IMG/VR virus record: IMGVR_UViG_3300042876_000365
Coordinates: 1 to 59,330 of that record
Strand: one strand, 5' to 3'
Length of the DNA: 59,330 nt
Source of the DNA: a virus
Below the pieces are notes generated by a model, which saw only the letters and a program-made list of their open reading frames with translations, had not been told where the DNA came from and did not search any database. This document shows, one piece after another, positions 1 to 59,330 of the stretch (its first letter is position 1; the number at the start of each line of letters is the position of its first letter). The position numbers and the translations under genes are program-made.

Positions 1-590
1 CCGGCGCCTGGATCGACGGCGGCGCGGAGGGGAGCGCCGAGTTCCTTGGACCGGACCCGCGCGTGGCCGACGCCGTCGCGACCATCAACGAGTACCTGGG
101 CAAGGCGCTGATGAGCCGGCGCATCCCCGAAAACGCGATCATGGCCCGGCAGTCTGGGGAGTCAGGGATCAAGGTCGTGGCGGACTCCGCGGCGCTGACC
201 GGATTTCGCAAGTCCCGCGTGAACGTGCTGCGTCCCAAGGAAATCCGGCTGATTCGCCTCTCGCTCTTCTGTTACGCGATGCACCACGGCGAGCGCGTGC
301 GCAGCATCGAGGACGTCCCGGCGCCGAGCGTCTTCTACACGATCCCGCAGCAGCCGATGAGCGCTGACCGGCGCGCCGACTGGGATCGCCGCATCCGGTT
401 GAACCTGGCGACCCCCGTGGACGAGCTGCTCGACCTGGAGCCGTCGCTCGATAAGAAGCAGGCCGAGGAGCGGATCCGGTTGAACACCGAGTACAACGCG
501 GCCGCGGGGCTGGCGCGGATGCCGGGGTTCGCCCCGGGGCAGCGCACGAGCGCCGCCGAGATCGCCGCCGAGGAGGAGGCCGATGCATAG
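1..590 (+). CDS. Portal protein, C-terminal part (unit A)
   Basis: This is the C-terminal ~195 residues of a portal protein, cut by the window start; the reading frame begins at base 3. Residues and DNA are almost identical to the C-terminal part of the complete portal at 37270-38724, with only a few base changes in the first 190 bases. The portal forms the dodecameric channel at the capsid vertex through which DNA is packaged. The last ~40 residues diverge more from the unit B copy. The gene ends overlapping the next start by 8 bases. Confidence 0.85.
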   Translation, partial: GAWIDGGAEGSAEFLGPDPRVADAVATINEYLGKALMSRRIPENAIMARQSGESGIKVVADSAALTGFRKSRVNVLRPKEIRLIRLSLFCYAMHHGERVRSIEDVPAPSVFYTIPQQPMSADRRADWDRRIRLNLATPVDELLDLEPSLDKKQAEERIRLNTEYNAAAGLARMPGFAPGQRTSAAEIAAEEEADA

Positions 591-795
591 CCGGACGCAG
601 CTCTTCCCCGTTGGTGGTGCTGTCGTGCAAAACGGCGACTTCCTCACGATCACCGCGGGCCCGCAGGAAGGAAAGCGCTTCAGCGTCGTTGGCACCACGG
701 CGACGGTGGTTGATATTCGCCCGCTGCGTCTCAGCGAGCGCGCCTACTGGCTCGTGCGCGACGTGTGGTCTGCGCTCCGAAGGATGGTGCGGTGA
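583..795 (+). CDS. Small hypothetical protein between portal and MuF genes
   Basis: A 70-residue protein whose ATG overlaps the portal stop. Its stop overlaps the next ATG (TGATG), so it is probably translationally coupled on both sides. The centre (GDFLTITAGPQEGKRF) looks like a small beta-rich domain and the C-terminus is basic and helical. Unit B has no equivalent: there the MuF-like gene directly overlaps the portal. Function not recognised; the position suggests a head or connector accessory protein. Confidence 0.55.
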   Translation: MHSRTQLFPVGGAVVQNGDFLTITAGPQEGKRFSVVGTTATVVDIRPLRLSERAYWLVRDVWSALRRMVR

Positions 796-1583
796 TGGCT
801 GAGAAGAACCACCTCGGCCTCCCCGAGGACCGCGCCTCACAGATCGTCCGGGCGGCCCTCGAGCAGGCTTCCCGCGAAATGGAGCTCCTGGCGCAGCGCT
901 ACCTCGCTCAGGGAAACGGTGAGCAAGCCCGGCGCGCCCTGGAGCAGATGAGTGCAGCGCTCGATGACCTGGCGCGGCAGTACGCGCTCAAGGTTGTGGA
1001 GGGGCCGTGGGGCCGCCTGCTCGTCAACGCGGCGACCCTGGGGGCCAATTCGCTCGAGGGGGCATCCTTCACCATCTCCAAGGCACAGATCGACGTCGCG
1101 CTCTACAACGCCGGCATCAAGATCAAGGGCCTGGTCGCCGAGGGGGCGGCTGTCGTCCAGGAGGCCGTCGCCGGCGCGATGATCCGCGGGGAGAGCCTTC
1201 AGGACATCTCCCGGGTCATCGAGGAACGGGTCCAGGTCGAGGGCGGGCTGATCGACTCGGCGCGCGCCGACATGATCGCCCGCAACGAGCTCTTCAGCGT
1301 CTACCGGCAGACCAGTAAGGCAGCCGCGGATGAGGAGCGGGTCACGCTCTTCCAGATGCGCGGGCCAATGGACAAGCGCACCGCTGCGATCTGCCGGCTG
1401 CATGTCGGGCAGGTCAAGACGGCCGCCGAGTGGATGAAGATCCGCAAGCTCGTGTTCCTTTACGGCCTGCACTACCAGTGCCGGCACTCGTTCGACCCCG
1501 TCCGCGATGCGAAGAGCCAGTCCGTGGTGCGCTTCGAGGAGTGGGGAGTGCAACAGCGCGCTCGGCTGAAAGCCGCGGCGTAG
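795..1583 (+). CDS. MuF-like minor head protein (unit A)
   Basis: A 262-residue head morphogenesis protein. The C-terminal half carries the MuF-type pattern: ARNELFSVYRQTSKAAA, then FQMRGPMDKRTAAIC and a final CRHSF cysteine/histidine segment. The N-terminal half is helical. Such proteins sit inside or at the portal vertex, and some are ejected. The homologue at 38717-39547 has an additional loop of about 15 residues before the final cysteine motif. The start at 795 was chosen because it forms a TGATG overlap with the upstream stop. Confidence 0.8.
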   Translation: MAEKNHLGLPEDRASQIVRAALEQASREMELLAQRYLAQGNGEQARRALEQMSAALDDLARQYALKVVEGPWGRLLVNAATLGANSLEGASFTISKAQIDVALYNAGIKIKGLVAEGAAVVQEAVAGAMIRGESLQDISRVIEERVQVEGGLIDSARADMIARNELFSVYRQTSKAAADEERVTLFQMRGPMDKRTAAICRLHVGQVKTAAEWMKIRKLVFLYGLHYQCRHSFDPVRDAKSQSVVRFEEWGVQQRARLKAAA

Positions 1584-1620
1584 GACAACCAGCCCGGATG
1601 GGCGAAGAGGGGAACGGGAA

Positions 1621-2226
1621 ATGACAGCTTTGGAAAAGCACCTGGCCCAGGTGAAGGCGGATGCCTTGAAGGGCGGCAAGACGGAAGCCGAGGCGGATGC
1701 CCTCGTCGCGACCGCGAAGACCGAGGCCGAGGCAGTGATGGGGCACCCGCTGTTCAAGGGGCTCTTCGACGACAACAAGAAGCTGATCGGGGATCGCGAC
1801 GGCTTCAAGAAGACGGTCGATGAGCTGACCCCGCTCGCCGCGAAGGCCAAGGAGCTGGAGCTCTCCGGAAAGACCGAGCTCGAGCGCCTGCAGGCGCAGC
1901 TCGCCGAGGTCGGCCCCCAGGCTGCCGAGGCGAAGGTGTTGCGGGAGAAGATCAAGAGCATCGTCGACGCGCGCCTGGAGGGGTTGCCCGAGAACCTGAA
2001 GCCCCTGGTTCCCACCGATCCCCTTGCCGCTCTCGGCTGGTTCGACACCGCCGAGAAGGCCGGGATCCTCGGGGAGCAGAAGCCGGCGAGGTCCATCGGG
2101 GGTGAGCTGCCCAACAAGGGCGGTGCCAACACGATCACCAAGGAAGACCTCGTCGCCGGAGACGATGTCGGGGCATTCAACGCGAGGCGCATCGAGATAC
2201 AGACGGGGAAGAAGTCCGTCGCCTGA
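1621..2226 (+). CDS. Capsid scaffolding protein (unit A)
   Basis: A 201-residue, highly charged, mostly alpha-helical protein located directly before the coat gene, the standard place of a scaffold. Residues ~60-120 are rich in Lys, Glu and Leu, as in coiled-coil scaffolds. The tail contains PARSIGGELPNKGG, which is almost unchanged in the otherwise diverged unit B scaffold (39699-40346); scaffolds usually bind coat through the C-terminus, so this may be the coat-binding motif. A GGGG-containing ribosome site lies just before the ATG. Confidence 0.75.
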   Translation: MTALEKHLAQVKADALKGGKTEAEADALVATAKTEAEAVMGHPLFKGLFDDNKKLIGDRDGFKKTVDELTPLAAKAKELELSGKTELERLQAQLAEVGPQAAEAKVLREKIKSIVDARLEGLPENLKPLVPTDPLAALGWFDTAEKAGILGEQKPARSIGGELPNKGGANTITKEDLVAGDDVGAFNARRIEIQTGKKSVA

Positions 2227-2242
2227 TCTCGGCGCACAAACG

Positions 2243-2287
2243 GCCGTTGTCCTGTGCCCCCTGGGTCAGGGGGTAGAGGAGAGCGGC
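2243..2287 (+). promoter_or_regulatory. Structured RNA leader of the coat gene (copy A1)
   Basis: A 45-nt imperfect hairpin. Outer helix GCCGTT/AGCGGC; a G-G opposition; middle helix TCCT/AGGA; conserved GTG opposite TAG; apical helix CCCCCT/AGGGGG with loop GGGTC. It ends 13 nt before the coat start (2301), with the ribosome site AAGGAG in between. Three more copies lie at 7153, 40368 and 46460, all in front of coat or tail-tube genes, with compensatory changes in every helix. There is no U-tract, so it is not a terminator. Likely a cis-acting mRNA element controlling the most abundant virion proteins. Confidence 0.8.
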
Positions 2288-2300
2288 GGAAGGAGTGGAA

Positions 2301-3518
2301 GTGGCTGACATTTCCGTCGTAAAGACCTACGCCAAGTACATCGCCATGACCGTGGCTCAGGTGATGCGCGGTCTCAACCCGATCACCGCATTCGCCGGCC
2401 AGCCCTCGCTCAAGCTGAGCGGCGCCGACCCGAAGAACGACGCCATCGTCGAGATCTGGGAGCAGGCTTCCGCCGCCCGCGAGCCGGCCGTCGCCGGGAC
2501 GCCCCCGGACGGCGTGATCCAGCGCACGACCGCGGCGGTCAAGATGTTCCACATCGACAACAAGGTGCAGCTGGACAACCAGACCATCGCCCAGGCGATC
2601 GGTACCGGCGCCATCCCGCAGGTGATCAGCCTGCTGGCCGCGAGCGTCTACGAGAAGCTCCAGGCGAAGGTGCTCCCCGAGGTCGTCAACGCGTTCTTCA
2701 ACTACTACGGGACGACCGGGGCGATCCCGAACGACGGGACCGTGATCACCGGGGCCCGCGGGGTCGTCGGCGACCGCTCCCAGGGCTGCTTCGCCCCGGA
2801 CGACGGGCAGCGCGTCCTGCTGCTGGACTCGACGATCTACGGGAGCCTGCTCAACGTCGCGGGGCTCACCGGGTTCTCGAACGTCGGCACCGCGGAGGCC
2901 CTGCGGACCGGCCAGCTCTTGCCGATGCACGGCTTCGGCCGGATCAAGGAGTCCTCGTACTTCACCGGCCTGAACCATACCCTGGGCACCGCGACCGGCG
3001 TGCTCCTCAACGGCGCGCACGCCGCAGGCCTCAACGTCATCAACATCGACACCGCGGCCGGCGCCGGGACCGTGCTCAAGGGCAGCGTCTTCACCATCGC
3101 TGGCAGCACGCAGAAGCACCGCGTCGTCGGCAAGCTCGCCGTGGCCACGACCGGCTACATCGGCCAGCAGTCCTTCGCCGACATGACGCTCGCCAACGGG
3201 GTCGCTCAGGATCTCGTGATCTATCCCCCGCTCCCGGTGGCCCTCGCCGACAACGCGGCGATCACCTTCCTGGCGACGCACGGGATCGGCGGCCTGGCGT
3301 TCCACCCGATGTCCCTGGTCGTCGCTTCGCGGCGGCTGCCCGAGCAGGGGGCCGGCTACGTCGAGGAGTACGTCACGGATTCCGAGCTGAACCTCGACAT
3401 CCGGGTGACCAACTTCGGCGGCTACCTCCAGAACAACTGGGCGGTGGACATCAACGCCGGCGCCGCGGTGGCGATCCCGCGCTTCGGCGGCCGGATCATC
3501 CGCTCCGTCTGGCCGTAA
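2301..3518 (+). CDS. Major capsid protein, P22 coat-like (unit A)
   Basis: A 405-residue coat protein of the HK97 fold in the P22-coat-like branch. Evidence is its place after the scaffold, the N-terminal long helix region, an inserted beta domain around residues 225-300 (GTVLKGSVFTIAG, resembling the P22 insertion domain), and the C-terminal segment ITFLATHGIGGLAFHPMSL typical of this family. Homologous to 40427-41668. Start: GTG at 2301 is preferred over GTG at 2295 because AGGAG lies 5 nt upstream and the unit B protein starts at the equivalent GTG. Preceded by the structured leader and followed by a conserved hairpin. Confidence 0.85.
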   Translation: MADISVVKTYAKYIAMTVAQVMRGLNPITAFAGQPSLKLSGADPKNDAIVEIWEQASAAREPAVAGTPPDGVIQRTTAAVKMFHIDNKVQLDNQTIAQAIGTGAIPQVISLLAASVYEKLQAKVLPEVVNAFFNYYGTTGAIPNDGTVITGARGVVGDRSQGCFAPDDGQRVLLLDSTIYGSLLNVAGLTGFSNVGTAEALRTGQLLPMHGFGRIKESSYFTGLNHTLGTATGVLLNGAHAAGLNVINIDTAAGAGTVLKGSVFTIAGSTQKHRVVGKLAVATTGYIGQQSFADMTLANGVAQDLVIYPPLPVALADNAAITFLATHGIGGLAFHPMSLVVASRRLPEQGAGYVEEYVTDSELNLDIRVTNFGGYLQNNWAVDINAGAAVAIPRFGGRIIRSVWP

Positions 3519-3541
3519 TCGTCGGCGGAGTGACAACCATG

Positions 3542-3571
3542 GGCCGGGGCGAGCGCGAGCGGACCCCGGCC
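3542..3571 (+). terminator. Conserved hairpin after coat gene (unit A)
   Basis: A perfect 8-bp stem GGCCGGGG/CCCCGGCC with a 14-nt loop (CGAGCGCGAGCGGA), followed by GCTTTT. The identical stem and loop follow the unit B coat gene at 41679-41708, where the T-run is absent. It may be a partial terminator that lowers downstream expression relative to coat, or an mRNA 3' stabiliser; the invariant loop hints at more than a simple terminator. Confidence 0.65.
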
Positions 3572-3593
3572 GCTTTTCAGCGAGGAGGATGAA

Positions 3594-3758
3594 ATGGCGG
3601 AAGTGGAAACGGTCAAGGTCAGCGACGGAGCAGGCGACTACGTCGTGATCAACAAGAACGATTTCATCAAGGGCAAGCACACGATCTGGACCCCGGAGAA
3701 GGCCGAGAAGGAAAAGGCTGCGATCGCCGCGGCTGCCGAGAAGGCCGGGAAGGAGTAG
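3594..3758 (+). CDS. Small acidic/basic head protein (unit A)
   Basis: A 54-residue protein between the coat and connector genes, preceded by GAGGAGG. The N-terminal part (GDYVVINKNDF) is short and beta-like; the C-terminus is a Lys/Ala/Glu-rich helix. The equivalent gene at 41736-41879 shares the pattern of YV/M-x-INK followed by a lysine-rich end. Similar small proteins after coat genes are often head decoration or stabilising proteins, but no specific family is recognised. Confidence 0.65.
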   Translation: MAEVETVKVSDGAGDYVVINKNDFIKGKHTIWTPEKAEKEKAAIAAAAEKAGKE

Positions 3759-3764
3759 GCTCCG

Positions 3765-4145
3765 GTGACCACCTACAGCACTGACGAGGACCTGGTCCCC
3801 GTCTTCGTCCAGGACGCAGAGACCCTGCCCGACTCCCTGGTGCCGCACCACGAGGCCGCCTACGCGCAGATCAGGCGGGACCTGGTTGGGATGGGACGGA
3901 CGGCTGCGGAGCTCGATTCCTTGACGTCTGACACCCTGGCCGCGCTCAAGGTCCCGTCGTGCCACTACGTCCTTCACCTGCTCTTCCAGAGCCAGACCCA
4001 CGGCCGCACTGGGGATCTGTTCGAGCTGGCCAAGCACCACCTGGGCGAGTACCAGCGGACTCTCCGGTCGACCGTCATCGAGAGCACGGCCGACCCCTCG
4101 AACGAGCCGCCCCGTGCCACCGGCGGGTATGTGGTGCTGGCCTGA
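3765..4145 (+). CDS. Head-tail connector protein (unit A)
   Basis: A 126-residue helical protein starting at GTG, homologous to 42422-42814: TYSTDEDLVPVFVQDA near the N-terminus and a Gly-Gly-Tyr-Val-Val C-terminus are shared. Its length and place after the coat region fit an HK97 gp6 or SPP1 gp15-type adaptor that attaches to the portal and starts the neck. The stop overlaps the next start (TGATG). Confidence 0.65.
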   Translation: MTTYSTDEDLVPVFVQDAETLPDSLVPHHEAAYAQIRRDLVGMGRTAAELDSLTSDTLAALKVPSCHYVLHLLFQSQTHGRTGDLFELAKHHLGEYQRTLRSTVIESTADPSNEPPRATGGYVVLA

Positions 4146-4756
4146 TGATCGACTTCAACGTCGAGTTCAAGGGCAAGGGCGCCGCGCTCAAGGCGATCGA
4201 GAAGATCCGGAGTGCGATCGAGCGCAAGAAAGTGCTGAAGTTCGTCGCTGACGAGGCCGTGGATCTGATCAAGGCGCGCACGGTGACGCAGCAGCTCGAC
4301 GAGAACGACCGCCCGCTGATCCCCAGCAAGCGCGCGGAGCGTGAGAACGGACAGACCCTCTCCGACAAGGGGCACATGCTCGGGGCGATGCGGCTGCTCA
4401 GCGTCAGCGCCGACAAGGCCGTGATCGGGTTCGGCGACCAGATCCAGGCGAAGAAGGCCTGGTGGGCCCAGGACGGGACCGAGCCGCACGTCATCAGCGC
4501 CAAGAACGGCAAGGCGCTGGCGTTCTCCTCCTCGATGTCCGCGGCCACGCACATGCGGGGGAAGGGCGGCAAGTCCAAGCGCATCACGATGGCCAATGCC
4601 CGGCCCAATGCCAAGGGAATGGTCGTCGCGCAGCGCGTTCACCACCCCGGAACCCCGAAGCGTCCGTTCTTCGGGATCTCGCCCAAGGACTCCGTGGGCT
4701 TGCAGGCGCTCCTCGACGCCTACCTCACCCGGACGATCAGCGAGGCAAGCCGATGA
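4145..4756 (+). CDS. Tail completion / virion morphogenesis protein (unit A)
   Basis: A 203-residue protein resembling the P2 gpS / Mu gpG-type virion morphogenesis family: basic N-terminal helices, LSDKGHMLGAMRLLSV, then KKAWWAQDGTEPHVI, and a C-terminal PKRPFFGIS motif. These proteins act at the head-tail junction or tail terminator. Homologous to 42811-43362. ATG overlaps the upstream stop, and its own stop overlaps the next ATG (ATGA). Confidence 0.7.
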   Translation: MIDFNVEFKGKGAALKAIEKIRSAIERKKVLKFVADEAVDLIKARTVTQQLDENDRPLIPSKRAERENGQTLSDKGHMLGAMRLLSVSADKAVIGFGDQIQAKKAWWAQDGTEPHVISAKNGKALAFSSSMSAATHMRGKGGKSKRITMANARPNAKGMVVAQRVHHPGTPKRPFFGISPKDSVGLQALLDAYLTRTISEASR

Positions 4757-5196
4757 GCCAGGCTCAGGACTTCGGCGACATCCAGGACCTGGCCATTGCC
4801 GCCTTGAAGACCTCAGTCACCAGCGTCAAGACGGTGGAGGAGTACGCCGGCCAGCTCGAGGACGCGATCGAGGGCAGGACCGCGGGGTTCCCCCTCCTGG
4901 CCGTGCTCTTCACCGGCGAGGACTTCGAGGAGATCGACGGGCCCTCGCACCACGAAGCGAATGAATTCGAGGTGGGCATCTTCGTGCACTCCTTGCGCGG
5001 CGCCGCCGACCTGAAGAGCCGTTCGCGGCAGCTGATTCGTGAGGTGAAGCAGTGCCTGGTGAACGCTCGACTGGCTGAGAACCTCGAGTCGGTCAAACCG
5101 ATTCGCCTCCGCCCGATCTTCGCAAGCGACGTGACGCGGGTCTACGGATTCAGCTTCTCGGTGGCCATGGACCAAACCTACCAGTGGCCGGGGTGA
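4753..5196 (+). CDS. Gp37/DUF1834-like tail protein (unit A)
   Basis: A 147-residue protein with the layout of the Mu Gp37 (DUF1834) family: helical N-terminus, VEEYAGQLEDAI, FPLLAVLFTGEDFEEID, and a central strand leading to a hydrophobic end (SFSVAMDQTYQ). Its homologue is at 43359-43805. The family is probably a tail terminator or neck component. It ends at a TGATG overlap with a lipoprotein gene. Confidence 0.7.
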   Translation: MSQAQDFGDIQDLAIAALKTSVTSVKTVEEYAGQLEDAIEGRTAGFPLLAVLFTGEDFEEIDGPSHHEANEFEVGIFVHSLRGAADLKSRSRQLIREVKQCLVNARLAENLESVKPIRLRPIFASDVTRVYGFSFSVAMDQTYQWPG

Positions 5197-5657
5197 TGAC
5201 GATGGGCCGTCCCCTGCGTTTGTACCTCCTCGCGGTACTTGCAGCCGTCGTCGTGCTGCTGCCGACGGGATGCACCAAGATCGGCGATCTTCTGGGCTTC
5301 GTCGACTACCAGAAGACCTCCGCGGGGGTGAAGGTCGACACCAGGGGCTACGCCGTCGACATGGACAAGATCGACGGTGACTGGCGCGCCGTAGCTGAGT
5401 GCTGGGGCTGGAGCGGGGGAGCCAGGGGGACCGTCGTGAGCATCTCTGACCCCGTGGGAGTGAACAGCCACGGCAACGAGTACTTCATGTACGGCGGGAA
5501 CATGTACATGGGCTATCAGGTCGGCTTGGTCGTCTTCGTCCCGCCCGACCTTGCGGCCCTGCGCCACGAGCTCTCTCACCGCGTGTGCCAGCTGCAGCGG
5601 AATCCGGACTGCGAGAACGGGGCCGGGAAGTGCTGGCTGGGGAGGAAGAAGACGTGA
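5196..5657 (+). CDS. Lipoprotein with HExxH metallopeptidase-like motif
   Basis: A 153-residue protein with a lipoprotein signal: Met-Thr-Met-Gly-Arg, a hydrophobic stretch of ~18 residues and lipobox LPTGC. Near the C-terminus it has LRHELSHRVCQL, i.e. HELSH, matching the HExxH zinc-protease signature, followed by several cysteines that could form disulfides outside the cytoplasm. No third zinc ligand can be assigned by eye. It lies in the middle of tail genes where lipoproteins are not expected, and unit B lacks it. It may act on the host envelope during lysogeny or lysis; function unknown. Confidence 0.65.
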   Translation: MTMGRPLRLYLLAVLAAVVVLLPTGCTKIGDLLGFVDYQKTSAGVKVDTRGYAVDMDKIDGDWRAVAECWGWSGGARGTVVSISDPVGVNSHGNEYFMYGGNMYMGYQVGLVVFVPPDLAALRHELSHRVCQLQRNPDCENGAGKCWLGRKKT

Positions 5658-6475
5658 AGATGAAGTGGCTCGCTGGGATCCTGGCTGTGCTCGTGTTGCT
5701 CGCTCCGGCGGGCGCCATCTGCCAGCCGTACGAGTACTCGCCTGCCGAGCCGCCGGCCGCCGGCACCGCGCTTCCCCAGGAGGGTGGCAAGGCCCGAAGC
5801 GGCGCGACTGGGACGGCCGCGGCCTACTCCCGCGAGGATCACGTCCACCCTCTGACCTGGTCGACGGACTTCCTCTATGCCGCGGCGCCCTATCCGTGGT
5901 TCGGGTCTGCAGTTTCCTCCGGCACTCAGTCGTCGACGCCGAGCGCCGCCAACCACCCGGGCATCAGCCGGATTTCATCCTCGACGACCACCAACTCCGG
6001 CTGGTCGATCGCAACCAATCTCGCGGCGCTGTTGCTGGTCGGCGGCGAGGAAACCGAGTGCGTCTTCTCGGTCATCACCACCGCCTCGACGACCGTCCGG
6101 ATTGGATTTCTCGACGCGAACAGCTCGGCCCAGCCGACCGATGGGTGCTGGCTTGAAGTCGCCGGGACCACGGCGTCCGGCTACTGCAAGAACAACGCTG
6201 GGCCTACGCAGACCGGGACCACCTACACGATCACCCAGGGGACCTGGTACCGGGGGACCATCGCCGTCAACGCCGCGGCCTCATCCGTCGTCTTCGCCCT
6301 CTTCACAGCCGATGGATCGCAGGTCTGGACAGGAACCGTCGCCGCGAACATCCCGACCACGACCGGCCGCGAGACCGGGCACGGCGTCATCGCGACCAAT
6401 AGCGGAACCACCGCGCTGGCCCTGATCGACGTCGACTACCTGTCCCTGTCATTCGGCCAACCGCTGGCGAGGTAA
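5654..6475 (+). CDS. Secreted fibre-like protein with YSREDHVHP motif
   Basis: A 273-residue protein beginning at GTG in a GTGA overlap, or at ATG 5660. The N-terminus is a signal peptide (basic start, hydrophobic core, PAGAICQ). The following GTAAAYSREDHVHPL is the motif seen in phage tail-fibre and capsid-fibre proteins where a fibre domain begins. The rest is Ser/Thr/Gly-rich and beta-strand-like. A fibre-type motif behind a signal peptide is unusual. It could be a surface protein displayed by the lysogen, or the hydrophobic N-terminus may serve virion anchoring. Confidence 0.6.
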   Translation: MKMKWLAGILAVLVLLAPAGAICQPYEYSPAEPPAAGTALPQEGGKARSGATGTAAAYSREDHVHPLTWSTDFLYAAAPYPWFGSAVSSGTQSSTPSAANHPGISRISSSTTTNSGWSIATNLAALLLVGGEETECVFSVITTASTTVRIGFLDANSSAQPTDGCWLEVAGTTASGYCKNNAGPTQTGTTYTITQGTWYRGTIAVNAAASSVVFALFTADGSQVWTGTVAANIPTTTGRETGHGVIATNSGTTALALIDVDYLSLSFGQPLAR

Positions 6476-6480
6476 CGAGA

Positions 6481-7143
6481 ATGGCCGCAGCGGACAACAT
6501 CATCAGCTTCGGGGTCGCCGGGCTGACGCTCGACTGCTCGGGCATCACCTGGGTCTACTGCAAAGACCACACCGGGGCCGACGTCTCGACAGCGGGGTGC
6601 TCACTCGTCGTGCTCGGCGCCGGGGACTACTTCCTGACCAACCCGAACGCCACGGGACCGACCGCGATGCGCGGCTATGTCACTGCCGATCCCACGAAGG
6701 TAGGTCGGTGCGTGATCGATCCGACGCCGGTCTCCACCAAGGAGGCGATCATCGCCGGGGTTGCCGCACTGCTCGCCGGGAGCATCGTCCCCTCCGCCAT
6801 GCAGAGCCGGGGCCTGGCGAAGGGGGCCGTGCCGCGCGAGATCCGCCGCGGGGACGTCCACACGATCACCTTCACCTTGGGCGCGGAGTACGACCTGACC
6901 GGGAAGAAGGTCTATGTCTGCGCCAAGCGTCACAAGAGCGACGACAACGCCCTGGCGATCGTGAACCGGGAGGCAACCGTGACCGACGTCGCCGGCCGAA
7001 CCGGGTACATCACCCTGACGGCGGTCGAGACCGCCAACGTCGGGACATACTCCGCCGAAATCGAGCTGCGGGACGCGGCCGACAACAACCCTGAGACGGC
7101 CTACGCCGAGGACTGGGTGATCACGCAAGACGTACGGCAGTAA
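6481..7143 (+). CDS. BppU-N-like beta-sandwich protein (unit A)
   Basis: A 220-residue protein. Residues ~125-215 (RRGDVHTITFTLG...GKKVYVCAKR...AIVNREATV...GTYSAEIELRD) resemble the beta-sandwich of baseplate upper protein N-terminal domains. The same domain forms the C-terminus of the 577-residue protein at 44717-46450. The N-terminal ~110 residues are a separate beta-rich domain (DFL/YFLTNP). It probably belongs to a host-contact structure, although it lies before the tail-tube gene rather than at the distal tail. Confidence 0.55.
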   Translation: MAAADNIISFGVAGLTLDCSGITWVYCKDHTGADVSTAGCSLVVLGAGDYFLTNPNATGPTAMRGYVTADPTKVGRCVIDPTPVSTKEAIIAGVAALLAGSIVPSAMQSRGLAKGAVPREIRRGDVHTITFTLGAEYDLTGKKVYVCAKRHKSDDNALAIVNREATVTDVAGRTGYITLTAVETANVGTYSAEIELRDAADNNPETAYAEDWVITQDVRQ

Positions 7144-7152
7144 CACAAACCG

Positions 7153-7197
7153 CCCGCTGTCCTGTGCCCCCTCGAGGAGGAGGTAGAGGAGAGCGGC
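7153..7197 (+). promoter_or_regulatory. Structured RNA leader of the tail-tube gene (copy A2)
   Basis: Same 45-nt element as at 2243. Outer helix CCCGCT/AGCGGC (one C-C opposition), middle TCCT/AGGA, conserved GTG opposite TAG, apical CCCCCT/AGGAGG (one C-A) with loop CGAGG. It ends 13 nt before ATG 7211, with AAGGAG in the gap. Confidence 0.8.
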
Positions 7198-7210
7198 AGA
7201 AGGAGCGGAC

Positions 7211-8503
7211 ATGGGTGCATCAGGTTCGGAAATCGTCCTGGCAGCAAAGAAGGCCCAGACGTGGGGGACGCCGGTCCAAGTCGGGGCGAACAACGGAATC
7301 CTGATTCTCCCGGCCAGCGCGATGAAGAGGGACCAGCCGTTCTTCATCGATGACTCTCTCGGCCTGGGCTTCCCGACGGATGGGGACCTCGGCGAGGTGA
7401 CCGTCGACGGCGAGCTCGTCGGCTACATGCGGTATGACTCCCTGGACCTGCTCATTGGCATGGCGATGGGGGCGCACGCCGTCACGCACACCGTGCCGAC
7501 CGCTGGCGCCGGGGGCGCGGCAGCGAGCGGCACGACCACGACCCTGGTGAAGACGGCCGCCGGCTGGGGGGTGGACGCCTACGCCCTCGCGGCCGGCAGG
7601 TTCTACGTGACCGTGACCGCTGGCACGAACGCCGGCATCACCCGCCGCATCATCAGCAACACGGCAACGCAGCTGACCTTCGGCGCGATGCCCGTCGCCT
7701 GCGACGCGACCACGGTCTTCACCATCTCGGGCGCGGCCTCGACGCACGTCTACACCCTTGCCCCGAACACGGACGGGCAGTTCTTCACGCTCGTCGCCAA
7801 GCTCGGCACGATCTACGTCGACGAGATCACGACGGCGAAGTGCGCCGGCTTCACCATCAAGGGGGGGACCGGCCAGCCGATTCAGGTGGCCTTCCGGATC
7901 ATCGGCCACGAACGCAACAGCAACACCGTCGCCGGGACCAACAACAACACGACGATCCTGGCCGTTACGTTTCCCGAGACCGCCAACCGGCTGCTCTACC
8001 GGGACATCAAGTTCCGGATGAACACGAGCAGCGGCGGGGCAATCAGCGACGCCGACCGAATCTACCCGGTCTCCTACGACTTCGCCTATGACCGCGACAT
8101 CCTGGGGGTCTACGGGACTGGCTCGAGCTACAACAACATCGACGAGCCCACGAACAACGGGGATCCCAAGTACGGCCTGAAGTTCGAGCTCGGGCGCCTG
8201 ACCGCCGCCGGGCAAGCCCTGATTGCCGCCAAGGACGCGGGCACCGCTCAGAAGATCGACATCACCTTCACCGGCGCGCTGCTCGCCGGGGCGACGTACC
8301 GCTCGATGCTCATCGAGATCCCGAACGCGAAGTTCTCGTCGGCCTCGGCGCCGATCAAGAAGGGGATCCTCACCGTGCCCGCGGAGATGTCCTTGTTCGC
8401 GCGCTCGGCGGCCCCCACCGGGATGGCGGGGCTCACCTCGCCGTTCCGACTCACCCTCGTCAACGCCTTCGGCGGCGACGTTCTCCAGGAGGCGGTGGCG
8501 TAA
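7211..8503 (+). CDS. Major tail tube protein (unit A)
   Basis: A 430-residue beta-rich protein, homologous throughout to 46519-47832. Its place before the frameshifted chaperone and tape measure marks it as the tail tube subunit, which polymerises around the tape measure. Residues ~95-180 form an inserted module (TLVKTAAGWGVDAY, VTAGTNAGITRRI, LTFGAMPVACDATTVFTIS) that also occurs in the protein at 54100-54660, so it is probably an exposed decoration domain. The C-terminus reads FGGDVLQEAVA, as in unit B. The structured RNA element lies just upstream. Confidence 0.75.
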   Translation: MGASGSEIVLAAKKAQTWGTPVQVGANNGILILPASAMKRDQPFFIDDSLGLGFPTDGDLGEVTVDGELVGYMRYDSLDLLIGMAMGAHAVTHTVPTAGAGGAAASGTTTTLVKTAAGWGVDAYALAAGRFYVTVTAGTNAGITRRIISNTATQLTFGAMPVACDATTVFTISGAASTHVYTLAPNTDGQFFTLVAKLGTIYVDEITTAKCAGFTIKGGTGQPIQVAFRIIGHERNSNTVAGTNNNTTILAVTFPETANRLLYRDIKFRMNTSSGGAISDADRIYPVSYDFAYDRDILGVYGTGSSYNNIDEPTNNGDPKYGLKFELGRLTAAGQALIAAKDAGTAQKIDITFTGALLAGATYRSMLIEIPNAKFSSASAPIKKGILTVPAEMSLFARSAAPTGMAGLTSPFRLTLVNAFGGDVLQEAVA

Positions 8504-8889
8504 TGGAACTCGGGAACTTCCTCTCCGACGACAAGGTGTACAGGATCCCCTTCGGCAACCCTTCCGAAGGGGGCTTCGTCCATCTGCGGTTCGTGGCGCG
8601 GGACAAGATGAACGACCTGTTCCGCAAGTCCTCCAGCATCAACTACGACCCGGTCTCGCACGTGCGCAAAGCGGAGCCGGACAGCAAGAAGTTCGACAGG
8701 TTCACCGGGGAGTGCGCCGTGGCCGGGTGGGAAGGGCTCACGGTCAACGGCGAGGAGTACCCCTTCACCCCGGAGAACCGCGACGCGCTGATGCTGCGGA
8801 ACACGACCTTCGCCAAGTTCGTGCACGACATGAGCGACGACATCATCGCGCTCGAGCGGGCTCACCAGGAGGCCGTCCGGGGAAACTGA
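8503..8889 (+). CDS. Tail assembly chaperone, short form (gpG-like, unit A)
   Basis: A 128-residue protein between tail tube and tape measure, equivalent to lambda gpG. The start overlaps the tail-tube stop (TAATG). It ends in RGN immediately before TGA, and the last codons form the slippery heptamer GGGAAAC in the right phase for a -1 shift. Shared features with 47836-48213 are the start MELGNF and the segment GGEEYPFTPENRDALM. These chaperones coat the tape measure and recruit tube subunits. Confidence 0.8.
   Translation: MELGNFLSDDKVYRIPFGNPSEGGFVHLRFVARDKMNDLFRKSSSINYDPVSHVRKAEPDSKKFDRFTGECAVAGWEGLTVNGEEYPFTPENRDALMLRNTTFAKFVHDMSDDIIALERAHQEAVRGN
8880..8886 (+). promoter_or_regulatory. 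Programmed -1 frameshift site GGGAAAC (unit A)
   Basis: In the zero frame the codons read CGG GGA AAC TGA, a canonical X XXY YYZ heptamer with the stop directly after. The shift leads into the -1 frame (CTG ATT CGG), open to 9194. The same heptamer, stop and following nine bases occur at 48204-48222. Confidence 0.85.
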
Positions 8890-9194
8890 TTCGGCACGTC
8901 CACGCGGTACTCCTGCACCCGGGGGTGTCGTGTGAAGCGTGCCGAGACGCAGAGGAAAACGATGGCAGAGCGCCGGAGTGCGTGGACGGGGAATGCCCCA
9001 TCCCGGACATCCCCCTCGAAGCTGCGAGGGCCTTCAAGGTGTGGTGCCGGCTGGATGCCCTGCGGGACTTCGGAGGCGGCGCCGTGATCATGGCGCAGGC
9101 GGGCCTCTCGGCAGTCGAAATTGACCTGCTCGTGGTCATCGAAACCACGGTGCAGAAGGTGAGGCGGGCGAACACGCCCGCGAAGGAGGAGTAG
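8886..9194 (+). CDS. Tail chaperone frameshift extension (gpT-like, unit A)
   Basis: The -1 frame extension gives a 230-residue fusion (128 + 102), equivalent to lambda gpGT. The extension starts LIRHVHAVLLHPGV, has SCEACRDAEE with a CxxC pair, and contains LDALRDFGGGAVIMAQAGLS, which is almost the same in unit B. It has no good independent start codon and ribosome site, supporting expression by frameshift only. The unit B fusion is also 230 residues although its two parts differ in length. Confidence 0.8.
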   Translation: MIRHVHAVLLHPGVSCEACRDAEENDGRAPECVDGECPIPDIPLEAARAFKVWCRLDALRDFGGGAVIMAQAGLSAVEIDLLVVIETTVQKVRRANTPAKEE

Positions 9195-9197
9195 GTC

Positions 9198-11273
9198 GTG
9201 GCCGTCAAGATGGAGCTCGACATCACTGCCGAGGACACGGCCTCCAGCATTCTCGACAAGGTCAACGAGAAGCTCAACAACCTGGGCCTGGGCGGGGGTG
9301 GGAAGCTCGAGCTGCTCACCGCGAACCTGAACACCCTGGGCGTGAAATCCGACGACGTCTTTGATCGGATGGTCAGGGATTCCAAGGCCGCATTCGAGGC
9401 GATCTCCACGTCGGGGGTTGCCTCGTCGGAGAAGATCGCCCGGGCGGAGACCGCGCTCGCCAAGAAGATGGACCAGGTCCACAAGGACAGTGCCGGCGCG
9501 TTCGGGGCGGCCATGAAACAGAACGAAACGGCCAGCACTGGCTTCTTCGCGAAGATGAAGGCGGGGATGTCGAGCCTGAAGGAGCACTGGATCGGGGCGA
9601 CGGCTGCAATTGCCGGAGCGATGGGTGCGATCATGACCGCCTGGGACTTGGCGCAGAAGTCGGCGGCTTTCGCAGAACAGAAGGATTCCCTGAACGCCCT
9701 CGCAGCGCAGTACAAGACCTCCGCTGACACCATGATCGGGAAGATCAAGGAGATCACCGGCGGGCAGGTCAGCATGGCCGAGGCGGCCGATGTTGCAGCG
9801 TCTGGCCTACAGAAGAGCCTGAATCCCGACCAGATCTACGCGATGGCTACCGCCGCGGAAAAGCTGAGCAACATCACCGGATCTGATATCCCAACGTCGT
9901 TTTCGAAGATGGTCGATGCGATCGCGCTCGGCAGGGAGAAAGCGCTCGAGAACGAACTTGGCGCGATCAGCCTGGAAGAAACGTACGGGAAGGTCGTAAA
10001 CACTTGGACCGATGCCGAGAAGGTCGCCGGGCGCCTTGCGATCGTCATGGATCGCACAGCGACAGCGGCTGCACTTCTCGGGGATGGCGCCGCGAGCACG
10101 GATGACAAGATAAATGCATTCAAGAAGGACATGGACGATCTGAAGCTCAAGATGGGCGACGCGATCATCCAGGCGGGCGCCGGCGTGATCGCGATCTTCC
10201 ATGGCATGGCCTCTGCCGCGTTGTCTGCTGGCGCCGCGCTGCTCAAAGTCAGCCAGGGCGTGGCGTGGCTCGTCGGCGATAAGGCCGGCTTCGAAGAACT
10301 CGGCCTGTCTGCGGCTGCGGCGTTCGAGGCCGCGAAGGACGAAGCCGACAAGGCTGCTTCCGCCTGGGGTATCGCAGCACACGGGATGTCTGTGGCCGCG
10401 GGAAAATACAACGAGGCCGCGGCCGCCGCGAAGGCTCTTGCGGCCGCCCACGCGGAGAGCACCGCGTCGATCACCAAGGGAATCACTGATCTCAAGACCG
10501 TAATTTCGACCTGGGCGAGCTACTACAACGAAGTCAAGTCGGCCCACGAGAGGGCCGTCAACGAGATCGAGACCCGGCAGAAGGCCCACGCGGCCGCCAT
10601 GAAGGCCATCGACGAGGCGATGAAGGCCGGAACCGCTGCCCTGAACTCGATCGCTCCGGAGGCCCGCGAGGGGGAAGCCTGGCTCAAGGAGAAGGAGCGC
10701 CTGCAGAACCTCTACAACGACGCGCTCAAGAAGGAAGGGACCGAGCGTACCAACGCCCTGAAGGACTACATGGAGCAGAGGGCGAAGTTCACCAAGGGCA
10801 TCAGCGACGAGGCGCTCGGGATCGAACAGCAGATCGGATCCATGCAGGCGTTCAAGCAGGAGGCGGTGACAGCCGGCGACGCGATCGCTCAGGCGCAGAA
10901 GGACATCAAGGCCGCCATGGGCGAGTTGAAGGCCGAGCAGGACCGCATCATCGAACAGAACGACAAGCTCGCCGCGAAACAGGAAGCAAACGCGGCCGCG
11001 TTGAAGACCGCGATGGACGCCGCCCTGCTGAACGTCAAGAACTACCAGAACGAGCTGGACTTCCTGACGACCTCCCTCGAGAAGCAGCGCGTCCTCACGG
11101 TCGACACCGACGCGGCCCTGGCCGGAGCCCAGGGGGTCAAACGGGCGATCGACGCCATTCCCGACGTCTCCTACAAGACCGTCATCATCAAGTACGACAC
11201 GCAAGGGTCGCCCGCGCCGACCCAGAACGCCAATCAGGGCTCCGAGCAGCCCTCCGGCTGGTACGGGGAATAG
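9198..11273 (+). CDS. Tape measure protein (unit A)
   Basis: A 691-residue protein, mostly alpha-helical and Ala/Lys/Glu-rich, in the standard place after the chaperone. A hydrophobic stretch near residues 130-150 and another near 325-360 could cross the membrane during DNA entry. Long coiled-coil regions follow (residues ~440-650). Start GTG 9198 follows GGAGGAG. At about 1.5 angstrom per residue the predicted tail is near 104 nm. The homologue at 48527-50992 is 130 residues longer and very diverged, suggesting different tail lengths. Confidence 0.8.
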   Translation: MAVKMELDITAEDTASSILDKVNEKLNNLGLGGGGKLELLTANLNTLGVKSDDVFDRMVRDSKAAFEAISTSGVASSEKIARAETALAKKMDQVHKDSAGAFGAAMKQNETASTGFFAKMKAGMSSLKEHWIGATAAIAGAMGAIMTAWDLAQKSAAFAEQKDSLNALAAQYKTSADTMIGKIKEITGGQVSMAEAADVAASGLQKSLNPDQIYAMATAAEKLSNITGSDIPTSFSKMVDAIALGREKALENELGAISLEETYGKVVNTWTDAEKVAGRLAIVMDRTATAAALLGDGAASTDDKINAFKKDMDDLKLKMGDAIIQAGAGVIAIFHGMASAALSAGAALLKVSQGVAWLVGDKAGFEELGLSAAAAFEAAKDEADKAASAWGIAAHGMSVAAGKYNEAAAAAKALAAAHAESTASITKGITDLKTVISTWASYYNEVKSAHERAVNEIETRQKAHAAAMKAIDEAMKAGTAALNSIAPEAREGEAWLKEKERLQNLYNDALKKEGTERTNALKDYMEQRAKFTKGISDEALGIEQQIGSMQAFKQEAVTAGDAIAQAQKDIKAAMGELKAEQDRIIEQNDKLAAKQEANAAALKTAMDAALLNVKNYQNELDFLTTSLEKQRVLTVDTDAALAGAQGVKRAIDAIPDVSYKTVIIKYDTQGSPAPTQNANQGSEQPSGWYGE

Positions 11274-11274
11274 C

Positions 11275-12024
11275 ATGTCGAACATATTGACCTGCGCGGT
11301 CAACCTCCTCGAGGCCTCAACCGTCACCCTTACCACCGGGGCTGCAGCGCCCGGATACCCGCTCTACCGGATCAAGGACCGGGACATCGGCAGGGTGTTT
11401 GCCGGAAGCGCCGCGGTGACGACCACCATCAAGATCGACCAGGGGGCAGCCGGCGCCCAGGCTGTCGATCGGCTGTTCATCCCCGCCGGTCACAACCTGT
11501 CGGGGGTCTGGCTCGGTATCGCCTACTCTAGCGACGACAGCTCCTACACGAACGCGGTCACGGCTGGGGCCTGGGCGTCGAGCGCCGCGGACATCCTCAA
11601 GTCATGGACGAGCCTGGTGCGCCGGTACTGGCGGTTCACCATCACGACGCCGGCCGCCGCGCCGTATTTCGCCGAGCTGTTCATTTCGCCGACGGAGTCC
11701 TGGGCGCGCAATCCGCAGCGGCCCGGGGGCGACGAGGAGGACGTTCACAACGTGACCGTGCTGCGCTCGTCTCCCGGGCGCCCGCGGTACGCCGTGAATG
11801 GGCCATCCCGCCGGCAGCGGCACTACACGCTCAAGAACATCGGCAGCGCCCAGCGAACGCAGCTCAAGGCCCTCTGGTCGGAGTGGCGCGGCGGCAAGCC
11901 GTTCTGGCTTTGCGACCATGAGGGGGTTTGGATCTACGGGGAGATCACCGCGCCGCTCCGCCTGCGCGAAACCGGGGCCGGCACGTGGGGCGCCACACTG
12001 GACTTCCTCGAGGTGCCGGTATGA
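11275..12024 (+). CDS. Distal tail protein (unit A)
   Basis: A 249-residue beta-rich protein directly after the tape measure. It has NLLEAS at the start, an IPAGHNLSGV segment, and the C-terminal KPFWLCDHEGVWIYGEI which matches KDFWLCDHAGVWIFGNV in the homologue at 50989-51732. The position fits a distal tail hub protein. Stop and next start overlap (ATGA). Confidence 0.65.
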   Translation: MSNILTCAVNLLEASTVTLTTGAAAPGYPLYRIKDRDIGRVFAGSAAVTTTIKIDQGAAGAQAVDRLFIPAGHNLSGVWLGIAYSSDDSSYTNAVTAGAWASSAADILKSWTSLVRRYWRFTITTPAAAPYFAELFISPTESWARNPQRPGGDEEDVHNVTVLRSSPGRPRYAVNGPSRRQRHYTLKNIGSAQRTQLKALWSEWRGGKPFWLCDHEGVWIYGEITAPLRLRETGAGTWGATLDFLEVPV

Positions 12025-12479
12025 GCGCCTGGTCGGCTTCTGAGGCGCGCGATCGATCCCGAGCGCAGCCCATCGTTCTCGTGGAGATCCAGACGCTGAA
12101 CGGGGGGCCGCTTCTGCGCCTTGCGGATCGGAACGTCATGATCGGGGGGGTCCAGTACGCCGACTACGTCCAGGCGATCACCGGGGCAGGGGACACCCTA
12201 GACCGAGGGACGGCGATCTTCCAGAACAGCAACGTGCAGATGACGTTCAAGAACGACCCGTGGGACGCCTTCCAATTCCTGTCCGACTTGTCCGAGGCCT
12301 ACCCGTTCGAGGGGGCCCCGGTGACCGTGCTGGTGACGTACCTGGACGATGACGGCACGCCGGCAACGCCAGAGGTCATCTTCGTCGGCAATCTCGACAG
12401 CCCGGGCGGCATCACCACGGCGTCGCTGACATGCACCGCGAACTGCAGGGAAGCGTTCGCGTCGATCGCGAACAGGTAG
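12021..12479 (+). CDS. Tail hub N-terminal-domain protein (unit A)
   Basis: A 152-residue protein whose fold-defining segments (PIVLVEIQTLNGGPLLRLADRNV, cut here as VLVEIQTLNGGPLLRLAD, then IGGVQYADYV and VGNLDSPGGITTASLTC) match the first ~140 residues of the 785-residue protein at 51729-54086. In unit A this domain is a separate gene, in unit B it is fused to the large tail protein. Probably part of the tail tip. Confidence 0.6.
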   Translation: MSAWSASEARDRSRAQPIVLVEIQTLNGGPLLRLADRNVMIGGVQYADYVQAITGAGDTLDRGTAIFQNSNVQMTFKNDPWDAFQFLSDLSEAYPFEGAPVTVLVTYLDDDGTPATPEVIFVGNLDSPGGITTASLTCTANCREAFASIANR

Positions 12480-12485
12480 GGGGCC

Positions 12486-13211
12486 ATGACTTTTCCTTTC
12501 GATCACACGCAGATCGCGCGGACCGCGGCAATGATCCTCGCGAACGCCACGGAAGCGGAGTACGACAAGGGATCTGAAGGTGACATCACAAATCAGGAGA
12601 TCTTCCGGTATCTCGTGAACCCCGGCTTCCCTGCGACGCTTTCGCAGATCATCACGGATATGCGGGTTTCGTTGGGCCATATGTACGTTGGGAACTTCGA
12701 CCACGACGCACTCGGGCGGTACACCGCGGGGGAACTTAAGGTCCGCGAACGGGGGTCGTCGACGTGGATCAAGATCGGGGATATGGCCGCGAGCCGCTGG
12801 TACGCCGATCTGTATTTCCGCCAGGTCTCGACCGGAGGGACGTCCTACATCACCGTAGCTGGGGCGAACTGGCCGACGAATGCCCTTGTTGGGCTGCAGA
12901 TGTTCGTTGGCCCGCAGGCAGGCCTTCTGACGAAGACAGTCGTTTCGAACACCGCGACGCGGATCGACTTCGATAGCGGGACCTTTAGCGGGACGTCCTA
13001 CATCTACAGGCACGACGTGGAATGGTCTGGGGCGATGCTCGCGGACTTGGACTTCGCGCACGACTGCGGGTCCACGACGAACGACGCCCCGTTCGACATC
13101 CGTCTTCTGCTGACGACCTCCGGCGGGGTCCGCTTCCGGCCATACGTCTCCTTCGGTGGCAAAGGCGCGACGAATCATTCTTACATCAGGGTCGTCGGGG
13201 AGAGCGTCTAG
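12486..13211 (+). CDS. Tail tip protein of unknown function (unit A)
   Basis: A 241-residue protein between the hub domain gene and the large tail protein. It contains an AGANWPTNALVGLQMFVG segment followed by KTVVSNTATRIDFDSG, reminiscent of the small beta module inserted in the tail-tube proteins. The C-terminal part (FRPYVSFGGKGATNHSYIRV) is beta-rich. No clear counterpart exists as a separate gene in unit B. Confidence 0.55.
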   Translation: MTFPFDHTQIARTAAMILANATEAEYDKGSEGDITNQEIFRYLVNPGFPATLSQIITDMRVSLGHMYVGNFDHDALGRYTAGELKVRERGSSTWIKIGDMAASRWYADLYFRQVSTGGTSYITVAGANWPTNALVGLQMFVGPQAGLLTKTVVSNTATRIDFDSGTFSGTSYIYRHDVEWSGAMLADLDFAHDCGSTTNDAPFDIRLLLTTSGGVRFRPYVSFGGKGATNHSYIRVVGESV

Positions 13212-15359
13212 GTGGGCCTGCTGCTGCTCAACCGCAACGACTTCCCGAACATCGATCCGACCGAAGTCGGATCGCCCGGGAACGAGGGCTACGGGGTCGT
13301 GAACGACGTCCGCGTTCACGCGATCGTGGCCGGTGCCGTTTCTCGCCTGTCCGCGCCGATGACGCGAGATGCGACGTCCCTGACGGTCGACGATGACGCT
13401 GGCTGGCCTGCGGCTCCGTTCACCGCGCAGATCGCCGGGGAGATCATTACGGTTGGCGCGCGCAACGGGAAGACGTTTTCAAGCCTGACGCGCGCCGCCG
13501 CGAACGCGGAAGACTACCCGGCCGAACCTCACGCGATCGGGTCTGCCGTGTACGAGGTGAAGACCGAATATATCTACCTCGTTTCTCCGCGGCCGGTCCA
13601 CGAAATCACCGGGGTCAGGATCGACGGGGTCAGGCAGTCAGAAGGGTTCACCGCGTACACCGGCCAGACCGGCGACGAGCACGGCGATTACCCCGGCCGG
13701 GCGGTCATCTCTTTCCCTGTCGACCTGATGGTCGTGAAACAGCGGAACGTCGACCCGGCTCAGGCTTCGGTCGCGTACCGCGCGATTCCCGTCTACTGCA
13801 CGGACGACGGGGAGGGGGCGTGGATCGGGCGGCTGCGGTCGGAATCGGGGGCGCTCGGGTTTTCCATTGCCTACGCGCCGCCCGGGTACAACCAGTTCTG
13901 GGTCGTCTGGCCGGAACGGACAACGACTCTGCAGCAGGACAGCGTGATCATCGACATGGAGGAAACAGCCGGGACGACCTCGAAGGTCCTTTTCGGGGTG
14001 ATCGACATAGCGACCGGGCAGACGATCAGGGTCGAGGAAATCCCGATTTCCGCGAACGCGAGGCTGTCGGCCCGGATCGGGCTGACGGGGGTCGCCGGGA
14101 TCAAACTGACGATGACCTGTGCCGCGGGAGCAGTGACGATCGCCGCCGTGAACAGGACATCGTTTCGCAGGATACCGCCGCCCGACGAACCGAAGACGCT
14201 GATCGAGGACTACCCCGAGACGTGGACGAACCGCGGGGTCAGCAGCGGCAGCGCCCAGGTCTGTACGTTCAGCACCAACCATACGGGGACGGTCTGCTAC
14301 ATCTCGCCGGTTGTGGAGTTCGCTGACGGTGTCGGGCCGGGAGTCTGCGACGTCATACTCGCCGGCTGGAACGACGTCGAGATCGGGCGGCAGCGCCGTG
14401 ACGTCCCGTCCGATGTCGAACCGTCGATGTACTACTCGGGCGGGTTCTCGACGAAGGTCAGGGTCGAGAAGGTTTCGGGTGACTACTTCATCGACTCGAT
14501 CCGCAGGCGAATAGCCGTTCTTGAGCCGACATCGAATCCTGGCGCCGCAGGGACCAGCGCCAAGATCGTCATCGGGGAGCGCGTCACAGTGGATGCCTCG
14601 TGGCACTTCGACGGCGGCGGGGTCATCACCGCGCCGGAGAAGGTGATCGAGCACTTCCTGCTGAACTACCTCGGCGCCGCAGCCGGCGAGATTGACGCCA
14701 CGAGCTTCGCCGCGGCCGGTACTCTTTACGCCGCAGCGATCGCCGGCGGGTACCAGTTCGAAGGGCTGGTGCCGAAGGAGGCCGCCTGGACGACGCTGAT
14801 GCGCATGGCCTTCGACTGCCGTTCGACGGTCCGCTTCGTGGGTGGGGCGTACTACCTCAACTACACGCCGGACGCGGCGCCGGCGGCCCTGCCGGATGAC
14901 CCGCCGTCCCTGACCACTGATGACCTGGCGGTGATCGGTTCGCAGTTCACCTTCAAGAAGCAGAGCACGCGCACGATCTTCAATTCCCTGACGGCGCTCT
15001 ACGCTCCGAACTTCAGCGGCGACTACAGCAGCGACATCAGCAGCGGGTACCTGGCGTCGGTCGCTGCCAGCGACTCGACCAGCATCGCCAAGTACGGGGA
15101 GTACCGAAAAGACTATCAGCTGCGCTGGGTCCGCGACCAGGTGATGGCCGAGCACGTCCTGGCGCATCACCTCCTCGAGCGCAAGCTCCCCTTGCTGACC
15201 GTGACGGGGTTGCTGTTCTGGCGCCATTCGGGTTTGAAGGTCGGGGTCACTCTCGGGATCACCAACGCGATCTATTCAGGCAGGAAGTGGTGGGTGTCGG
15301 GCCTGCTGTGGCGCGACAAATACACCTTGGAATTAACCGCTACGGAATGGTGGGGATGA
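13212..15359 (+). CDS. Large tail tip protein (unit A)
   Basis: A 715-residue protein starting GTG directly after TAG. It carries SVAYRAIPVYCTDDG and later HFLLNYLGAAAGEIDATSF, which is matched by the end of the 785-residue unit B protein (RWIITNLGFDAADIDTASF). The C-terminal ~200 residues (ELxxMAFDxRSTVRF, YLNYTPD, LLFWRHSGLKVG) look like a tail-associated structural fold near the receptor end of the tail. Probable central tip or receptor-interacting protein. Confidence 0.6.
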   Translation: MGLLLLNRNDFPNIDPTEVGSPGNEGYGVVNDVRVHAIVAGAVSRLSAPMTRDATSLTVDDDAGWPAAPFTAQIAGEIITVGARNGKTFSSLTRAAANAEDYPAEPHAIGSAVYEVKTEYIYLVSPRPVHEITGVRIDGVRQSEGFTAYTGQTGDEHGDYPGRAVISFPVDLMVVKQRNVDPAQASVAYRAIPVYCTDDGEGAWIGRLRSESGALGFSIAYAPPGYNQFWVVWPERTTTLQQDSVIIDMEETAGTTSKVLFGVIDIATGQTIRVEEIPISANARLSARIGLTGVAGIKLTMTCAAGAVTIAAVNRTSFRRIPPPDEPKTLIEDYPETWTNRGVSSGSAQVCTFSTNHTGTVCYISPVVEFADGVGPGVCDVILAGWNDVEIGRQRRDVPSDVEPSMYYSGGFSTKVRVEKVSGDYFIDSIRRRIAVLEPTSNPGAAGTSAKIVIGERVTVDASWHFDGGGVITAPEKVIEHFLLNYLGAAAGEIDATSFAAAGTLYAAAIAGGYQFEGLVPKEAAWTTLMRMAFDCRSTVRFVGGAYYLNYTPDAAPAALPDDPPSLTTDDLAVIGSQFTFKKQSTRTIFNSLTALYAPNFSGDYSSDISSGYLASVAASDSTSIAKYGEYRKDYQLRWVRDQVMAEHVLAHHLLERKLPLLTVTGLLFWRHSGLKVGVTLGITNAIYSGRKWWVSGLLWRDKYTLELTATEWWG

Positions 15360-15363
15360 CGAC

Positions 15364-15654
15364 ATGGCGGGAACCGATCCGGTTACCTGGGATGAACTCG
15401 ATAATTTCTGTAAAGGCCACCAGGGCGAGTGTCAGCGGCTTCGCGAGTCGCAGGGGCAGACGGCAAACGTGAAGATCGAAACCGCCCTCAAGAACATGGC
15501 CGATCAGATCGAGGCGCTCAAGACCTTGCTCGACAGCAAGCTCTACGTTTTGCCTAAGCCGATCCTCTACATGCTGTTGGGCGGTGCGATCTGCGCAGGG
15601 CTCGCTGGCCGCGAGGCCATCTCCTTGGTCACGAAGCATTTCGGGGGAGGGTGA
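15364..15654 (+). CDS. XhlA-like membrane protein with coiled coil (unit A)
   Basis: A 96-residue protein with an N-terminal helical region (residues ~25-60, coiled-coil-like) and one C-terminal membrane segment (YMLLGGAICAGLAG, residues ~73-90). This layout resembles XhlA/hemolysin-type holin partners. It starts just after the tail tip gene and precedes the endolysin. The unit B counterpart at 54660-55097 is longer with the same topology. Confidence 0.6.
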   Translation: MAGTDPVTWDELDNFCKGHQGECQRLRESQGQTANVKIETALKNMADQIEALKTLLDSKLYVLPKPILYMLLGGAICAGLAGREAISLVTKHFGGG

Positions 15655-15658
15655 GGCC

Positions 15659-16150
15659 GTGACCCCGACCAGCTGCCGCGACCCCGAGCTCCTTCACCCG
15701 CTGCTCCGCCCCATCTGGGAGCGCTTCATGCGCCTCGGGCGCGCCGCGGGCCTGGTCCTGGTCTTCACCCGTGGCTTCTCGTCCAGTCGCGACCAGGACG
15801 CGCTCTACCAGGTGGGCCGCCGCGGGATCCCTGGCGAGGGGATCGTCACCAAGGCCAGGGGAGGGCAGAGCTGGCACAACATCGAGCGCGACGGCAAGCC
15901 CGCGGCCCTGGCGTTCGACGTCTGCGTGATGACCGCCGACGGCAAGCGGGTTCTGCCGAGCTCCGCCCCGGAGTGGGACACGCTCGGCCGCATCGCCGAG
16001 TCCCTGGGGCTGACCTGGGGCGGCCGCTTCGGCGACAACCCGGCGACGGCGAGGATCGAGGGGTGGGACAAGGGGCACTGCCAGCTCGACGAATGGGGAT
16101 CCCTGAGTCTCGAACACGCAATGGCCGGGACGGACCCGGCGGAGGTGTGA
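15659..16150 (+). CDS. Endolysin, M15-type peptidase (unit A)
   Basis: A 163-residue cytoplasmic lytic enzyme starting GTG. SRDQDALYQVGRRG and the zinc-site pattern SWHNIERDG...ALAFDVC...GHCQLDEW (ligands His ~71, Asp ~87, His ~141) match the VanY/L-Ala-D-Glu peptidase type M15 family, which cleaves peptidoglycan stem peptides. There is no signal peptide, so release needs a holin. DNA and protein are very close to 55094-55594, much closer than the neighbouring genes. Confidence 0.8.
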   Translation: MTPTSCRDPELLHPLLRPIWERFMRLGRAAGLVLVFTRGFSSSRDQDALYQVGRRGIPGEGIVTKARGGQSWHNIERDGKPAALAFDVCVMTADGKRVLPSSAPEWDTLGRIAESLGLTWGGRFGDNPATARIEGWDKGHCQLDEWGSLSLEHAMAGTDPAEV

Positions 16151-16154
16151 AGCC

Positions 16155-16757
16155 ATGATGAATCGTCGTTTCTTCCGCGCCCTTCTTTGCGCGCTCTTGG
16201 TCACGTCCTCCTCAGGCTGCGGCCTGGTCAACTACGCCGCCGGGCTGGTCGAGAAGCACAAACACCCGGCGCCGACGCCTGCCCCCACTCCTGCCCCTGC
16301 GCCGGCTCCGACGCCGGACCCGCTCGATTCCTACCGGTGGAACGGCAGCGCGTCTCCCGAGCAGTACCCCGAGACGGCGAAGCTCCACGCCGTCCGCGTC
16401 TCAGGCGGCAGCACGGGGCCGTGCGTCATCTGTTGGGACTGGGACGACCCGCACTGGCGCCCCTATGGCCCGAAGAACGTCATGGGCAACGCCTGGATCG
16501 GTTACTTCGACGGCCGCGTCTGGCAGATGGGCGTGTGGGAGATGGTCAAGGGGTCGATGGTCGGATCGGAGGTCTGCCGCACCAGCGAGGCCAAGGCCGG
16601 CCAGCCGCCTCTGGTCCAGGCGCACGGGCCAATCAGCGGGTGGGTCCCGGCGAGCGGCGACAAGGTGCGCTACATGATCTCGACGACGACGCGGGGCGGC
16701 GTGCCGGCCGGGAGCGTCGTCGGGAAGTCGAACATCGTCGAAGGGGTGTGGCCGTGA
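16155..16757 (+). CDS. Lipoprotein with Pro/Ala-rich linker (unit A)
   Basis: A 200-residue protein with a lipoprotein signal (hydrophobic core, lipobox SSSGC) and then a flexible linker of PAPTP-like repeats (residues ~38-55). The C-terminal domain has VICWDWDDPHW, CRTSEAKAGQPPLVQA and STTTRGGVPAGS, matched at 55591-56259. Its place after the endolysin suggests an envelope role in lysis (spanin-like position) or exclusion, but the domain is not one I recognise. Confidence 0.65.
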   Translation: MMNRRFFRALLCALLVTSSSGCGLVNYAAGLVEKHKHPAPTPAPTPAPAPAPTPDPLDSYRWNGSASPEQYPETAKLHAVRVSGGSTGPCVICWDWDDPHWRPYGPKNVMGNAWIGYFDGRVWQMGVWEMVKGSMVGSEVCRTSEAKAGQPPLVQAHGPISGWVPASGDKVRYMISTTTRGGVPAGSVVGKSNIVEGVWP

Positions 16758-17386
16758 TACTCGATCCGACGTTCACCGTTGGCTGGGTCGTCATCCTCGC
16801 CGTCGGCCTCGCGTGGGAGGTGCTGGCGCTGCTCAAGCGCCGCCGGAAGCCGGGAGAGCCTCTGAAGCCAGACGGGACGCTCACATGGAACATCCGCACA
16901 TGGCTCCAGCTCGGATCGCGGGCGCACTGGATCGGGCGCCTCGCGCTCGCCGGCGCGCTCGCGTGGCTGAACTGGCATTTCCTTTTTCCCGTGCCGGTCG
17001 TCAATGGGACCCCGGCCTCACCACAAGGAGGTAGCACGATGTTCCTCGGTCTTTCCCTCGCCGCGCTTCTCGCAGCCGTGAAGTCCTGGGCGATCCGCAT
17101 CGCGGTCGGCTACGCCACCAAGATCGCCGTCGACGAGATCCGCAAGGCCGCCCCGGGCCTGTGGGCCAAGGTGCCCGACTTGGCCAAGCCGGTCGTCACC
17201 ACCGTTCTGGGCGCCGTGACGGCCGCCGTGACGGGTGACCCGACCGCTCTGGTCGCTGACGCCGTGGGCGGAGCGATCGGCGGCGCCGCGGGCAAGGTGG
17301 TGCACGACGCCCAGAAGGAGAACGACAAGCCCAAGGCGCCCCAGGCCGGTCCGGACTTCCTCAACCCCGTGGTGCCTCAGCCGTAG
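16754..17386 (+). CDS. Fused holin-like protein and C-terminal partner (unit A, long form)
   Basis: One open frame of 210 residues starting GTG in a GTGA overlap. The N-terminal ~85 residues have two hydrophobic segments and TLTWNIRTWLQLGSRAHWIG, matching the separate 79-residue gene at 56444-56683. The rest matches another separate gene at 57160-57486, including the end PDFLNP. In unit B these are two genes with a third between them. A strong internal ribosome site at 17027-17033 gives a second start at 17039. Confidence 0.6.
   Translation: MILDPTFTVGWVVILAVGLAWEVLALLKRRRKPGEPLKPDGTLTWNIRTWLQLGSRAHWIGRLALAGALAWLNWHFLFPVPVVNGTPASPQGGSTMFLGLSLAALLAAVKSWAIRIAVGYATKIAVDEIRKAAPGLWAKVPDLAKPVVTTVLGAVTAAVTGDPTALVADAVGGAIGGAAGKVVHDAQKENDKPKAPQAGPDFLNPVVPQP
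17039..17386 (+). CDS. Internal-start membrane protein (unit A, short form)
   Basis: Begins at ATG 17039 in the same frame as the long form and is preceded by AAGGAGG at good distance. It encodes 115 residues: a short hydrophobic N-terminus (LGLSLAALLAAVKSW), a helix, then a Gly/Ala-rich membrane-like region and end GPDFLNPVVPQP. It is equivalent to the stand-alone unit B gene at 57160-57486, so the short form is likely the main product. Confidence 0.6.
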   Translation: MFLGLSLAALLAAVKSWAIRIAVGYATKIAVDEIRKAAPGLWAKVPDLAKPVVTTVLGAVTAAVTGDPTALVADAVGGAIGGAAGKVVHDAQKENDKPKAPQAGPDFLNPVVPQP

Positions 17387-17400
17387 AGGTTCTCCCCACC

Positions 17401-17465
17401 CCGCCCGGGGCCTCCTGCAGCGGCCCCTCCCCGTCAATCGTTCAGTCGCGAGCGATCCCGGGCGG
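17401..17465 (+). terminator. Conserved end-of-late-region structure (unit A)
   Basis: A 9-bp stem CCGCCCGGG/CCCGGGCGG encloses a 47-nt loop that contains CAGCGGCCCCTCCCCGTC and an inner ATCG/CGAT pair. TTCTT follows. The same stem and loop core recur at 57583-57648 after the last late gene of unit B. Probably the late terminator; the conserved loop suggests an added function such as a processing or attachment site. Confidence 0.6.
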
Positions 17466-17474
17466 TTCTTCCCC

Positions 17475-17500
17475 TTGACAGCCGCCGCGCCTCCGTGGCA
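17475..17500 (+). promoter_or_regulatory. Promoter-like element 1 (TTGACA...GTGGCA)
   Basis: TTGACA at 17475 is followed 14 nt later by GTGGCA. The same arrangement, with CTTCCCC before it, occurs at 17751. A typical -10 box is weak. TGGCAC with GC 12 nt downstream also fits a sigma-54 site loosely. It would drive the small zinc-ribbon gene at 17558. Confidence 0.4.
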
Positions 17501-17557
17501 CTGGTGATGCGGCGCGCAGTCGAGCGAGAGACCGAAGCCTGCAAAGCGGGGGGGAGA

Positions 17558-17707
17558 ATGGAAACGAAATATTGTCCGACATGTGGTGCGGCGGTGAAGT
17601 TCCGCAAGGACGAGCAGGGCGCACTGGTAGTAGTCTCTGGCGCGTGCAAACACCTGCGCCAGGAGGTTCTCGCCGAGGGCAAGACAGAGTGGACGATCGG
17701 CGGGTAA
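17558..17707 (+). CDS. Small zinc-ribbon protein
   Basis: A 49-residue protein preceded by GGGGGGAG. It starts METKYCPTCGAAVKF and has a later cysteine/histidine pair (ACKH), so a single zinc knuckle is likely. It lies alone between the end of unit A and the integrase of unit B, with a promoter-like element on each side. It may be host DNA or a phage accessory gene. Confidence 0.55.
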   Translation: METKYCPTCGAAVKFRKDEQGALVVVSGACKHLRQEVLAEGKTEWTIGG

Positions 17708-17750
17708 CTACTTCGGGCCCCATCGTCCTCAAGAGAGTTGGTACTTCCCC

Positions 17751-17780
17751 TTGACAGATCTGTCGCCCCCGTGGCAATCT
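17751..17780 (+). promoter_or_regulatory. Promoter-like element 2 (upstream of tRNA fragment)
   Basis: TTGACA at 17751 and GTGGCA 14 nt later, same spacing as the element at 17475. Situated about 80 nt before the tRNA-Gly-like fragment, it could be the original host promoter of that tRNA gene. Confidence 0.4.
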
Positions 17781-17838
17781 CTGCCAGTCAAAAGCATGGC
17801 CGGCCGGGTGGCACCGGCAGCAGGAAGCGCCGTGCGTG

Positions 17839-17863
17839 GCGGGAGTAACTCAGTGGTAGAGTG
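17839..17863 (+). pseudogene. 5' part of a tRNA-Gly gene, probable attachment junction
   Basis: The 25 bases begin GCGGGAGTAACTCAGTGG and run through the acceptor strand, D-arm and into GTAGAGTG, just as in tRNA-Gly genes of deltaproteobacteria. The anticodon and T arms are missing: the sequence stops matching four bases before the integrase stop codon. This is what an integration junction within a tRNA gene would leave. I find no matching 3' half in this window. Confidence 0.5.
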
Positions 17864-17866
17864 AGC

Positions 17867-19288
17867 CTATCCTACCCGGCACGCAACAATCTTCCCATCA
17901 AACAGAGTGATTTCCAGCCGTTCCCGGTCGTAAAGTTCGATTTTCCTGCAGGTCGCCTTCACTATTTCGCGCGCTGCCATCTTGGGAACTACTTCCGGCG
18001 GGCGCGACAGGTGCTCGAGCAGCTCGGCCGGGATCTCCGTTGGCCCGGGTGCAGCGTCCCGCTCGAGCCGCTCCGTCAGTTCCACGATCTCTCGCCGGGT
18101 GGCCGTCAGGCGCTCACGGACCTCAGCCGCAGTCAGCGTCCCATCCTCCAGGGCGGCCACGAGCCGGTCCCGGCGGGCCGTTGCTGCGCTCAGGAGTTCG
18201 GCGAGCGGCGAGGGCAAGGCCGAAGCCTCTGGCGCGGTCCTGGCGGCACGCACGAGCCCGGGGACGGCCTCCCAGATCGCCCGGAGCACCGCCGGGTCCA
18301 CATCCTGGCACCGGAGGTTGCCGCGGTTGGGGCAGTTGTGGGCGCTCTGCTTCACCCACCAGGGGTTGCAGCGGTAGGAGTAGTACCTCGAGGTGGATCC
18401 ATCCCGGCAGGTGTGCGTGTAGGTCTGGCTCTTCATCGAGGTCCCGCAGTGCCCGCAACGCCAGACCCCGAGGCCGGTCAGCAGTCGCCGCGCCTGGTCG
18501 CCCTGGTCGCGAACCCGCTTCTTGCGATCCCGGGCGCCATGTAGGGCCCGCGCCTGGTCCTCGGTGATGATCGGCTCCCACGCCCCCGGAATCGTAGTCC
18601 CGTCCTCGAGCAGCACCCGGCCGGCGTACCACCAGACCCGCTGCCGGGAGAGCGCGCGCTGGATCGCCGTCGGTGACCAGGTCGGGAACTGCTCCCGCAG
18701 GGACCGGGCGCCACGGGTGAGTGCTCCCTCGAGGAGCGTCCGGACCTCGTCGACGCGGGCCGGGTCGGGGACGATCGTCTTCTTGTCGCGGTCGTAGAGG
18801 TAGCCGGTCGGGACCCCGCCACCGTGCCACTTCCCGGCGGCCTTGGCCTCGGCCATGCCGCGCTTCTGGCGGGCGAGGAGCTTCTGCTTCTCGCGGGCGC
18901 TGAGGATCCCGAAGAGGCTGTGCAGGAAGGAGTCCTCGGCGTCCCCAAGGTCCAGCGACTGCTGCGGGGTGGCGACCCGGCAGTCACCGGCGCGGCAGGC
19001 CTCCTGGATCACGGCAAGCTCGCGCAGGTCCTTTGCCCTGGTCAGGCGCTCGGCTTCGATGACGAGCAGGGTATGCACCCCGCCGGCGGCGATCCGCTCG
19101 AGCACCCCTCGGAAGACCGGCCGGGCCTCTATCGTCTCGCCGCTGCCGGTTTCCTCGAGGACCTCGTACTGCCAGCCTTGACGGATGGCGAACTCCTCGA
19201 GGGCGCGGCGCTGGGCGGGGAGGGACCACTTCTCGGCCTGGTGCTTGGTCGAGACACGACAGTAGATCAGGGCGAGGCGTGCGACCAT
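17867..19288 (-). CDS. Large serine recombinase / integrase (unit B)
   Basis: A 473-residue recombinase. N-terminal resolvase domain with the catalytic serine in LIYCRVSTK (Ser ~13), ETGSGETIEARPVF and the EREKQ-like helix (SAREKQKLLARQKRG). A recombinase domain follows, then a zinc ribbon (CGHCG near residue 280 and further cysteines), and a C-terminal coiled coil. This layout is that of phage serine integrases, which join attP and attB. Start 19288 was chosen over longer options because the conserved domain begins there; it overlaps the upstream toxin gene by 22 bases. Homologous to 57735-59168. Confidence 0.85.
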   Translation of the reverse strand: MVARLALIYCRVSTKHQAEKWSLPAQRRALEEFAIRQGWQYEVLEETGSGETIEARPVFRGVLERIAAGGVHTLLVIEAERLTRAKDLRELAVIQEACRAGDCRVATPQQSLDLGDAEDSFLHSLFGILSAREKQKLLARQKRGMAEAKAAGKWHGGGVPTGYLYDRDKKTIVPDPARVDEVRTLLEGALTRGARSLREQFPTWSPTAIQRALSRQRVWWYAGRVLLEDGTTIPGAWEPIITEDQARALHGARDRKKRVRDQGDQARRLLTGLGVWRCGHCGTSMKSQTYTHTCRDGSTSRYYSYRCNPWWVKQSAHNCPNRGNLRCQDVDPAVLRAIWEAVPGLVRAARTAPEASALPSPLAELLSAATARRDRLVAALEDGTLTAAEVRERLTATRREIVELTERLERDAAPGPTEIPAELLEHLSRPPEVVPKMAAREIVKATCRKIELYDRERLEITLFDGKIVACRVG

Positions 19289-19659
19289 AGCTTCCTGCAT
19301 GAGTCGGCCAGCACCCGGACGGTCCGCGGCGAGACAAGAAGCTTCGCTCGTACGCACAAGAGTAGCTCTGGGCTCATGTCGGCATTCAGATGACACCGAC
19401 CGCTCTTGAAGGCCGCCCGGACCTCTGAGGCAGTGAACCAGCGCGCTGCCGCGAAGTCGACAGCAGACGGGTGGCGAATGAAAGGGTGATCGCCAACATC
19501 CAGAACGAGGGTCGGATCGGTGTACGGCTTTGCAGAGCGCAGCATGACGGCGACGATTCGACCAGTGCGGTCAGGATTGGTCAAGATAAACCAGAGGTGT
19601 GGCTCGTAAAGCGGGGGCTCGGAGAGCATGACGCTCCCGCCGGCCCGGATGATGTCCAT
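19267..19659 (-). CDS. Probable toxin partner of Panacea antitoxin
   Basis: A 130-residue protein whose ATG overlaps the stop of the Panacea gene (TGATG), the usual arrangement for a toxin-antitoxin pair. Sequence marks are PHLWFILTNPDRTGRIVAV, LVLDVGDHPFIRHPSAV and a central RWFTASEV. No catalytic site is obvious. I infer the toxin role from the operon, since Panacea antitoxins pair with many unrelated toxins. It is immediately upstream of the integrase. Confidence 0.55.
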   Translation of the reverse strand: MDIIRAGGSVMLSEPPLYEPHLWFILTNPDRTGRIVAVMLRSAKPYTDPTLVLDVGDHPFIRHPSAVDFAAARWFTASEVRAAFKSGRCHLNADMSPELLLCVRAKLLVSPRTVRVLADSCRKLWSHASP

Positions 19660-20195
19660 CAGCCCACCAGTTGGGCAGCGAACTCCTCGGCGCGCAGGCC
19701 TCCCAGGACGTCAGCTACATCCTCGTTGGAGTAGCCCTCGGCCCGAAGAATGTCTTCGATCTGGATCGGCGTGCTCGACCCCTGCGGGTCGCGCCACTCA
19801 GGCAGGGTATGCGTGAAGTCCCGGAGTTGGAACTGGCTCATCTTCCCGTATTTCTTCCAGATATCGTCGATCAAACCCTCCTCGGCCGGAGAGAGCTGAT
19901 CGCAGGGGATCCGGACCCCGCGTAGGGAGACATCGTACCCGTCGCGCTCGGTGATGTGCTTTCTCCAGTAGGAGTCCTTCTCGGCAGCTTGAATACGATC
20001 ATATGTAAAACTCATGACGGGTCCATGCGGCATCGAGCAGTAGTAGTCGAAGGCGATCGGCCGGCCGAACTCGACGATCCCGCGGCGTTCCGCCAGGTAG
20101 AGCAGCTTCATCAGCTTGAGCACGTTGAGATGCCCACCGGCGTGCGACAGTAATCGCGCAGCGGCTTGAGTAGCTTTATCTTCACGGTAGCGCAT
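19659..20195 (-). CDS. Panacea-domain (SocA/DUF4065-like) antitoxin
   Basis: A 178-residue protein with the Panacea signature: LNVLKLMKLLYLAERRG followed by FDYYCSMPHGPVMSFTYD, and a later DIWKKYGK helix. Panacea proteins neutralise diverse toxins in prophage and chromosomal PanTA pairs. It has its own promoter region at 20196-20226 with an inverted repeat that suits autoregulation. It forms an operon with the downstream 130-residue gene. Confidence 0.8.
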   Translation of the reverse strand: MRYREDKATQAAARLLSHAGGHLNVLKLMKLLYLAERRGIVEFGRPIAFDYYCSMPHGPVMSFTYDRIQAAEKDSYWRKHITERDGYDVSLRGVRIPCDQLSPAEEGLIDDIWKKYGKMSQFQLRDFTHTLPEWRDPQGSSTPIQIEDILRAEGYSNEDVADVLGGLRAEEFAAQLVG

Positions 20196-20226
20196 TGTTG
20201 ATTTATAATACTTCTTCCTCAGAAGT
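20196..20226 (-). promoter_or_regulatory. Panacea operon promoter with inverted-repeat operator
   Basis: On the minus strand TATTAT (20205-20210) lies about 10 nt before the ATG, so the transcript would be nearly leaderless. A perfect inverted repeat ACTTCT-5-AGAAGT at 20210-20226 touches this -10 box and is a good operator candidate. The local sequence is A/T-rich against the high-GC surroundings. Confidence 0.5.
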
Positions 20227-20338
20227 TTCGCCAGCCCCCTGCAGGCTGCTGCCTCGCGTTGTGCCGCTTCCAGTTGAAGCTGGCAGGCCGCCTCGCCAGG
20301 CGTGCCGCTGTCGAGTGACGGTCAGTTGTGGTGCGTGG

Positions 20339-21034
20339 CTAGGCATTACTTCTTTCAGCCTCTTTGATATTCCTCTCGACTTCGTCCTTGACCCCCGCCT
20401 CGATAGCGCTCATTAACGACTCGAGCGCTTGGAATGCCTTGTGTATATAAATTGCCTCTACAGCAACCTCTCCGCCGACCACTGTGATCCCAGGCTTATC
20501 GGATAGCTCTATCATTGTATTTTTATCTTCCTTTGGGATCGAACCGTTGTTATGAACAAAACAGTTTCTTAGAACTATGAGCGTATGAATCGGCTTCCAA
20601 ATATCTTCATCTATAGCGACACGTCCGTAAGTGGCAAGGAACTCCTTCTTGTCCGGCCACTTGGCACCCCTCTGGGTATTCCTAAACTTCTTGTCTTTCT
20701 CTTTGCCGACAGACAATGCAACACGCCTGCACGCATCCTGGAGGTAGGTGTCGAGTAGCGAAACCAGGTAAATGATGTGAGAGTATCTCACCCGTTTAAA
20801 AAAATATTCCACCGCCACGATACCGCTGTCATTCGGCTCTTGATTGCCTGCGACAACTTGCTCATCAACACAGTTGTGCTCCTCGAGAAGCATGCGTTCA
20901 AGATCCTTTTCTGAATCCTTGACGTAAAACGCGAATAACTCAAGCTCCTGCCCAGCACTCAGGACGCTGGAATACTTCATGGCTTGTAGAAGCAATTTCC
21001 TGGCGAAGATCGTTGATTCATTTGAGTCAGCCAC
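20339..21034 (-). CDS. HEPN-domain protein (low GC)
   Basis: A 231-residue helical protein. The segment LIVLRNCFVHNNGS (residues ~150-163) has the HEPN Rx4H ribonuclease motif (Arg-Asn-x3-His). Residues ~80-110 are helical with FKRVRYSHIIYLVSLLDTYL. Start GTG 21034 follows AGGGGGAGG. Its base composition is clearly A/T-richer than all neighbours, with many AAA and TTT codons, so it was probably acquired recently. HEPN RNases serve as toxins or abortive-infection effectors; no partner nucleotidyltransferase (MNT) gene is seen. Confidence 0.65.
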   Translation of the reverse strand: MADSNESTIFARKLLLQAMKYSSVLSAGQELELFAFYVKDSEKDLERMLLEEHNCVDEQVVAGNQEPNDSGIVAVEYFFKRVRYSHIIYLVSLLDTYLQDACRRVALSVGKEKDKKFRNTQRGAKWPDKKEFLATYGRVAIDEDIWKPIHTLIVLRNCFVHNNGSIPKEDKNTMIELSDKPGITVVGGEVAVEAIYIHKAFQALESLMSAIEAGVKDEVERNIKEAERSNA

Positions 21035-21045
21035 AATGCCTCCCC

Positions 21046-21264
21046 CTATAATCCTCTTGGTGACCAATATTGCGTTTGGCTTCCATCACGCTCTGTACTC
21101 CACTCCTCCGGCAGCTCCACCCCCGCGGCCGCGCACTGCTGCACCATGTAGGCCGCGAGTTCGTCGAACGCCCGGCGCGCGTTGTCGAGCAGCTCGAGCA
21201 GGCGCGGGTCGGAGGAGGCGCGGTAGCGGGCGAGGGTGGCCTCGATGTTGTCGGGGGCGATCAT
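21046..21264 (-). CDS. Small helical protein, conserved next to integrase
   Basis: A 72-residue protein starting MIAPDNIEATLARYRA. Its helical core (LLELLDNARRAFDELAAYMV) is encoded by DNA almost identical to 59206-59330 in unit C, where the gene directly precedes and overlaps the integrase. In unit B it is separated from the integrase by the HEPN and Panacea genes. Start overlaps the upstream stop (ATGA). Function unknown; a small recombination directionality or integrase-coupled factor is possible but unproven. Confidence 0.6.
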   Translation of the reverse strand: MIAPDNIEATLARYRASSDPRLLELLDNARRAFDELAAYMVQQCAAAGVELPEEWSTERDGSQTQYWSPRGL

Positions 21265-21941
21265 TGCCACACGGGGACCCATCTTGACGACCCAAAGCGC
21301 CCGCCGTCGAACTTGATGCGGAGGCTCTCTTTGTAGTCGTTCCAGGGGATCTCGTAGGTGATCCACCCACTGACGCGGTCTCCTGGTTCAAGAGTCATCG
21401 ACTTTAGGTCGGGCTCGGTCCTGCTGACGCACCTGGAGAACATTTGGCCCTTTTCGTCTTTGACGACGAAATACGAAGATGCGACGTAGGGAGTCTTTCG
21501 CCCCTTGTTGGCGACCTCGACGAAGATCGACAGGTATTGAAACCCACTCTTTGGCTGCTGCCAATCGTAATCGGCTTTGATGTCGTCCTCGAAGTCTGTC
21601 ACGGAAAACTCGACGCCGTCGCCAAACACATTCGCTGGCGTCTCTCGCTCGATCTTGGTTTCGGCATAGAGTTCCTTGATCTTCTGAATTTCTTTCGTGA
21701 GCTTTTCGAGAACGCTTTCTTGATGCATCAGCTCCATGTCGGCCGTTCTCTGCGCATCGTCGAGCGCCCCGAGCGCGTCTTTGATTTGGTCGAGAGACAT
21801 GTCGTCAATCCGGGCGGCCTTCCTGTGCTCATCGGTGATGTATTTTCGCCACTTATCAGCGGCGTCTTTCTCGGTGTCGGCGCGGAGCGGCGCCGGGGAA
21901 AGGACGAAGGCGGCAAACAAGAACACCAGCGCGATTCTCAC
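21261..21941 (-). CDS. Secreted DUF4352-like protein coupled to repressor
   Basis: A 226-residue protein beginning GTG in a GTGA overlap with the repressor stop, with GGAGG upstream. Residues 1-22 are a signal peptide ending in PLRA. Residues ~75-110 form a coiled coil (MELMHQESVLEKLTKEIQK). The C-terminal domain (QYLSIFVEVANKGRKTPY, YFVVKDEKGQMF, LEPGDRVSGWITYEIP) resembles DUF4352, a beta-sandwich of exported proteins. Cotranscription with the repressor means expression in the lysogen: a superinfection-exclusion or lysogenic-conversion protein is likely. Confidence 0.65.
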   Translation of the reverse strand: MRIALVFLFAAFVLSPAPLRADTEKDAADKWRKYITDEHRKAARIDDMSLDQIKDALGALDDAQRTADMELMHQESVLEKLTKEIQKIKELYAETKIERETPANVFGDGVEFSVTDFEDDIKADYDWQQPKSGFQYLSIFVEVANKGRKTPYVASSYFVVKDEKGQMFSRCVSRTEPDLKSMTLEPGDRVSGWITYEIPWNDYKESLRIKFDGGRFGSSRWVPVWQ

Positions 21942-22645
21942 GCCCACACCCTCCAAGACCAAACCACCCGGCCGACGATGGGCTCGGCCTCGCCCTCCCT
22001 CGCGGGAATGCGCGTCTCGTGGTGCTCGTTACGGTTCTCAGGGATCAGCACCAGATCGGCGCCGTCCCGAGCAACGTACTTGACCGTGCAACCGCCGTCA
22101 AGGCGCACGACATAGAGCCCGCGGCGCACCACCTTGCGGTCGTCGCGATCAACGACGGCCACGGAGCCATCGGGCAGGACCGGGTCCATGCTGTTGCCCT
22201 TGATGCGGACGGCCACGAGGTTCTTTCGCTTGCCGAGCAGGGGCGCGTAGACCCAGGCCCACCCTTCGATCTGGTCGGAAACGACCCTGGCGGCGCCGGC
22301 GGCTACCGCGTCCTCGACAAGGGGAACGGCTCGGAAGTCTTCCGTGCGCTGTCCGGACTCGCCGGCGCTCTGATCGAGAGCGTTCGAGAAGACCACGCGG
22401 GGCTGCGGGAGTTCGTCGGGCGAGAGGCGCGCGGGCGGGTCCTGGCCGGTCAGGAGGTAGTCGGTCGAGACCCCGAGGGCGCGCGCAAGGACGAGAAGCG
22501 CGTCGGCGCCGGGCTTGCTCTTGCCGCTCTCGATGTTGTGCAGGTTTCCCGCGGATGACCCAACTTTCGCAGCTAGGGCCGCCAATGTCATCTTCCGTTC
22601 CTTCCGCAGCCTCTTGACCTGCTCGCCGAGAAAAGTTTCAGACAT
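21938..22645 (-). CDS. CI/LexA-type prophage repressor (unit B)
   Basis: A 235-residue repressor: N-terminal HTH_XRE domain (residues ~8-65, TLAALAAKVGSSAGNLHNIE) and C-terminal S24 peptidase domain with catalytic Ser in KGNSMDPVLPDG (~150) and Lys in GCTVKYV (~188). An Ala-Gly pair in DAVAAGAARVV is the expected self-cleavage site for RecA-induced inactivation. It holds the lytic promoter off in lysogens. A 26-bp inverted repeat overlaps its start codon. Confidence 0.85.
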   Translation of the reverse strand: MSETFLGEQVKRLRKERKMTLAALAAKVGSSAGNLHNIESGKSKPGADALLVLARALGVSTDYLLTGQDPPARLSPDELPQPRVVFSNALDQSAGESGQRTEDFRAVPLVEDAVAAGAARVVSDQIEGWAWVYAPLLGKRKNLVAVRIKGNSMDPVLPDGSVAVVDRDDRKVVRRGLYVVRLDGGCTVKYVARDGADLVLIPENRNEHHETRIPAREGEAEPIVGRVVWSWRVWA

Positions 22646-22686
22646 GAAATTTTCCTATTGACAATGTTTCGGATCGCGAATATCTT
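22630..22686. promoter_or_regulatory. Early control region: operator and rightward promoter
   Basis: Rightward promoter TTGACA (22658-22663), 17-bp spacer, TATCTT (22681-22686). An inverted repeat of two 11-bp half-sites with 4-bp spacer (22630-22655, core TTTCA-gaca-TGAAA, 9 of 11 matching) overlaps the repressor start and its ribosome site, and ATTGACAAT (22657-22665) is a second small palindrome on the -35 box. This is the expected CI/Cro-type switch. Confidence 0.65.
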
Positions 22687-22693
22687 CCCCTAC

Positions 22694-22879
22694 ATGAAGC
22701 GTATAGCGAACTGGCTGACCCGGAAGTTCAACGGATGGCTCTCCGCCAAGGTGGTCGACATCGTCGCCTACGACATCAGGCGGGGCGGGAAGCTGCAACG
22801 AGCGATAGAAACCTATACGCCTCAGCCACGGCGCGCCTCTTTATCTCGTTCAGAGGAAGGGAGTCGTCTCGGTCGATGA
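22694..22879 (+). CDS. First early ORF, basic small protein
   Basis: A 61-residue basic protein (MKRIANWLTRKFNGWL...) whose ATG lies about 7 nt after the predicted -10 box, so the transcript would be essentially leaderless. No family recognised. Its last ~100 bases overlap the end of the opposite-strand gene at 22776-23093, so only one of the two may be real, or they may interfere. Confidence 0.35.
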   Translation: MKRIANWLTRKFNGWLSAKVVDIVAYDIRRGGKLQRAIETYTPQPRRASLSRSEEGSRLGR

Positions 22880-23093
22880 ACACCGAAACGTGGACTGACG
22901 GACGAACGGCGTCAGCTGGCAGGGTGTCGATGTCCTCGCCGATATCTACGCCTGCCGTGAAGTATGGGAAGTCGTCGCCGTCGTGGAAATTGATGTTTTC
23001 TACGGTCGCTTTCAGCACGCCGTCTCCTTTCAGCGGTTCGACCAGCTTGCCAGTGGCCCCCGGAGCTTTTCGCCCGTCCAACGCCAACTCCAT
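22776..23093 (-). CDS. Hypothetical acidic protein, antisense to the early operon
   Basis: A 105-residue protein from ATG 23093 (the frame is open up to 23165). Its composition is protein-like: VENINFHDGDDFPYFTAGVD, then AVRPSVHVSVFIDRDD and a helical end. The ribosome site is weak. It is the only minus-strand gene right of the control region and would be transcribed against the early promoter. Unknown function. Confidence 0.5.
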   Translation of the reverse strand: MELALDGRKAPGATGKLVEPLKGDGVLKATVENINFHDGDDFPYFTAGVDIGEDIDTLPADAVRPSVHVSVFIDRDDSLPLNEIKRRAVAEAYRFLSLVAASRPA

Positions 23094-23203
23094 GGCGGCG
23101 GTTTCCCAACTCCATGGTACTCGACGAGGCGAGCCACACTCCGGGGGCCGCTGGCATGTTCTCACGCTTCACACGACGAAGCAACACACAGGAGGGAAGT
23201 GAA

Positions 23204-23452
23204 ATGGCAATGAGCGTTGCCCTTCGGGTCCGGATGATGCAGCGGGGCGTCAGCCAGCGCACCATCGCCCAGGCTCTCGGGGTCACCAAGGAAGCCGTCT
23301 ACCAGGAGTTCTCGGGGCGCCGGGTCAGTCAGAAGATCCGCGACGAGATCGTGAAGCAGGTTGGCTGGCCGGAAAAGAAGATCTGGCCGAACGGTCACCG
23401 CCCGTACCGCACCCCGAAGGGCGTGGCGGCCGAACCGGAGAAGGTGGCCTAG
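23204..23452 (+). CDS. Ner/Nlp-like DNA-binding regulator
   Basis: An 82-residue protein with strong ribosome site GGAGGGAAG. Residues 5-55 (MMQRGVSQRTIAQALGVTK, EAVYQEFSGRRVSQKIRDE, IVKQVGWPEKKIWP) match the lambda-type HTH of Mu Ner and Nlp, which act like Cro. As the first well-supported plus-strand early gene it is the likely antagonist of the repressor. Confidence 0.7.
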   Translation: MAMSVALRVRMMQRGVSQRTIAQALGVTKEAVYQEFSGRRVSQKIRDEIVKQVGWPEKKIWPNGHRPYRTPKGVAAEPEKVA

Positions 23453-23455
23453 GCC

Positions 23456-23536
23456 ATGGCCACCGCAACCGCCCCCGCCCCCGCGATCTGGCTCACCCCG
23501 CGCCAGGCAGCCGCGCTCCTGGAGAGGAGCGCCTAG
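23456..23536 (+). CDS. Very short ORF, excisionase-like HTH fragment
   Basis: A 26-residue frame, Met-Ala-Thr repeats then IWLTPRQAAALLERSA. The end resembles the first helix of an HTH_17/excisionase domain, cut by TAG with the next gene starting at once. It may be a remnant or a leader peptide. Confidence 0.35.
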   Translation: MATATAPAPAIWLTPRQAAALLERSA

Positions 23537-23791
23537 GTGGCTACGACACCCGGACCCGCCGCCTCCGGAGGCCCCCGCATCGTAGCTCTCTACGGCGAGG
23601 GCTACACGATGTTCGACGTCTGCAAGGGCTGCCAGCAGCGCCACCGCTGCGCCAGCTGTCTCGACGGGACCGACAGCGAGTATCTGCCGCCGTCGGCGCT
23701 GCCGAAGGAGACGAGGAGGCACGGCGTCGAGGTCGATCTCTTCGGCGCTCCCGAGGGCGACGGACTCCCGGACGGCGGGAGGGATTGGTAA
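23537..23791 (+). CDS. Cysteine-rich small protein
   Basis: An 84-residue protein starting GTG directly after TAG. VCKGCQQRHRCASCLDGTD contains two CxxC-type pairs and probably binds zinc. The C-terminus is acidic. Role unknown; one of many zinc-knuckle proteins in this early region. Confidence 0.55.
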   Translation: MATTPGPAASGGPRIVALYGEGYTMFDVCKGCQQRHRCASCLDGTDSEYLPPSALPKETRRHGVEVDLFGAPEGDGLPDGGRDW

Positions 23792-24040
23792 ATGGTCGCC
23801 GTCTACGAATCCACGTTCTGCGAGGTCGGCGGCTGCCAGTGCGCGCTGCTGCTCACGCGCGGCGGGGAGCCCGTCTGCGCGCACCCGGCGCTCGGGCTGC
23901 CGGTACCGGGAGCGGTGATCGCTCCGGGTGCCGGGGTGCCGGCGATCTGCCCGGCGGCCGCGGCCCCCGCACCGTCTGCAAGCCCGGTGGCGCGCGGGAT
24001 CGCTCGGCGCTCGAGCGCCTACCGGGCGCGGTGGAGCTGA
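23792..24040 (+). CDS. Hypothetical small protein with cysteine motif
   Basis: An 82-residue protein directly following the previous stop. The N-terminus has FCEVGGCQCALLL and a later VCAHP; the C-terminal half is Ala/Pro-rich and probably flexible. No function recognised. Confidence 0.5.
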   Translation: MVAVYESTFCEVGGCQCALLLTRGGEPVCAHPALGLPVPGAVIAPGAGVPAICPAAAAPAPSASPVARGIARRSSAYRARWS

Positions 24041-24043
24041 GCC

Positions 24044-24514
24044 ATGAGCGCGACGGAGTACAACGCGATGAAGCACAACCCGCAGCGGTGGGCGCTTGGC
24101 CTGATCGAACAGGAGCGCAAGCGGCAGGATCGCAAATTCGGGAGGCAGGATCATTCTCCCGAGCGCTTCGTCGCGATCCTGTCGGAGGAAGTAGGGGAGG
24201 CTGCAAAGGAGGCGCTGAACCTGTTCGATCCGCTCACGGGATCGTGGGATCAGCGCATGGACGCTTACCGGGCCGAGCTGATTCAGGTAGCGGCCGTGGC
24301 CGTTCTGATGGTCGAGGCGTCGTTTGGCTATCGCGAGTTCAGCGAAATGACTCCCTGTCCGGTCACCGCAACCTGCTGCGCATTCTACGAGGACAACGCG
24401 GCCGGTCGGCGATGCGGGCACGAGGCGCGCGATAACCACTTTGTCGCGTTCCCCGACGCCTGCCCGAAGGAAGCGACGAAGAAGCCGGACGAGCCCGCGC
24501 TCGGGGAGGACTGA
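24044..24514 (+). CDS. MazG-like nucleotide pyrophosphohydrolase
   Basis: A 156-residue protein. The segment RFVAILSEEVGEAAKEALN followed by YRAELIQVAAVAVLMVE has the EExxE and later Glu residues of the all-alpha NTP pyrophosphohydrolase (MazG-like) fold that binds magnesium. The C-terminal ~55 residues are Cys-rich (TPCPVTATCCAFYED) and unlike MazG. Phage MazG-like enzymes alter nucleotide pools or alarmones. Confidence 0.65.
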   Translation: MSATEYNAMKHNPQRWALGLIEQERKRQDRKFGRQDHSPERFVAILSEEVGEAAKEALNLFDPLTGSWDQRMDAYRAELIQVAAVAVLMVEASFGYREFSEMTPCPVTATCCAFYEDNAAGRRCGHEARDNHFVAFPDACPKEATKKPDEPALGED

Positions 24515-24517
24515 GCC

Positions 24518-24859
24518 ATGGCCCAGACGAACCCCGACGCCCCCTGCATCTACCAGCCGTTCGGGATGCAAGACGAGTGGGAATGGAAGAGCGGCCGGAT
24601 CTACGCGGTCAACAACATCCCGCGCGTCGGAGAGCTCTTGCGCCTCACCCGGACCGAGGCGTACGCGCTGCTCTACCTGCTCCAGAAGAATCGGCAGCTC
24701 GAGAAGATCCTGAAGAAGCTCGTCGACGAACTGCGCGAGCACCTGAACCCGGGCTCTTCCTGGCGCCACTTTGACCGCGATCCGGACACTGGGCTTTGCC
24801 TGGGGTGCGATCAAATGCAGTGCATCTGCGAGCCGAAGTTGCGCAGGGATGGGGAGTAA
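24518..24859 (+). CDS. Hypothetical protein with C-terminal zinc motif
   Basis: A 113-residue protein. A helical centre (LTRTEAYALLYLLQKNRQLEK) is followed by LCLGCDQMQCICEP, a likely zinc site. Sits in the early operon; function unknown. Confidence 0.55.
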   Translation: MAQTNPDAPCIYQPFGMQDEWEWKSGRIYAVNNIPRVGELLRLTRTEAYALLYLLQKNRQLEKILKKLVDELREHLNPGSSWRHFDRDPDTGLCLGCDQMQCICEPKLRRDGE

Positions 24860-24862
24860 GCG

Positions 24863-25177
24863 ATGGCTTACCCAGTCGGTGCTAATAAAATCACTGTCTC
24901 CCCCGCAGCTAAGTGGGAGCGCTGCTCGTGGTGTTCCTGTCAGATCATCGTCGGAGAGATCGCCGCCGACTACCCAGACGGATCCGTCGAGCACATGGAG
25001 TGCAAACAGCAGCGCGTCGACGAGAACGCGCTGCGCGCCGCCCTGGCCCAGTGCGCCGACTATCTGGCGGGGGTGGCTGTCCAGTACCGCGCTACCCATC
25101 CGACCAGGGTCCGCGAGCACCACGCCGGCGCGCTCTTGGCTCGGATCGAACTGACCATCGCTGCGGCGGTGCGCTGA
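24863..25177 (+). CDS. Hypothetical zinc-knuckle protein
   Basis: A 104-residue protein. WERCSWCSCQIIVGEI and HMECK give a CxxC...C pattern in the N-terminal half; the C-terminal half is two helices. Function unknown. Confidence 0.5.
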   Translation: MAYPVGANKITVSPAAKWERCSWCSCQIIVGEIAADYPDGSVEHMECKQQRVDENALRAALAQCADYLAGVAVQYRATHPTRVREHHAGALLARIELTIAAAVR

Positions 25178-25244
25178 GTCCATACCATGAAAATACAGGT
25201 GATTACTCCCGCACCACAAAGGAAGATCCGTGGAGGATTTTCCC

Positions 25245-25700
25245 GTGCGTAGCCTGATCGACTGCATCCACACCGCGATCCACGACGGCGACCGCGGCAA
25301 GGCCCAGCGGGTCGCGGCCCGCATGGGGATCCCGTACCACACCCTGGCCAAGTACGCGCTGCCCTGCAACGGGGACGAGAAGCCCCACCGTCTCCCGGCC
25401 GAGCTGGTCCCGCCGCTGGTGATCGCCGCCGAGTCGTTTGTGGTGCTCGACTTCCTCGAGGCGTCGGTGGGCCGCGTGGCGATCGCGCTCCCGGCCGGCA
25501 CCGCGGGCACGCGCGAGCTCGCCCTGCAGGTCTGCCGAGTCGTCAAGGAGTTCGGGGACACGGCGCGGGCCGCCGGCGATGCGATCGCAGACGGGCGGGT
25601 TACGCGGCGGGAGGCCGAGGCGGTCGAGCGCGAGGCTCTCGAGACCGTGCGCGAGATCATGGCGCTGGTCGAACAGGTCAAGGAGGCCGTGAAGCCGTGA
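25245..25700 (+). CDS. CII/CP76-like phage regulator
   Basis: A 151-residue protein. N-terminal helix-turn-helix-like region (AQRVAARMGIPYHTLAKYA), linker, and a long helical C-terminus (ELALQVCRVVKEFGDTARAA) match the Phage_CP76 regulatory family. Start GTG 25245 is preceded by GGAGG at 8 nt; GTG 25230 is an alternative with AGGAAG. Such proteins act early in lysis-lysogeny choice or replication control. Confidence 0.65.
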   Translation: MRSLIDCIHTAIHDGDRGKAQRVAARMGIPYHTLAKYALPCNGDEKPHRLPAELVPPLVIAAESFVVLDFLEASVGRVAIALPAGTAGTRELALQVCRVVKEFGDTARAAGDAIADGRVTRREAEAVEREALETVREIMALVEQVKEAVKP

Positions 25701-25870
25701 AGTGCTCCGACAAGTCCCGCTACAAGACGCGCACCAAGGCGCTGCTGCACGCCCTGTCACGCGTTCGCAACGGGGCGCCGCCTCTGCGTGCCTACCGCTG
25801 CCCCGAGTGCCGCGGGTGGCACCTGACGAAGATGGTCGACGACTATCACGAAGAGGGCGTGGTGCGATGA
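25697..25870 (+). CDS. Small zinc-ribbon protein
   Basis: A 57-residue basic protein starting GTG in a GTGA overlap. KCSDKSRYKTRTKA near the start and YRCPECRGWHLTKM near the end form a probable zinc ribbon with the pattern C...CxxC...H. Small proteins of this type are common in phage early regions. Confidence 0.6.
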   Translation: MKCSDKSRYKTRTKALLHALSRVRNGAPPLRAYRCPECRGWHLTKMVDDYHEEGVVR

Positions 25871-26130
25871 GCATCCCCGTCCTCACCGAACAGCAGCGCC
25901 GTGCTTGGCCGCTGCTCGCCCTGGCGCTCGACTGCTACCGAGAGCCGGAGCCCGGTGAGGACTACATCGATCTGCGTACACCCGCTGCAACTCGGCATGG
26001 GAAATCGGGGAGGGCTGTGCACGGCCCGGCTCCGGTGCGTACCGCCATGCAGCGGTCTTCCAGAAACAAAGCGGCCTCGAAGGACCGTGAATCCCTCGAG
26101 GCCAAAACCGCAACCGCAGCCAGAAAATAG
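25867..26130 (+). CDS. Hypothetical basic protein
   Basis: An 87-residue protein starting ATG in an ATGA overlap. The first ~40 residues (LTEQQRRAWPLLALALDCYRE) look folded. The rest is Arg/Ala/Ser-rich, unlike a globular domain, and could reflect a frameshifted tail. Function unknown. Confidence 0.45.
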   Translation: MSIPVLTEQQRRAWPLLALALDCYREPEPGEDYIDLRTPAATRHGKSGRAVHGPAPVRTAMQRSSRNKAASKDRESLEAKTATAARK

Positions 26131-26141
26131 GAGAGATCTGC

Positions 26142-26579
26142 ATGGATGTCAATTCCTGCCCCGACTGCAAGAGGTATCGCCTCGCGCTGATCGAGGCGCA
26201 CGACCTCATCACCATGGTGCTCGACGGGGGGCCAGGGCCGCTCAGTCTGCGCCAGCCGAAGGGGTTCGTTACCGAGCTCGGCAAGCTGGTCGCTGCGACC
26301 GCCAGCGTGAAGGGCAAGGAGCTCTCGACGGTCAGCCTCGAAGCCGGCTTCGCCGACGACTACGTCGCGCGCGTCTGCCGCGGCACGCTGCTGCTCAACG
26401 CGAGGGCGGCGAAGCTCATCGGCGACGTCCTCGGCCTCGACCTGGGCGAGTACGTCGTCGCGACCAAGCGGGCGCCACGCAAGCCGAAGAGCGCGCCGGC
26501 CGCGCCGGATCTGCCGGGCCTCTCCGTCCCGGTAGCCCAGGGTGTCAACCTGATGATGGGCGGCGAGCGGAGCGCGTGA
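26142..26579 (+). CDS. Predicted DNA-binding protein with CxxC N-terminus
   Basis: A 145-residue protein with GGAGAG ribosome site. The N-terminus has SCPDCKRYR, followed by a helix. Residues ~58-105 (LSTVSLEAGFADDYVARVCRG, cut here, and KLIGDVLGLDLGEYV) resemble a helix-turn-helix of the lambda-repressor kind. C-terminus Pro/Ala-rich. Probably an early regulator. Confidence 0.5.
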   Translation: MDVNSCPDCKRYRLALIEAHDLITMVLDGGPGPLSLRQPKGFVTELGKLVAATASVKGKELSTVSLEAGFADDYVARVCRGTLLLNARAAKLIGDVLGLDLGEYVVATKRAPRKPKSAPAAPDLPGLSVPVAQGVNLMMGGERSA

Positions 26580-26851
26580 TGGCAGGCACCTGCCACATCG
26601 ACCACGACGACTCCCGGGAATCTACCCGCCTCGGGGCGATCCTTGGGGCGATATCTGGCGCCGCCATGATGCTCGTGATCCACCTCGCGTTGACGAAGTA
26701 CGGCGACCGCGTCCACGAGCGCACGGTGGCGCTACTCAAGGCGGACAACATCGAGTGCCAGCAGATCGTGCAAGACCCCTCGGACGAGCAGTACGGCGTT
26801 GTGGCGCAGTACCGGCGCGAGGTCATCAGGGCGCAGGGAGGCGAGCGGTGA
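26579..26851 (+). CDS. Small inner-membrane protein
   Basis: A 90-residue protein with one clear membrane segment (AILGAISGAAMMLVIHLAL, residues ~20-38), an N-terminal His/Asp-rich head and a basic C-terminal helix. ATG overlaps the previous stop. Early membrane proteins of temperate phages may act in exclusion; no specific assignment. Confidence 0.5.
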   Translation: MAGTCHIDHDDSRESTRLGAILGAISGAAMMLVIHLALTKYGDRVHERTVALLKADNIECQQIVQDPSDEQYGVVAQYRREVIRAQGGER

Positions 26852-27042
26852 ACATCGCCGACTGTCTCGACACGGCCACCCTCGCCTTGCGGCGTGCCGA
26901 GAACATCGAGCAGCAACGGGAGCAGCGGGAGCGCGACGCGGCTGCGAATCACGCGAAGGAGTTTGTGCGCTCGACGCGGCTGGGGCACATCCGTACCGCC
27001 CTGACCGCGCTGTCGCAGATCGGCGAGGTGCACGGGCCATGA
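26848..27042 (+). CDS. Small helical hypothetical protein
   Basis: A 64-residue, strongly charged helical protein (ALRRAENIEQQREQRERDAA), GTG start in a GTGA overlap. Function unknown. Confidence 0.5.
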   Translation: MNIADCLDTATLALRRAENIEQQREQRERDAAANHAKEFVRSTRLGHIRTALTALSQIGEVHGP

Positions 27043-27236
27043 TCAACGTCAGGGACCAGGTCACCGTCGACTACACGATCACCGTTGAAATCGAGTGCGC
27101 GAAGTGCGGGCTCGGGCTGAATGCAGAGGCGCGGCCGAGGCACGGCGTGATCGTCGGCCGCTACAACGTCATCAAGGTCGAGCCGTGCGCCAAGTGCATG
27201 GCCGACGCAGTCAACGAATTCAAGAGGAGGGAGTAG
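27039..27236 (+). CDS. Small zinc-finger protein
   Basis: A 65-residue protein. TVEIECAKCGLGL and VEPCAKCMADA give two CxxC pairs about 30 residues apart, a classic zinc-ribbon layout. Starts at ATG overlapping the previous stop. Confidence 0.6.
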   Translation: MINVRDQVTVDYTITVEIECAKCGLGLNAEARPRHGVIVGRYNVIKVEPCAKCMADAVNEFKRRE

Positions 27237-27239
27237 TCC

Positions 27240-28391
27240 ATGACCACCGATTGCATCGACACCACCGCGGTTGCTGTCGCTCCGAAGCCCGGCGGGCTCC
27301 TGGCCGGAGCGGTCGCACCCGGAGAAATTCTCGGGATCATCGCCCATGTGCATACCGTCATCAAGGACGCGATGAAGGAAGGGATCGACGCCGACTACGG
27401 CGTCCTGCCCGGGACGACCGGTAGGGACGGCAAGCCGCCGAAGAAAGTCCTCTTCAAACCCGGCGCGGAGAAGCTCCTGCTCGCTTTCGGGCTGACGGCG
27501 ATCCCGCGCAAGCCGATCATCAACGAGCTCGAGGGCGGCCACCGGGAAATCATTGTCGAGACCGAGATCCGCTCGATGATCACGGACAGGCTCCACGCCG
27601 TCGGGCTCGGATCCTGCTCGACCATGGAGACCAAGTACCGCTGGCGCAACGCCGAGCGCATCTGCCCGACATGCGGTCAGGGGACCATCATCAAGGGCAA
27701 GGCCGAGTACGGCGGCGGCTGGCTGTGTTTCGCCAGGCGTGGCGGTTGCGGCGCGAAGTTCCCAGAGGGAGCCCCCGACATCGAGGATCAGCAGGTGGGG
27801 AAGGCCGAGAACGCCGACATCGCCGACGTGTACAACACCGTCCTCAAGCTCTCCTCGAAGCGCAGCATGGTTGATGGGACGATCAGGGCGACGGCGTCGT
27901 CGGGGCTCTTCACTCAGGACATGGAAGAGGAGGCAGCAAGGGCCAAGGCTGCCGCAGATGCCGCAGCGAAGGGCAGCGGCGAGAAGGCCAAGGATGCGGC
28001 GACCACCACCAAGAACGGCAGCCGCGCGGCCGCTCCCAAGACGTCGCCATCCGACGCCGCCACCGCCACCGGCTCCCAGGTCGCCCGCGGCATCGTGCAG
28101 CGTGCTTTCCCCAGGGACGAGAGCAAGAAGAAACCATGGGCGTTCTACGTCGGAGAAGACGCCAACCACTGCGACAAGTACACCACGTTCTCGGACACGA
28201 TCGGCAAGGCCGCGGCGAACCTCAAGGGCGCGGACGTCGTCATCACCTGGAACCCCGAGGGCGAGGGCGGGAAGTACCGTACGCTGATGTCGATCTCCGC
28301 GGCGCCGGCCGATGAGGCCGCGACCGATATCCCCGAGCGCACCGCCGAGGACGAGGCCTTCGACCGCGAGCTCGCCGAGAAGGGGCTGTAG
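27240..28391 (+). CDS. Predicted recombination or ssDNA-related protein
   Basis: A 383-residue protein. Residues ~48-90 (DADYGVLPGTT...KVLFKPGAEKLLLAFGL) form a motif common in phage proteins encoded beside recombination nucleases. A zinc ribbon (ICPTCGQGTI...GGCGAKFP) lies at residues ~140-175, an Ala/Lys/Thr-rich linker at ~225-280, and a folded C-terminal domain with FYVGEDANHCDKYTTFSD. Its position before a RecB-like nuclease and an SMC-like ATPase suggests a DNA recombination or annealing role, unproven. Confidence 0.5.
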   Translation: MTTDCIDTTAVAVAPKPGGLLAGAVAPGEILGIIAHVHTVIKDAMKEGIDADYGVLPGTTGRDGKPPKKVLFKPGAEKLLLAFGLTAIPRKPIINELEGGHREIIVETEIRSMITDRLHAVGLGSCSTMETKYRWRNAERICPTCGQGTIIKGKAEYGGGWLCFARRGGCGAKFPEGAPDIEDQQVGKAENADIADVYNTVLKLSSKRSMVDGTIRATASSGLFTQDMEEEAARAKAAADAAAKGSGEKAKDAATTTKNGSRAAAPKTSPSDAATATGSQVARGIVQRAFPRDESKKKPWAFYVGEDANHCDKYTTFSDTIGKAAANLKGADVVITWNPEGEGGKYRTLMSISAAPADEAATDIPERTAEDEAFDRELAEKGL

Positions 28392-28393
28392 CC

Positions 28394-29251
28394 GTGACGA
28401 CGATCACGAACGTCCACAACCTGCCCGCCGCGCTCTACGATGCGATCGCGCGTGACGAGTACCACAAGAGCGGCCGCTTCTCTGCCTCCGAACTGCCGAG
28501 CCCGCCGCAGATGCGGGTGTTGAAGCTGCGCCACGCCGACGAGATCGTCAAGGACGCCTCGGACTTCCTCTTCCTGATCCAGGGGAAGAGCATCCACAAG
28601 CTGCTCGAGTCCGGCGCCCCCGTCGATGGCCAGCTGCGGGAAAAGGAGCTGGTCCACGACCTGGGCGACGGGGTCACGGTCAGCGGCAGCACCGATCTTT
28701 ACACCGGCGACGTCGTCGATTGGAAGGTAACCAGCGTCTGGGCGTTCCTTCTTGGCGGACTCAAGCCGGAGTGGGAAGCCCAGGTGAACACCTACGGCTG
28801 GCTCTGGCGCCGGCACGGGTACGAGACGCGGGCGCTGTTCATCTACGCGATCCTGCGCGACTGGCAGAAGTCCAAGGCGGGGGCCGGCGACAACTACCCG
28901 CCGATCCCGTTCATGCAGATCCCGGTTCCGCTGTGGGACGACGCGAAGGCCGAGCACTACATCCGCAACCAGGTCGCCATGCACATGATGGCCGAGTCGC
29001 TTCCCGACGAGCAGCTGCCGCCGTGCTCGCTCGAGGACCAGTGGGCGCGCGCGACCAGTTACGCCCTGAAGAAGCGGGGGCAGGTACGGGCCGTGAGGGT
29101 GTTCGATACCCGCGAGGCGGCCGATGCTTCGACGACTCCCGGTACCTATGTCGAGGAACGCCCCGGCAAGCGCACTCGGTGCGAGGAATACTGCGATGCC
29201 GCGCCGTTCTGCTGCCAGCGCAAGCGCGAGCTGGCGGAGGTGGCGGCGTGA
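28394..29251 (+). CDS. PD-(D/E)XK nuclease, RecB/Cas4-like
   Basis: A 285-residue nuclease. GSTDLYTGDVVDWKVTS holds the Asp and D-x-K active-site residues, followed by PEWEAQVNTYGWL, the QxxxY helix of RecB-family nucleases. The C-terminus has TRCEEYCDAAPFCC, a cysteine cluster that could hold an iron-sulfur centre as in Cas4/AddB. GTG start just after the previous stop. Probably processes phage DNA ends in recombination. Confidence 0.7.
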   Translation: MTTITNVHNLPAALYDAIARDEYHKSGRFSASELPSPPQMRVLKLRHADEIVKDASDFLFLIQGKSIHKLLESGAPVDGQLREKELVHDLGDGVTVSGSTDLYTGDVVDWKVTSVWAFLLGGLKPEWEAQVNTYGWLWRRHGYETRALFIYAILRDWQKSKAGAGDNYPPIPFMQIPVPLWDDAKAEHYIRNQVAMHMMAESLPDEQLPPCSLEDQWARATSYALKKRGQVRAVRVFDTREAADASTTPGTYVEERPGKRTRCEEYCDAAPFCCQRKRELAEVAA

Positions 29252-30525
29252 AGATCACCAGTCTCCGGATCGACAACGTCAAGCGCATCAGCGCGGTCGA
29301 CATCGTCCCCGAGGGATCGATGGTCACGATCTCCGGGCGCAACGGTCAGGGCAAGAGCAGCGTGCTCGACGCCATCGCCTACGCGCTCGGGGGCACGCGC
29401 CTGCAGCCGCCCCAGGTGATCCACCGCGGGGCGGAGTTTGCCCAGGTGCTGCTCGAGACCGAGCAGTACGTCATCAAGCGCCGGTGGACCTCCAACGAGC
29501 GAAGCACGATCACCGTCAAGAGCAAGGAGGGCGCCACCTTCCCGTCACCGCAGGCGCTGCTCGACAAGCTCGTCGGGCGGCTCTCCTTTGATCCGCTGGC
29601 CTTCATGCGCATGAGCAGCAAGGAGCAGGCAGCGGCGCTGCGACAGCTGGTCGGCCTGGACTTCTCGACGCTGGACGCCAAGCGCGCGAACCTCTACGGG
29701 CAGCGTGCCGACCTGAACAAGGAGCTGGCCGCGACGACCGTGCTGTTCGAGTCCACCACGCACCACCCGGAAGCGCCGGCTGCGCCCGTCAGCCTGTCGG
29801 CCCTGCTTGCCGAGGAGACGGCGGCCCGGGAGGAGATCGCGAAGAACGAGCGGCTGCGCAAGGAGGCTGCGGCCGCCAGCCGAGTCCTGGAGGACGCGCT
29901 TGATGCCGTCGATTCAGCGCGTCGGGCCCTGCGGATCGCCGAGGACAATCAGCGCAACGCCGAGGCCGCGGAGGAAATCGCCGTCTCCGCTGCCGCCAAC
30001 CTGGTCGATCCGGACCTGGCGGGCATCCGCTCCCGCCTCGAGACCGTGGAGCAGACCAACAACCAGGTGCAGCAGAACGCCAGGCGCGCCGACCTGCAGA
30101 AGTCGATCGCCACCGCGAAGACCGAGTCGGACCGGCTGACTCGGGAGATCGGCGCGATCGACGTCGAAAAGGCGCAGGCCCTGGCCGCTGCGCCCTTCCC
30201 GGTCCCCGGGCTCTGTTTCGACGGGGACCTGGTCACGTTCGGCGGCCTGCCGCTGGAGCAGGCGTCCGACTCGGAGCGGCTGCGCGTTGCAGTCGGGATC
30301 GGGCTGGCGATGAACCCGACCCTCAAGGTGCTCCTGATCCACGGAGGGGAGAAGCTCGACGAGGACTCGCTGGCGCTGGTTGGACAGATGGCCGAGGAAG
30401 CTGGCGCCCAGGTGTGGCTGGAAAAGGTCGGGAAGGGCGGCGTCGGCATCGTGATCGAGGACGGGCACGTCGCCGAGCCGGTCGAGTCCGCCCAGCCGTG
30501 CGCTGTCGCGGTGGGAGCGGCGTGA
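29248..30525 (+). CDS. SMC/RecF-like ATPase
   Basis: A 425-residue protein starting GTG in a GTGA overlap with the nuclease gene. Walker A GRNGQGKSS at ~30-38, a central coiled coil (~200-330), signature-like SDSERLRVAVGIGLAM near 365, and VLLIHGGEKLDEDS where Walker B is expected. The usual Walker B acidic residue is replaced (LLIHGG), a degenerate form. Together with the preceding nuclease it forms an SbcCD-like pair for DNA end processing. Confidence 0.7.
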   Translation: MKITSLRIDNVKRISAVDIVPEGSMVTISGRNGQGKSSVLDAIAYALGGTRLQPPQVIHRGAEFAQVLLETEQYVIKRRWTSNERSTITVKSKEGATFPSPQALLDKLVGRLSFDPLAFMRMSSKEQAAALRQLVGLDFSTLDAKRANLYGQRADLNKELAATTVLFESTTHHPEAPAAPVSLSALLAEETAAREEIAKNERLRKEAAAASRVLEDALDAVDSARRALRIAEDNQRNAEAAEEIAVSAAANLVDPDLAGIRSRLETVEQTNNQVQQNARRADLQKSIATAKTESDRLTREIGAIDVEKAQALAAAPFPVPGLCFDGDLVTFGGLPLEQASDSERLRVAVGIGLAMNPTLKVLLIHGGEKLDEDSLALVGQMAEEAGAQVWLEKVGKGGVGIVIEDGHVAEPVESAQPCAVAVGAA

Positions 30526-30737
30526 TGGACTGCGCCACCGGCAGGATCTACCCGGCCAGTGAAGCGACCGAGCCGTCTGGTTCACTGAAGCAGAATTTCA
30601 TCGAGATCAAGATCCCGCTGACGCAGAAGCAGCGCGACACGGGGAAGATCGGCAGGAACGATCCGTGCCCGTGCGGGAGCGGCCTGAAGGCAAAGCGCTG
30701 CCACCTGCGCGGCAAGATGTCGCGGAGGATCGTCTGA
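30525..30737 (+). CDS. SEC-C motif protein
   Basis: A 70-residue protein. GRNDPCPCGSGLKAKRCH is a clear SEC-C zinc motif as at the C-terminus of SecA. The N-terminal half is unstructured to strand-like. Starts with TGATG overlap. Possible adaptor to SecB-like or ribosome partners; role in phage unknown. Confidence 0.65.
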   Translation: MDCATGRIYPASEATEPSGSLKQNFIEIKIPLTQKQRDTGKIGRNDPCPCGSGLKAKRCHLRGKMSRRIV

Positions 30738-30937
30738 TGCCCGCCGAGATCACCACCGCCGACATGCTCGGAGAACTGCGCCGGGAGCTCGCCATGCGCG
30801 AGCGCCTCTACCCGGGTTGGGTCGCCGACAAGAAGATGCCGCGCGAGAAGGCAAACCGTCAGGTCGCGGTGCTCAAGGCCGCGATCGCCAAGATCGAGGA
30901 AACCAGGAGCTACGAGGAAGTCAGGGGAGGGGTGTGA
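30737..30937 (+). CDS. Small helical hypothetical protein
   Basis: A 66-residue helical protein (MLGELRRELAMRERLYPGWV, then VAVLKAAIAKIEETR), TGATG overlap at its start. Proteins with the pattern ELxMRxxxYPxWV occur beside phage replication genes; function unknown. Confidence 0.55.
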   Translation: MPAEITTADMLGELRRELAMRERLYPGWVADKKMPREKANRQVAVLKAAIAKIEETRSYEEVRGGV

Positions 30938-31695
30938 TGGCAGACAACGTGAGGGTGAAGATCGAGGAGCGGCTCCGGGCCGCTTTCTCGGAGGTCATGC
31001 AAAAGGCCGGCGTCCTGATCGACGAGGCGCTGGACGAGCACTTCGCGGACATGAAGGCGATCTTCCTGCGCGACCGCGCGCTGGCGGTCTCGCTCGCCCT
31101 GGCCGTCGACATGAACGAGGCCGGGCAGATCGAGGTCGCCATCACCTGCGGGTACGTCAAGGAGAAGGTGAAGCAGAAGACGACGGCGCGCGTCACCCCG
31201 GGGCAGACGGAGATTCCGCCCGAGGCGTACAGGACGGTGGATCCTGTCCAGCCGACGACCGAGGAGCAGGAGCGCCGGCCGATCTTCGACGAGTCGCGGA
31301 TGATCGGCTCCGGGACGCCGCAGCTCGCGGCCGGGGAGCCGCTGCACATGGGGGCGGGGGAGGACGAAGACCCGGCCGACAACATCGACTACCACGCCAG
31401 CAGCGAGCGTGCGAACCCGTTCAAGACCGAAACATGGAACACCTTCGGGACCAGAGATCGCCTGAATTTGGTCAAGGGCTTCAACGCCGAGCAGCTCCGC
31501 GACGTGATCGCGTTGCCGCAGTGCCAGAAGAGCGTCGTCCAGGCGGCTCAGCGGCGGCTGAAGAAGCTCGAGAAGGTGGCGCCGAAAAAGGACTGCGATA
31601 ACTGCGGCCAGGTCGACAGCGACGGATGCCCGGTGGCGCACAACTGCAATCCGCAGACATATCCGGAATGGACGCCGAAGGCGGCGGTGGCGTGA
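30937..31695 (+). CDS. Hypothetical early protein with C-terminal zinc motif
   Basis: A 252-residue protein. The N-terminal third is helical (IEERLRAAFSEVMQKAGVLI) then beta-like (LAVDMNEAGQIEVAITCGYV). The middle is acidic and flexible. The C-terminus has DCDNCGQVDSDGCPVAHNC, a likely zinc site. TGATG overlaps on both sides. Function unknown. Confidence 0.5.
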   Translation: MADNVRVKIEERLRAAFSEVMQKAGVLIDEALDEHFADMKAIFLRDRALAVSLALAVDMNEAGQIEVAITCGYVKEKVKQKTTARVTPGQTEIPPEAYRTVDPVQPTTEEQERRPIFDESRMIGSGTPQLAAGEPLHMGAGEDEDPADNIDYHASSERANPFKTETWNTFGTRDRLNLVKGFNAEQLRDVIALPQCQKSVVQAAQRRLKKLEKVAPKKDCDNCGQVDSDGCPVAHNCNPQTYPEWTPKAAVA

Positions 31696-31838
31696 TGGCC
31701 GAAAGCAACTGCCCGTTCTGCGGCGCTGACCACATCGACGGCCGCTGCAAGGAGTGCGGCGACGAGTACTGCGACGAATGCCTGAGCGAGTCCGGGATGT
31801 GCCCGAACTGCGACGGCAGGGCTGACGAGGACGAATAG
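31695..31838 (+). CDS. Tiny double zinc-finger protein
   Basis: A 47-residue protein with eight cysteines and a histidine in CPFCG, CKECGDEYCDECL and CPNCDG, i.e. four CxxC pairs, enough for two zinc ions. Acidic C-terminus. TGATG start overlap. Confidence 0.6.
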   Translation: MAESNCPFCGADHIDGRCKECGDEYCDECLSESGMCPNCDGRADEDE

Positions 31839-31841
31839 CTC

Positions 31842-32903
31842 ATGGCACGCGAAGGACTTCCCTCGCACCCCAAGTTCCGCCGGCTCTGCCACCTCCTGGG
31901 CCTGCCGGCGCCCTACGCCCTGGGCCTGCTCGAATGCCTGTGGAAGACGGGGTACGACTGCGGCGATCCGTACCTCGGCCGGGACGCCGTCGACGTTGAA
32001 GCTGCGGCGCAGTGGCCGGGGGAGCCTGGGAAGTTCTTCGCGGCCGTCTGCAACGAGGGCCCCGGGTGCGGGTTCATCGAGCCTTCGGTGATCACCGGCC
32101 GCCCAGGGTGGCAGATCCACGACCTGCTCGAGCACGCCCCCGACATGGTCATTAAGCGCGCCCGGCGGGAGATCATCCGTCGGTGCGGCGTCACCCTCAG
32201 GGAGGGGCGCGCCGACGTGCTCGGATGGATCAAGGCCCACCCGGAGTGGGTCGTTGGGCGCGTGGACGCCACCGGAGGCGATTCCGACCCCGCTCGGCCG
32301 CCGCACGGCGTCCAAAAAGTCACTAGCGAGGAAATCCGGACGCCAGCCGAGGCGGTTTCAGCCCCGCACGGCGTCACTCCCGCTCCCGCTCCCGCTCCCG
32401 CTCCCGCTCCCGCTCCCGCTCCCGCTCAGTCCCCCTACCCCCAGGCCGGGCCGCCACCCGGGAGCGCAGCGCAGCAACCGCCTCCGGCTTCCCCAACCCT
32501 CGAACCTGACGTCTGGGCCGGGGAGGTGATCGCCGTCGACCGGATGCTCGACGCAAGGCTGCGCCGGCTGTACCCGCATCGGTTCCTCCTCGAGCAGCTC
32601 CCGCTCGCCGACGCCAAGCTCGCAACGGCCAGACTCCCGAACGAGGACCTGAGCCGGCAGAGGACCGGCGCGTATCTGCTCACGTTCCTCGACCGCGGGT
32701 GGTCCGATGTGAAGCGTCGAGGCCAGCAGTCCGCCTACGGCGACCAGAAGCCGTACCGGCCCCGCAAGGGACTCGAGGCGCCCGAGATGACCGAGGAAGA
32801 GTTCGAGGAGGGCGCCCGGGTAGCAGCGCAGATCCTGCGATCGCTGCAGCATGCGGACGCGCCCAAGGCCGAGCAATGCCCGATGAAGGAGGTGACTGCG
32901 TGA
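31842..32903 (+). CDS. Probable replication protein with Pro-Ala linker
   Basis: A 353-residue protein. The N-terminal ~150 residues (LPSHPKFRRLCHLLGLPAPY, ALGLLECLWKTGYD, then RARREIIRRCG) resemble winged-helix-like N-terminal domains of phage replication proteins. A PAPAPA linker encoded by an 8-copy hexamer follows (~179-196), then a C-terminal helical domain (PHRFLLEQLPLADAKLATARL). Replication initiation or loader role is inferred from position and layout only. Confidence 0.45.
   Translation: MAREGLPSHPKFRRLCHLLGLPAPYALGLLECLWKTGYDCGDPYLGRDAVDVEAAAQWPGEPGKFFAAVCNEGPGCGFIEPSVITGRPGWQIHDLLEHAPDMVIKRARREIIRRCGVTLREGRADVLGWIKAHPEWVVGRVDATGGDSDPARPPHGVQKVTSEEIRTPAEAVSAPHGVTPAPAPAPAPAPAPAPAQSPYPQAGPPPGSAAQQPPPASPTLEPDVWAGEVIAVDRMLDARLRRLYPHRFLLEQLPLADAKLATARLPNEDLSRQRTGAYLLTFLDRGWSDVKRRGQQSAYGDQKPYRPRKGLEAPEMTEEEFEEGARVAAQILRSLQHADAPKAEQCPMKEVTA
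32379..32426 (+). repeat. (CCCGCT)8 microsatellite
   Basis: Eight perfect tandem copies of CCCGCT within the coding region, giving the Pro-Ala linker. Units are 6 nt, so copy-number change would keep the frame and change linker length only. Confidence 0.85.
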
Positions 32904-33331
32904 GAAAGCTTAACCCTGTGACTCGCGATACCTGGGTGCTCTTCGGGCTGCCCATGCCCGCAGTCGAGGTGCGGGTGTGCTCCGATCGGAAGTGGCGGAT
33001 CGACTTCGTGTTCTTCGCCGCTGATGGCAGGACGCTCGCCGTCGAAATCAACGGTGGGACCTGGGCGAGAAAGGACTCGCACGCTTCGCCGCTCAACCTG
33101 GTCCGTGACATGAGCAAGGGCCATCGGGTGATGCTGGCAGGGATGCTTCGGGCCGAGTTCACGCCGGCTCAGGTTCACAGCGGCTACGCGGCCGCGATCG
33201 TCCACGCGTTCCTCGACGGCCGGCGCAATCCAGACCTCCCGCCGGACCCGGAGCACCGCCAACGGAAGAGCCCAAGGGCGGCGCGGCATCGCGGGATCCC
33301 GCTGCTCTGCTCCGGGAGGACTGCGCGGTGA
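32900..33331 (+). CDS. Vsr/DUF559-like endonuclease
   Basis: A 143-residue protein starting GTG in a GTGA overlap. KWRIDFVFFAADGRTLAVEI then NGGTWARKDSHASPLNLVRD matches the small phage endonuclease family related to Vsr: D-x(n)-E-x-N/G core with a conserved His and a later FTPAQVHSG. Probably cuts mismatched or branched DNA during phage recombination. The C-terminal ~35 residues are basic and unstructured. Confidence 0.6.
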   Translation: MRKLNPVTRDTWVLFGLPMPAVEVRVCSDRKWRIDFVFFAADGRTLAVEINGGTWARKDSHASPLNLVRDMSKGHRVMLAGMLRAEFTPAQVHSGYAAAIVHAFLDGRRNPDLPPDPEHRQRKSPRAARHRGIPLLCSGRTAR

Positions 33332-33369
33332 GCGAACTCGACGAGATGCGTGCGGCGAGAGGTTGAACT

Positions 33370-33588
33370 GTGACGCGCTGGGTTCCTACACACGTCGCCG
33401 CTGTCATCCTCGGGCGTCACCGCAACACCGTTCTGCTCTGGCGGATCGACGGTCTGATCCCGCCGGCGCACTGGCGACAGGTCGGACCAAAGCGGAAAGT
33501 CGAGTACGACGCAGACTTTCTTCACCGGCTTTCACTTTCTGCACATTCTGCACAATCTGCACAGGACAGCGGGGGAAAGGTGGCGTAA
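33370..33588 (+). CDS. HTH excisionase/MerR-like small protein
   Basis: A 72-residue protein starting GTG. WVPTHVAAVILGRHRNTVLLW, cut here to its helix-turn-helix core AAVILGRHRNTVLLW, then GLIPPAHWRQVGPKRKVEYD, matches the HTH_17-type excisionase fold. The end is Ser/Ala/Gln-rich. Could be the recombination directionality factor, although it is far from the integrase. Confidence 0.5.
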   Translation: MTRWVPTHVAAVILGRHRNTVLLWRIDGLIPPAHWRQVGPKRKVEYDADFLHRLSLSAHSAQSAQDSGGKVA

Positions 33589-33599
33589 TTGGTAGGGGC

Positions 33600-34175
33600 A
33601 TGAAACAGCCCCGGACCACTTCGATCAAGACGAGCGCCCCGAAGCACGGGGAGACGAAGACGCGGCGAGGGGCTGCCCCATCCAAGAATCCCGTTGGACG
33701 TCCGAAGGACTACGATCCGAACCTGCACCCCTGGCTCGCCGAGACCCTCGCGGCCGCCGGCCTGACCGACGCCGAGATCGCGGGACGGCTCGGCAAGTCC
33801 GAGAAGACCATCGAGAACTGGAAAAAGTACCCCGAATTTTTACAGGCGCTGAGGCGGGGGAAGAAACCTGCCAACGAGCAGGTCAAGCGCAGCCTCTTCC
33901 AGCGCGCCATCGGGTACTCCTACCCCGCCGAAGAGGTCTTTTGCGCGTTCGGGAAGGTGACCAGGGTGGCGACCATGAAGCACTGCCCGCCGGACGTCAC
34001 GGCCGGGATCTTCTGGATGTGCAACCGCGATCGCGAGAACTGGAAGCATACCGCCCACCTGCAGCACAGCGGCGAGATCAAGACGGGGCCCGTGGTGTTC
34101 GTATCAGGGATTCCTGCGGCGGCCGCGCCGGATCCGGCCGATGCCGCAGCCCCATCCCCGGAGGTGGCGCCGTGA
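33600..34175 (+). CDS. Terminase small subunit-like protein 1
   Basis: A 191-residue protein. A basic N-terminus (GRPKDYDP) and the helix-turn-helix AAGLTDAEIAGRLGKSEKTI followed by YPEFLQALRRGKKPANEQVK are typical of small terminases that recognise packaging sites. The tail HSGEIKTGPVVFVSGI closely resembles the tail of the protein at 35451-35852. The gene is separated from the large subunit by a methyltransferase gene. Confidence 0.65.
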   Translation: MKQPRTTSIKTSAPKHGETKTRRGAAPSKNPVGRPKDYDPNLHPWLAETLAAAGLTDAEIAGRLGKSEKTIENWKKYPEFLQALRRGKKPANEQVKRSLFQRAIGYSYPAEEVFCAFGKVTRVATMKHCPPDVTAGIFWMCNRDRENWKHTAHLQHSGEIKTGPVVFVSGIPAAAAPDPADAAAPSPEVAP

Positions 34176-35458
34176 CCAGCGCGACCCCCGCATCACGAGA
34201 GTCAGACGTGAAACCCTCGTCGGTCCTGCTCACCGAGCCGTGGCAGATCGATCGGGTGATCCCGTATGCGCGCAACCCGCGGAAGAACACCGGCGCGGTG
34301 GCGAAGGTCGCCGCCTCGATCCGGGAGTTCGGCTTCCGGCAGCCGATCGTGGTCGACCAGGACGGCGTCGTGATCGTCGGGCACACCCGGCTCCTTGCCG
34401 CGCAGCAGCTCGGGTTCTCCGAGGTCCCCGTGCACGTGGCCACCAACCTGACGCCGGCCCAGGTGAAGGCCTACCGGATCATGGACAACCGCTCGCACGA
34501 GGAGTCCGAGTGGGACGAGGAGCTGCTCCCGCTCGAACTGACCGAACTGCGCGACGAGGGGTTCGATCTGGACCTGACTGGGTTCGACGCCAAGGAGCTC
34601 GCGGGCATCTTCCCCCCGGCGGATGGCGGCGGCCGGGACGTCGAGCCTCAAATCGACCAGGCTGAGGAGCTGCGAGCGCGGTGGGGCGTGGAGCCCGGCC
34701 AGATCTGGGTGCTCGGGGAGCACCGCCTGCTGTGCGGGGACTCGACGAAGGCGGAGGACGTTGAGCGGCTCCTGGGCGACCTTCGCCCGTCGCTGGTCTT
34801 CACGGATCCCCCCTATGGGGTGGCGATTGGGGAGAAGAACCGCCTGATCGGCGCTTCGAACACGGACGACCTGGCCTTGGACACCCTGCCGCCGGGCGAG
34901 CTCGCGGCCGCCCTCCTGCCGGCATTCAAGCTCGTGCGGGAGTTCATGGCGGATGACTGCACGGTATTCGTCACGGCACCCCTGAGCGGCGAGATCGGAG
35001 TGACGATGCTGCTGATGATGCGCGAGGCCGGACTGCCGGTGCGGCATGTGCTCATCTGGAAGAAGAACGCCCCGACCTTCAGCATGGGGCGTCTCGACTA
35101 CGACTACCAGCACGAGCCGATCCTGCTCACCTGGGGAAAGCGGCACAAGCGGCCCATGCTCGGCGCGCATCGCACTTCCGTCTGGGAGATCGATCGCCCC
35201 CGGGCGAGCGTGGAGCACCCGACCATGAAGCCTGTGGCGCTGGTCGAAAACGCGCTCTTGAACAACAGCGACGCCGGGGACCTGGTCTTCGATCCCTTCC
35301 ACGGATCCGGCACCACGCTCGTGGCTTGCGAGAACCAGGGCCGGCGCTGCCGGGCGGTTGAGATCAGCCCCGCCTACGTCGCTGTCGCGCTGCAGCGCTG
35401 GCACGAGCTGACCGGGAAGACCCCCGTGCTGGAGCAGGTGGAGGCCGTGCATGAGTAG
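34172..35458 (+). CDS. ParB-domain DNA methyltransferase fusion
   Basis: A 428-residue protein starting GTG in a GTGA overlap. Residues ~25-115 form a ParB/sulfiredoxin-type domain (RNPRKNTGAVAKVAASIREF, GVVIVGHTRLLAAQQL). Residues ~175-415 form an N4-cytosine/N6-adenine methyltransferase with DPPYG (~211) before FDPFHGSGTT (~372), i.e. beta-class order. Such fusions are frequent in phages next to terminase genes and may mark phage DNA for protection or packaging. Confidence 0.8.
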   Translation: MTSATPASRESDVKPSSVLLTEPWQIDRVIPYARNPRKNTGAVAKVAASIREFGFRQPIVVDQDGVVIVGHTRLLAAQQLGFSEVPVHVATNLTPAQVKAYRIMDNRSHEESEWDEELLPLELTELRDEGFDLDLTGFDAKELAGIFPPADGGGRDVEPQIDQAEELRARWGVEPGQIWVLGEHRLLCGDSTKAEDVERLLGDLRPSLVFTDPPYGVAIGEKNRLIGASNTDDLALDTLPPGELAAALLPAFKLVREFMADDCTVFVTAPLSGEIGVTMLLMMREAGLPVRHVLIWKKNAPTFSMGRLDYDYQHEPILLTWGKRHKRPMLGAHRTSVWEIDRPRASVEHPTMKPVALVENALLNNSDAGDLVFDPFHGSGTTLVACENQGRRCRAVEISPAYVAVALQRWHELTGKTPVLEQVEAVHE

Positions 35459-35852
35459 CAGCGACACGACCGTCGCCCGCGGCCGCCACCCCAACTCCCG
35501 GTCCAACCTGCGGCCGTTCACGGTCGGCAACCAGCCCAAGCGCCGCGGGAAGCGCGCCCCCGTCTCCCTCAAGGCAATCCTCCGACGGCGGCTCAAGGAG
35601 ACCTGCTCCGCCGACAAGGAACTGCGCGTGTGGGCCGAGGTGATCGTGGAGCGGACGATGCTCCTGGCCGCCAAGGGCAACGCGGTGGCCCTGCGCGAGG
35701 TCTGGGACCGGATCGACGGCAAGGCCAAGGACCAGGTCGAGCATTCCGGCAAGGTCGAGACGACGCCGGCGCCGGTCGTCTTCCTCTCGGGGATCCAGGA
35801 GGCGCCGCCGCGGGATCTGCCCGACACCACGGACGGAGCGGCGGGTGAATGA
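35451..35852 (+). CDS. Terminase small subunit-like / DUF5681-like protein 2
   Basis: A 133-residue protein. The N-terminus (FTVGNQPKRRGKRAPVSLKA) resembles DUF5681-type proteins often found before large terminases. A helical region follows (VWAEVIVERTMLLAAKGNAV). The tail HSGKVETTPAPVVFLSGI parallels the tail of 33600-34175. It is directly overlapped by the large terminase (ATGA), so this is the better candidate for the partner of TerL. Confidence 0.6.
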   Translation: MSSSDTTVARGRHPNSRSNLRPFTVGNQPKRRGKRAPVSLKAILRRRLKETCSADKELRVWAEVIVERTMLLAAKGNAVALREVWDRIDGKAKDQVEHSGKVETTPAPVVFLSGIQEAPPRDLPDTTDGAAGE

Positions 35853-37270
35853 AGCGCGCCTCCCTGATCCTTCTCTCGCTCCTGGCTCTCGCGGCCGCCG
35901 TCGCCGGTAGCGCCGTGGCCGCAATCCCGAAGGGCGCCCGGATCGTCGACTTCCGGGACTACTACCAGGCCACCGCCGACGGACTGCGCCTCCACGGGGC
36001 CCGCGAGACCTTCATCGGAGGGGAAGGGCCGAAGGGGGGCGGCAAGACGCGCGCCATCTGCGCGGACGCGATTTTCGAGGCGATGCGCGTCCCCGGCTGG
36101 CGCGGGATGATGTTCCGGCAGAAGTATGGGACCCTCCTGACCTCGACCCTCACCAGCTTCTGGGAGGTTTGCCCCCAGGAGCTGGCGAACGTCATCATCG
36201 CCGACCACATCGCCAGCCGCGGCGAGATCGTCTTCATCAACGGGTCGAAACTCTTCTACCGCGGACTCTCTGGCAACGTGCTGCAGTCGGTGCCGGCGGT
36301 GAAGCAGTACCTGGAGGACCTCAAGAGCCTCGAGCTCTGCTGGTTCTACATCAACGAGGGCTCGCAGACACGGCGCGAATTCTGGGACACCCTCAAGCAG
36401 ACCCTCCGCTTCATCCCCAAGGGGGTGGATCCGAGGGTCATTCGCTACCGCGGGATCGTCGACACGAACCCCGAGCCGGGCTGGTTCCACAAGACGTTCA
36501 TCCGGGGGCCGATCCCGTCCGACCACCTGCGCGTGCACTTCGACCCGAAGAACAACCCGGGCCTGGCGGCCGGCTACTACGACCGCTTCAACGACATGCC
36601 CGAGAGCTGGAAGGCGAAGTACATCCGCGGGGAGTGGACCTTCGAGCAGGAGGGCGACTGCTGGGTCTTCCCGCTCGAGCTCATCAACGCGGCGATGCAG
36701 CGGGAAATTCCCGGCGACAAGGACCTGGCGCCGGCCTACGGTCTCGACCCCGCCGGCCTGGGCCGTGACGAGGCGGTCCTGGCCAAACGCAAGGGTGGGA
36801 CGTTCTCGCTCAAGGCCTGGCCCAAGACGACATCTCCGCAGCTCGTGGCCCACGTATCAGGCGCGATGGAGGCAGAGGGCTGGGGCAACCTCAACGGCGA
36901 CGACGGCGGCCTCGGCGCGCGCGACCTGGACCACCTGAAGCCGCTCCTCGAGGCGAAGAAGAAGCGCCTGGTCCGGATTGCTACCAAGGGGAAGAGCGGC
37001 CAGCCGCACAAATACGCGGACCTGCGCACGGAGATGACCTACGCGTTGCGCGATCGGATGGAGAAGGGCCTCTGTGCCCTCCCTGACGACGAGAAGCTGC
37101 GCGAGCAGATGCAGGCCCTGCAGTTCACGGCGGACTCGAACCAGATCATCAAGGTCGAGGCGAAGGACGAGTACAAGTCGCGGACCGGTTCCTCGCCGGA
37201 CCGCATGGAGGCCGTGATCTACGCCAACTGGAAGGGCCCCCGGCCCATGACCATCGGAGTGCAAGGCTGA
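35849..37270 (+). CDS. Terminase large subunit
   Basis: A 473-residue packaging motor. Walker A in GGEGPKGGGKTRA (~57-69), Walker B and catalytic Glu in LCWFYINEGS (~163-172), coupling motif DTNPEPGWF, and a RNase H-like nuclease domain with GLDPAGLGRDE (~297) and a final PDRMEAVIY (~450). The ATG in the ATGA overlap gives an unusual N-terminus of ~24 residues that looks like a Sec signal peptide (KRASLILLSLLALAAAVAGS). GTG codons at 35900 and 35915 would give a normal start. Confidence 0.85.
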   Translation: MKRASLILLSLLALAAAVAGSAVAAIPKGARIVDFRDYYQATADGLRLHGARETFIGGEGPKGGGKTRAICADAIFEAMRVPGWRGMMFRQKYGTLLTSTLTSFWEVCPQELANVIIADHIASRGEIVFINGSKLFYRGLSGNVLQSVPAVKQYLEDLKSLELCWFYINEGSQTRREFWDTLKQTLRFIPKGVDPRVIRYRGIVDTNPEPGWFHKTFIRGPIPSDHLRVHFDPKNNPGLAAGYYDRFNDMPESWKAKYIRGEWTFEQEGDCWVFPLELINAAMQREIPGDKDLAPAYGLDPAGLGRDEAVLAKRKGGTFSLKAWPKTTSPQLVAHVSGAMEAEGWGNLNGDDGGLGARDLDHLKPLLEAKKKRLVRIATKGKSGQPHKYADLRTEMTYALRDRMEKGLCALPDDEKLREQMQALQFTADSNQIIKVEAKDEYKSRTGSSPDRMEAVIYANWKGPRPMTIGVQG

Positions 37271-38724
37271 TGCTCCCGAAATCCGAAGCCGAGCGCCTGG
37301 TCCGACTCTCCCTGCTCAAGGGCGAGCCCGTCCAAGACACCGCCGCCCAGGCTGCCGCTGCCCTTGCGATCGCCTACCACGACGACAATGCCGAGGGCAC
37401 AGCGATGTCCGAGGACCTGCGCAGGTACTACGCCCCGCTCTACGCGGCCAACCCGCCCGGCCTCGTGAAGTGGAACGCGCAGCGCAAGGTGTGCTTCAAC
37501 CTGCTGCGGCCGATCGCGAGCGCGCTGTGCAACACCTACGAGGACCCGGTGCGCTACGTGTGGAGCGACGAGGATGACCCCGGCGGCAAGTGGGCGGGCA
37601 TGTTCAGTGAGTTCCGCGACGACCACGTTGCAGTCATGGCCGACGCGGACCTCTACGGCTGGCTCGGCGGCACTGCCGGCGTGCGTCCGCTGGTGACCGA
37701 GGACAAGGGCCCTCTGCGGTACGCGCTCTACACGCGGGACCAGATGTCGGGCACGCCCGACGCGATCGACCCCGCCAAGCTCGCGCAGCTCGTCGTGGCG
37801 TGGAAGAACGGATCCGGATCGGCGCGCACCGAAACCCGCCACCACTGGACCGATGACGGCTTCTTCAAGACGGTCGACGGCAAGCCGCACTTCGACGAGT
37901 GGGAGGAGAAGGCCTACCCCAAGGGCGTCCACCCCTACGGGGAGATCCCGGTCATCCTCTTCCACAACCGGCGCCCCAGGTGGTCCTGCTTCGACTTGGC
38001 ACCGATGGACCTGGTCAACATCAACCGGGCCATCAACAAGAAGGCCACGGAGCTCGACTGGCGCATGACGCTGGCGGGGGACGTGCTCTTCACGAAGGGA
38101 TACGACTCCCCGACGCCGCCGATTGTTGGGGCCGGCGCCTGGATCGACGGCGGCGCGGAGGGGAGCGCCGAGTTCCTTGGACCGGACCCGCGCGTGGCCG
38201 ACGCCGTCGCGACCATCAACGAGTACCTGGGCAAGGCGCTGATGAGCCGGCGCATCCCAGAAAACGCGATCATGGCCCGGCAGTCCGGGGAGTCAGGGAT
38301 CAAGGTTGTGGCGGACTCCGCGGCGCTGACCGGATTTCGCAAGTCCCGCGTGAACGTGCTGCGCCCCAAGGAAATCCGCTTGATTCGCCTCTCGCTCTTC
38401 ATCTACGCGATGCACCACGGCGAGCGCGTGCGCAGCATCGAGGACGTCCCGGCGCCGAGCGTCTTTTACACGATCCCGCAGCAGCCGATGAGCGCTGACC
38501 GGCGCGCCGACTGGGATCGTCGGATCCGGTTGAACCTGGCGACCCCCGTGGACGAACTGCTCGATCTGGAGCCGTCACTCGACCGTGAGCAGGCCGAGGA
38601 GCGGATCCGGCTGAACGCCGAGTACAACGGGAAGAACGGGCAACGCCAGTTCCCGGGCTTCGGGCCGGGGCAGCGCAAGAGCGCGGCCGAGATCGCCGCC
38701 GAAGAGGACGCCGCCAATGCCTGA
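37270..38724 (+). CDS. Portal protein (unit B)
   Basis: A 484-residue portal of the SPP1 gp6-like type. AANPPGLVKWNAQRKVCFNL at the start, YGEIPVILFHNRRPRW and FDLAPMDLVNINRAINKK mark the clip/stem region, and a long C-terminal helical part follows. Starts in a TGATG overlap with TerL. The last ~195 residues are nearly identical in DNA to window bases 1-500 (unit A). Confidence 0.8.
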   Translation: MLPKSEAERLVRLSLLKGEPVQDTAAQAAAALAIAYHDDNAEGTAMSEDLRRYYAPLYAANPPGLVKWNAQRKVCFNLLRPIASALCNTYEDPVRYVWSDEDDPGGKWAGMFSEFRDDHVAVMADADLYGWLGGTAGVRPLVTEDKGPLRYALYTRDQMSGTPDAIDPAKLAQLVVAWKNGSGSARTETRHHWTDDGFFKTVDGKPHFDEWEEKAYPKGVHPYGEIPVILFHNRRPRWSCFDLAPMDLVNINRAINKKATELDWRMTLAGDVLFTKGYDSPTPPIVGAGAWIDGGAEGSAEFLGPDPRVADAVATINEYLGKALMSRRIPENAIMARQSGESGIKVVADSAALTGFRKSRVNVLRPKEIRLIRLSLFIYAMHHGERVRSIEDVPAPSVFYTIPQQPMSADRRADWDRRIRLNLATPVDELLDLEPSLDREQAEERIRLNAEYNGKNGQRQFPGFGPGQRKSAAEIAAEEDAANA

Positions 38725-39547
38725 GACCGGCAACCACCTCGGCATCAACGAGCAAGCCATCACCAAGGCCGTCGAGCGCATGATCCGCGACGCCTCGGCA
38801 GACATCGAGCTGACCGTGCAGCGCTACCTTGCCCGCGGCGAGAAGTTCCCCGCGAAGATCGAAGCGGACCTCTACCGGGCCCTGATGGACCTGGCTGAGC
38901 AGTACTCCGTGCAGCTGACTGAGAGCGTCTGGGGCCGCGAGATCATCGCCGCGGCGCGCAAGGGCGGGCGTGCGGTTGAGGGCGCGGTCTTCACGCTCTC
39001 CCCCGAGCAGATTGACGTCGCTCTCTCCAACGCCGGCCACAAGATCAAGAACGTCCTGGCGGCCGGCGTGTCCGAGGTGCAGGACGTCGTGGCGGCCGGG
39101 ATCATCCGCGGCGACTCGCTTCACGACATCAGCGTCCAGGTCCAGCAGCGCGTCACGGTGGACGGCGGTGTGATCGACCAGGTCCGCGCCGACAGCATTG
39201 CGCGCAACGAGGTGTTCGGCGTCTACCGGCAGACCTCGAAGAACGCAGCCGATGCCGAGGGGCTGGACCTGTTCCAGATGCGTGGGCCGGTTGACCAGCG
39301 CACGACTCAGATCTGCCGAGATCACATGGGCGAAGTGCACACCGCCGAGGAGTGGGGCGCGATCCGGCTCAAGGCTGGCGGGAAGGGTGGGCCGTCAAGC
39401 CTCGAGGAGGCGATCGCGCTGGTGTTCCAGTTCGGCCTGCACTACGGCTGCCGTCACTCCTTCGACGCGGTGCGCAGCGTCGATAGCCCTGGCGTCGAGC
39501 GGTACCGCAAGCTCGCGGAACGGCAGGCAGAGCAGGCTGCGGCATGA
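38717..39547 (+). CDS. MuF-like minor head protein (unit B)
   Basis: A 276-residue protein overlapping the portal end by 8 bases. MuF pattern ARNEVFGVYRQTSKNAA, FQMRGPVDQRTTQIC, then HYGCRHSF. Homologous to 795-1583, but with a loop KAGGKGGPSSLEEAIA that unit A lacks. Protein of the portal vertex, probably needed for assembly or DNA entry. Confidence 0.8.
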   Translation: MPETGNHLGINEQAITKAVERMIRDASADIELTVQRYLARGEKFPAKIEADLYRALMDLAEQYSVQLTESVWGREIIAAARKGGRAVEGAVFTLSPEQIDVALSNAGHKIKNVLAAGVSEVQDVVAAGIIRGDSLHDISVQVQQRVTVDGGVIDQVRADSIARNEVFGVYRQTSKNAADAEGLDLFQMRGPVDQRTTQICRDHMGEVHTAEEWGAIRLKAGGKGGPSSLEEAIALVFQFGLHYGCRHSFDAVRSVDSPGVERYRKLAERQAEQAAA

Positions 39548-39702
39548 AGATCGGCGACTTCATCTACAGCATCTACGGGTTGCCCGGAGGGGCGATCTTT
39601 CCCCCACGCGCCGCGGCGGAGGCCGAGCGCACAGCAGCACCACGGCCGGTGGAGTCCGGCTATCAAACCCCGGTGGAGTCCGGGAAGGAGCAGGGAACGT
39701 GA
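39544..39702 (+). CDS. Small hypothetical protein (unit B)
   Basis: A 52-residue protein in an ATGA overlap with the MuF gene and GTGA overlap with the scaffold gene. MKIGDFIYSIYGLPGGAIF then a flexible Ala/Pro/Glu tail. Short and specific to unit B; function unknown. Confidence 0.5.
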   Translation: MKIGDFIYSIYGLPGGAIFPPRAAAEAERTAAPRPVESGYQTPVESGKEQGT

Positions 39703-40346
39703 AGATCAGGGACGAAGCGGCAGCGAAGGCAAAGGCGGACGCGATCAAGGCCGGCAAGACCCCCGAAGAGGCCGAGACCATCGGCAGAATCGCGGGTCTG
39801 GAGGCCGAGAACGCCTACCTCAACGGCGAGGTGCAGACCGGCATCACGGAGCGCCAGACGCTCAAGACGGCGCTCAAGGAAGCCGAGCCGTTCATCGCCA
39901 AGGGCAAGGCGGCCGTGGAAGGCGAGAAGACCGCTGCCGAGCAGTTGGCCGAGCTGCAAGGCGAGATCGGCAAGCGGGACGCTGCGCTGATGAGCGAGCG
40001 TCGCGAGACGCGCCTGCGTGGCGCTCTGGCGAAGGCCGGGGTGCGGGCCGATCGCATGGACGCCGCCGTGCGCCTGGTGGACACCGGCAGCCTGACCTAC
40101 GACGAGAAGACCGGGGCGTTCGCCGGCCTGGACGAGGCGGCCACCGGCATCGCCAAGAGCTACCCCGAGTTCGTCGGGGGCGCAGCTCCGGCGCGGAGCA
40201 TCGGGAGCGAGCTGCCCAACAAGGGCGGCGCCGGCGCGCTGACCGCCGAGGAGTACGTCGGCGACGGCACCGGGAAGAGCCTGGACGCCTTCGCCGCGAA
40301 CCAGTCCGCCATCAAGAAGGGGGAGAAGACGCTCGCCGTCGTCTAA
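39699..40346 (+). CDS. Capsid scaffolding protein (unit B)
   Basis: A 215-residue helical protein starting GTG. A long coiled-coil-like region (AGLEAENAYLNGEVQ through AEQLAELQGEIGKRD) and C-terminal PARSIGSELPNKGGAG, the motif shared with the unit A scaffold. Located just before the coat leader. Confidence 0.75.
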   Translation: MKIRDEAAAKAKADAIKAGKTPEEAETIGRIAGLEAENAYLNGEVQTGITERQTLKTALKEAEPFIAKGKAAVEGEKTAAEQLAELQGEIGKRDAALMSERRETRLRGALAKAGVRADRMDAAVRLVDTGSLTYDEKTGAFAGLDEAATGIAKSYPEFVGGAAPARSIGSELPNKGGAGALTAEEYVGDGTGKSLDAFAANQSAIKKGEKTLAVV

Positions 40347-40367
40347 CCCCGAACACAACATCAACCA

Positions 40368-40413
40368 TCCCTTGTCGGGTGCCGACTGACGCCAGCCGGT
40401 AGCCGAGAGGGGA
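40368..40413 (+). promoter_or_regulatory. Structured RNA leader of the coat gene (copy B1)
   Basis: The most diverged copy of the element at 2243. Outer helix TCCCTT/AGGGGA, middle TCGG/CCGA, conserved GTG opposite TAG, apical CCGACTG/CAGCCGG with loop ACGC (one A-C). Every helix differs from copy A1 by compensating changes, while the connecting residues are the same. Ends 13 nt before GTG 40427 with AAGGAG between. Confidence 0.8.
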
Positions 40414-40426
40414 AAGGAGAACGAAA

Positions 40427-41668
40427 GTGGCACTGACCAACAACCTGGACAACGTCAAGCTGCGCGCGCAGTGGCTGGTGAACAACATCGCGCTCAAGTA
40501 CCGCGGCATGAACCCGCTCTCCAAGCTCTCGGGCCAGGCGTTCATGCAGCTCGGCGATCCTCAGAAGCCGATGCAGGACGCCGTCGTCGAAGTCCTCGAG
40601 CCGGTGACCTCGGCGCGCTACCCGGCCGTCCCGGGGACCGCCCCGACCGGCAGCATCAAGAAGACCGAGGCGCAGGTCAAGATGTTCCACGTCGACGACG
40701 GCATCCCCATGTCGCACACGGACATCGACCAGTGCATCGCCTCCGGGGAGGTGCCGGAGATCATCGGCATGCTGGCGGACGGCATCCTCGAGAAGGTGCA
40801 GACGCTCGCGGTCCCGGAGGTCATCAAGGGCACGTTCCAGTACAGCGGCGCCGTCAACGCGCTGCCGGCCCTGGCCGCCGACGTGATCGCCGCCAAGGCC
40901 GCGCTCGAGAATCGCGCCATGGGCATGCACACCCCGCCCGGCAACGGCCGCGCGCTCTGGATGACCCAGGAGTTCAACAACGCGCTGCTCGGCGTCTCGG
41001 AGTACGTGATCGCCTCCAGCGTCGGGGACGCCTCCACGATGGCGACTGGCAAGCTCACGCCGAAGATGGGCTTCAACCAGATGCTCGACACCACCTACCT
41101 CAGCGGCGTCAACGTCACGACCGGGACCGCGACGGGGGTCGTGCTCTCCGGCGCGCACGTCGCCGGGGCCAACGTCCTGAGCCTCGTCACCGCGGCGGGC
41201 GCCGGGACGGTCAAGATCGGCTCCGTCTTCACCCTCGCGGGCTCCACCCAGCGGCACGTGGTGCGCGGCAAGATCACCACGGCGCCCGGGGGCGGCGGCA
41301 GCTTCGCCGGTCGCATGACCTACGCGGACATCACGCTGGTCAACGGCGCCGCGCAGGACTGCGTCATCTACCCGCCGCTGCCCGCGAACCTCGCGGACAC
41401 CACGGCGCTCACCTTCGTCGCCACGCACGGGATCGCCGCGCTGGCGTTCAACCCGCTGGCGCTGGTGTGCGTCGCCCGCCGCTTCCCCGACTACCTGCCG
41501 GGCAGCGGGTGGGTCGGCGCCTACGCGGTCGATCCGGACACGAACATGGCGTTCCGGGTGCACACGTACGGCGACTACATGACCAACGGGTACGCCGTCG
41601 ACGTCTGCGGCGGCATGGCGTGCGCGTCGCCGCGCTGGATGTCGCGGGTCGTGCAGACCCCGGCGTAA
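40427..41668 (+). CDS. Major capsid protein, P22 coat-like (unit B)
   Basis: A 413-residue coat protein homologous to 2301-3518. N-terminal RAQWLVNNIALKYRGMNPLS, insertion-domain-like AGTVKIGSVFTLAGSTQRH, and C-terminal LTFVATHGIAALAFNPLAL. HK97-fold coat of P22 type, assembled on the scaffold encoded just upstream. GTG start with AAGGAGAA upstream. Confidence 0.85.
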   Translation: MALTNNLDNVKLRAQWLVNNIALKYRGMNPLSKLSGQAFMQLGDPQKPMQDAVVEVLEPVTSARYPAVPGTAPTGSIKKTEAQVKMFHVDDGIPMSHTDIDQCIASGEVPEIIGMLADGILEKVQTLAVPEVIKGTFQYSGAVNALPALAADVIAAKAALENRAMGMHTPPGNGRALWMTQEFNNALLGVSEYVIASSVGDASTMATGKLTPKMGFNQMLDTTYLSGVNVTTGTATGVVLSGAHVAGANVLSLVTAAGAGTVKIGSVFTLAGSTQRHVVRGKITTAPGGGGSFAGRMTYADITLVNGAAQDCVIYPPLPANLADTTALTFVATHGIAALAFNPLALVCVARRFPDYLPGSGWVGAYAVDPDTNMAFRVHTYGDYMTNGYAVDVCGGMACASPRWMSRVVQTPA

Positions 41669-41678
41669 CAACCAAGAG

Positions 41679-41708
41679 GGCCGGGGCGAGCGCGAGCGGA
41701 CCCCGGCC
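41679..41708 (+). terminator. Conserved hairpin after coat gene (unit B)
   Basis: Same 8-bp stem GGCCGGGG/CCCCGGCC and same 14-nt loop as at 3542-3571, but followed by GCTTCAACGG instead of a T-run. Intrinsic termination is therefore doubtful here, which supports an mRNA-processing or stabilising role. Confidence 0.6.
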
Positions 41709-41735
41709 GCTTCAACGGATGAAGGAGGAAGGCAA

Positions 41736-41879
41736 ATGGCTTCACAGCTCGAAACCGTAAGGATCAAGGCCGCAGGGCCGCAGGGGTACATGACGATCAA
41801 CAAGGCCGACTACGACCCGAAGAAGCACAACCTCTGGGTCGAGCCGAAGCCGAACGACGGCAAGGGCGACGGCAAGTAG
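41736..41879 (+). CDS. Small head protein (unit B)
   Basis: A 47-residue protein preceded by AAGGAGGAA. MASQLETVRIKAAGPQGYMT then NKADYDPKKHNLWVEPK and a lysine-rich end. Counterpart of 3594-3758 by place and pattern. Possible decoration or stabilising protein. Confidence 0.6.
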   Translation: MASQLETVRIKAAGPQGYMTINKADYDPKKHNLWVEPKPNDGKGDGK

Positions 41880-41910
41880 CCGCCTGCACCAGAAGAGGAG
41901 CGAGACGAAC

Positions 41911-42420
41911 ATGAAGAGATGGCTCAAGGACAACTGGTTCGCTGTCGCGGCGGTCGTCGTGGTGGTGGTGATCTCTGCCGTGGCGCAGCGGATCCAGTCG
42001 GCGCAGGCCGCGGCCGCGCAGGCCGTCGAGGCCGATTTCAACGGCCGGCAGATGCCCGTCGACATGGTCGGGCCGCACACCTGGTGGGCGCCGCAGAGCT
42101 TCCCGGCGGGCGCGACCGTCAACGGCCTGGTCCGCAGCATCAAGACCGTCACCAGCGCCACGTATGCGCTGCTCCCGACCGACGACGCGATCAACGTCGC
42201 CAGCGGGACGGCTTCGACGCTGCAGCTGCCCGCAACGCTGATCCCGGGAAAGCTCTACACGGTCTTTCACAACAACGGGACCACCGCGACAACCATTACC
42301 TGCCTGGGCGGCTACTCGCTCAACGGCGCCGTCAGCGACACCAGCCTCGACGCGGCCGCCGACATGATGCTGATCTCCGGCACGGCTACGGGGTGGGTGG
42401 CCGGAAAGTCGAACCACTAG
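41911..42420 (+). CDS. Membrane-anchored or decoration-type beta protein (unit B)
   Basis: A 169-residue protein. The N-terminus has a membrane segment (WFAVAAVVVVVVISAVA, residues ~9-25) and an Ala-rich helix. The C-terminal domain (YALLPTDDAINVASGTASTL, LYTVFHNNGTTATTITC) has the layout of the repeating beta domain seen in phage fibres and decoration proteins. Unit A lacks it here. A membrane anchor on such a domain is unexpected in a head gene cluster. Confidence 0.5.
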   Translation: MKRWLKDNWFAVAAVVVVVVISAVAQRIQSAQAAAAQAVEADFNGRQMPVDMVGPHTWWAPQSFPAGATVNGLVRSIKTVTSATYALLPTDDAINVASGTASTLQLPATLIPGKLYTVFHNNGTTATTITCLGGYSLNGAVSDTSLDAAADMMLISGTATGWVAGKSNH

Positions 42421-42421
42421 A

Positions 42422-42814
42422 ATGCCCGCCCCCACCACCTACAGCACCGACCAGGACCTGGTCCCCGTCTACGTCTCGGACGCGGCGCTGCTGCCCGACT
42501 CGCTCGCGCCGCAACACGAGGCCGCCTTCGCCGCGATCAACCGCGATCTGGCGGCGCAGGGATGGGACGCCGAGGACCTGGCTGCGCTCTCGGAGGCCAC
42601 CATCGCCGCACTCGTGGCACCGTCGTGCTGTTACGTGATGCACCTGCTGCACCGGGAGAAGATCGCCAGCGAGCGGGGCACGGAGTCGCTCGACAAGGCC
42701 AAATTTTGGCGCGACGAGTACGCCAGGGAGCTCGCGGCCACCGCGATCGTGACGACGCTCGCAGACGTGGACGATCCGCCCTCGACGCGCGGCGGCTACG
42801 TGGTGCTCGGATGA
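42422..42814 (+). CDS. Head-tail connector protein (unit B)
   Basis: A 130-residue protein homologous to 3765-4145 (TTYSTDQDLVPVYVSDAALL, C-terminal GGYVVLG). Helical adaptor of the neck. Stop overlaps the next ATG (ATGA). Confidence 0.65.
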   Translation: MPAPTTYSTDQDLVPVYVSDAALLPDSLAPQHEAAFAAINRDLAAQGWDAEDLAALSEATIAALVAPSCCYVMHLLHREKIASERGTESLDKAKFWRDEYARELAATAIVTTLADVDDPPSTRGGYVVLG

Positions 42815-43362
42815 TCGACATCAACGTCAAGTGGGAAGGCAAGGGCGCGGTGCTGCGCCAGCTCGACGCCATCAAGAGCGGGATCGAGCGGACGAAGGTG
42901 CTCGCCAAGATCGCCGCCAGCGCCGTGGATCTGATCAAGACGCGCACGCTCGCCGGGAAGGACGAGAACGACGGGCGCCTGATCCCGAGCCGGCGAGCGC
43001 AGCGTGACGGCGGCCAGACGCTTTCGGACAAGGGGCACATGCTCGGGGCAATGAAGGTTCTCTCGGTGACGTCCGACAAGGCCGTGATCGGTTTCGGGGC
43101 TTCGTTCGAGGCGAAGAAGGCCTGGTGGGCGCAGGCAGGGACCAAGCCTCACTGGATCGGTCCTGCTGCTGCCAGGGCTCTCGCCTGGAAGCCCGGCGGG
43201 GGCCGCGCCAAGGGTGGCATCTGGTGGTTCTCGCGCGGCCACATGCACCCCGGCACCCCGCCGCGCCCCTTCTTCGGCATCAGCCCGAACGACGCGCGCG
43301 AGCTGCAGGCCGAATGTAACCGACTGCTTGCCGAGGCGCTGGACCGCGGAGCCAGAGCATGA
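42811..43362 (+). CDS. Tail completion / virion morphogenesis protein (unit B)
   Basis: A 183-residue protein homologous to 4145-4756. LSDKGHMLGAMKVLSV, KKAWWAQAGTKPHWI and PPRPFFGISPND fit the P2 gpS / Mu gpG-type family. The segment between the last two motifs is shorter than in unit A. Confidence 0.7.
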   Translation: MIDINVKWEGKGAVLRQLDAIKSGIERTKVLAKIAASAVDLIKTRTLAGKDENDGRLIPSRRAQRDGGQTLSDKGHMLGAMKVLSVTSDKAVIGFGASFEAKKAWWAQAGTKPHWIGPAAARALAWKPGGGRAKGGIWWFSRGHMHPGTPPRPFFGISPNDARELQAECNRLLAEALDRGARA

Positions 43363-43805
43363 GCACGCCGCGCGACTGGCTCGACATCGAGGCGTTGGTA
43401 ATCGCCAAGCTGACCGCCGACGTTGCGGCCGCGAAGTCTGTGCAGCCGTACGCAGGGCAGCTCGACGACGTGGTCGAGGGGCGCCTGGTCAAGGGATTCC
43501 CTCTCCTGGCAGTCCTCTTCGTCGGCGACGCTCCGGAGCAGATCGACGGTCCGAACTACCACATGCCGACCGATTTCGCCGTGCTTGCCGTAGCACACAC
43601 CTTGCGTGGGCCCGAAGACACCCGCGTCGGCGCCGGCCTGATGGTGCGTGCCGCCAGGGCTTCTCTCGTCAACGCCCGGCTCGCTTCGAATCTGGAGTGC
43701 GTGCTTCCGGGCCCGGCATCAACGCTTTACAGCACGCCGACCGTCACGGCCATCCAGATGGCATTTTCGGTCGCGTGGGACCAGGGGTTCCAGTGGCAAG
43801 CATGA
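43359..43805 (+). CDS. Gp37/DUF1834-like tail protein (unit B)
   Basis: A 148-residue protein homologous to 4753-5196: SVQPYAGQLDDVVEGR, KGFPLLAVLFVGDAPEQID and end VAWDQGFQW. ATGA overlap with the preceding gene. Likely neck or tail terminator component. Confidence 0.7.
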   Translation: MSTPRDWLDIEALVIAKLTADVAAAKSVQPYAGQLDDVVEGRLVKGFPLLAVLFVGDAPEQIDGPNYHMPTDFAVLAVAHTLRGPEDTRVGAGLMVRAARASLVNARLASNLECVLPGPASTLYSTPTVTAIQMAFSVAWDQGFQWQA

Positions 43806-43844
43806 TGGCGGCGCTCTGGCTCGCGCGCGAGGGGAATCGGTAGC

Positions 43845-44408
43845 ATGGCCGTCGTCCTCGGAACGAACAGCGGCTTCTGTGCGTCGGCACCAACGGCAGA
43901 CCCGGCGGCGACCAACGTCGCAATCTGCACCGCCTCCTACGGCGTCGGGGCGTGTACGAAGCACACCGCGCCGGCAGGCGCAACGCTGCTGACCGAAATC
44001 GGTTGGTGGTGGGATTCGGGCTACCTTGGATCGAATGTGGAATACGTCCTCTACGCGCACGACGCCGCGAACGACCGCCCCGGCGCGGTCCTGTGGGCGA
44101 GCCGCACCAACTCTCCGACCGGCTCCGCGGGCGCGTGGATGGCGAAAAGCGGGCTGTCCGTTGCGATAACGGCGGGGACGGTGTACTGGATCGGCGTCCT
44201 GTCCATCACTGCGACCGGAACGGGCAACATGAACCGCGGCTCCATCACCGGGGCGCGCTATGCCTCGGCGCAACTTTCGACGTTCCCCGATCCGTGGACG
44301 GCGAATGGCGCGGCAAACTTCGCCCTCGCGATCTACGCGCTCTATTCGACCGGCGGCGGGCAGTCCGTCGTGCCGGTGCTGCTCAACCAACGACGCAGGA
44401 GGATGTAA
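43845..44408 (+). CDS. Exposed beta-sandwich protein (unit B variable slot)
   Basis: A 187-residue protein. LLTEIGWWWDSGYLGSN, VEYVLYAHDAANDRPG and SVAITAGTVYWIGVLS follow the strand pattern of carbohydrate-binding or choice-of-anchor-like jelly rolls in phage fibres. No signal peptide. It occupies the slot where unit A has the HExxH lipoprotein. Probable host- or surface-contact role. Confidence 0.5.
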   Translation: MAVVLGTNSGFCASAPTADPAATNVAICTASYGVGACTKHTAPAGATLLTEIGWWWDSGYLGSNVEYVLYAHDAANDRPGAVLWASRTNSPTGSAGAWMAKSGLSVAITAGTVYWIGVLSITATGTGNMNRGSITGARYASAQLSTFPDPWTANGAANFALAIYALYSTGGGQSVVPVLLNQRRRRM

Positions 44409-44410
44409 AC

Positions 44411-44704
44411 GTGGGAACCTATGCAGATCAGGCCGCACTTGCGGTGAACAATGAGTTCATCGCCAAGGTGCGTGTCGCGCTCATCAAGAAGGCGCTCGAC
44501 ATTTTCGCCGGGGCCGACCGGCAGAGCGTCGGTACGCTGAACCTCGTCACCGCGATCCTCTCCGACTCCGACGGCTACGCGGCCCGTATGGCGTGGCTCA
44601 TCGCGGCGGGAAATTCCGAGGTCGGCACGAACGCTCCCGCGATCCCCGACGACGGGGCGCTCTCGTGGTGCGTGGCCGACATGCTGCCGAAACTCGTGCG
44701 CTAG
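44411..44704 (+). CDS. Small helical hypothetical protein (unit B variable slot)
   Basis: A 97-residue helical protein starting GTG: AALAVNNEFIAKVRVALIKK, then LNLVTAILSDSDGYAARMAW. It resembles small phage proteins found beside tail fibre genes, but I cannot name the family. Confidence 0.5.
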   Translation: MGTYADQAALAVNNEFIAKVRVALIKKALDIFAGADRQSVGTLNLVTAILSDSDGYAARMAWLIAAGNSEVGTNAPAIPDDGALSWCVADMLPKLVR

Positions 44705-44716
44705 GAAACCGGGCTG

Positions 44717-46450
44717 ATGGCGAGAAAACTGCGTCAAAGCACGGCGGTGAAGGTCGTCGTCGGCCCCTTCCTCGACAAGACCGACGGCATCACGCCCGAG
44801 GTCGCTCTCACCGTTGCCAACTGCCTTTCCACGCTGATCCTCCAGGGCGAGGCCGACGCCGCGCCGAACAAGCTCCTCGACAGCGTGGCGGGCAGCGACG
44901 CTACGAACACGCTCGCGCACATCGCCAACGATGACGCCGGCTACTACACGCTCAAGTTGAGCGCGACGAATCTGGCAACGTGCGGGACGCTACTGCTGTC
45001 GATCAACGACGCGGCGAACCACTGCCCGGTGTTCCACGAGTTCGAAGTGGTGCCGGCGGTCGTGTACGACGCGCTCGTCCTTGGCACCGACCTGCTCGAT
45101 GCGAACGCCGCGCAGTTCGGCGGCCAGACCGTGACCGCCGCGGCCGGGGTGACCGTGCCGGCGAGCATCGCCAGCCCGACGAACATCACCGCGGCATCGG
45201 GCGTTGCGCTTGCCGCGGATCAGGCGGTGAACGTCACGAAGGTAGGTGGCGTGACGCAGACCGGCCGCGACATCGGCGCGTCGGTGCTGGTGGGCGACAA
45301 GACCGGCTTCGCCCTGGAGACCGCCCCGCCGACCGTCGCCGAGATCCGCGAGGAGATAGACGCGAACAGCAGCGCGCTCCAGGGAATCGCTGCGGCTATC
45401 GGCGGGCTTCCCGCTCCTCCCGCGGCCGACGCAATCCGCGAGGAGATCGAGACGAGCCAGTTCGGCCGCGTCGTGGCGAAGCGCCGCGACTTGTACCCGT
45501 GCGGCGGCTGGACTGGCATGGGGGCGCCGGCCGTCACCGCTGGCATCCCGACCGACGCCAGAATCTCGATTTGCTGGAAGGGGTGGAGTCCCGAGGCGGG
45601 CGAGCTGGTGTGGCAGCCGCTCCTCGAAAAGGAACCTGCTGGGACGCCGATCCCGAACAGTGACCCACCTGCCGAGTACGACGGCGTGGAATGGCAGATC
45701 GACCCTGACGCGCTCGCTGGCGATCCGTCGGCCTACCCCGTGCCGCCCTACGCCTGCCTGCAGTACAGCGTCGAGGCCGGCGCGACTGACGTTCCCGCGC
45801 ACCTGATCCGCCTCAACCCGGCGGGCCTGGACGCGAGCGACTGCCTGCACAACACGATCTATTGCCCGCCGGTCAAGGCTGGCGCGGTGTGGCACTCCTT
45901 CGTCAGGGGCGACGGTCATGCGGTCGTCCCCTACGGCGCCTATCTCGCGGGCGATTGGGGCGAGGTGAGCGCGGCGGTTGCGGCTGCGGAGACCGTTGGC
46001 GTGGCGGTCGCGGCGATCCCGACGGACGGCGGCGGCATCACCCCGGAGCAGTACGCCGCACTGGCGAAGGAAGCCACGGTCCTGGGGCAATTCGGCGTCA
46101 CCTGGGGCCTGACCTACCCGCTCGTGCGCCGCGACGGGGTCATCAACGTCCCGCGCGGGGACGTCTTCACGGTCAGCTTCACCCTCGGTGCCGCGTTTCC
46201 GCTCGCCGGCCGCAAGGTCTACTTCTGCGCCCAGAAGCGCCGGGCGGCCGACAACGCCGCGGCCATCGTGAACCGCGAAGCGACGATCACCGACGAGACG
46301 GCGCGCACCTGCAGCATCACCCTGACAGCGGCGGAGACCGCCGTGGCCGATCGCTACCTCTACGAGATCGAGGTGCGCGACACGGACGACACCAACACTG
46401 CGACCGCCGAGAGCGGGACGCTGAACATCATCGACGATCTGCGGAAGTAA
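44717..46450 (+). CDS. Large fibre-like protein with BppU-like C-terminus
   Basis: A 577-residue protein. N-terminal beta domain (residues 1-115, KVVVGPFLDKTDGITPEVAL), then repeats of Thr/Ala-rich strands, two REEI(D/E) helices (~210 and ~235) suggesting a trimeric stalk, a middle domain with RRDLYPCGGWTGMGAP, and a C-terminal BppU-N-like domain (~475-570, VPRGDVFTVSFTLGAAF) shared with 6481-7143. It is probably a receptor-binding or peripheral baseplate component, although encoded before the tail tube. Confidence 0.55.
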   Translation: MARKLRQSTAVKVVVGPFLDKTDGITPEVALTVANCLSTLILQGEADAAPNKLLDSVAGSDATNTLAHIANDDAGYYTLKLSATNLATCGTLLLSINDAANHCPVFHEFEVVPAVVYDALVLGTDLLDANAAQFGGQTVTAAAGVTVPASIASPTNITAASGVALAADQAVNVTKVGGVTQTGRDIGASVLVGDKTGFALETAPPTVAEIREEIDANSSALQGIAAAIGGLPAPPAADAIREEIETSQFGRVVAKRRDLYPCGGWTGMGAPAVTAGIPTDARISICWKGWSPEAGELVWQPLLEKEPAGTPIPNSDPPAEYDGVEWQIDPDALAGDPSAYPVPPYACLQYSVEAGATDVPAHLIRLNPAGLDASDCLHNTIYCPPVKAGAVWHSFVRGDGHAVVPYGAYLAGDWGEVSAAVAAAETVGVAVAAIPTDGGGITPEQYAALAKEATVLGQFGVTWGLTYPLVRRDGVINVPRGDVFTVSFTLGAAFPLAGRKVYFCAQKRRAADNAAAIVNREATITDETARTCSITLTAAETAVADRYLYEIEVRDTDDTNTATAESGTLNIIDDLRK

Positions 46451-46459
46451 CCACCAGCC

Positions 46460-46504
46460 GCCGTTGTCCTGTGGGCCTTCGCAGAGGGCCTAGAGGAGAG
46501 CGGC
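46460..46504 (+). promoter_or_regulatory. Structured RNA leader of the tail-tube gene (copy B2)
   Basis: Outer helix GCCGTT/AGCGGC, middle TCCT/AGGA, conserved GTG opposite TAG, apical GGCCTT/AGGGCC with loop CGCAG. The apical helix is fully replaced relative to copy A1 yet still pairs. Ends 14 nt before ATG 46519, AAGGAG between. Confidence 0.8.
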
Positions 46505-46518
46505 AGAAGGAGTGAAGG

Positions 46519-47832
46519 ATGAGCGCTACCAGCCGGGAAGTGGTCGTTGGGGCAAGGAAGGGCACCACCTGGGGCACGCCGGTCGTCGTCGGCCCCAACA
46601 ACGGGATTCTTGTTCGCCCCTCGGCGATCGACAAGGACCAGGGCTTCACCACCGACGACTCCCTCGGCCTCGGGGACGCTGTCTCCGGGGACTACGGCGA
46701 GATCAAGGTCGAGGGTTCGCTCGTCGGATACATGCGCTACGACGGCCTGGCTTTGCTGATCGGCATGGCGATGGGCGGGCATTCTCTCGTGCACACCGTA
46801 CCGACCGCCGGCGGGGGCACGGCCGCGAGCGGCACCGCGACGACGCTCGTCAAGACGGCGGCCGGGTGGGGCGTGGACGCACACAAGGACAAGTACGTCA
46901 CGGTCACCGCCGGCACCAACGCGGGCGTGACGCGCAAGATCACGGCGAACACCGCCACGGAGTTGACCTTCGGCGCGATGCCCGCCGCCTGCGATGCCAC
47001 GACGGTCTTTACGATCTCGGGCGCGGCCACCACGCACACCTACACCCTCGCGCCGAACACGGACGGCCAGTTCATCACCGTGCTCTCGAAAATCTCCACG
47101 CTGCTGGTGGAGGAGATCACGTCCGCGAAGGTCGCCGGTTTCACGATCAAGGGTGGCACCGGGAAGCCCGTGGAATTCGTCTTCCCGCTGATCTGCCACG
47201 GGAAAAACATCAACACGACCACGGGCACCAACACGCTCACGACAGCCGCGACGATCACATTCCCCGAGACCGCGAACCGGATGCTTTACCGCGACCTGGT
47301 CTTCCGGATGAACGCGGCGAGCGCCGGCGCGCTGGCCTCCACGGGCGCCACCGGCTACACGGGCGCCAACAACACCGGGGACCGGCTCTTCCCGAACACT
47401 TTCGAGTTCAACTTCAAGCCGGACATCAAGGGGCTGTACGGCTCCGGCAGCGGGGCGGACAACATCGACGAGCCGCGAGTGGAAGGGCTGCCGAACGTCG
47501 GGATGAAGTTCGAGCTCCCGCGAGCGGAGGCGGACGGGCTCGCCGTCGTGCAGGCGCGCGAGACATCTCCGCCGACGCCGCAGAAGTTCGACTTCAAGCT
47601 GACCGGCGCGCTGCTTTCGGGGTCCACGTACCGCTCGTTCTTCTGCGAGGCCCCGAACGCGCGCTTCCTCAAGGCGACGATCCCGATCAAGGACGGGGCG
47701 CTCTCGGTCCCCGTCGAACTCTCGTGCATGGCGGCTGCCGCCGCGCCCACGGGAATGACCGCGCTCACGGCTCGTTTCCGCGTGACGATGGTGGACTCCT
47801 TCGGCGGCGACGTTCTCCAGGAGGCGATCTAA
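46519..47832 (+). CDS. Major tail tube protein (unit B)
   Basis: A 437-residue protein homologous to 7211-8503 over its full length (GARKGTTWGTPVVVGPNNGI, GYMRYDGLALLIGMAMGG, end FGGDVLQEAI). The inserted module is present at ~90-170 (TLVKTAAGWGVDAH, GTNAGVTRKITANTATELTF). Tail tube subunit. Confidence 0.75.
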   Translation: MSATSREVVVGARKGTTWGTPVVVGPNNGILVRPSAIDKDQGFTTDDSLGLGDAVSGDYGEIKVEGSLVGYMRYDGLALLIGMAMGGHSLVHTVPTAGGGTAASGTATTLVKTAAGWGVDAHKDKYVTVTAGTNAGVTRKITANTATELTFGAMPAACDATTVFTISGAATTHTYTLAPNTDGQFITVLSKISTLLVEEITSAKVAGFTIKGGTGKPVEFVFPLICHGKNINTTTGTNTLTTAATITFPETANRMLYRDLVFRMNAASAGALASTGATGYTGANNTGDRLFPNTFEFNFKPDIKGLYGSGSGADNIDEPRVEGLPNVGMKFELPRAEADGLAVVQARETSPPTPQKFDFKLTGALLSGSTYRSFFCEAPNARFLKATIPIKDGALSVPVELSCMAAAAAPTGMTALTARFRVTMVDSFGGDVLQEAI

Positions 47833-47835
47833 CCC

Positions 47836-48213
47836 ATGGAACTCGGCAACTTCTCCAGCGACAACTTCGAAGTGGTCTGTCCCTACGATGCCGCCGACGG
47901 CTCCACGGTCACCCTGCGCTACGTGCCGATCGCGAAGGCCCAGGCGATACACGCCAAGGCGACCAAGACCACGAAGACGACCCGCGGCCTGGAGCGCGAG
48001 ACCGACGACGCCAAGTTCGCGCAGCTGTGGGGCGAGTGGGCCGTCGTCGGCTGGTCCGGCTTCACGATGGGCGGCGAGGAGTACCCCTTCACGCCCGAGA
48101 ACCGGGACGCGCTGATGCGGGGGCACCGGGCCTTTCGCAAGTTCGTGCTGGACACCAGCGACGACATCGAGGCCCTGACGGCCATCGAGCGGGAGAAGAC
48201 CCGGGGAAACTGA
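47836..48213 (+). CDS. Tail assembly chaperone, short form (gpG-like, unit B)
   Basis: A 125-residue protein, MELGNFSSDNFEVVCPYDA to EREKTRGN. The centre GGEEYPFTPENRDALMRGHR matches unit A. Ends at the slippery site with the stop directly after. Confidence 0.8.
   Translation: MELGNFSSDNFEVVCPYDAADGSTVTLRYVPIAKAQAIHAKATKTTKTTRGLERETDDAKFAQLWGEWAVVGWSGFTMGGEEYPFTPENRDALMRGHRAFRKFVLDTSDDIEALTAIEREKTRGN
48204..48210 (+). promoter_or_regulatory. Programmed -1 frameshift site GGGAAAC (unit B)
   Basis: Zero-frame codons CGG GGA AAC TGA, the same heptamer, phase and stop as at 8880-8886. Sequence around it is identical over CGGGGAAACTGATTCGG although the flanking genes have diverged, indicating selection. 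Confidence 0.85.
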
Positions 48214-48527
48214 TTCGGCACGTGCGCGCGCGGCTCCTGCATCCGGGGGTCACGTGCGAGGCGTGCCGAGAGATTGAGGAGATGGACGGTGTGGCGCCTG
48301 ATTGCGAGACGGACGCGGGCTGCATCGTTCCACCTGTCCCTGCAGGCGCGGCGCTGGTCATGGCGACGTGGCGCCGGCTCGACGCTCTGCGGGACTTCGG
48401 GGGCGGCGCGGTGATTCTGGCGCAGGCGGGGTTGTCGGCGTTCGAGATGGACCTGCTTGCAGAGCTTGAGGGCGAGGTGCAGCGGGCGCGCGGGGCGGCG
48501 CCGGTTGGGGACGGGGGTGGGGGCTGA
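48210..48527 (+). CDS. Tail chaperone frameshift extension (gpT-like, unit B)
   Basis: The -1 frame continues for 105 residues and gives a 230-residue fusion, the same total as in unit A. LIRHVRARLLHPGV, TCEACREIEE and LDALRDFGGGAVILAQAGLS are conserved; the end is Gly-rich. The stop overlaps the tape-measure start (TGATG). Confidence 0.8.
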   Translation: MIRHVRARLLHPGVTCEACREIEEMDGVAPDCETDAGCIVPPVPAGAALVMATWRRLDALRDFGGGAVILAQAGLSAFEMDLLAELEGEVQRARGAAPVGDGGGG

Positions 48528-50992
48528 TGGCTGAGATGAGGCTGACGATCACCGGCGAGGACAAGGGCGCCTCCTCGACGATCGATAGCCTGACCGCGAA
48601 GATCAACCAGCTCGGCGGCGGGTCGCTGCAGCAGCTCGGCGGCGCCCTGGTCGCCAACGCCGGCAAGCTCGCCGCGCTCAGTGCGGCCGGGATGGTCGCT
48701 TTCGAGGCGATGAAGAAGGTGGCCGACGTCGCCATGTACTTCGTGGACGCTTCGAGCGAAGCGGAGCAGTCCGAGGTGCGCCTTGTCTCGGCACTTAAGG
48801 CGACCGGCAGCTACAGCAAGGAAGCGGCCGCCGGCGTGCTCGATTGGTCCAACGATCTGCTGCTCGCCAAGGGCGTGAGCGACGAGCTCTCGGTGTCTCT
48901 GATCGGGCAGGGCGCAACCATGGGCCTGACCATCGAGCAGAGCAAGCGCTTCGTCAGCGCCGCGGCCGACATGGAGAGCATCACGGGTTCCGTCGCCGGT
49001 GGATTCGACCAGCTTGCCCGCGCTGCCACCGGGGATGAGCGGGCCCTGCTCACCCTCGGCAAACAGTTCGGCATCAGCAAGGCAGAGGGCTTGTCCTTCG
49101 GGCAGATGCTCGCGGCGATCGAGGAGAAAACAAACGGCGCCGCGGCGGCCAAGGTTGCCACCTACCGGGGCGAGTGGAAGCTCCTCGGCGAGCAGCTCGG
49201 GAACATCGCCGAGCGCGTCGGCAAGGGGTTGACGGAGCGCCTGACCGGCCTCGCGCACCTGGCGAACGAGGTGGTCAAGGCGGCGACCGAGGCGACGCCG
49301 GTCTCTCAGCGGCTGCTTGAGCAGATCGAGAAGTTGAACAAGGCGGGGAAGATCGGGAATTTTGACATCGACGTCGCGATGGTCAAGAAGAACATCGAGG
49401 AGCTGACCGCCTCCGCGAGCAGGTTGGATATCCAGCAGGTCGCCGGACAGCTGGAGACGCGCTTCGAGGCCGCCCGGGACCGCTACAAGGCGGCGGCAGA
49501 GACCTACTTCGAGGCCGACAACCGGCACCGCCAGGCGTTCGTCGTCGAGTTCAACGAGTCTGTCCAGGCATTCCAGGTCGCCGCCGAGCAGTACCGCCGC
49601 TATCTGGCGCTGGTGAAGGCTGGCCAGAAGGAAGCGCCGGCGGCAGCAACCCCGCGAGACCCGAACGACCACGGGAAGTTCTACGAGTTCACCGACCTCG
49701 AAGCCGCGATCAAGAGAGGGCAGGAGCTGCGAGCAAAGGCTTCGGAGAAGCGGCTGAAAGACGAGCAGGCCGCCGACAAGAAGAGCCTCGAGCAGGCCCA
49801 GTTCTACGCGCTCGCGCTCCAGCGCCTGCAGGAGGAGAACGACAAGATCTCCGAGCAGGGCGCCAAGAACAAGGCGGAACTGGAGGACTACTTCCGCGAG
49901 CAGAACCACACCAAGTGGATGCGCATGCTCACCAGCGAGGCCAGCGCGCGCGCCGCTGAAGGCGCCGCCGAAAAGCAGTCGATCGACACGATCGTCACCG
50001 AGCTGGAAAAGTGGCAGGCGAAGTACAAGGATCTCTCCGCCCAGCACGACGCAGCCCTCCGCAACATCGAGAGGCGCGAGCGCGAGCACAGCCGCACGAT
50101 GAAGGAGATCAACGAGGCGGCCCAGTCCGTGGCTGATGCCAAGCGCGGGGTGAAGGAAGCCGAGATGACCCCCGGCGAGAAATACTTCTCCCAGCTCAAT
50201 GCGATCGAGGCCAAGGGCAACGCCGCGCTCACATCTGACCCGCAGGACGTCGAGGGGCTCAAGGAGAAGATCCGCTTGCTCAAGGAGTACGCCGTCGAGC
50301 GCGCAAACTTCCTCAAGGAACACCCGGCGCTTGACCGCGAGACCAAGCGCCAGGGCCAGAAGTCAGAGGACCAGGCGATTTCGGATGCCGCCTGGGAAGC
50401 CAGCATCACCAAGCACGAAGACGCCGTCGAGGCCACCACGGCGCGCCTGGAGACCGTCCAGAACGCGATCGCCGACGCGCAGGCCAAGGTGGTCGCGGTC
50501 AACAACGCAGAGGCCGAGATTGACCAGGCCAAGGTTGACGCCATCGCCGTAAAGATGGACACCGCGCTGGCCAAAATGCAGGAGTTCTCGGGTAAGGCCG
50601 AAGCGATGATTGCCGTGCTGAACACCAAGGTCGTCATCGACTTCTCGACCGCCGCCGCCCTCGCTCGTCTGCAGGAGCTCAAGACCCTGACGCAGACACT
50701 CATCAGCGACCTGATCAAAGCCGGCCTGGTCGAAGAGGGCCCCGGCGGCCGCATCCAACCCGGGCACGGCGAACGGAACCTGAACAATGCTCAAGGCGTC
50801 GGCGGCACGCAGGGCGCCCAGCTGCGCACACAGGGCCAGCAGCGCGCCGCGTCCACGCCTCAGGTGGTCATCAACTTCCACTCCTCCGCGCTCACGGCCA
50901 AGGACATGGACCGCGAGCTTGCGACCCTCGTTGAAAGCGGCCGCAGCCACACCATGCGCGCCGTCAACAAGACGCAGAGGAGGGCGTCGTGA
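48527..50992 (+). CDS. Tape measure protein (unit B)
   Basis: An 821-residue, largely helical protein. A hydrophobic region at ~45-75 (LAALSAAGMVAFEAMKKVAD), long coiled coils at ~420-560 and ~640-730, and a Gln/Arg-rich end. At about 1.5 angstrom per residue the tail would be near 123 nm. Divergent from 9198-11273. Confidence 0.8.
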   Translation: MAEMRLTITGEDKGASSTIDSLTAKINQLGGGSLQQLGGALVANAGKLAALSAAGMVAFEAMKKVADVAMYFVDASSEAEQSEVRLVSALKATGSYSKEAAAGVLDWSNDLLLAKGVSDELSVSLIGQGATMGLTIEQSKRFVSAAADMESITGSVAGGFDQLARAATGDERALLTLGKQFGISKAEGLSFGQMLAAIEEKTNGAAAAKVATYRGEWKLLGEQLGNIAERVGKGLTERLTGLAHLANEVVKAATEATPVSQRLLEQIEKLNKAGKIGNFDIDVAMVKKNIEELTASASRLDIQQVAGQLETRFEAARDRYKAAAETYFEADNRHRQAFVVEFNESVQAFQVAAEQYRRYLALVKAGQKEAPAAATPRDPNDHGKFYEFTDLEAAIKRGQELRAKASEKRLKDEQAADKKSLEQAQFYALALQRLQEENDKISEQGAKNKAELEDYFREQNHTKWMRMLTSEASARAAEGAAEKQSIDTIVTELEKWQAKYKDLSAQHDAALRNIERREREHSRTMKEINEAAQSVADAKRGVKEAEMTPGEKYFSQLNAIEAKGNAALTSDPQDVEGLKEKIRLLKEYAVERANFLKEHPALDRETKRQGQKSEDQAISDAAWEASITKHEDAVEATTARLETVQNAIADAQAKVVAVNNAEAEIDQAKVDAIAVKMDTALAKMQEFSGKAEAMIAVLNTKVVIDFSTAAALARLQELKTLTQTLISDLIKAGLVEEGPGGRIQPGHGERNLNNAQGVGGTQGAQLRTQGQQRAASTPQVVINFHSSALTAKDMDRELATLVESGRSHTMRAVNKTQRRAS

Positions 50993-51732
50993 GCCTGATC
51001 CGGATCGCCACTCGCAACCTCTTCGAGGAGGCGACGAGCGTCACCGTCACTGGTACCCCGACCACCGGCTACCCCGCGGCGCGCCTCTGGGATCGCGGCA
51101 TTGCGCGCGAGTTCCGCATGGCCGGCGCGGGCGGGCACTACCTGACGTTCACGGGCGGGCTGTCGGCGGCCGAAGCGAACGCGCTGATCATCCCCGCCGG
51201 GCACTCGCTGTCGGGCCTGGCGGTCGAGGTATGGAAGTCGGCCGACGGCGCGACCTGGGGCAGCGCCTACAGCTCGGCGACCCCGGCGAGCAACGCCATC
51301 AGCGTGCAGGAGTTCACGGCCGTCGCGGCGGCCTACTGGCGCCTGCGCTTCCCGGTGGATTCCACGGTCGCCTTGGCCGAGGCGCACCTGACGAACATCC
51401 TCACGTTCGAGCGCGCCCCCGCGCGACCGGGCGGGGCGCTCGAGACCGAGTTCAACGTGTCCGTCGATCCGAGCAGCGCCGGGGTGCCGCGCTACATCGA
51501 GTATGGCCCGGAGCGTCGCCGCCGCTCCTACGAGTTCGCGAACTACTCGGCGACGGGCGCGGCCGAGATCAAGGCCCGCCTCGACGCGCTGCGCATGGCC
51601 AAGGACTTCTGGCTCTGCGACCACGCCGGGGTGTGGATCTTCGGCAACGTGCTGGCCCCGGTCATCCCGGTCGAAATCGCGGCCGGCCGCTGCTCCTTCT
51701 CCTTCGACTTCCTGGAGACCCCCGCCGCATGA
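50989..51732 (+). CDS. Distal tail protein (unit B)
   Basis: A 247-residue protein starting GTG in a GTGA overlap. IIPAGHSLSGLAVEVW and KDFWLCDHAGVWIFGNV match unit A (11275-12024). Distal hub protein by position. Confidence 0.65.
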   Translation: MSLIRIATRNLFEEATSVTVTGTPTTGYPAARLWDRGIAREFRMAGAGGHYLTFTGGLSAAEANALIIPAGHSLSGLAVEVWKSADGATWGSAYSSATPASNAISVQEFTAVAAAYWRLRFPVDSTVALAEAHLTNILTFERAPARPGGALETEFNVSVDPSSAGVPRYIEYGPERRRRSYEFANYSATGAAEIKARLDALRMAKDFWLCDHAGVWIFGNVLAPVIPVEIAAGRCSFSFDFLETPAA

Positions 51733-54086
51733 CGCTCTCCGTTGACGACGTCCGCGCGCTGCCCCGCTGCGCCCCGGTCCCCCTGGTCACTCTGACGCTG
51801 ATGGACGGGTCCGTGCTGCACCTGTCGGATAGGGTCATCACGATCGGCGGCGTCACCTACGATTCGATGGTCAAGGAGATCGGCGAGATCGAGGAGAGCG
51901 TCGAGCGCGCGACCTCGCACGCGAACAATTCGGACTTCACGATGATCCTGAGGAACGTCGCGTGCACGGTCGGCGGCACGGACTACTCCTCGCTGATCGA
52001 CGCCGACGACGCGCACCCGCTCGACGGCGCCTGGTGCGAGGTGTCCACGGTCCTACTCGAGGGCGGGCAGGTCACGCCCCTGGTACCGCTGTTCGTGGGC
52101 GTGACCGAGGAGCCGCAGAACATCACCCGGGCGAACCTGACGCTGCGCTGCTCGTCGGTCCCGGCCTACGCGGCAAAGCAGTACGGGCTCGCGAAGCTGA
52201 TGCAGGCCGATTACCCGCTGTGCCTGCCGAGCGACAGCGGGAAGCCTTTCCCGGAGCTGATCGGGGAGTTCCGGACGGTCGAGGCGCGGCGCACCAAGTG
52301 GCCGGTCTACGAGAGCGACAACGAGACGAACCTCTCCGCCGGCATCAGCAACAGCGCAACGACGATCCCGGTTGTCTCGACGGTCGGCTTCGGCGACTAC
52401 GGCGACGAGGAAAAGGTGATCTGGATTGAGGGGGAGCGCATCACCTGGGCGGCGAAGACCACGACGCCGCAGCAGTTCACCGGGTGCACTCGGGGGACGG
52501 CCGGCGGCACCGCCGCGGCGAGCCATGCCAGTAACGCCATTGTGGCCGAATACCCACACTCGGCGACTCCGAACGCGGAAGTCACGGCGGCCGGGCACGA
52601 GCTCGACAGCGTGACGGCGGTCTATGGTGAGTTCGGCGACCTGCTCGCGCCGATCCCGCTCGCCGACTGCGCGGTCACGCTCTCCCCGGCCCGTTCGTAC
52701 ATCGTCATCCCGAAGGCGTCGCTCGTGGTGCCCCCGACGCTCGTGGACTCAATCCAGATCAGCGGGTCGTCGGCGGCCGTGCGGACCCGTGTGGACAGCA
52801 GCAGCGGCGGGTTCTCGGGCGGCGCGGACGCCGGGTCGTTCTACAAGTACATCCAGTTTGACCCCAACCCCTACCTCAACGCCGAGGGGGTGCCGCTGTA
52901 CTCTGACATCAAGGTGATGATCGCCTACAGCATGACCTTCGGCGATCCGTCGTCTAAGGTGGTGAACCAGTACGAGCACGGGATGATGCCGTCGTTTATT
53001 CAACAGCTGCGCTTTCAGATCGGCAATGCGGCAACGTTCGAGCTGGCGACCGGAACTTCCACTTGGAACTTCAACCGGACGGACCCCGGACCAAACGGCA
53101 GCGTGCACAAGGTGTGGCCGTCCGTCGCCGCAATCCCAATGCCGATCTCCTGGACGAACTGGACTTATCCGACCCCGTTCACGATCTACTGGAATTCGCA
53201 GGAGCACGGCGGGTACTCGGTGAGCGCCGACGTCTACCTCTCAATGCTGCTCAACGCGAACGCGGTCACGAAAACCGGGACCGTGAAGGACGAAAAGTAC
53301 TTCCGCCGCATCTACGTGTCCGGCTGGGGCCGCCCCTCGGACAACGCGATCTTCGGCACGGTCGGCGAGGCGAGCCGGCGCCCAGACCACGTGATGAAGC
53401 GGTGGATCATCACGAACCTCGGCTTCGACGCCGCGGACATCGACACGGCCAGCTTCGACGCGGCCGGGACGTTCTACGCCGCGCAGTCTCCGACCTACGA
53501 GCTGAGCGTACGCGTGACCGAGGACGTCGATCCCCTCGAGGAGCTGTACCGGATGGCGTTCGAGTCGCGCTCCGTCGTCTACTTCGCGCTCGGCAAGTGG
53601 TACCTCAAGGTGATTCCGAGCAGCGCGCCGGCTGAAACGAAGACGGTCAAGGCGGGGGATCTCTCTGGGGAGAAGTCGGTCTTTGCCGCGGGCAAGACCA
53701 AGCGCGCCGACGTCAAGAACAGCATCACGCTCAAGTGGGAGAAGAACGACGGCCCGAGTGGCGGCAAGGACCCCTTCAAGAAGAGCGCCTTGGTCGAGGA
53801 CGTCGTCGGCGACTATCCGACGCTGCCCGAAGACCTCGAGCTGCGCATGGTCTACGGCGAGCAGCAGGCCCGCGACGTCGCCGCGATCTACCTGATGTTG
53901 CGAGCGCGGCCGCTCAAGACGATCGAATTCCCCGTGTCCTGGGACAACACCGACCTGCAGATCGGCGACACGGTGCTGCCCGAGGACGTGGGGTTCTGGG
54001 ACGGGGTGAAGTTTTGGCTGCAGTCGTGCCGGCGCGGCGGCGGGATAGTCAAGGCGACGTACACCGGTATCGAGTGGCCCGCATAG
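51729..54086 (+). CDS. Large tail tip protein with fused N-terminal domain (unit B)
   Basis: A 785-residue protein. Residues ~1-145 equal the separate unit A gene at 12021-12479 (VTLTLMDGSVLHLSDRVITI, FVGVTEEPQNITRANLTLRC). The rest aligns loosely with 13212-15359: WIEGERITWAAKTTT near 235, RWIITNLGFDAADIDTASF near 560 and ELYRMAFESRSVVYFALG near 605. Probable tail tip scaffold; fusion joins two functions that are separate in unit A. Confidence 0.6.
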   Translation: MTLSVDDVRALPRCAPVPLVTLTLMDGSVLHLSDRVITIGGVTYDSMVKEIGEIEESVERATSHANNSDFTMILRNVACTVGGTDYSSLIDADDAHPLDGAWCEVSTVLLEGGQVTPLVPLFVGVTEEPQNITRANLTLRCSSVPAYAAKQYGLAKLMQADYPLCLPSDSGKPFPELIGEFRTVEARRTKWPVYESDNETNLSAGISNSATTIPVVSTVGFGDYGDEEKVIWIEGERITWAAKTTTPQQFTGCTRGTAGGTAAASHASNAIVAEYPHSATPNAEVTAAGHELDSVTAVYGEFGDLLAPIPLADCAVTLSPARSYIVIPKASLVVPPTLVDSIQISGSSAAVRTRVDSSSGGFSGGADAGSFYKYIQFDPNPYLNAEGVPLYSDIKVMIAYSMTFGDPSSKVVNQYEHGMMPSFIQQLRFQIGNAATFELATGTSTWNFNRTDPGPNGSVHKVWPSVAAIPMPISWTNWTYPTPFTIYWNSQEHGGYSVSADVYLSMLLNANAVTKTGTVKDEKYFRRIYVSGWGRPSDNAIFGTVGEASRRPDHVMKRWIITNLGFDAADIDTASFDAAGTFYAAQSPTYELSVRVTEDVDPLEELYRMAFESRSVVYFALGKWYLKVIPSSAPAETKTVKAGDLSGEKSVFAAGKTKRADVKNSITLKWEKNDGPSGGKDPFKKSALVEDVVGDYPTLPEDLELRMVYGEQQARDVAAIYLMLRARPLKTIEFPVSWDNTDLQIGDTVLPEDVGFWDGVKFWLQSCRRGGGIVKATYTGIEWPA

Positions 54087-54099
54087 GAGAGAGACGACG

Positions 54100-54660
54100 A
54101 TGAAATTCGATTTGACCACCCACCAAGGCGTCATTGCGGAGCCCGAGTTCCGCCCGGAGCTGTGGGATTTCGTGGAGTACTACGGCCTGGAGCAGATCGT
54201 ATGGAACTCGGGCGGCGTGCACGCGGCAACGGTGCTCGGGCTCAACGCCAGCGATGCCAGCCGCAGCAGGGCGCAGACCACTATCAACGAGATCATCAAC
54301 AGCCCGGCCTGCTTCGCGATCGTCAAGGCCGCCGATCTCGCCGACGACATCACCAGCGAGCAGACCGCGACCAGCGGCACGACGACGACGGTCACGAAAA
54401 CCGGCGCGGGCTGGACCGCCGACGCGCTGATCGGCAAGGTCGCCGTCTTCACGGACGGGACCAACGGCAACGCCGACGAATCGGTGCGGCAGATCGTCAC
54501 CGACAACACGACGGACACGATCACGTTCTCGCCGGGGTTCGCGGCGGCCTGCGACAACACCACCAAGTTCAAGGTCTACTCCTCGGCGCTGCCGATTGCG
54601 CTGCGGGGGTTTCTGGAGGCGGCGATGGCGACGCTCGGGTACGGCGGGGCGGTTGTCTGA
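54100..54660 (+). CDS. Tail protein carrying the tube-type inserted module
   Basis: A 186-residue protein. An N-terminal helical part (ELWDFVEYYGLEQIVWNSGG) is followed by a module (TVTKTGAGWTADALIGKVAV, RQIVTDNTTDTITFSPGF, ACDNTTKFKVYS) that resembles the inserted module of both tail-tube proteins. Located between the tail tip and lysis genes; absent from unit A. Confidence 0.5.
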   Translation: MKFDLTTHQGVIAEPEFRPELWDFVEYYGLEQIVWNSGGVHAATVLGLNASDASRSRAQTTINEIINSPACFAIVKAADLADDITSEQTATSGTTTTVTKTGAGWTADALIGKVAVFTDGTNGNADESVRQIVTDNTTDTITFSPGFAAACDNTTKFKVYSSALPIALRGFLEAAMATLGYGGAVV

Positions 54661-55097
54661 TGGCCGGCGAGGACGGTGGTTGTGCTGCCGGTGCTGTCTG
54701 CGTGGCGCACCCGCTGCTCGTTGAAAACGTGGTGGCGATGCGAAAGACGTTCGACGCGTACGTCCAGCACGCCTCGGAGCAGCAGTCGAAGATGGTCGAG
54801 ATTCAGGCGCGCATGGCAGAGCAGTTTCACGCGGAGCTGATGACCGCGGTGAGCACGTTCTCCGGCCACCGGGGACGCTCCCCGGTTGACGGCGCGGCCG
54901 CGGGCCCTGCTGACAAGCCTCACCCGCTCGACCGGGCCGAGGACTACGAGCAGCGGGTCATCCTGCAGCTCTCGCGCAAGGATCTGTTTCGCGTGCTCGG
55001 GGCGATCGCCGTGATCATGGTGCTCGTGCTGGGGATCGCGATGCTGGCCGGCGAGCGCGGGTTGACGCTGCTGCCGAAAGCGGTGACGCCGAAATGA
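54660..55097 (+). CDS. Membrane protein of lysis module (unit B)
   Basis: A 145-residue protein. Helical N-terminal half (MVEIQARMAEQFHAELMTAV) and one C-terminal membrane segment (VLGAIAVIMVLVLGIAML, ~115-133). Same layout as 15364-15654. TGATG start overlap; next gene overlaps its stop (ATGA). Likely a holin partner. Confidence 0.55.
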   Translation: MAGEDGGCAAGAVCVAHPLLVENVVAMRKTFDAYVQHASEQQSKMVEIQARMAEQFHAELMTAVSTFSGHRGRSPVDGAAAGPADKPHPLDRAEDYEQRVILQLSRKDLFRVLGAIAVIMVLVLGIAMLAGERGLTLLPKAVTPK

Positions 55098-55594
55098 CCC
55101 CCACCAGCACTCGCGACCCCGATCTCCTGCACCCGCGGCTCCGCCCCGTCTGGGAGCGCTTCATGCGCCTTGGGCGCGCCGCGGGCCTGGTCCTGGTCTT
55201 CACCAGGGGTTACGCCTCCAGTCGCGACCAGGACGCGCTTTACCAGGTGGGCCGCCGCGGGATCCCTGGCGAGGGGATCGTCACCAAGGCCAGGGGAGGG
55301 CAGAGCTGGCACAACATCGAGCGCGACGGCCAGCCCGCGGCCCTGGCGTTCGACGTCTGCGTGATGACCTCCGACGGCAAGCGGGTGCTGCCGAGCTCCG
55401 CCCCGGAGTGGGACACGCTCGGGCGCATCGCCGAGTCCTTGGGGCTGACCTGGGGCGGCCGCTTCGGCGACAACCCGGCGACGGCAAGGATCGAGGGGTG
55501 GGACAAGGGGCACTGCCAGCTGGACGAGTGGGGCTCGCTGAGCCTCGAGGATGCAATGGCCGGGAAGGACCCGGCAGAAGGGGGAGGGCTGTGA
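55094..55594 (+). CDS. Endolysin, M15-type peptidase (unit B)
   Basis: A 166-residue enzyme with the same motifs as unit A: SRDQDALYQVGRRG, SWHNIERDGQPAALAFDVC, GHCQLDEWGS. DNA is nearly identical to 15659-16150 over long stretches, indicating recent exchange of the lysin gene between these phages. Confidence 0.8.
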   Translation: MTPTSTRDPDLLHPRLRPVWERFMRLGRAAGLVLVFTRGYASSRDQDALYQVGRRGIPGEGIVTKARGGQSWHNIERDGQPAALAFDVCVMTSDGKRVLPSSAPEWDTLGRIAESLGLTWGGRFGDNPATARIEGWDKGHCQLDEWGSLSLEDAMAGKDPAEGGGL

Positions 55595-56259
55595 TCTTCT
55601 TGGACTCGATGCTGTACCGCACCCGCGCGCTGCGCCTGGTTGTGCTCCTTGCGCTGCTCACGGCGCTGGTGCTTCTCGCCGGCTGCTCCTGCTCCCTGCA
55701 GCAGATCGCCTCCGGCACTTGCAAGTCGATCCCGTACCCCGATCCGCCCGGGCCGACGCCGCCCGCGCCTGTCCCGCCGCCCGATCCGGTGCCGTCCGAT
55801 CCCCGGGACGCGATCCCGATCGACCAGGTCGTCTGGCACGATCCGTCGCCGGTGGGCTACGCGGTCACGGCGACCCTCTCCGGGGTGACGATCTCCGCGC
55901 CCGGGGGCACGACGGGGCCGATCACCGTCTGCTGGGATTGGTCCCGCCCGGCCTGGCCGACCAACGGGGAGCCAAAGCCGAGCGACGGGAATCTCTGGAT
56001 CATCGCCCGGCTCGCTGACGGGCGGTACCACGGGGGCACCTGGGAGATGACGGCGCCGAAGTTCCTGCCGCACCAGTGCCGGACGACCGAGGCGCACGAC
56101 GGACAGCCGCCGTTCATTCAGTCGGACGGGCCGACGGCGCAGTGGATCCCGGCGCGCGGGGACCAGGTCTGCCACCTGATCACGACGATCACCCGCGGGG
56201 GCGTGCCGGGGAACTCGCCGCACGAGCGCACGCCGATCGTGTGCGGGGTGTGGCCGTGA
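55591..56259 (+). CDS. Lipoprotein with Pro-rich linker (unit B)
   Basis: A 222-residue protein starting GTG in a GTGA overlap (ATG 55609 also possible). Lipobox LLAGC, Pro-rich linker (PGPTPPAPVPPPDP), and a C-terminal domain with TVCWDWSRPAWP, CRTTEAHDGQPPFIQS and TITRGGVPGN as in 16155-16757. Envelope protein next to the endolysin. Confidence 0.65.
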   Translation: MIFLDSMLYRTRALRLVVLLALLTALVLLAGCSCSLQQIASGTCKSIPYPDPPGPTPPAPVPPPDPVPSDPRDAIPIDQVVWHDPSPVGYAVTATLSGVTISAPGGTTGPITVCWDWSRPAWPTNGEPKPSDGNLWIIARLADGRYHGGTWEMTAPKFLPHQCRTTEAHDGQPPFIQSDGPTAQWIPARGDQVCHLITTITRGGVPGNSPHERTPIVCGVWP

Positions 56260-56447
56260 GCTGCGCGGCCTGCAGGCTGTCTCGCGTGGCGCTGCGGTAT
56301 CGGCATCGCGACAACGCCATGCTGCCCGTGCGGGAGTGCCGCCGTAGCCCGCCAGACAACAGCGGGTGGCCGGAGGTGCTCGACGACGACTGGTGCGGAT
56401 GCTACGAGGAAAAACAGGCCGCGCCTGTTGGGATTGCAGCGCCATGA
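56256..56447 (+). CDS. Small cysteine-rich protein (unit B)
   Basis: A 63-residue protein starting GTG in a GTGA overlap. SCAACRLSRVALRYRH, VRECRR and DWCGCYEEK give three cysteine clusters, probably one zinc site. Not found in unit A. Function unknown. Confidence 0.5.
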   Translation: MSCAACRLSRVALRYRHRDNAMLPVRECRRSPPDNSGWPEVLDDDWCGCYEEKQAAPVGIAAP

Positions 56448-56683
56448 AGCTCGACCGCCGCTACACCGCCGGGTGGATCCTCTGGGGCCTGCTGTTCGTG
56501 GTCCTCGAGGGCTCGGCGCTCCTGATTCCGGCCGACGCGCCCAACGGCACCCTGACCTGGAACCTGCGCGAGCTCCTCGCACTCGGTAGCCGCACCCAAT
56601 GGGCCGGGAGGGCGCTCGCCGTTGCTGTGCTGGCGTGGCTCTGCTGGCATTTCCTGTACCCCAAGAACGACAGGAGGAAGTGA
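56444..56683 (+). CDS. Holin-like two-helix membrane protein (unit B)
   Basis: A 79-residue protein in an ATGA overlap. Two hydrophobic helices (GWILWGLLFVVLEGSALLI and RALAVAVLAWLCWHFLY) with TLTWNLRELLALGSRTQW between and a charged end. Equivalent to the N-terminal part of 16754-17386. Size and topology suit a holin. Confidence 0.6.
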   Translation: MKLDRRYTAGWILWGLLFVVLEGSALLIPADAPNGTLTWNLRELLALGSRTQWAGRALAVAVLAWLCWHFLYPKNDRRK

Positions 56684-56685
56684 AC

Positions 56686-57156
56686 ATGAGCACTCAGTTT
56701 CGCGTGAAGGTTCTCGACCAGCAGCCCGGCGCCGTCGAGGTGAAGTACGTCAAGCCCGACGGCTCACTGTTCGGTCCGCAGTCCGGCCAGGTCATCAAGC
56801 CCGGCGAGGACGGGACGTTCGTCGTCCACGGCTCTGGCAGCGTGCTGATTTCGCGGGTCGCGCTGGTCTCCGGCACCGAAGAGTCGATCGTGAAGCCGCT
56901 CAAGGAAACCTGCGACGACCTGCGCCGCGAGCTCAAGGGGGTCGAGGAAACGCTCCGCGCGTTGAAGAAGCACCCGGACGTCCCGGATCCGCGCATGGCT
57001 GCGCCCCACGGGGAGAAGTTCAAGGGTCAGGCCGGCGAGATGATCGCGCAGCTGATGCTCGCGGTTCGCCACGTCGAGGACGCCCGCATGAGGATCGGGA
57101 AGGTCCTGCAGTACGCCGACGACGGAATCAGCATCCTCGACAAGAGGGAGGCGTAG
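56686..57156 (+). CDS. Protein with Acb2/Tad1-like helical hairpin
   Basis: A 156-residue protein preceded by AGGAGGAAG. Residues 1-65 are beta-like (QFRVKVLDQQPGAVEVKYV, FVVHGSGSVLISRVAL). Residues ~75-105 form a helix. The C-terminus (AVRHVEDARMRIGKVLQYAD) resembles the helical hairpin of Acb2/Tad1-type phage proteins that sequester cyclic-nucleotide immune signals. This is a pattern match from memory. No counterpart in unit A, where the two flanking genes are fused instead. Confidence 0.4.
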   Translation: MSTQFRVKVLDQQPGAVEVKYVKPDGSLFGPQSGQVIKPGEDGTFVVHGSGSVLISRVALVSGTEESIVKPLKETCDDLRRELKGVEETLRALKKHPDVPDPRMAAPHGEKFKGQAGEMIAQLMLAVRHVEDARMRIGKVLQYADDGISILDKREA

Positions 57157-57159
57157 ACC

Positions 57160-57486
57160 ATGCTCACCGCGTTTTTCGCAAGCTGGGCCGGAAAGATCGT
57201 GATCGGATTCGTCACGTCCGGCGTGATCGGGATCGTCAAGAAGTACACCCCGGCGATCTGGAGCGTGATCCCCGAGCCGGTGCGGCCGCTGGCCTCGCTG
57301 ATCCTCGGCGCGGTTGCTGCCGGCGCGGCGACCGTCGCTGACCCCGTGACCACCGTTGCCACCGTTGCCACCGCCGCGGCGGCCGGCGCCGGCGCCGGGG
57401 CGGTCGGCAAGGCAGTCAGGGACGCGGTGCGCGAGGTCGTCCCGGCCGGTCCCGACTTCCTCAACCCGACCACGCCGGAGCCTTAA
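57160..57486 (+). CDS. Gly/Ala-rich membrane protein closing the late region (unit B)
   Basis: A 108-residue protein. N-terminal hydrophobic helix (IVIGFVTSGVIGIVKKY), then a Gly/Ala-rich segment (VATVATAAAAGAGAGAVG) and the end GPDFLNPTTPEP, which matches GPDFLNPVVPQP in unit A. Conserved last late gene; possibly a holin or antiholin. Confidence 0.55.
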   Translation: MLTAFFASWAGKIVIGFVTSGVIGIVKKYTPAIWSVIPEPVRPLASLILGAVAAGAATVADPVTTVATVATAAAAGAGAGAVGKAVRDAVREVVPAGPDFLNPTTPEP

Positions 57487-57530
57487 CCGATCAAGGGGCG
57501 TCCGAGCTAGGCCGCGGACCACGACCTAGC

Positions 57531-57560
57531 GGCGGCAGCGCCTGGACAGCGTCTGCCGCC
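57531..57560 (+). terminator. GC-rich hairpin after last late gene (unit B)
   Basis: GGCGGCAG/CTGCCGCC stem (8 bp) with further CGC/GCG pairing and short loop. A smaller inverted repeat GCTAGG/CCTAGC lies just before it (57506-57530). No T-run follows; may stop or process late mRNA. Confidence 0.5.
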
Positions 57561-57582
57561 CGCCCCGACTATCCGGCACGAC

Positions 57583-57648
57583 CCGCCCGGGGCATCGGCG
57601 CAGCGGCCCCTCCCCGTCAATCGCGCAGCACAAGGCGATCCCGGGCGG
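57583..57648 (+). terminator. Conserved end-of-late-region structure (unit B)
   Basis: Stem CCGCCCGGG/CCCGGGCGG with a 48-nt loop containing CAGCGGCCCCTCCCCGTC and ATCG/CGAT, as at 17401-17465; CTCTTCTT follows. The only clear similarity in the ~250 bases between the last late gene and the next integrase; the rest (57649-57734) shows nothing I can assign. Confidence 0.6.
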
Positions 57649-57734
57649 CTCTTCTTGGGGCAGAATGCCTCAACTCCAGCCCCCTACCCTGTCGGCCCGT
57701 CAAGGTCTCTGCCCCGACGCACCCCTCGACGTGC

Positions 57735-59168
57735 CTACGCCCTGGCCGTAGCACGAACTACCCTCCCTGACCGCAGCGTGATCGTCAGGCGCCGCCGATC
57801 ATGCAGTTCGACCCGCCGCGCGAACGCCAGCAACAGCCGGCGCGCCGCCCCCACCGGAACGGCCGCAGGAGGCTCCTCTGCTGCCCGGCGCAGGTCATCG
57901 GGTAGGGCAAGGGCCGGAAGCCGCTCCTGGGCCATCCTGGCGCGAATCCGGGCCGCTCTCGCCGTCAGGTCGGCTACCCGGTCCCGCGCGTCCTCGATGG
58001 TCAGCACCCCCGCCTCGATTGCCGCGACCAGGCGCCCCCGGGAGGACTCGATTTCCGCAAGCTCGGCTGACCCGGGGCCCGGATCCGCGTCCCCCTGCCC
58101 CCGCGGCTCCCCCTCGGCCGCCGACAACTCCCCGGGGATCGCCCGCCAGAGCGCCCACAGCGCCGCCCGGTCGATCGGGCCGCAGGCGAACGCCCCGGCC
58201 TGGGGGCACGGCTCGCGCGCCGCCGCCCGCGTCCAGAGCCCGCCCCTGCAGTAGTAGTACAGGTATCGCCCGCACCTCTTCCCCGGCGTCCGGTCGTGCG
58301 AGGCCAGCAGCCGGCCGCAGTGCCCGCAGCGAAACAGCCCGAGCCCGGTGAGCAGCCGCTTGCCCTGCCCCTGCCCTCCCCACCTGATTTGCGACCGGCG
58401 TCCGCGGGCGGCGTCGATCCGCAGCGCCTGCTCGAGCGACACCAGGGGTTGCCACGCGGCCACGACCAGGCGCCCGTCGGGCAGTTCGACGCGGCCGGCG
58501 TACCAGAGTAGGCGTCGGCGCGAGATCGCCAGCTTGACGGTCGTGGGGCTCATGGCCGGGTGCAGCTTCGCGAGCGTCAGGATCCCGTGCTCCTCCGCGT
58601 CGATCAGCATCCGCCGCACCTCATCCGCGCGCGCCGGGTCCGGCACGAGGCGTTCGGGCGTTGCGGCATCGAACAGGTAGCCGACCGGGGCCTTGCCTCC
58701 CGGCCACTTCCCGGCGGCCCTGCGCTCGGCCTTCCCCCGCTTCTGGCGGGCGAGCATCTTCTGTTTCTCGCGCACGCTGAGCGCCCCGAAGAGCGTGTGC
58801 AGGAAGTCGTCGTCGGCGTCGGATAGGTCAAGCGCCTGCGCGGGGGTGGCCACGACACACCCAGCAGCGCGGCAGACGGTCTTGATCTTCGCGAGCTCGG
58901 CGAGGTCTTGGGCGCGGCACAGGCGCTCAAACTCGATGACCAACAGCACCCCGACGCCCCCGGCCGCGATCCGCTCGAGCAGAGAGCGGAAGACCGGGCG
59001 CCCGGAGATCGTCTCGCCGCTGCCGGTTTCGTGGTGCACCTCGTAGCGCCAGCCTTCGCGCTCGGCGTGAGCGACCAGGGCGCGCTCCTGGCCGGCGGGG
59101 GACCAGCGTTCTTGGCGGGAGGTGCTGACGCGACAGTAGATCAGGGCGAAGCGGTCAGGGTTGCTCAA
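57735..59168 (-). CDS. Large serine recombinase / integrase (unit C)
   Basis: A 477-residue recombinase with catalytic Ser in LIYCRVSTS (Ser ~15), ETGSGETISGRPVF, SVREKQKMLARQKRG, zinc ribbon starting CGHCG (~281) and C-terminal helices. Homologous to 17867-19288 but clearly different, so the two probably use different sites or belong to different phages. Starts at TTG 59168, overlapping the TGA of the upstream small gene. Confidence 0.85.
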   Translation of the reverse strand: MSNPDRFALIYCRVSTSRQERWSPAGQERALVAHAEREGWRYEVHHETGSGETISGRPVFRSLLERIAAGGVGVLLVIEFERLCRAQDLAELAKIKTVCRAAGCVVATPAQALDLSDADDDFLHTLFGALSVREKQKMLARQKRGKAERRAAGKWPGGKAPVGYLFDAATPERLVPDPARADEVRRMLIDAEEHGILTLAKLHPAMSPTTVKLAISRRRLLWYAGRVELPDGRLVVAAWQPLVSLEQALRIDAARGRRSQIRWGGQGQGKRLLTGLGLFRCGHCGRLLASHDRTPGKRCGRYLYYYCRGGLWTRAAAREPCPQAGAFACGPIDRAALWALWRAIPGELSAAEGEPRGQGDADPGPGSAELAEIESSRGRLVAAIEAGVLTIEDARDRVADLTARAARIRARMAQERLPALALPDDLRRAAEEPPAAVPVGAARRLLLAFARRVELHDRRRLTITLRSGRVVRATARA

Positions 59169-59192
59169 GGCCGGTCAGGGTTGGTCAGGGTT
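59153..59192 (+). repeat. Three copies of GGTCAGGGTT upstream of integrase C
   Basis: Decamers at 59153, 59173 and 59183, spanning the integrase start and the end of the upstream gene. On the coding strand they encode Asn-Pro-Asp-Arg. Could be an integrase or regulator binding site or a by-product of local duplication. Confidence 0.5.
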
Positions 59193-59330
59193 CGCCACTC
59201 GGTCGGCAGCTCCACCCCCGCGGCCGCGCACTGCTGCACCATGTAGGCCGCGAGTTCGTCGAACGCCCGGCGCGCGTTGTCGAGCAGCTCGAGCAGGCGC
59301 GGGTCGGAGGAGGCGCGGTAGCGGGCGAGG
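59165..59330 (-). CDS. Small helical protein, partial (unit C)
   Basis: The C-terminal ~54 residues of the gene equivalent to 21046-21264 (LLELLDNARRAFDELAAYMV), cut by the window end. Here it ends TEWRTLTNPDRP and its stop overlaps the integrase start codon, so the two are translationally coupled. DNA identity with unit B is almost complete over ~125 bases and stops sharply at the C-terminus. Confidence 0.6.
   Translation of the reverse strand, partial: LARYRASSDPRLLELLDNARRAFDELAAYMVQQCAAAGVELPTEWRTLTNPDRP

Follow-up and report, generated by a model that had tools for sequence, protein, structure and literature searches.

Copy B1, the hairpin at positions 40368–40413, is a genuine member of a structured RNA element that is found eight times in four phage units, all uncultured, with one copy before the capsid gene and one before the tail-tube gene of each unit. 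The window, meaning the whole 59,330-nt stretch of DNA that was analyzed, is a linear IMG/VR virus record in which two related phage units lie at an offset of about 38–40 kb, unit A (1–21235) and unit B (38132–59330); the other two units are the phages G001 and G002, whose copies we designate C and D. We class the element among the structured leaders that adjoin a ribosome-binding site and consider it to be cis-acting in the intergenic leaders of two major virion genes, where it probably serves to control translation. The copies in the window and the genes that adjoin them are as follows.

40368..40413, + strand: RNA element copy B1, in the leader of the unit B major capsid gene
40414..40419, + strand: Shine-Dalgarno sequence AAGGAG, with a gap of 0 after hairpin B1
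40427..41668, + strand: unit B major capsid gene, P22-coat-like (phrog_283, E 6.4e-22)
39699..40346, + strand: scaffolding protein gene (PF06810, E 8.8e-13), upstream of B1 and stopping before the leader
2243..2287, + strand: RNA element copy A1, in the leader of the unit A major capsid gene (folding z -6.0)
2301..3518, + strand: unit A major capsid gene, P22-coat-like, with its start read as GTG 2301
7153..7197, + strand: RNA element copy A2, in the leader of the unit A tail-tube gene
7211..8503, + strand: unit A tail-tube gene (phrog_290, tail)
46460..46504, + strand: RNA element copy B2, in the leader of the unit B tail-tube gene
46519..47832, + strand: unit B tail-tube gene, 63% identical to the unit A tail-tube

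B1 sits in the 80-nt gap between the end of the scaffolding gene at 40346 and the unit B capsid gene. The first start of the unit A capsid ORF, GTG 2295, overlaps the Shine-Dalgarno (SD) sequence, so that GTG 2301, 5 nt past AAGGAG, is the likely start. We identify the window genes as tail-tube genes because the unit A protein belongs to phrog_290 and because the protein of a relative, L009, matches PF18906 (Phage_tube_2, E 3e-13) and aligns with the window tube protein at 42% identity. The initial annotation had described a coat-leader element, which is right for B1 itself but too narrow for the set, as four of the eight copies stand before a tail-tube gene.

The record amounts to one and a half phage genomes. 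Units A and B are 92–98% identical in some stretches (1–582, 15650–16143 and 21100–21235) and 66–72% identical or unalignable in the remainder; each end of the record lies in a near-identical stretch. Two prophages in tandem may account for this arrangement, as may an assembly that ran round a pair of related genomes, either circular or permuted. A LexA/CI-like repressor is encoded at 21938–22645 on the minus strand, and the phage is therefore probably temperate. At 33941–35458, flanked by the small and large terminase genes, lies an ORF that joins a ParB-like N-terminal domain to a DNA methyltransferase domain.

All eight copies share a common fold, which consists of an outer helix of 6 bp (P1), a G.G, a middle helix of 4 bp (P2), a second G.G, a U-A pair, a wobble and a variable apical stem; A2 departs from it in lacking the outermost pair and D1 in having one P1 mismatch. 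B1, whose coordinates and fold as first annotated are confirmed (MFE -32.1 kcal/mol, z -3.97), follows this layout with G.U as the wobble and one A.C mismatch in the apical stem. Constant in every copy are U-A, G.G, U-A and C-G in the outer half and G.G and U-A in the inner half, with two variable pairs separating the C-G of the outer core from the inner G.G. The inner wobble is G.U in seven of the eight copies and A.C in D1; an A.C wobble is isosteric with G.U. What had been taken for a GTG/TAG internal loop does keep its bases in B1, but is more aptly described as a G.G mismatch followed by a U-A pair and a G.U wobble. B1 had also been recommended as the best copy for defining what is invariant, and it is informative in this respect, although GTG/TAG itself is not fully invariant, since the A.C wobble of D1 makes it GTA/CAG there.

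The comparison of B1 with A1 shows how the fold is maintained. P1 and P2 are of equal length in the two copies, the U.G wobble in P1 is kept, and the two P1 changes are G-C to U-A and G-C to C-G, all as the initial annotation had it. Its further statements, that all three inner pairs of the middle helix and the whole apical helix had changed while every pair was kept, went too far: P2 passes from UCCU/AGGA to UCGG/CCGA, so that two pairs out of four change, and in the apical helix the differences are confined to two of seven positions, one of them compensated and the other broken (C-G in A1, A.C in B1). Overall, 6 of the 19 pair positions differ, each on both sides, and all but the broken one still pair. 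The six changed 5' positions are the partners of the six changed 3' positions, a coincidence with a chance, by placement alone, of 1 in 27,132.

Across the eight copies 92.8% of alignment cells are paired, and eight pairs show changes on both sides, a count that ignores kinship. The covariation score, which likewise ignores kinship among these eight copies, is 0.338 against 0.129 for shuffled alignments (reached in 0 of 500 shuffles), and it does not exceed 0.092 in slid registers. B1 and C1 represent one common change event and hold four of the eight double-changed pairs, so that the suggestion that B1 alone carries most of the covariation is to be reduced to about half, together with C1; several lineages contribute, because B2, D1 and the loop-closing pair of A1/B1 change elsewhere. 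A lack of pairing at these positions in relatives of unit B had been named as the sign of chance agreement, and the pairing is kept in C1.

The most decisive evidence comes from a leave-out test, for which a structure model and a sequence-only model were both built from the six copies without B1 and C1. The structure model finds B1 at 41.4 bits (E 1.8e-9) and C1 at 47.4 bits, whereas the sequence-only model gives no match to B1 at E up to 10 and finds C1 at 18.3 bits; B1 is thus a member by structure. Together with the relatives and the pair counts, this result upholds the view that B1 represents a single conserved RNA element in diverged form. True copies score 53.5–72.8 bits, while a scan for the fixed core alone yields many chance loci, the best of the 79 with bare core letters reaching 18.6 bits.

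The C and D copies come from a core-pattern scan of IMG/VR, which returned two independent true phages, G001 (C) and G002 (D), each with a copy ahead of its tube gene and a second ahead of its capsid gene. Broader pattern scans of IMG/VR gave no further members, species-genome contigs searched by pattern or by tube profile gave no copies, and 50,697 annotated phage records held no tube relative and weak capsid and terminase matches. Three other loci were rejected: L003 has the core letters but is a chance match at 15 bits, outside the set; L005 is a spurious protein match from AT-rich repeats; and L017 (11244–11273, minus strand) is a weak match without the middle of the element, which we take as chance. 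A distant tail-tube gene on L019 has no copy of the element; on the same contig a plain GGCGCC/GGCGCC hairpin at 420–446 stands directly before AGGAGG, possibly an analogous arrangement. No Rfam 15 family reaches its gathering score anywhere in the window, and at B1 the matches are at chance level, the best reaching 18.6 bits where the gathering score is 70. The element was also unmatched in the literature searched, a body that takes in the subscription literature in part.

In all eight copies the hairpin is followed by the SD sequence, AAGGAG, which comes directly after it in B1 and C1 (gap 0 nt) and after 2 nt in the remaining six. When the 47 window ORFs that match a ribosome site are ordered by the folding of their leaders, the four leaders that contain the element take ranks 1–4 (z -6.0 to -4.6), and the best leader without it has a z of -3.8. 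This last, at 27180–27240 before the ORF starting at 27240, has a structure that differs from the element. The predicted pairing of the hairpin is almost wholly internal and leaves the SD outside; when the hairpin region is forced open in the model, the predicted SD accessibility stays similar in most copies, so that a simple role in keeping the SD open is unsupported and a purely passive role becomes less likely. Several familiar devices can be set aside. Masking of the SD is rejected for lack of hairpin–SD pairing. A decoy SD could be seen in the AGAGGAG within P2 of six copies, yet B1 and C1 have CCGA in P2, and a decoy is thus not required. An intrinsic terminator would call for a U-run, of which there is none, AAGGAG following within 0–2 nt instead. 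Finally, a leader-peptide attenuator or mini-ORF does not fit, as not every copy has GTG..TAG in frame (a spacing of 18 nt in B1, in frame, and of 17 nt in A1, not in frame).

In our best reading, a factor that recognizes the core of the element acts through it to control both main virion proteins jointly, at the level of translation (or of mRNA stability). In the mechanism that we infer, a trans-acting factor would recognize the G.G/U-A core in the mRNA with the hairpin placed on the side of the 30S subunit where the mRNA exits, and this recognition would set or coordinate initiation at two cistrons of the late operon, capsid and tube. The output of capsid and tube would probably be raised or coordinated; since the two targets are the proteins likely to be most abundant in the virion, enhancement seems to us a better candidate than repression. 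The genes detectably common to all four phages, whose records may be fragments, lie in the structural module. As no gene outside that module was found in all four, no evident candidate for a dedicated regulator emerges from the phages, and the factor may be of the host or a structural protein; a host ribosomal or RNA-binding protein and a conserved phage structural protein are the candidates.

The main rival to this reading, which we regard as unlikely, is that the element acts in mRNA processing or stability: an RNase such as RNase III would cut at or near the interrupted hairpin of about 18 bp, or the hairpin would cap a new 5' end, with stable capsid and tube mRNAs as the outcome. All copies are indeed intergenic, between cistrons of the same orientation, and in T7-like phages RNase III typically acts on long imperfect intercistronic hairpins. 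The likeness extends to the interruptions and to the late phage mRNA, but the T7-type hairpins are not tied to an SD at 0–2 nt, and processing does not need that constant gap. Moreover, single bases that do not vary and always hold the same position point to specific recognition.

Autogenous repression, in which a virion protein (coat, tube or scaffold) would bind the hairpin beside the SD as the coat protein of MS2 does, appears improbable. It draws on the position of the hairpin directly before the SD of structural genes and on the conservation of the scaffold and tube proteins across the phages. MS2-type coat operators are likewise short hairpins in which particular bases are unpaired, and they lie where a phage structural or replicase gene begins; the present element differs in lying upstream of the SD and in having two G.G in a long stem, and the same type of element stands before two unrelated proteins, capsid and tube. 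The coat genes bear on this point as well. The leader of C1 is almost identical to that of B1, whereas the B and C coat proteins, although both phrog_283, match weakly (35% over 68 residues, E 7e-4), and the coat protein is accordingly a less likely ligand. The coat gene behind C1 (L007, 1195–2358, minus strand, in phage G001) is a clearer P22-type coat (PF11651).

The same comparison could suggest a recombination boundary, a short common sequence at gene borders that would allow capsid and tail modules to be swapped. Within the scaffold gene, at 40179, the DNA of B and C ceases to be similar; the similarity resumes at 40354–40441 (88 bp, 84%) over the leader and the first codons, and is lost in the coat gene, so that the leader forms an island of similarity beside unalignable coat genes. 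We nevertheless hold this explanation to be quite improbable, as it gives no reason to expect compensatory changes, which preserve pairing at the cost of DNA identity. Less probable still is a DNA-level palindrome to which a dimeric regulator would bind, as an operator or promoter. Such a site would agree with imperfect inverted repeats ahead of genes, but here the half-site letters change while complementarity holds, and the element is always tied to an SD. The outer U.G of P1 is replaced by C-G in A2 and C1, and such exchanges, like the G.U wobbles, pair only on the plus-strand RNA and so fit pairing of that RNA. A chance hairpin, common as hairpins are in a GC-rich genome, has a negligible probability, being refuted by the leave-out test and the relatives, with eight copies and covariation also against it.

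Joint control of the two virion genes through a recognized core has partial parallels in known systems. In phage Mu, a stem-loop beside the ribosome-binding site of the late gene mom hides the start site in its loop and is opened by Com. The likeness lies in a phage mRNA stem-loop beside a ribosome-binding site as a translational control site; the differences are that Com acts on the single gene mom and that the present element has its SD outside the hairpin. A search for the zinc-ribbon protein Com (PF10122) gave no match in the three records and none in control genomes either. Mu-gpT-DE and other motifs from comparative genomics are conserved structured RNAs next to a phage head gene, as here, but no Rfam family accounts for the element. 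Leaders of ribosomal-protein operons offer a more general likeness, a structured 5' leader beside the SD that coordinates stoichiometric assembly, with the difference that here one element is copied before two separate cistrons.

The long late mRNAs of tailed phages yield the different virion proteins in widely differing amounts, and to our knowledge the post-transcriptional setting of their ratio has been described in few cases. It is conceivable, though we advance it tentatively, that the element defines a previously undescribed phage RNA regulon, in which one hairpin reused before the capsid and tube genes would fix the ratio of head to tail protein post-transcriptionally. Its double G.G/U-A core would then possibly be recognized by a protein or the ribosome and kept where the coat has diverged beyond DNA recognition, a suggestion that we put at somewhat below even. 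B1, B2 and D1 together separate the bases that are free, in the helices, from those that are fixed, at the G.G and U-A positions with the wobble. A compact hairpin common to exactly the two major virion genes would thus offer a testable handle on this control, for which few mutants are needed.
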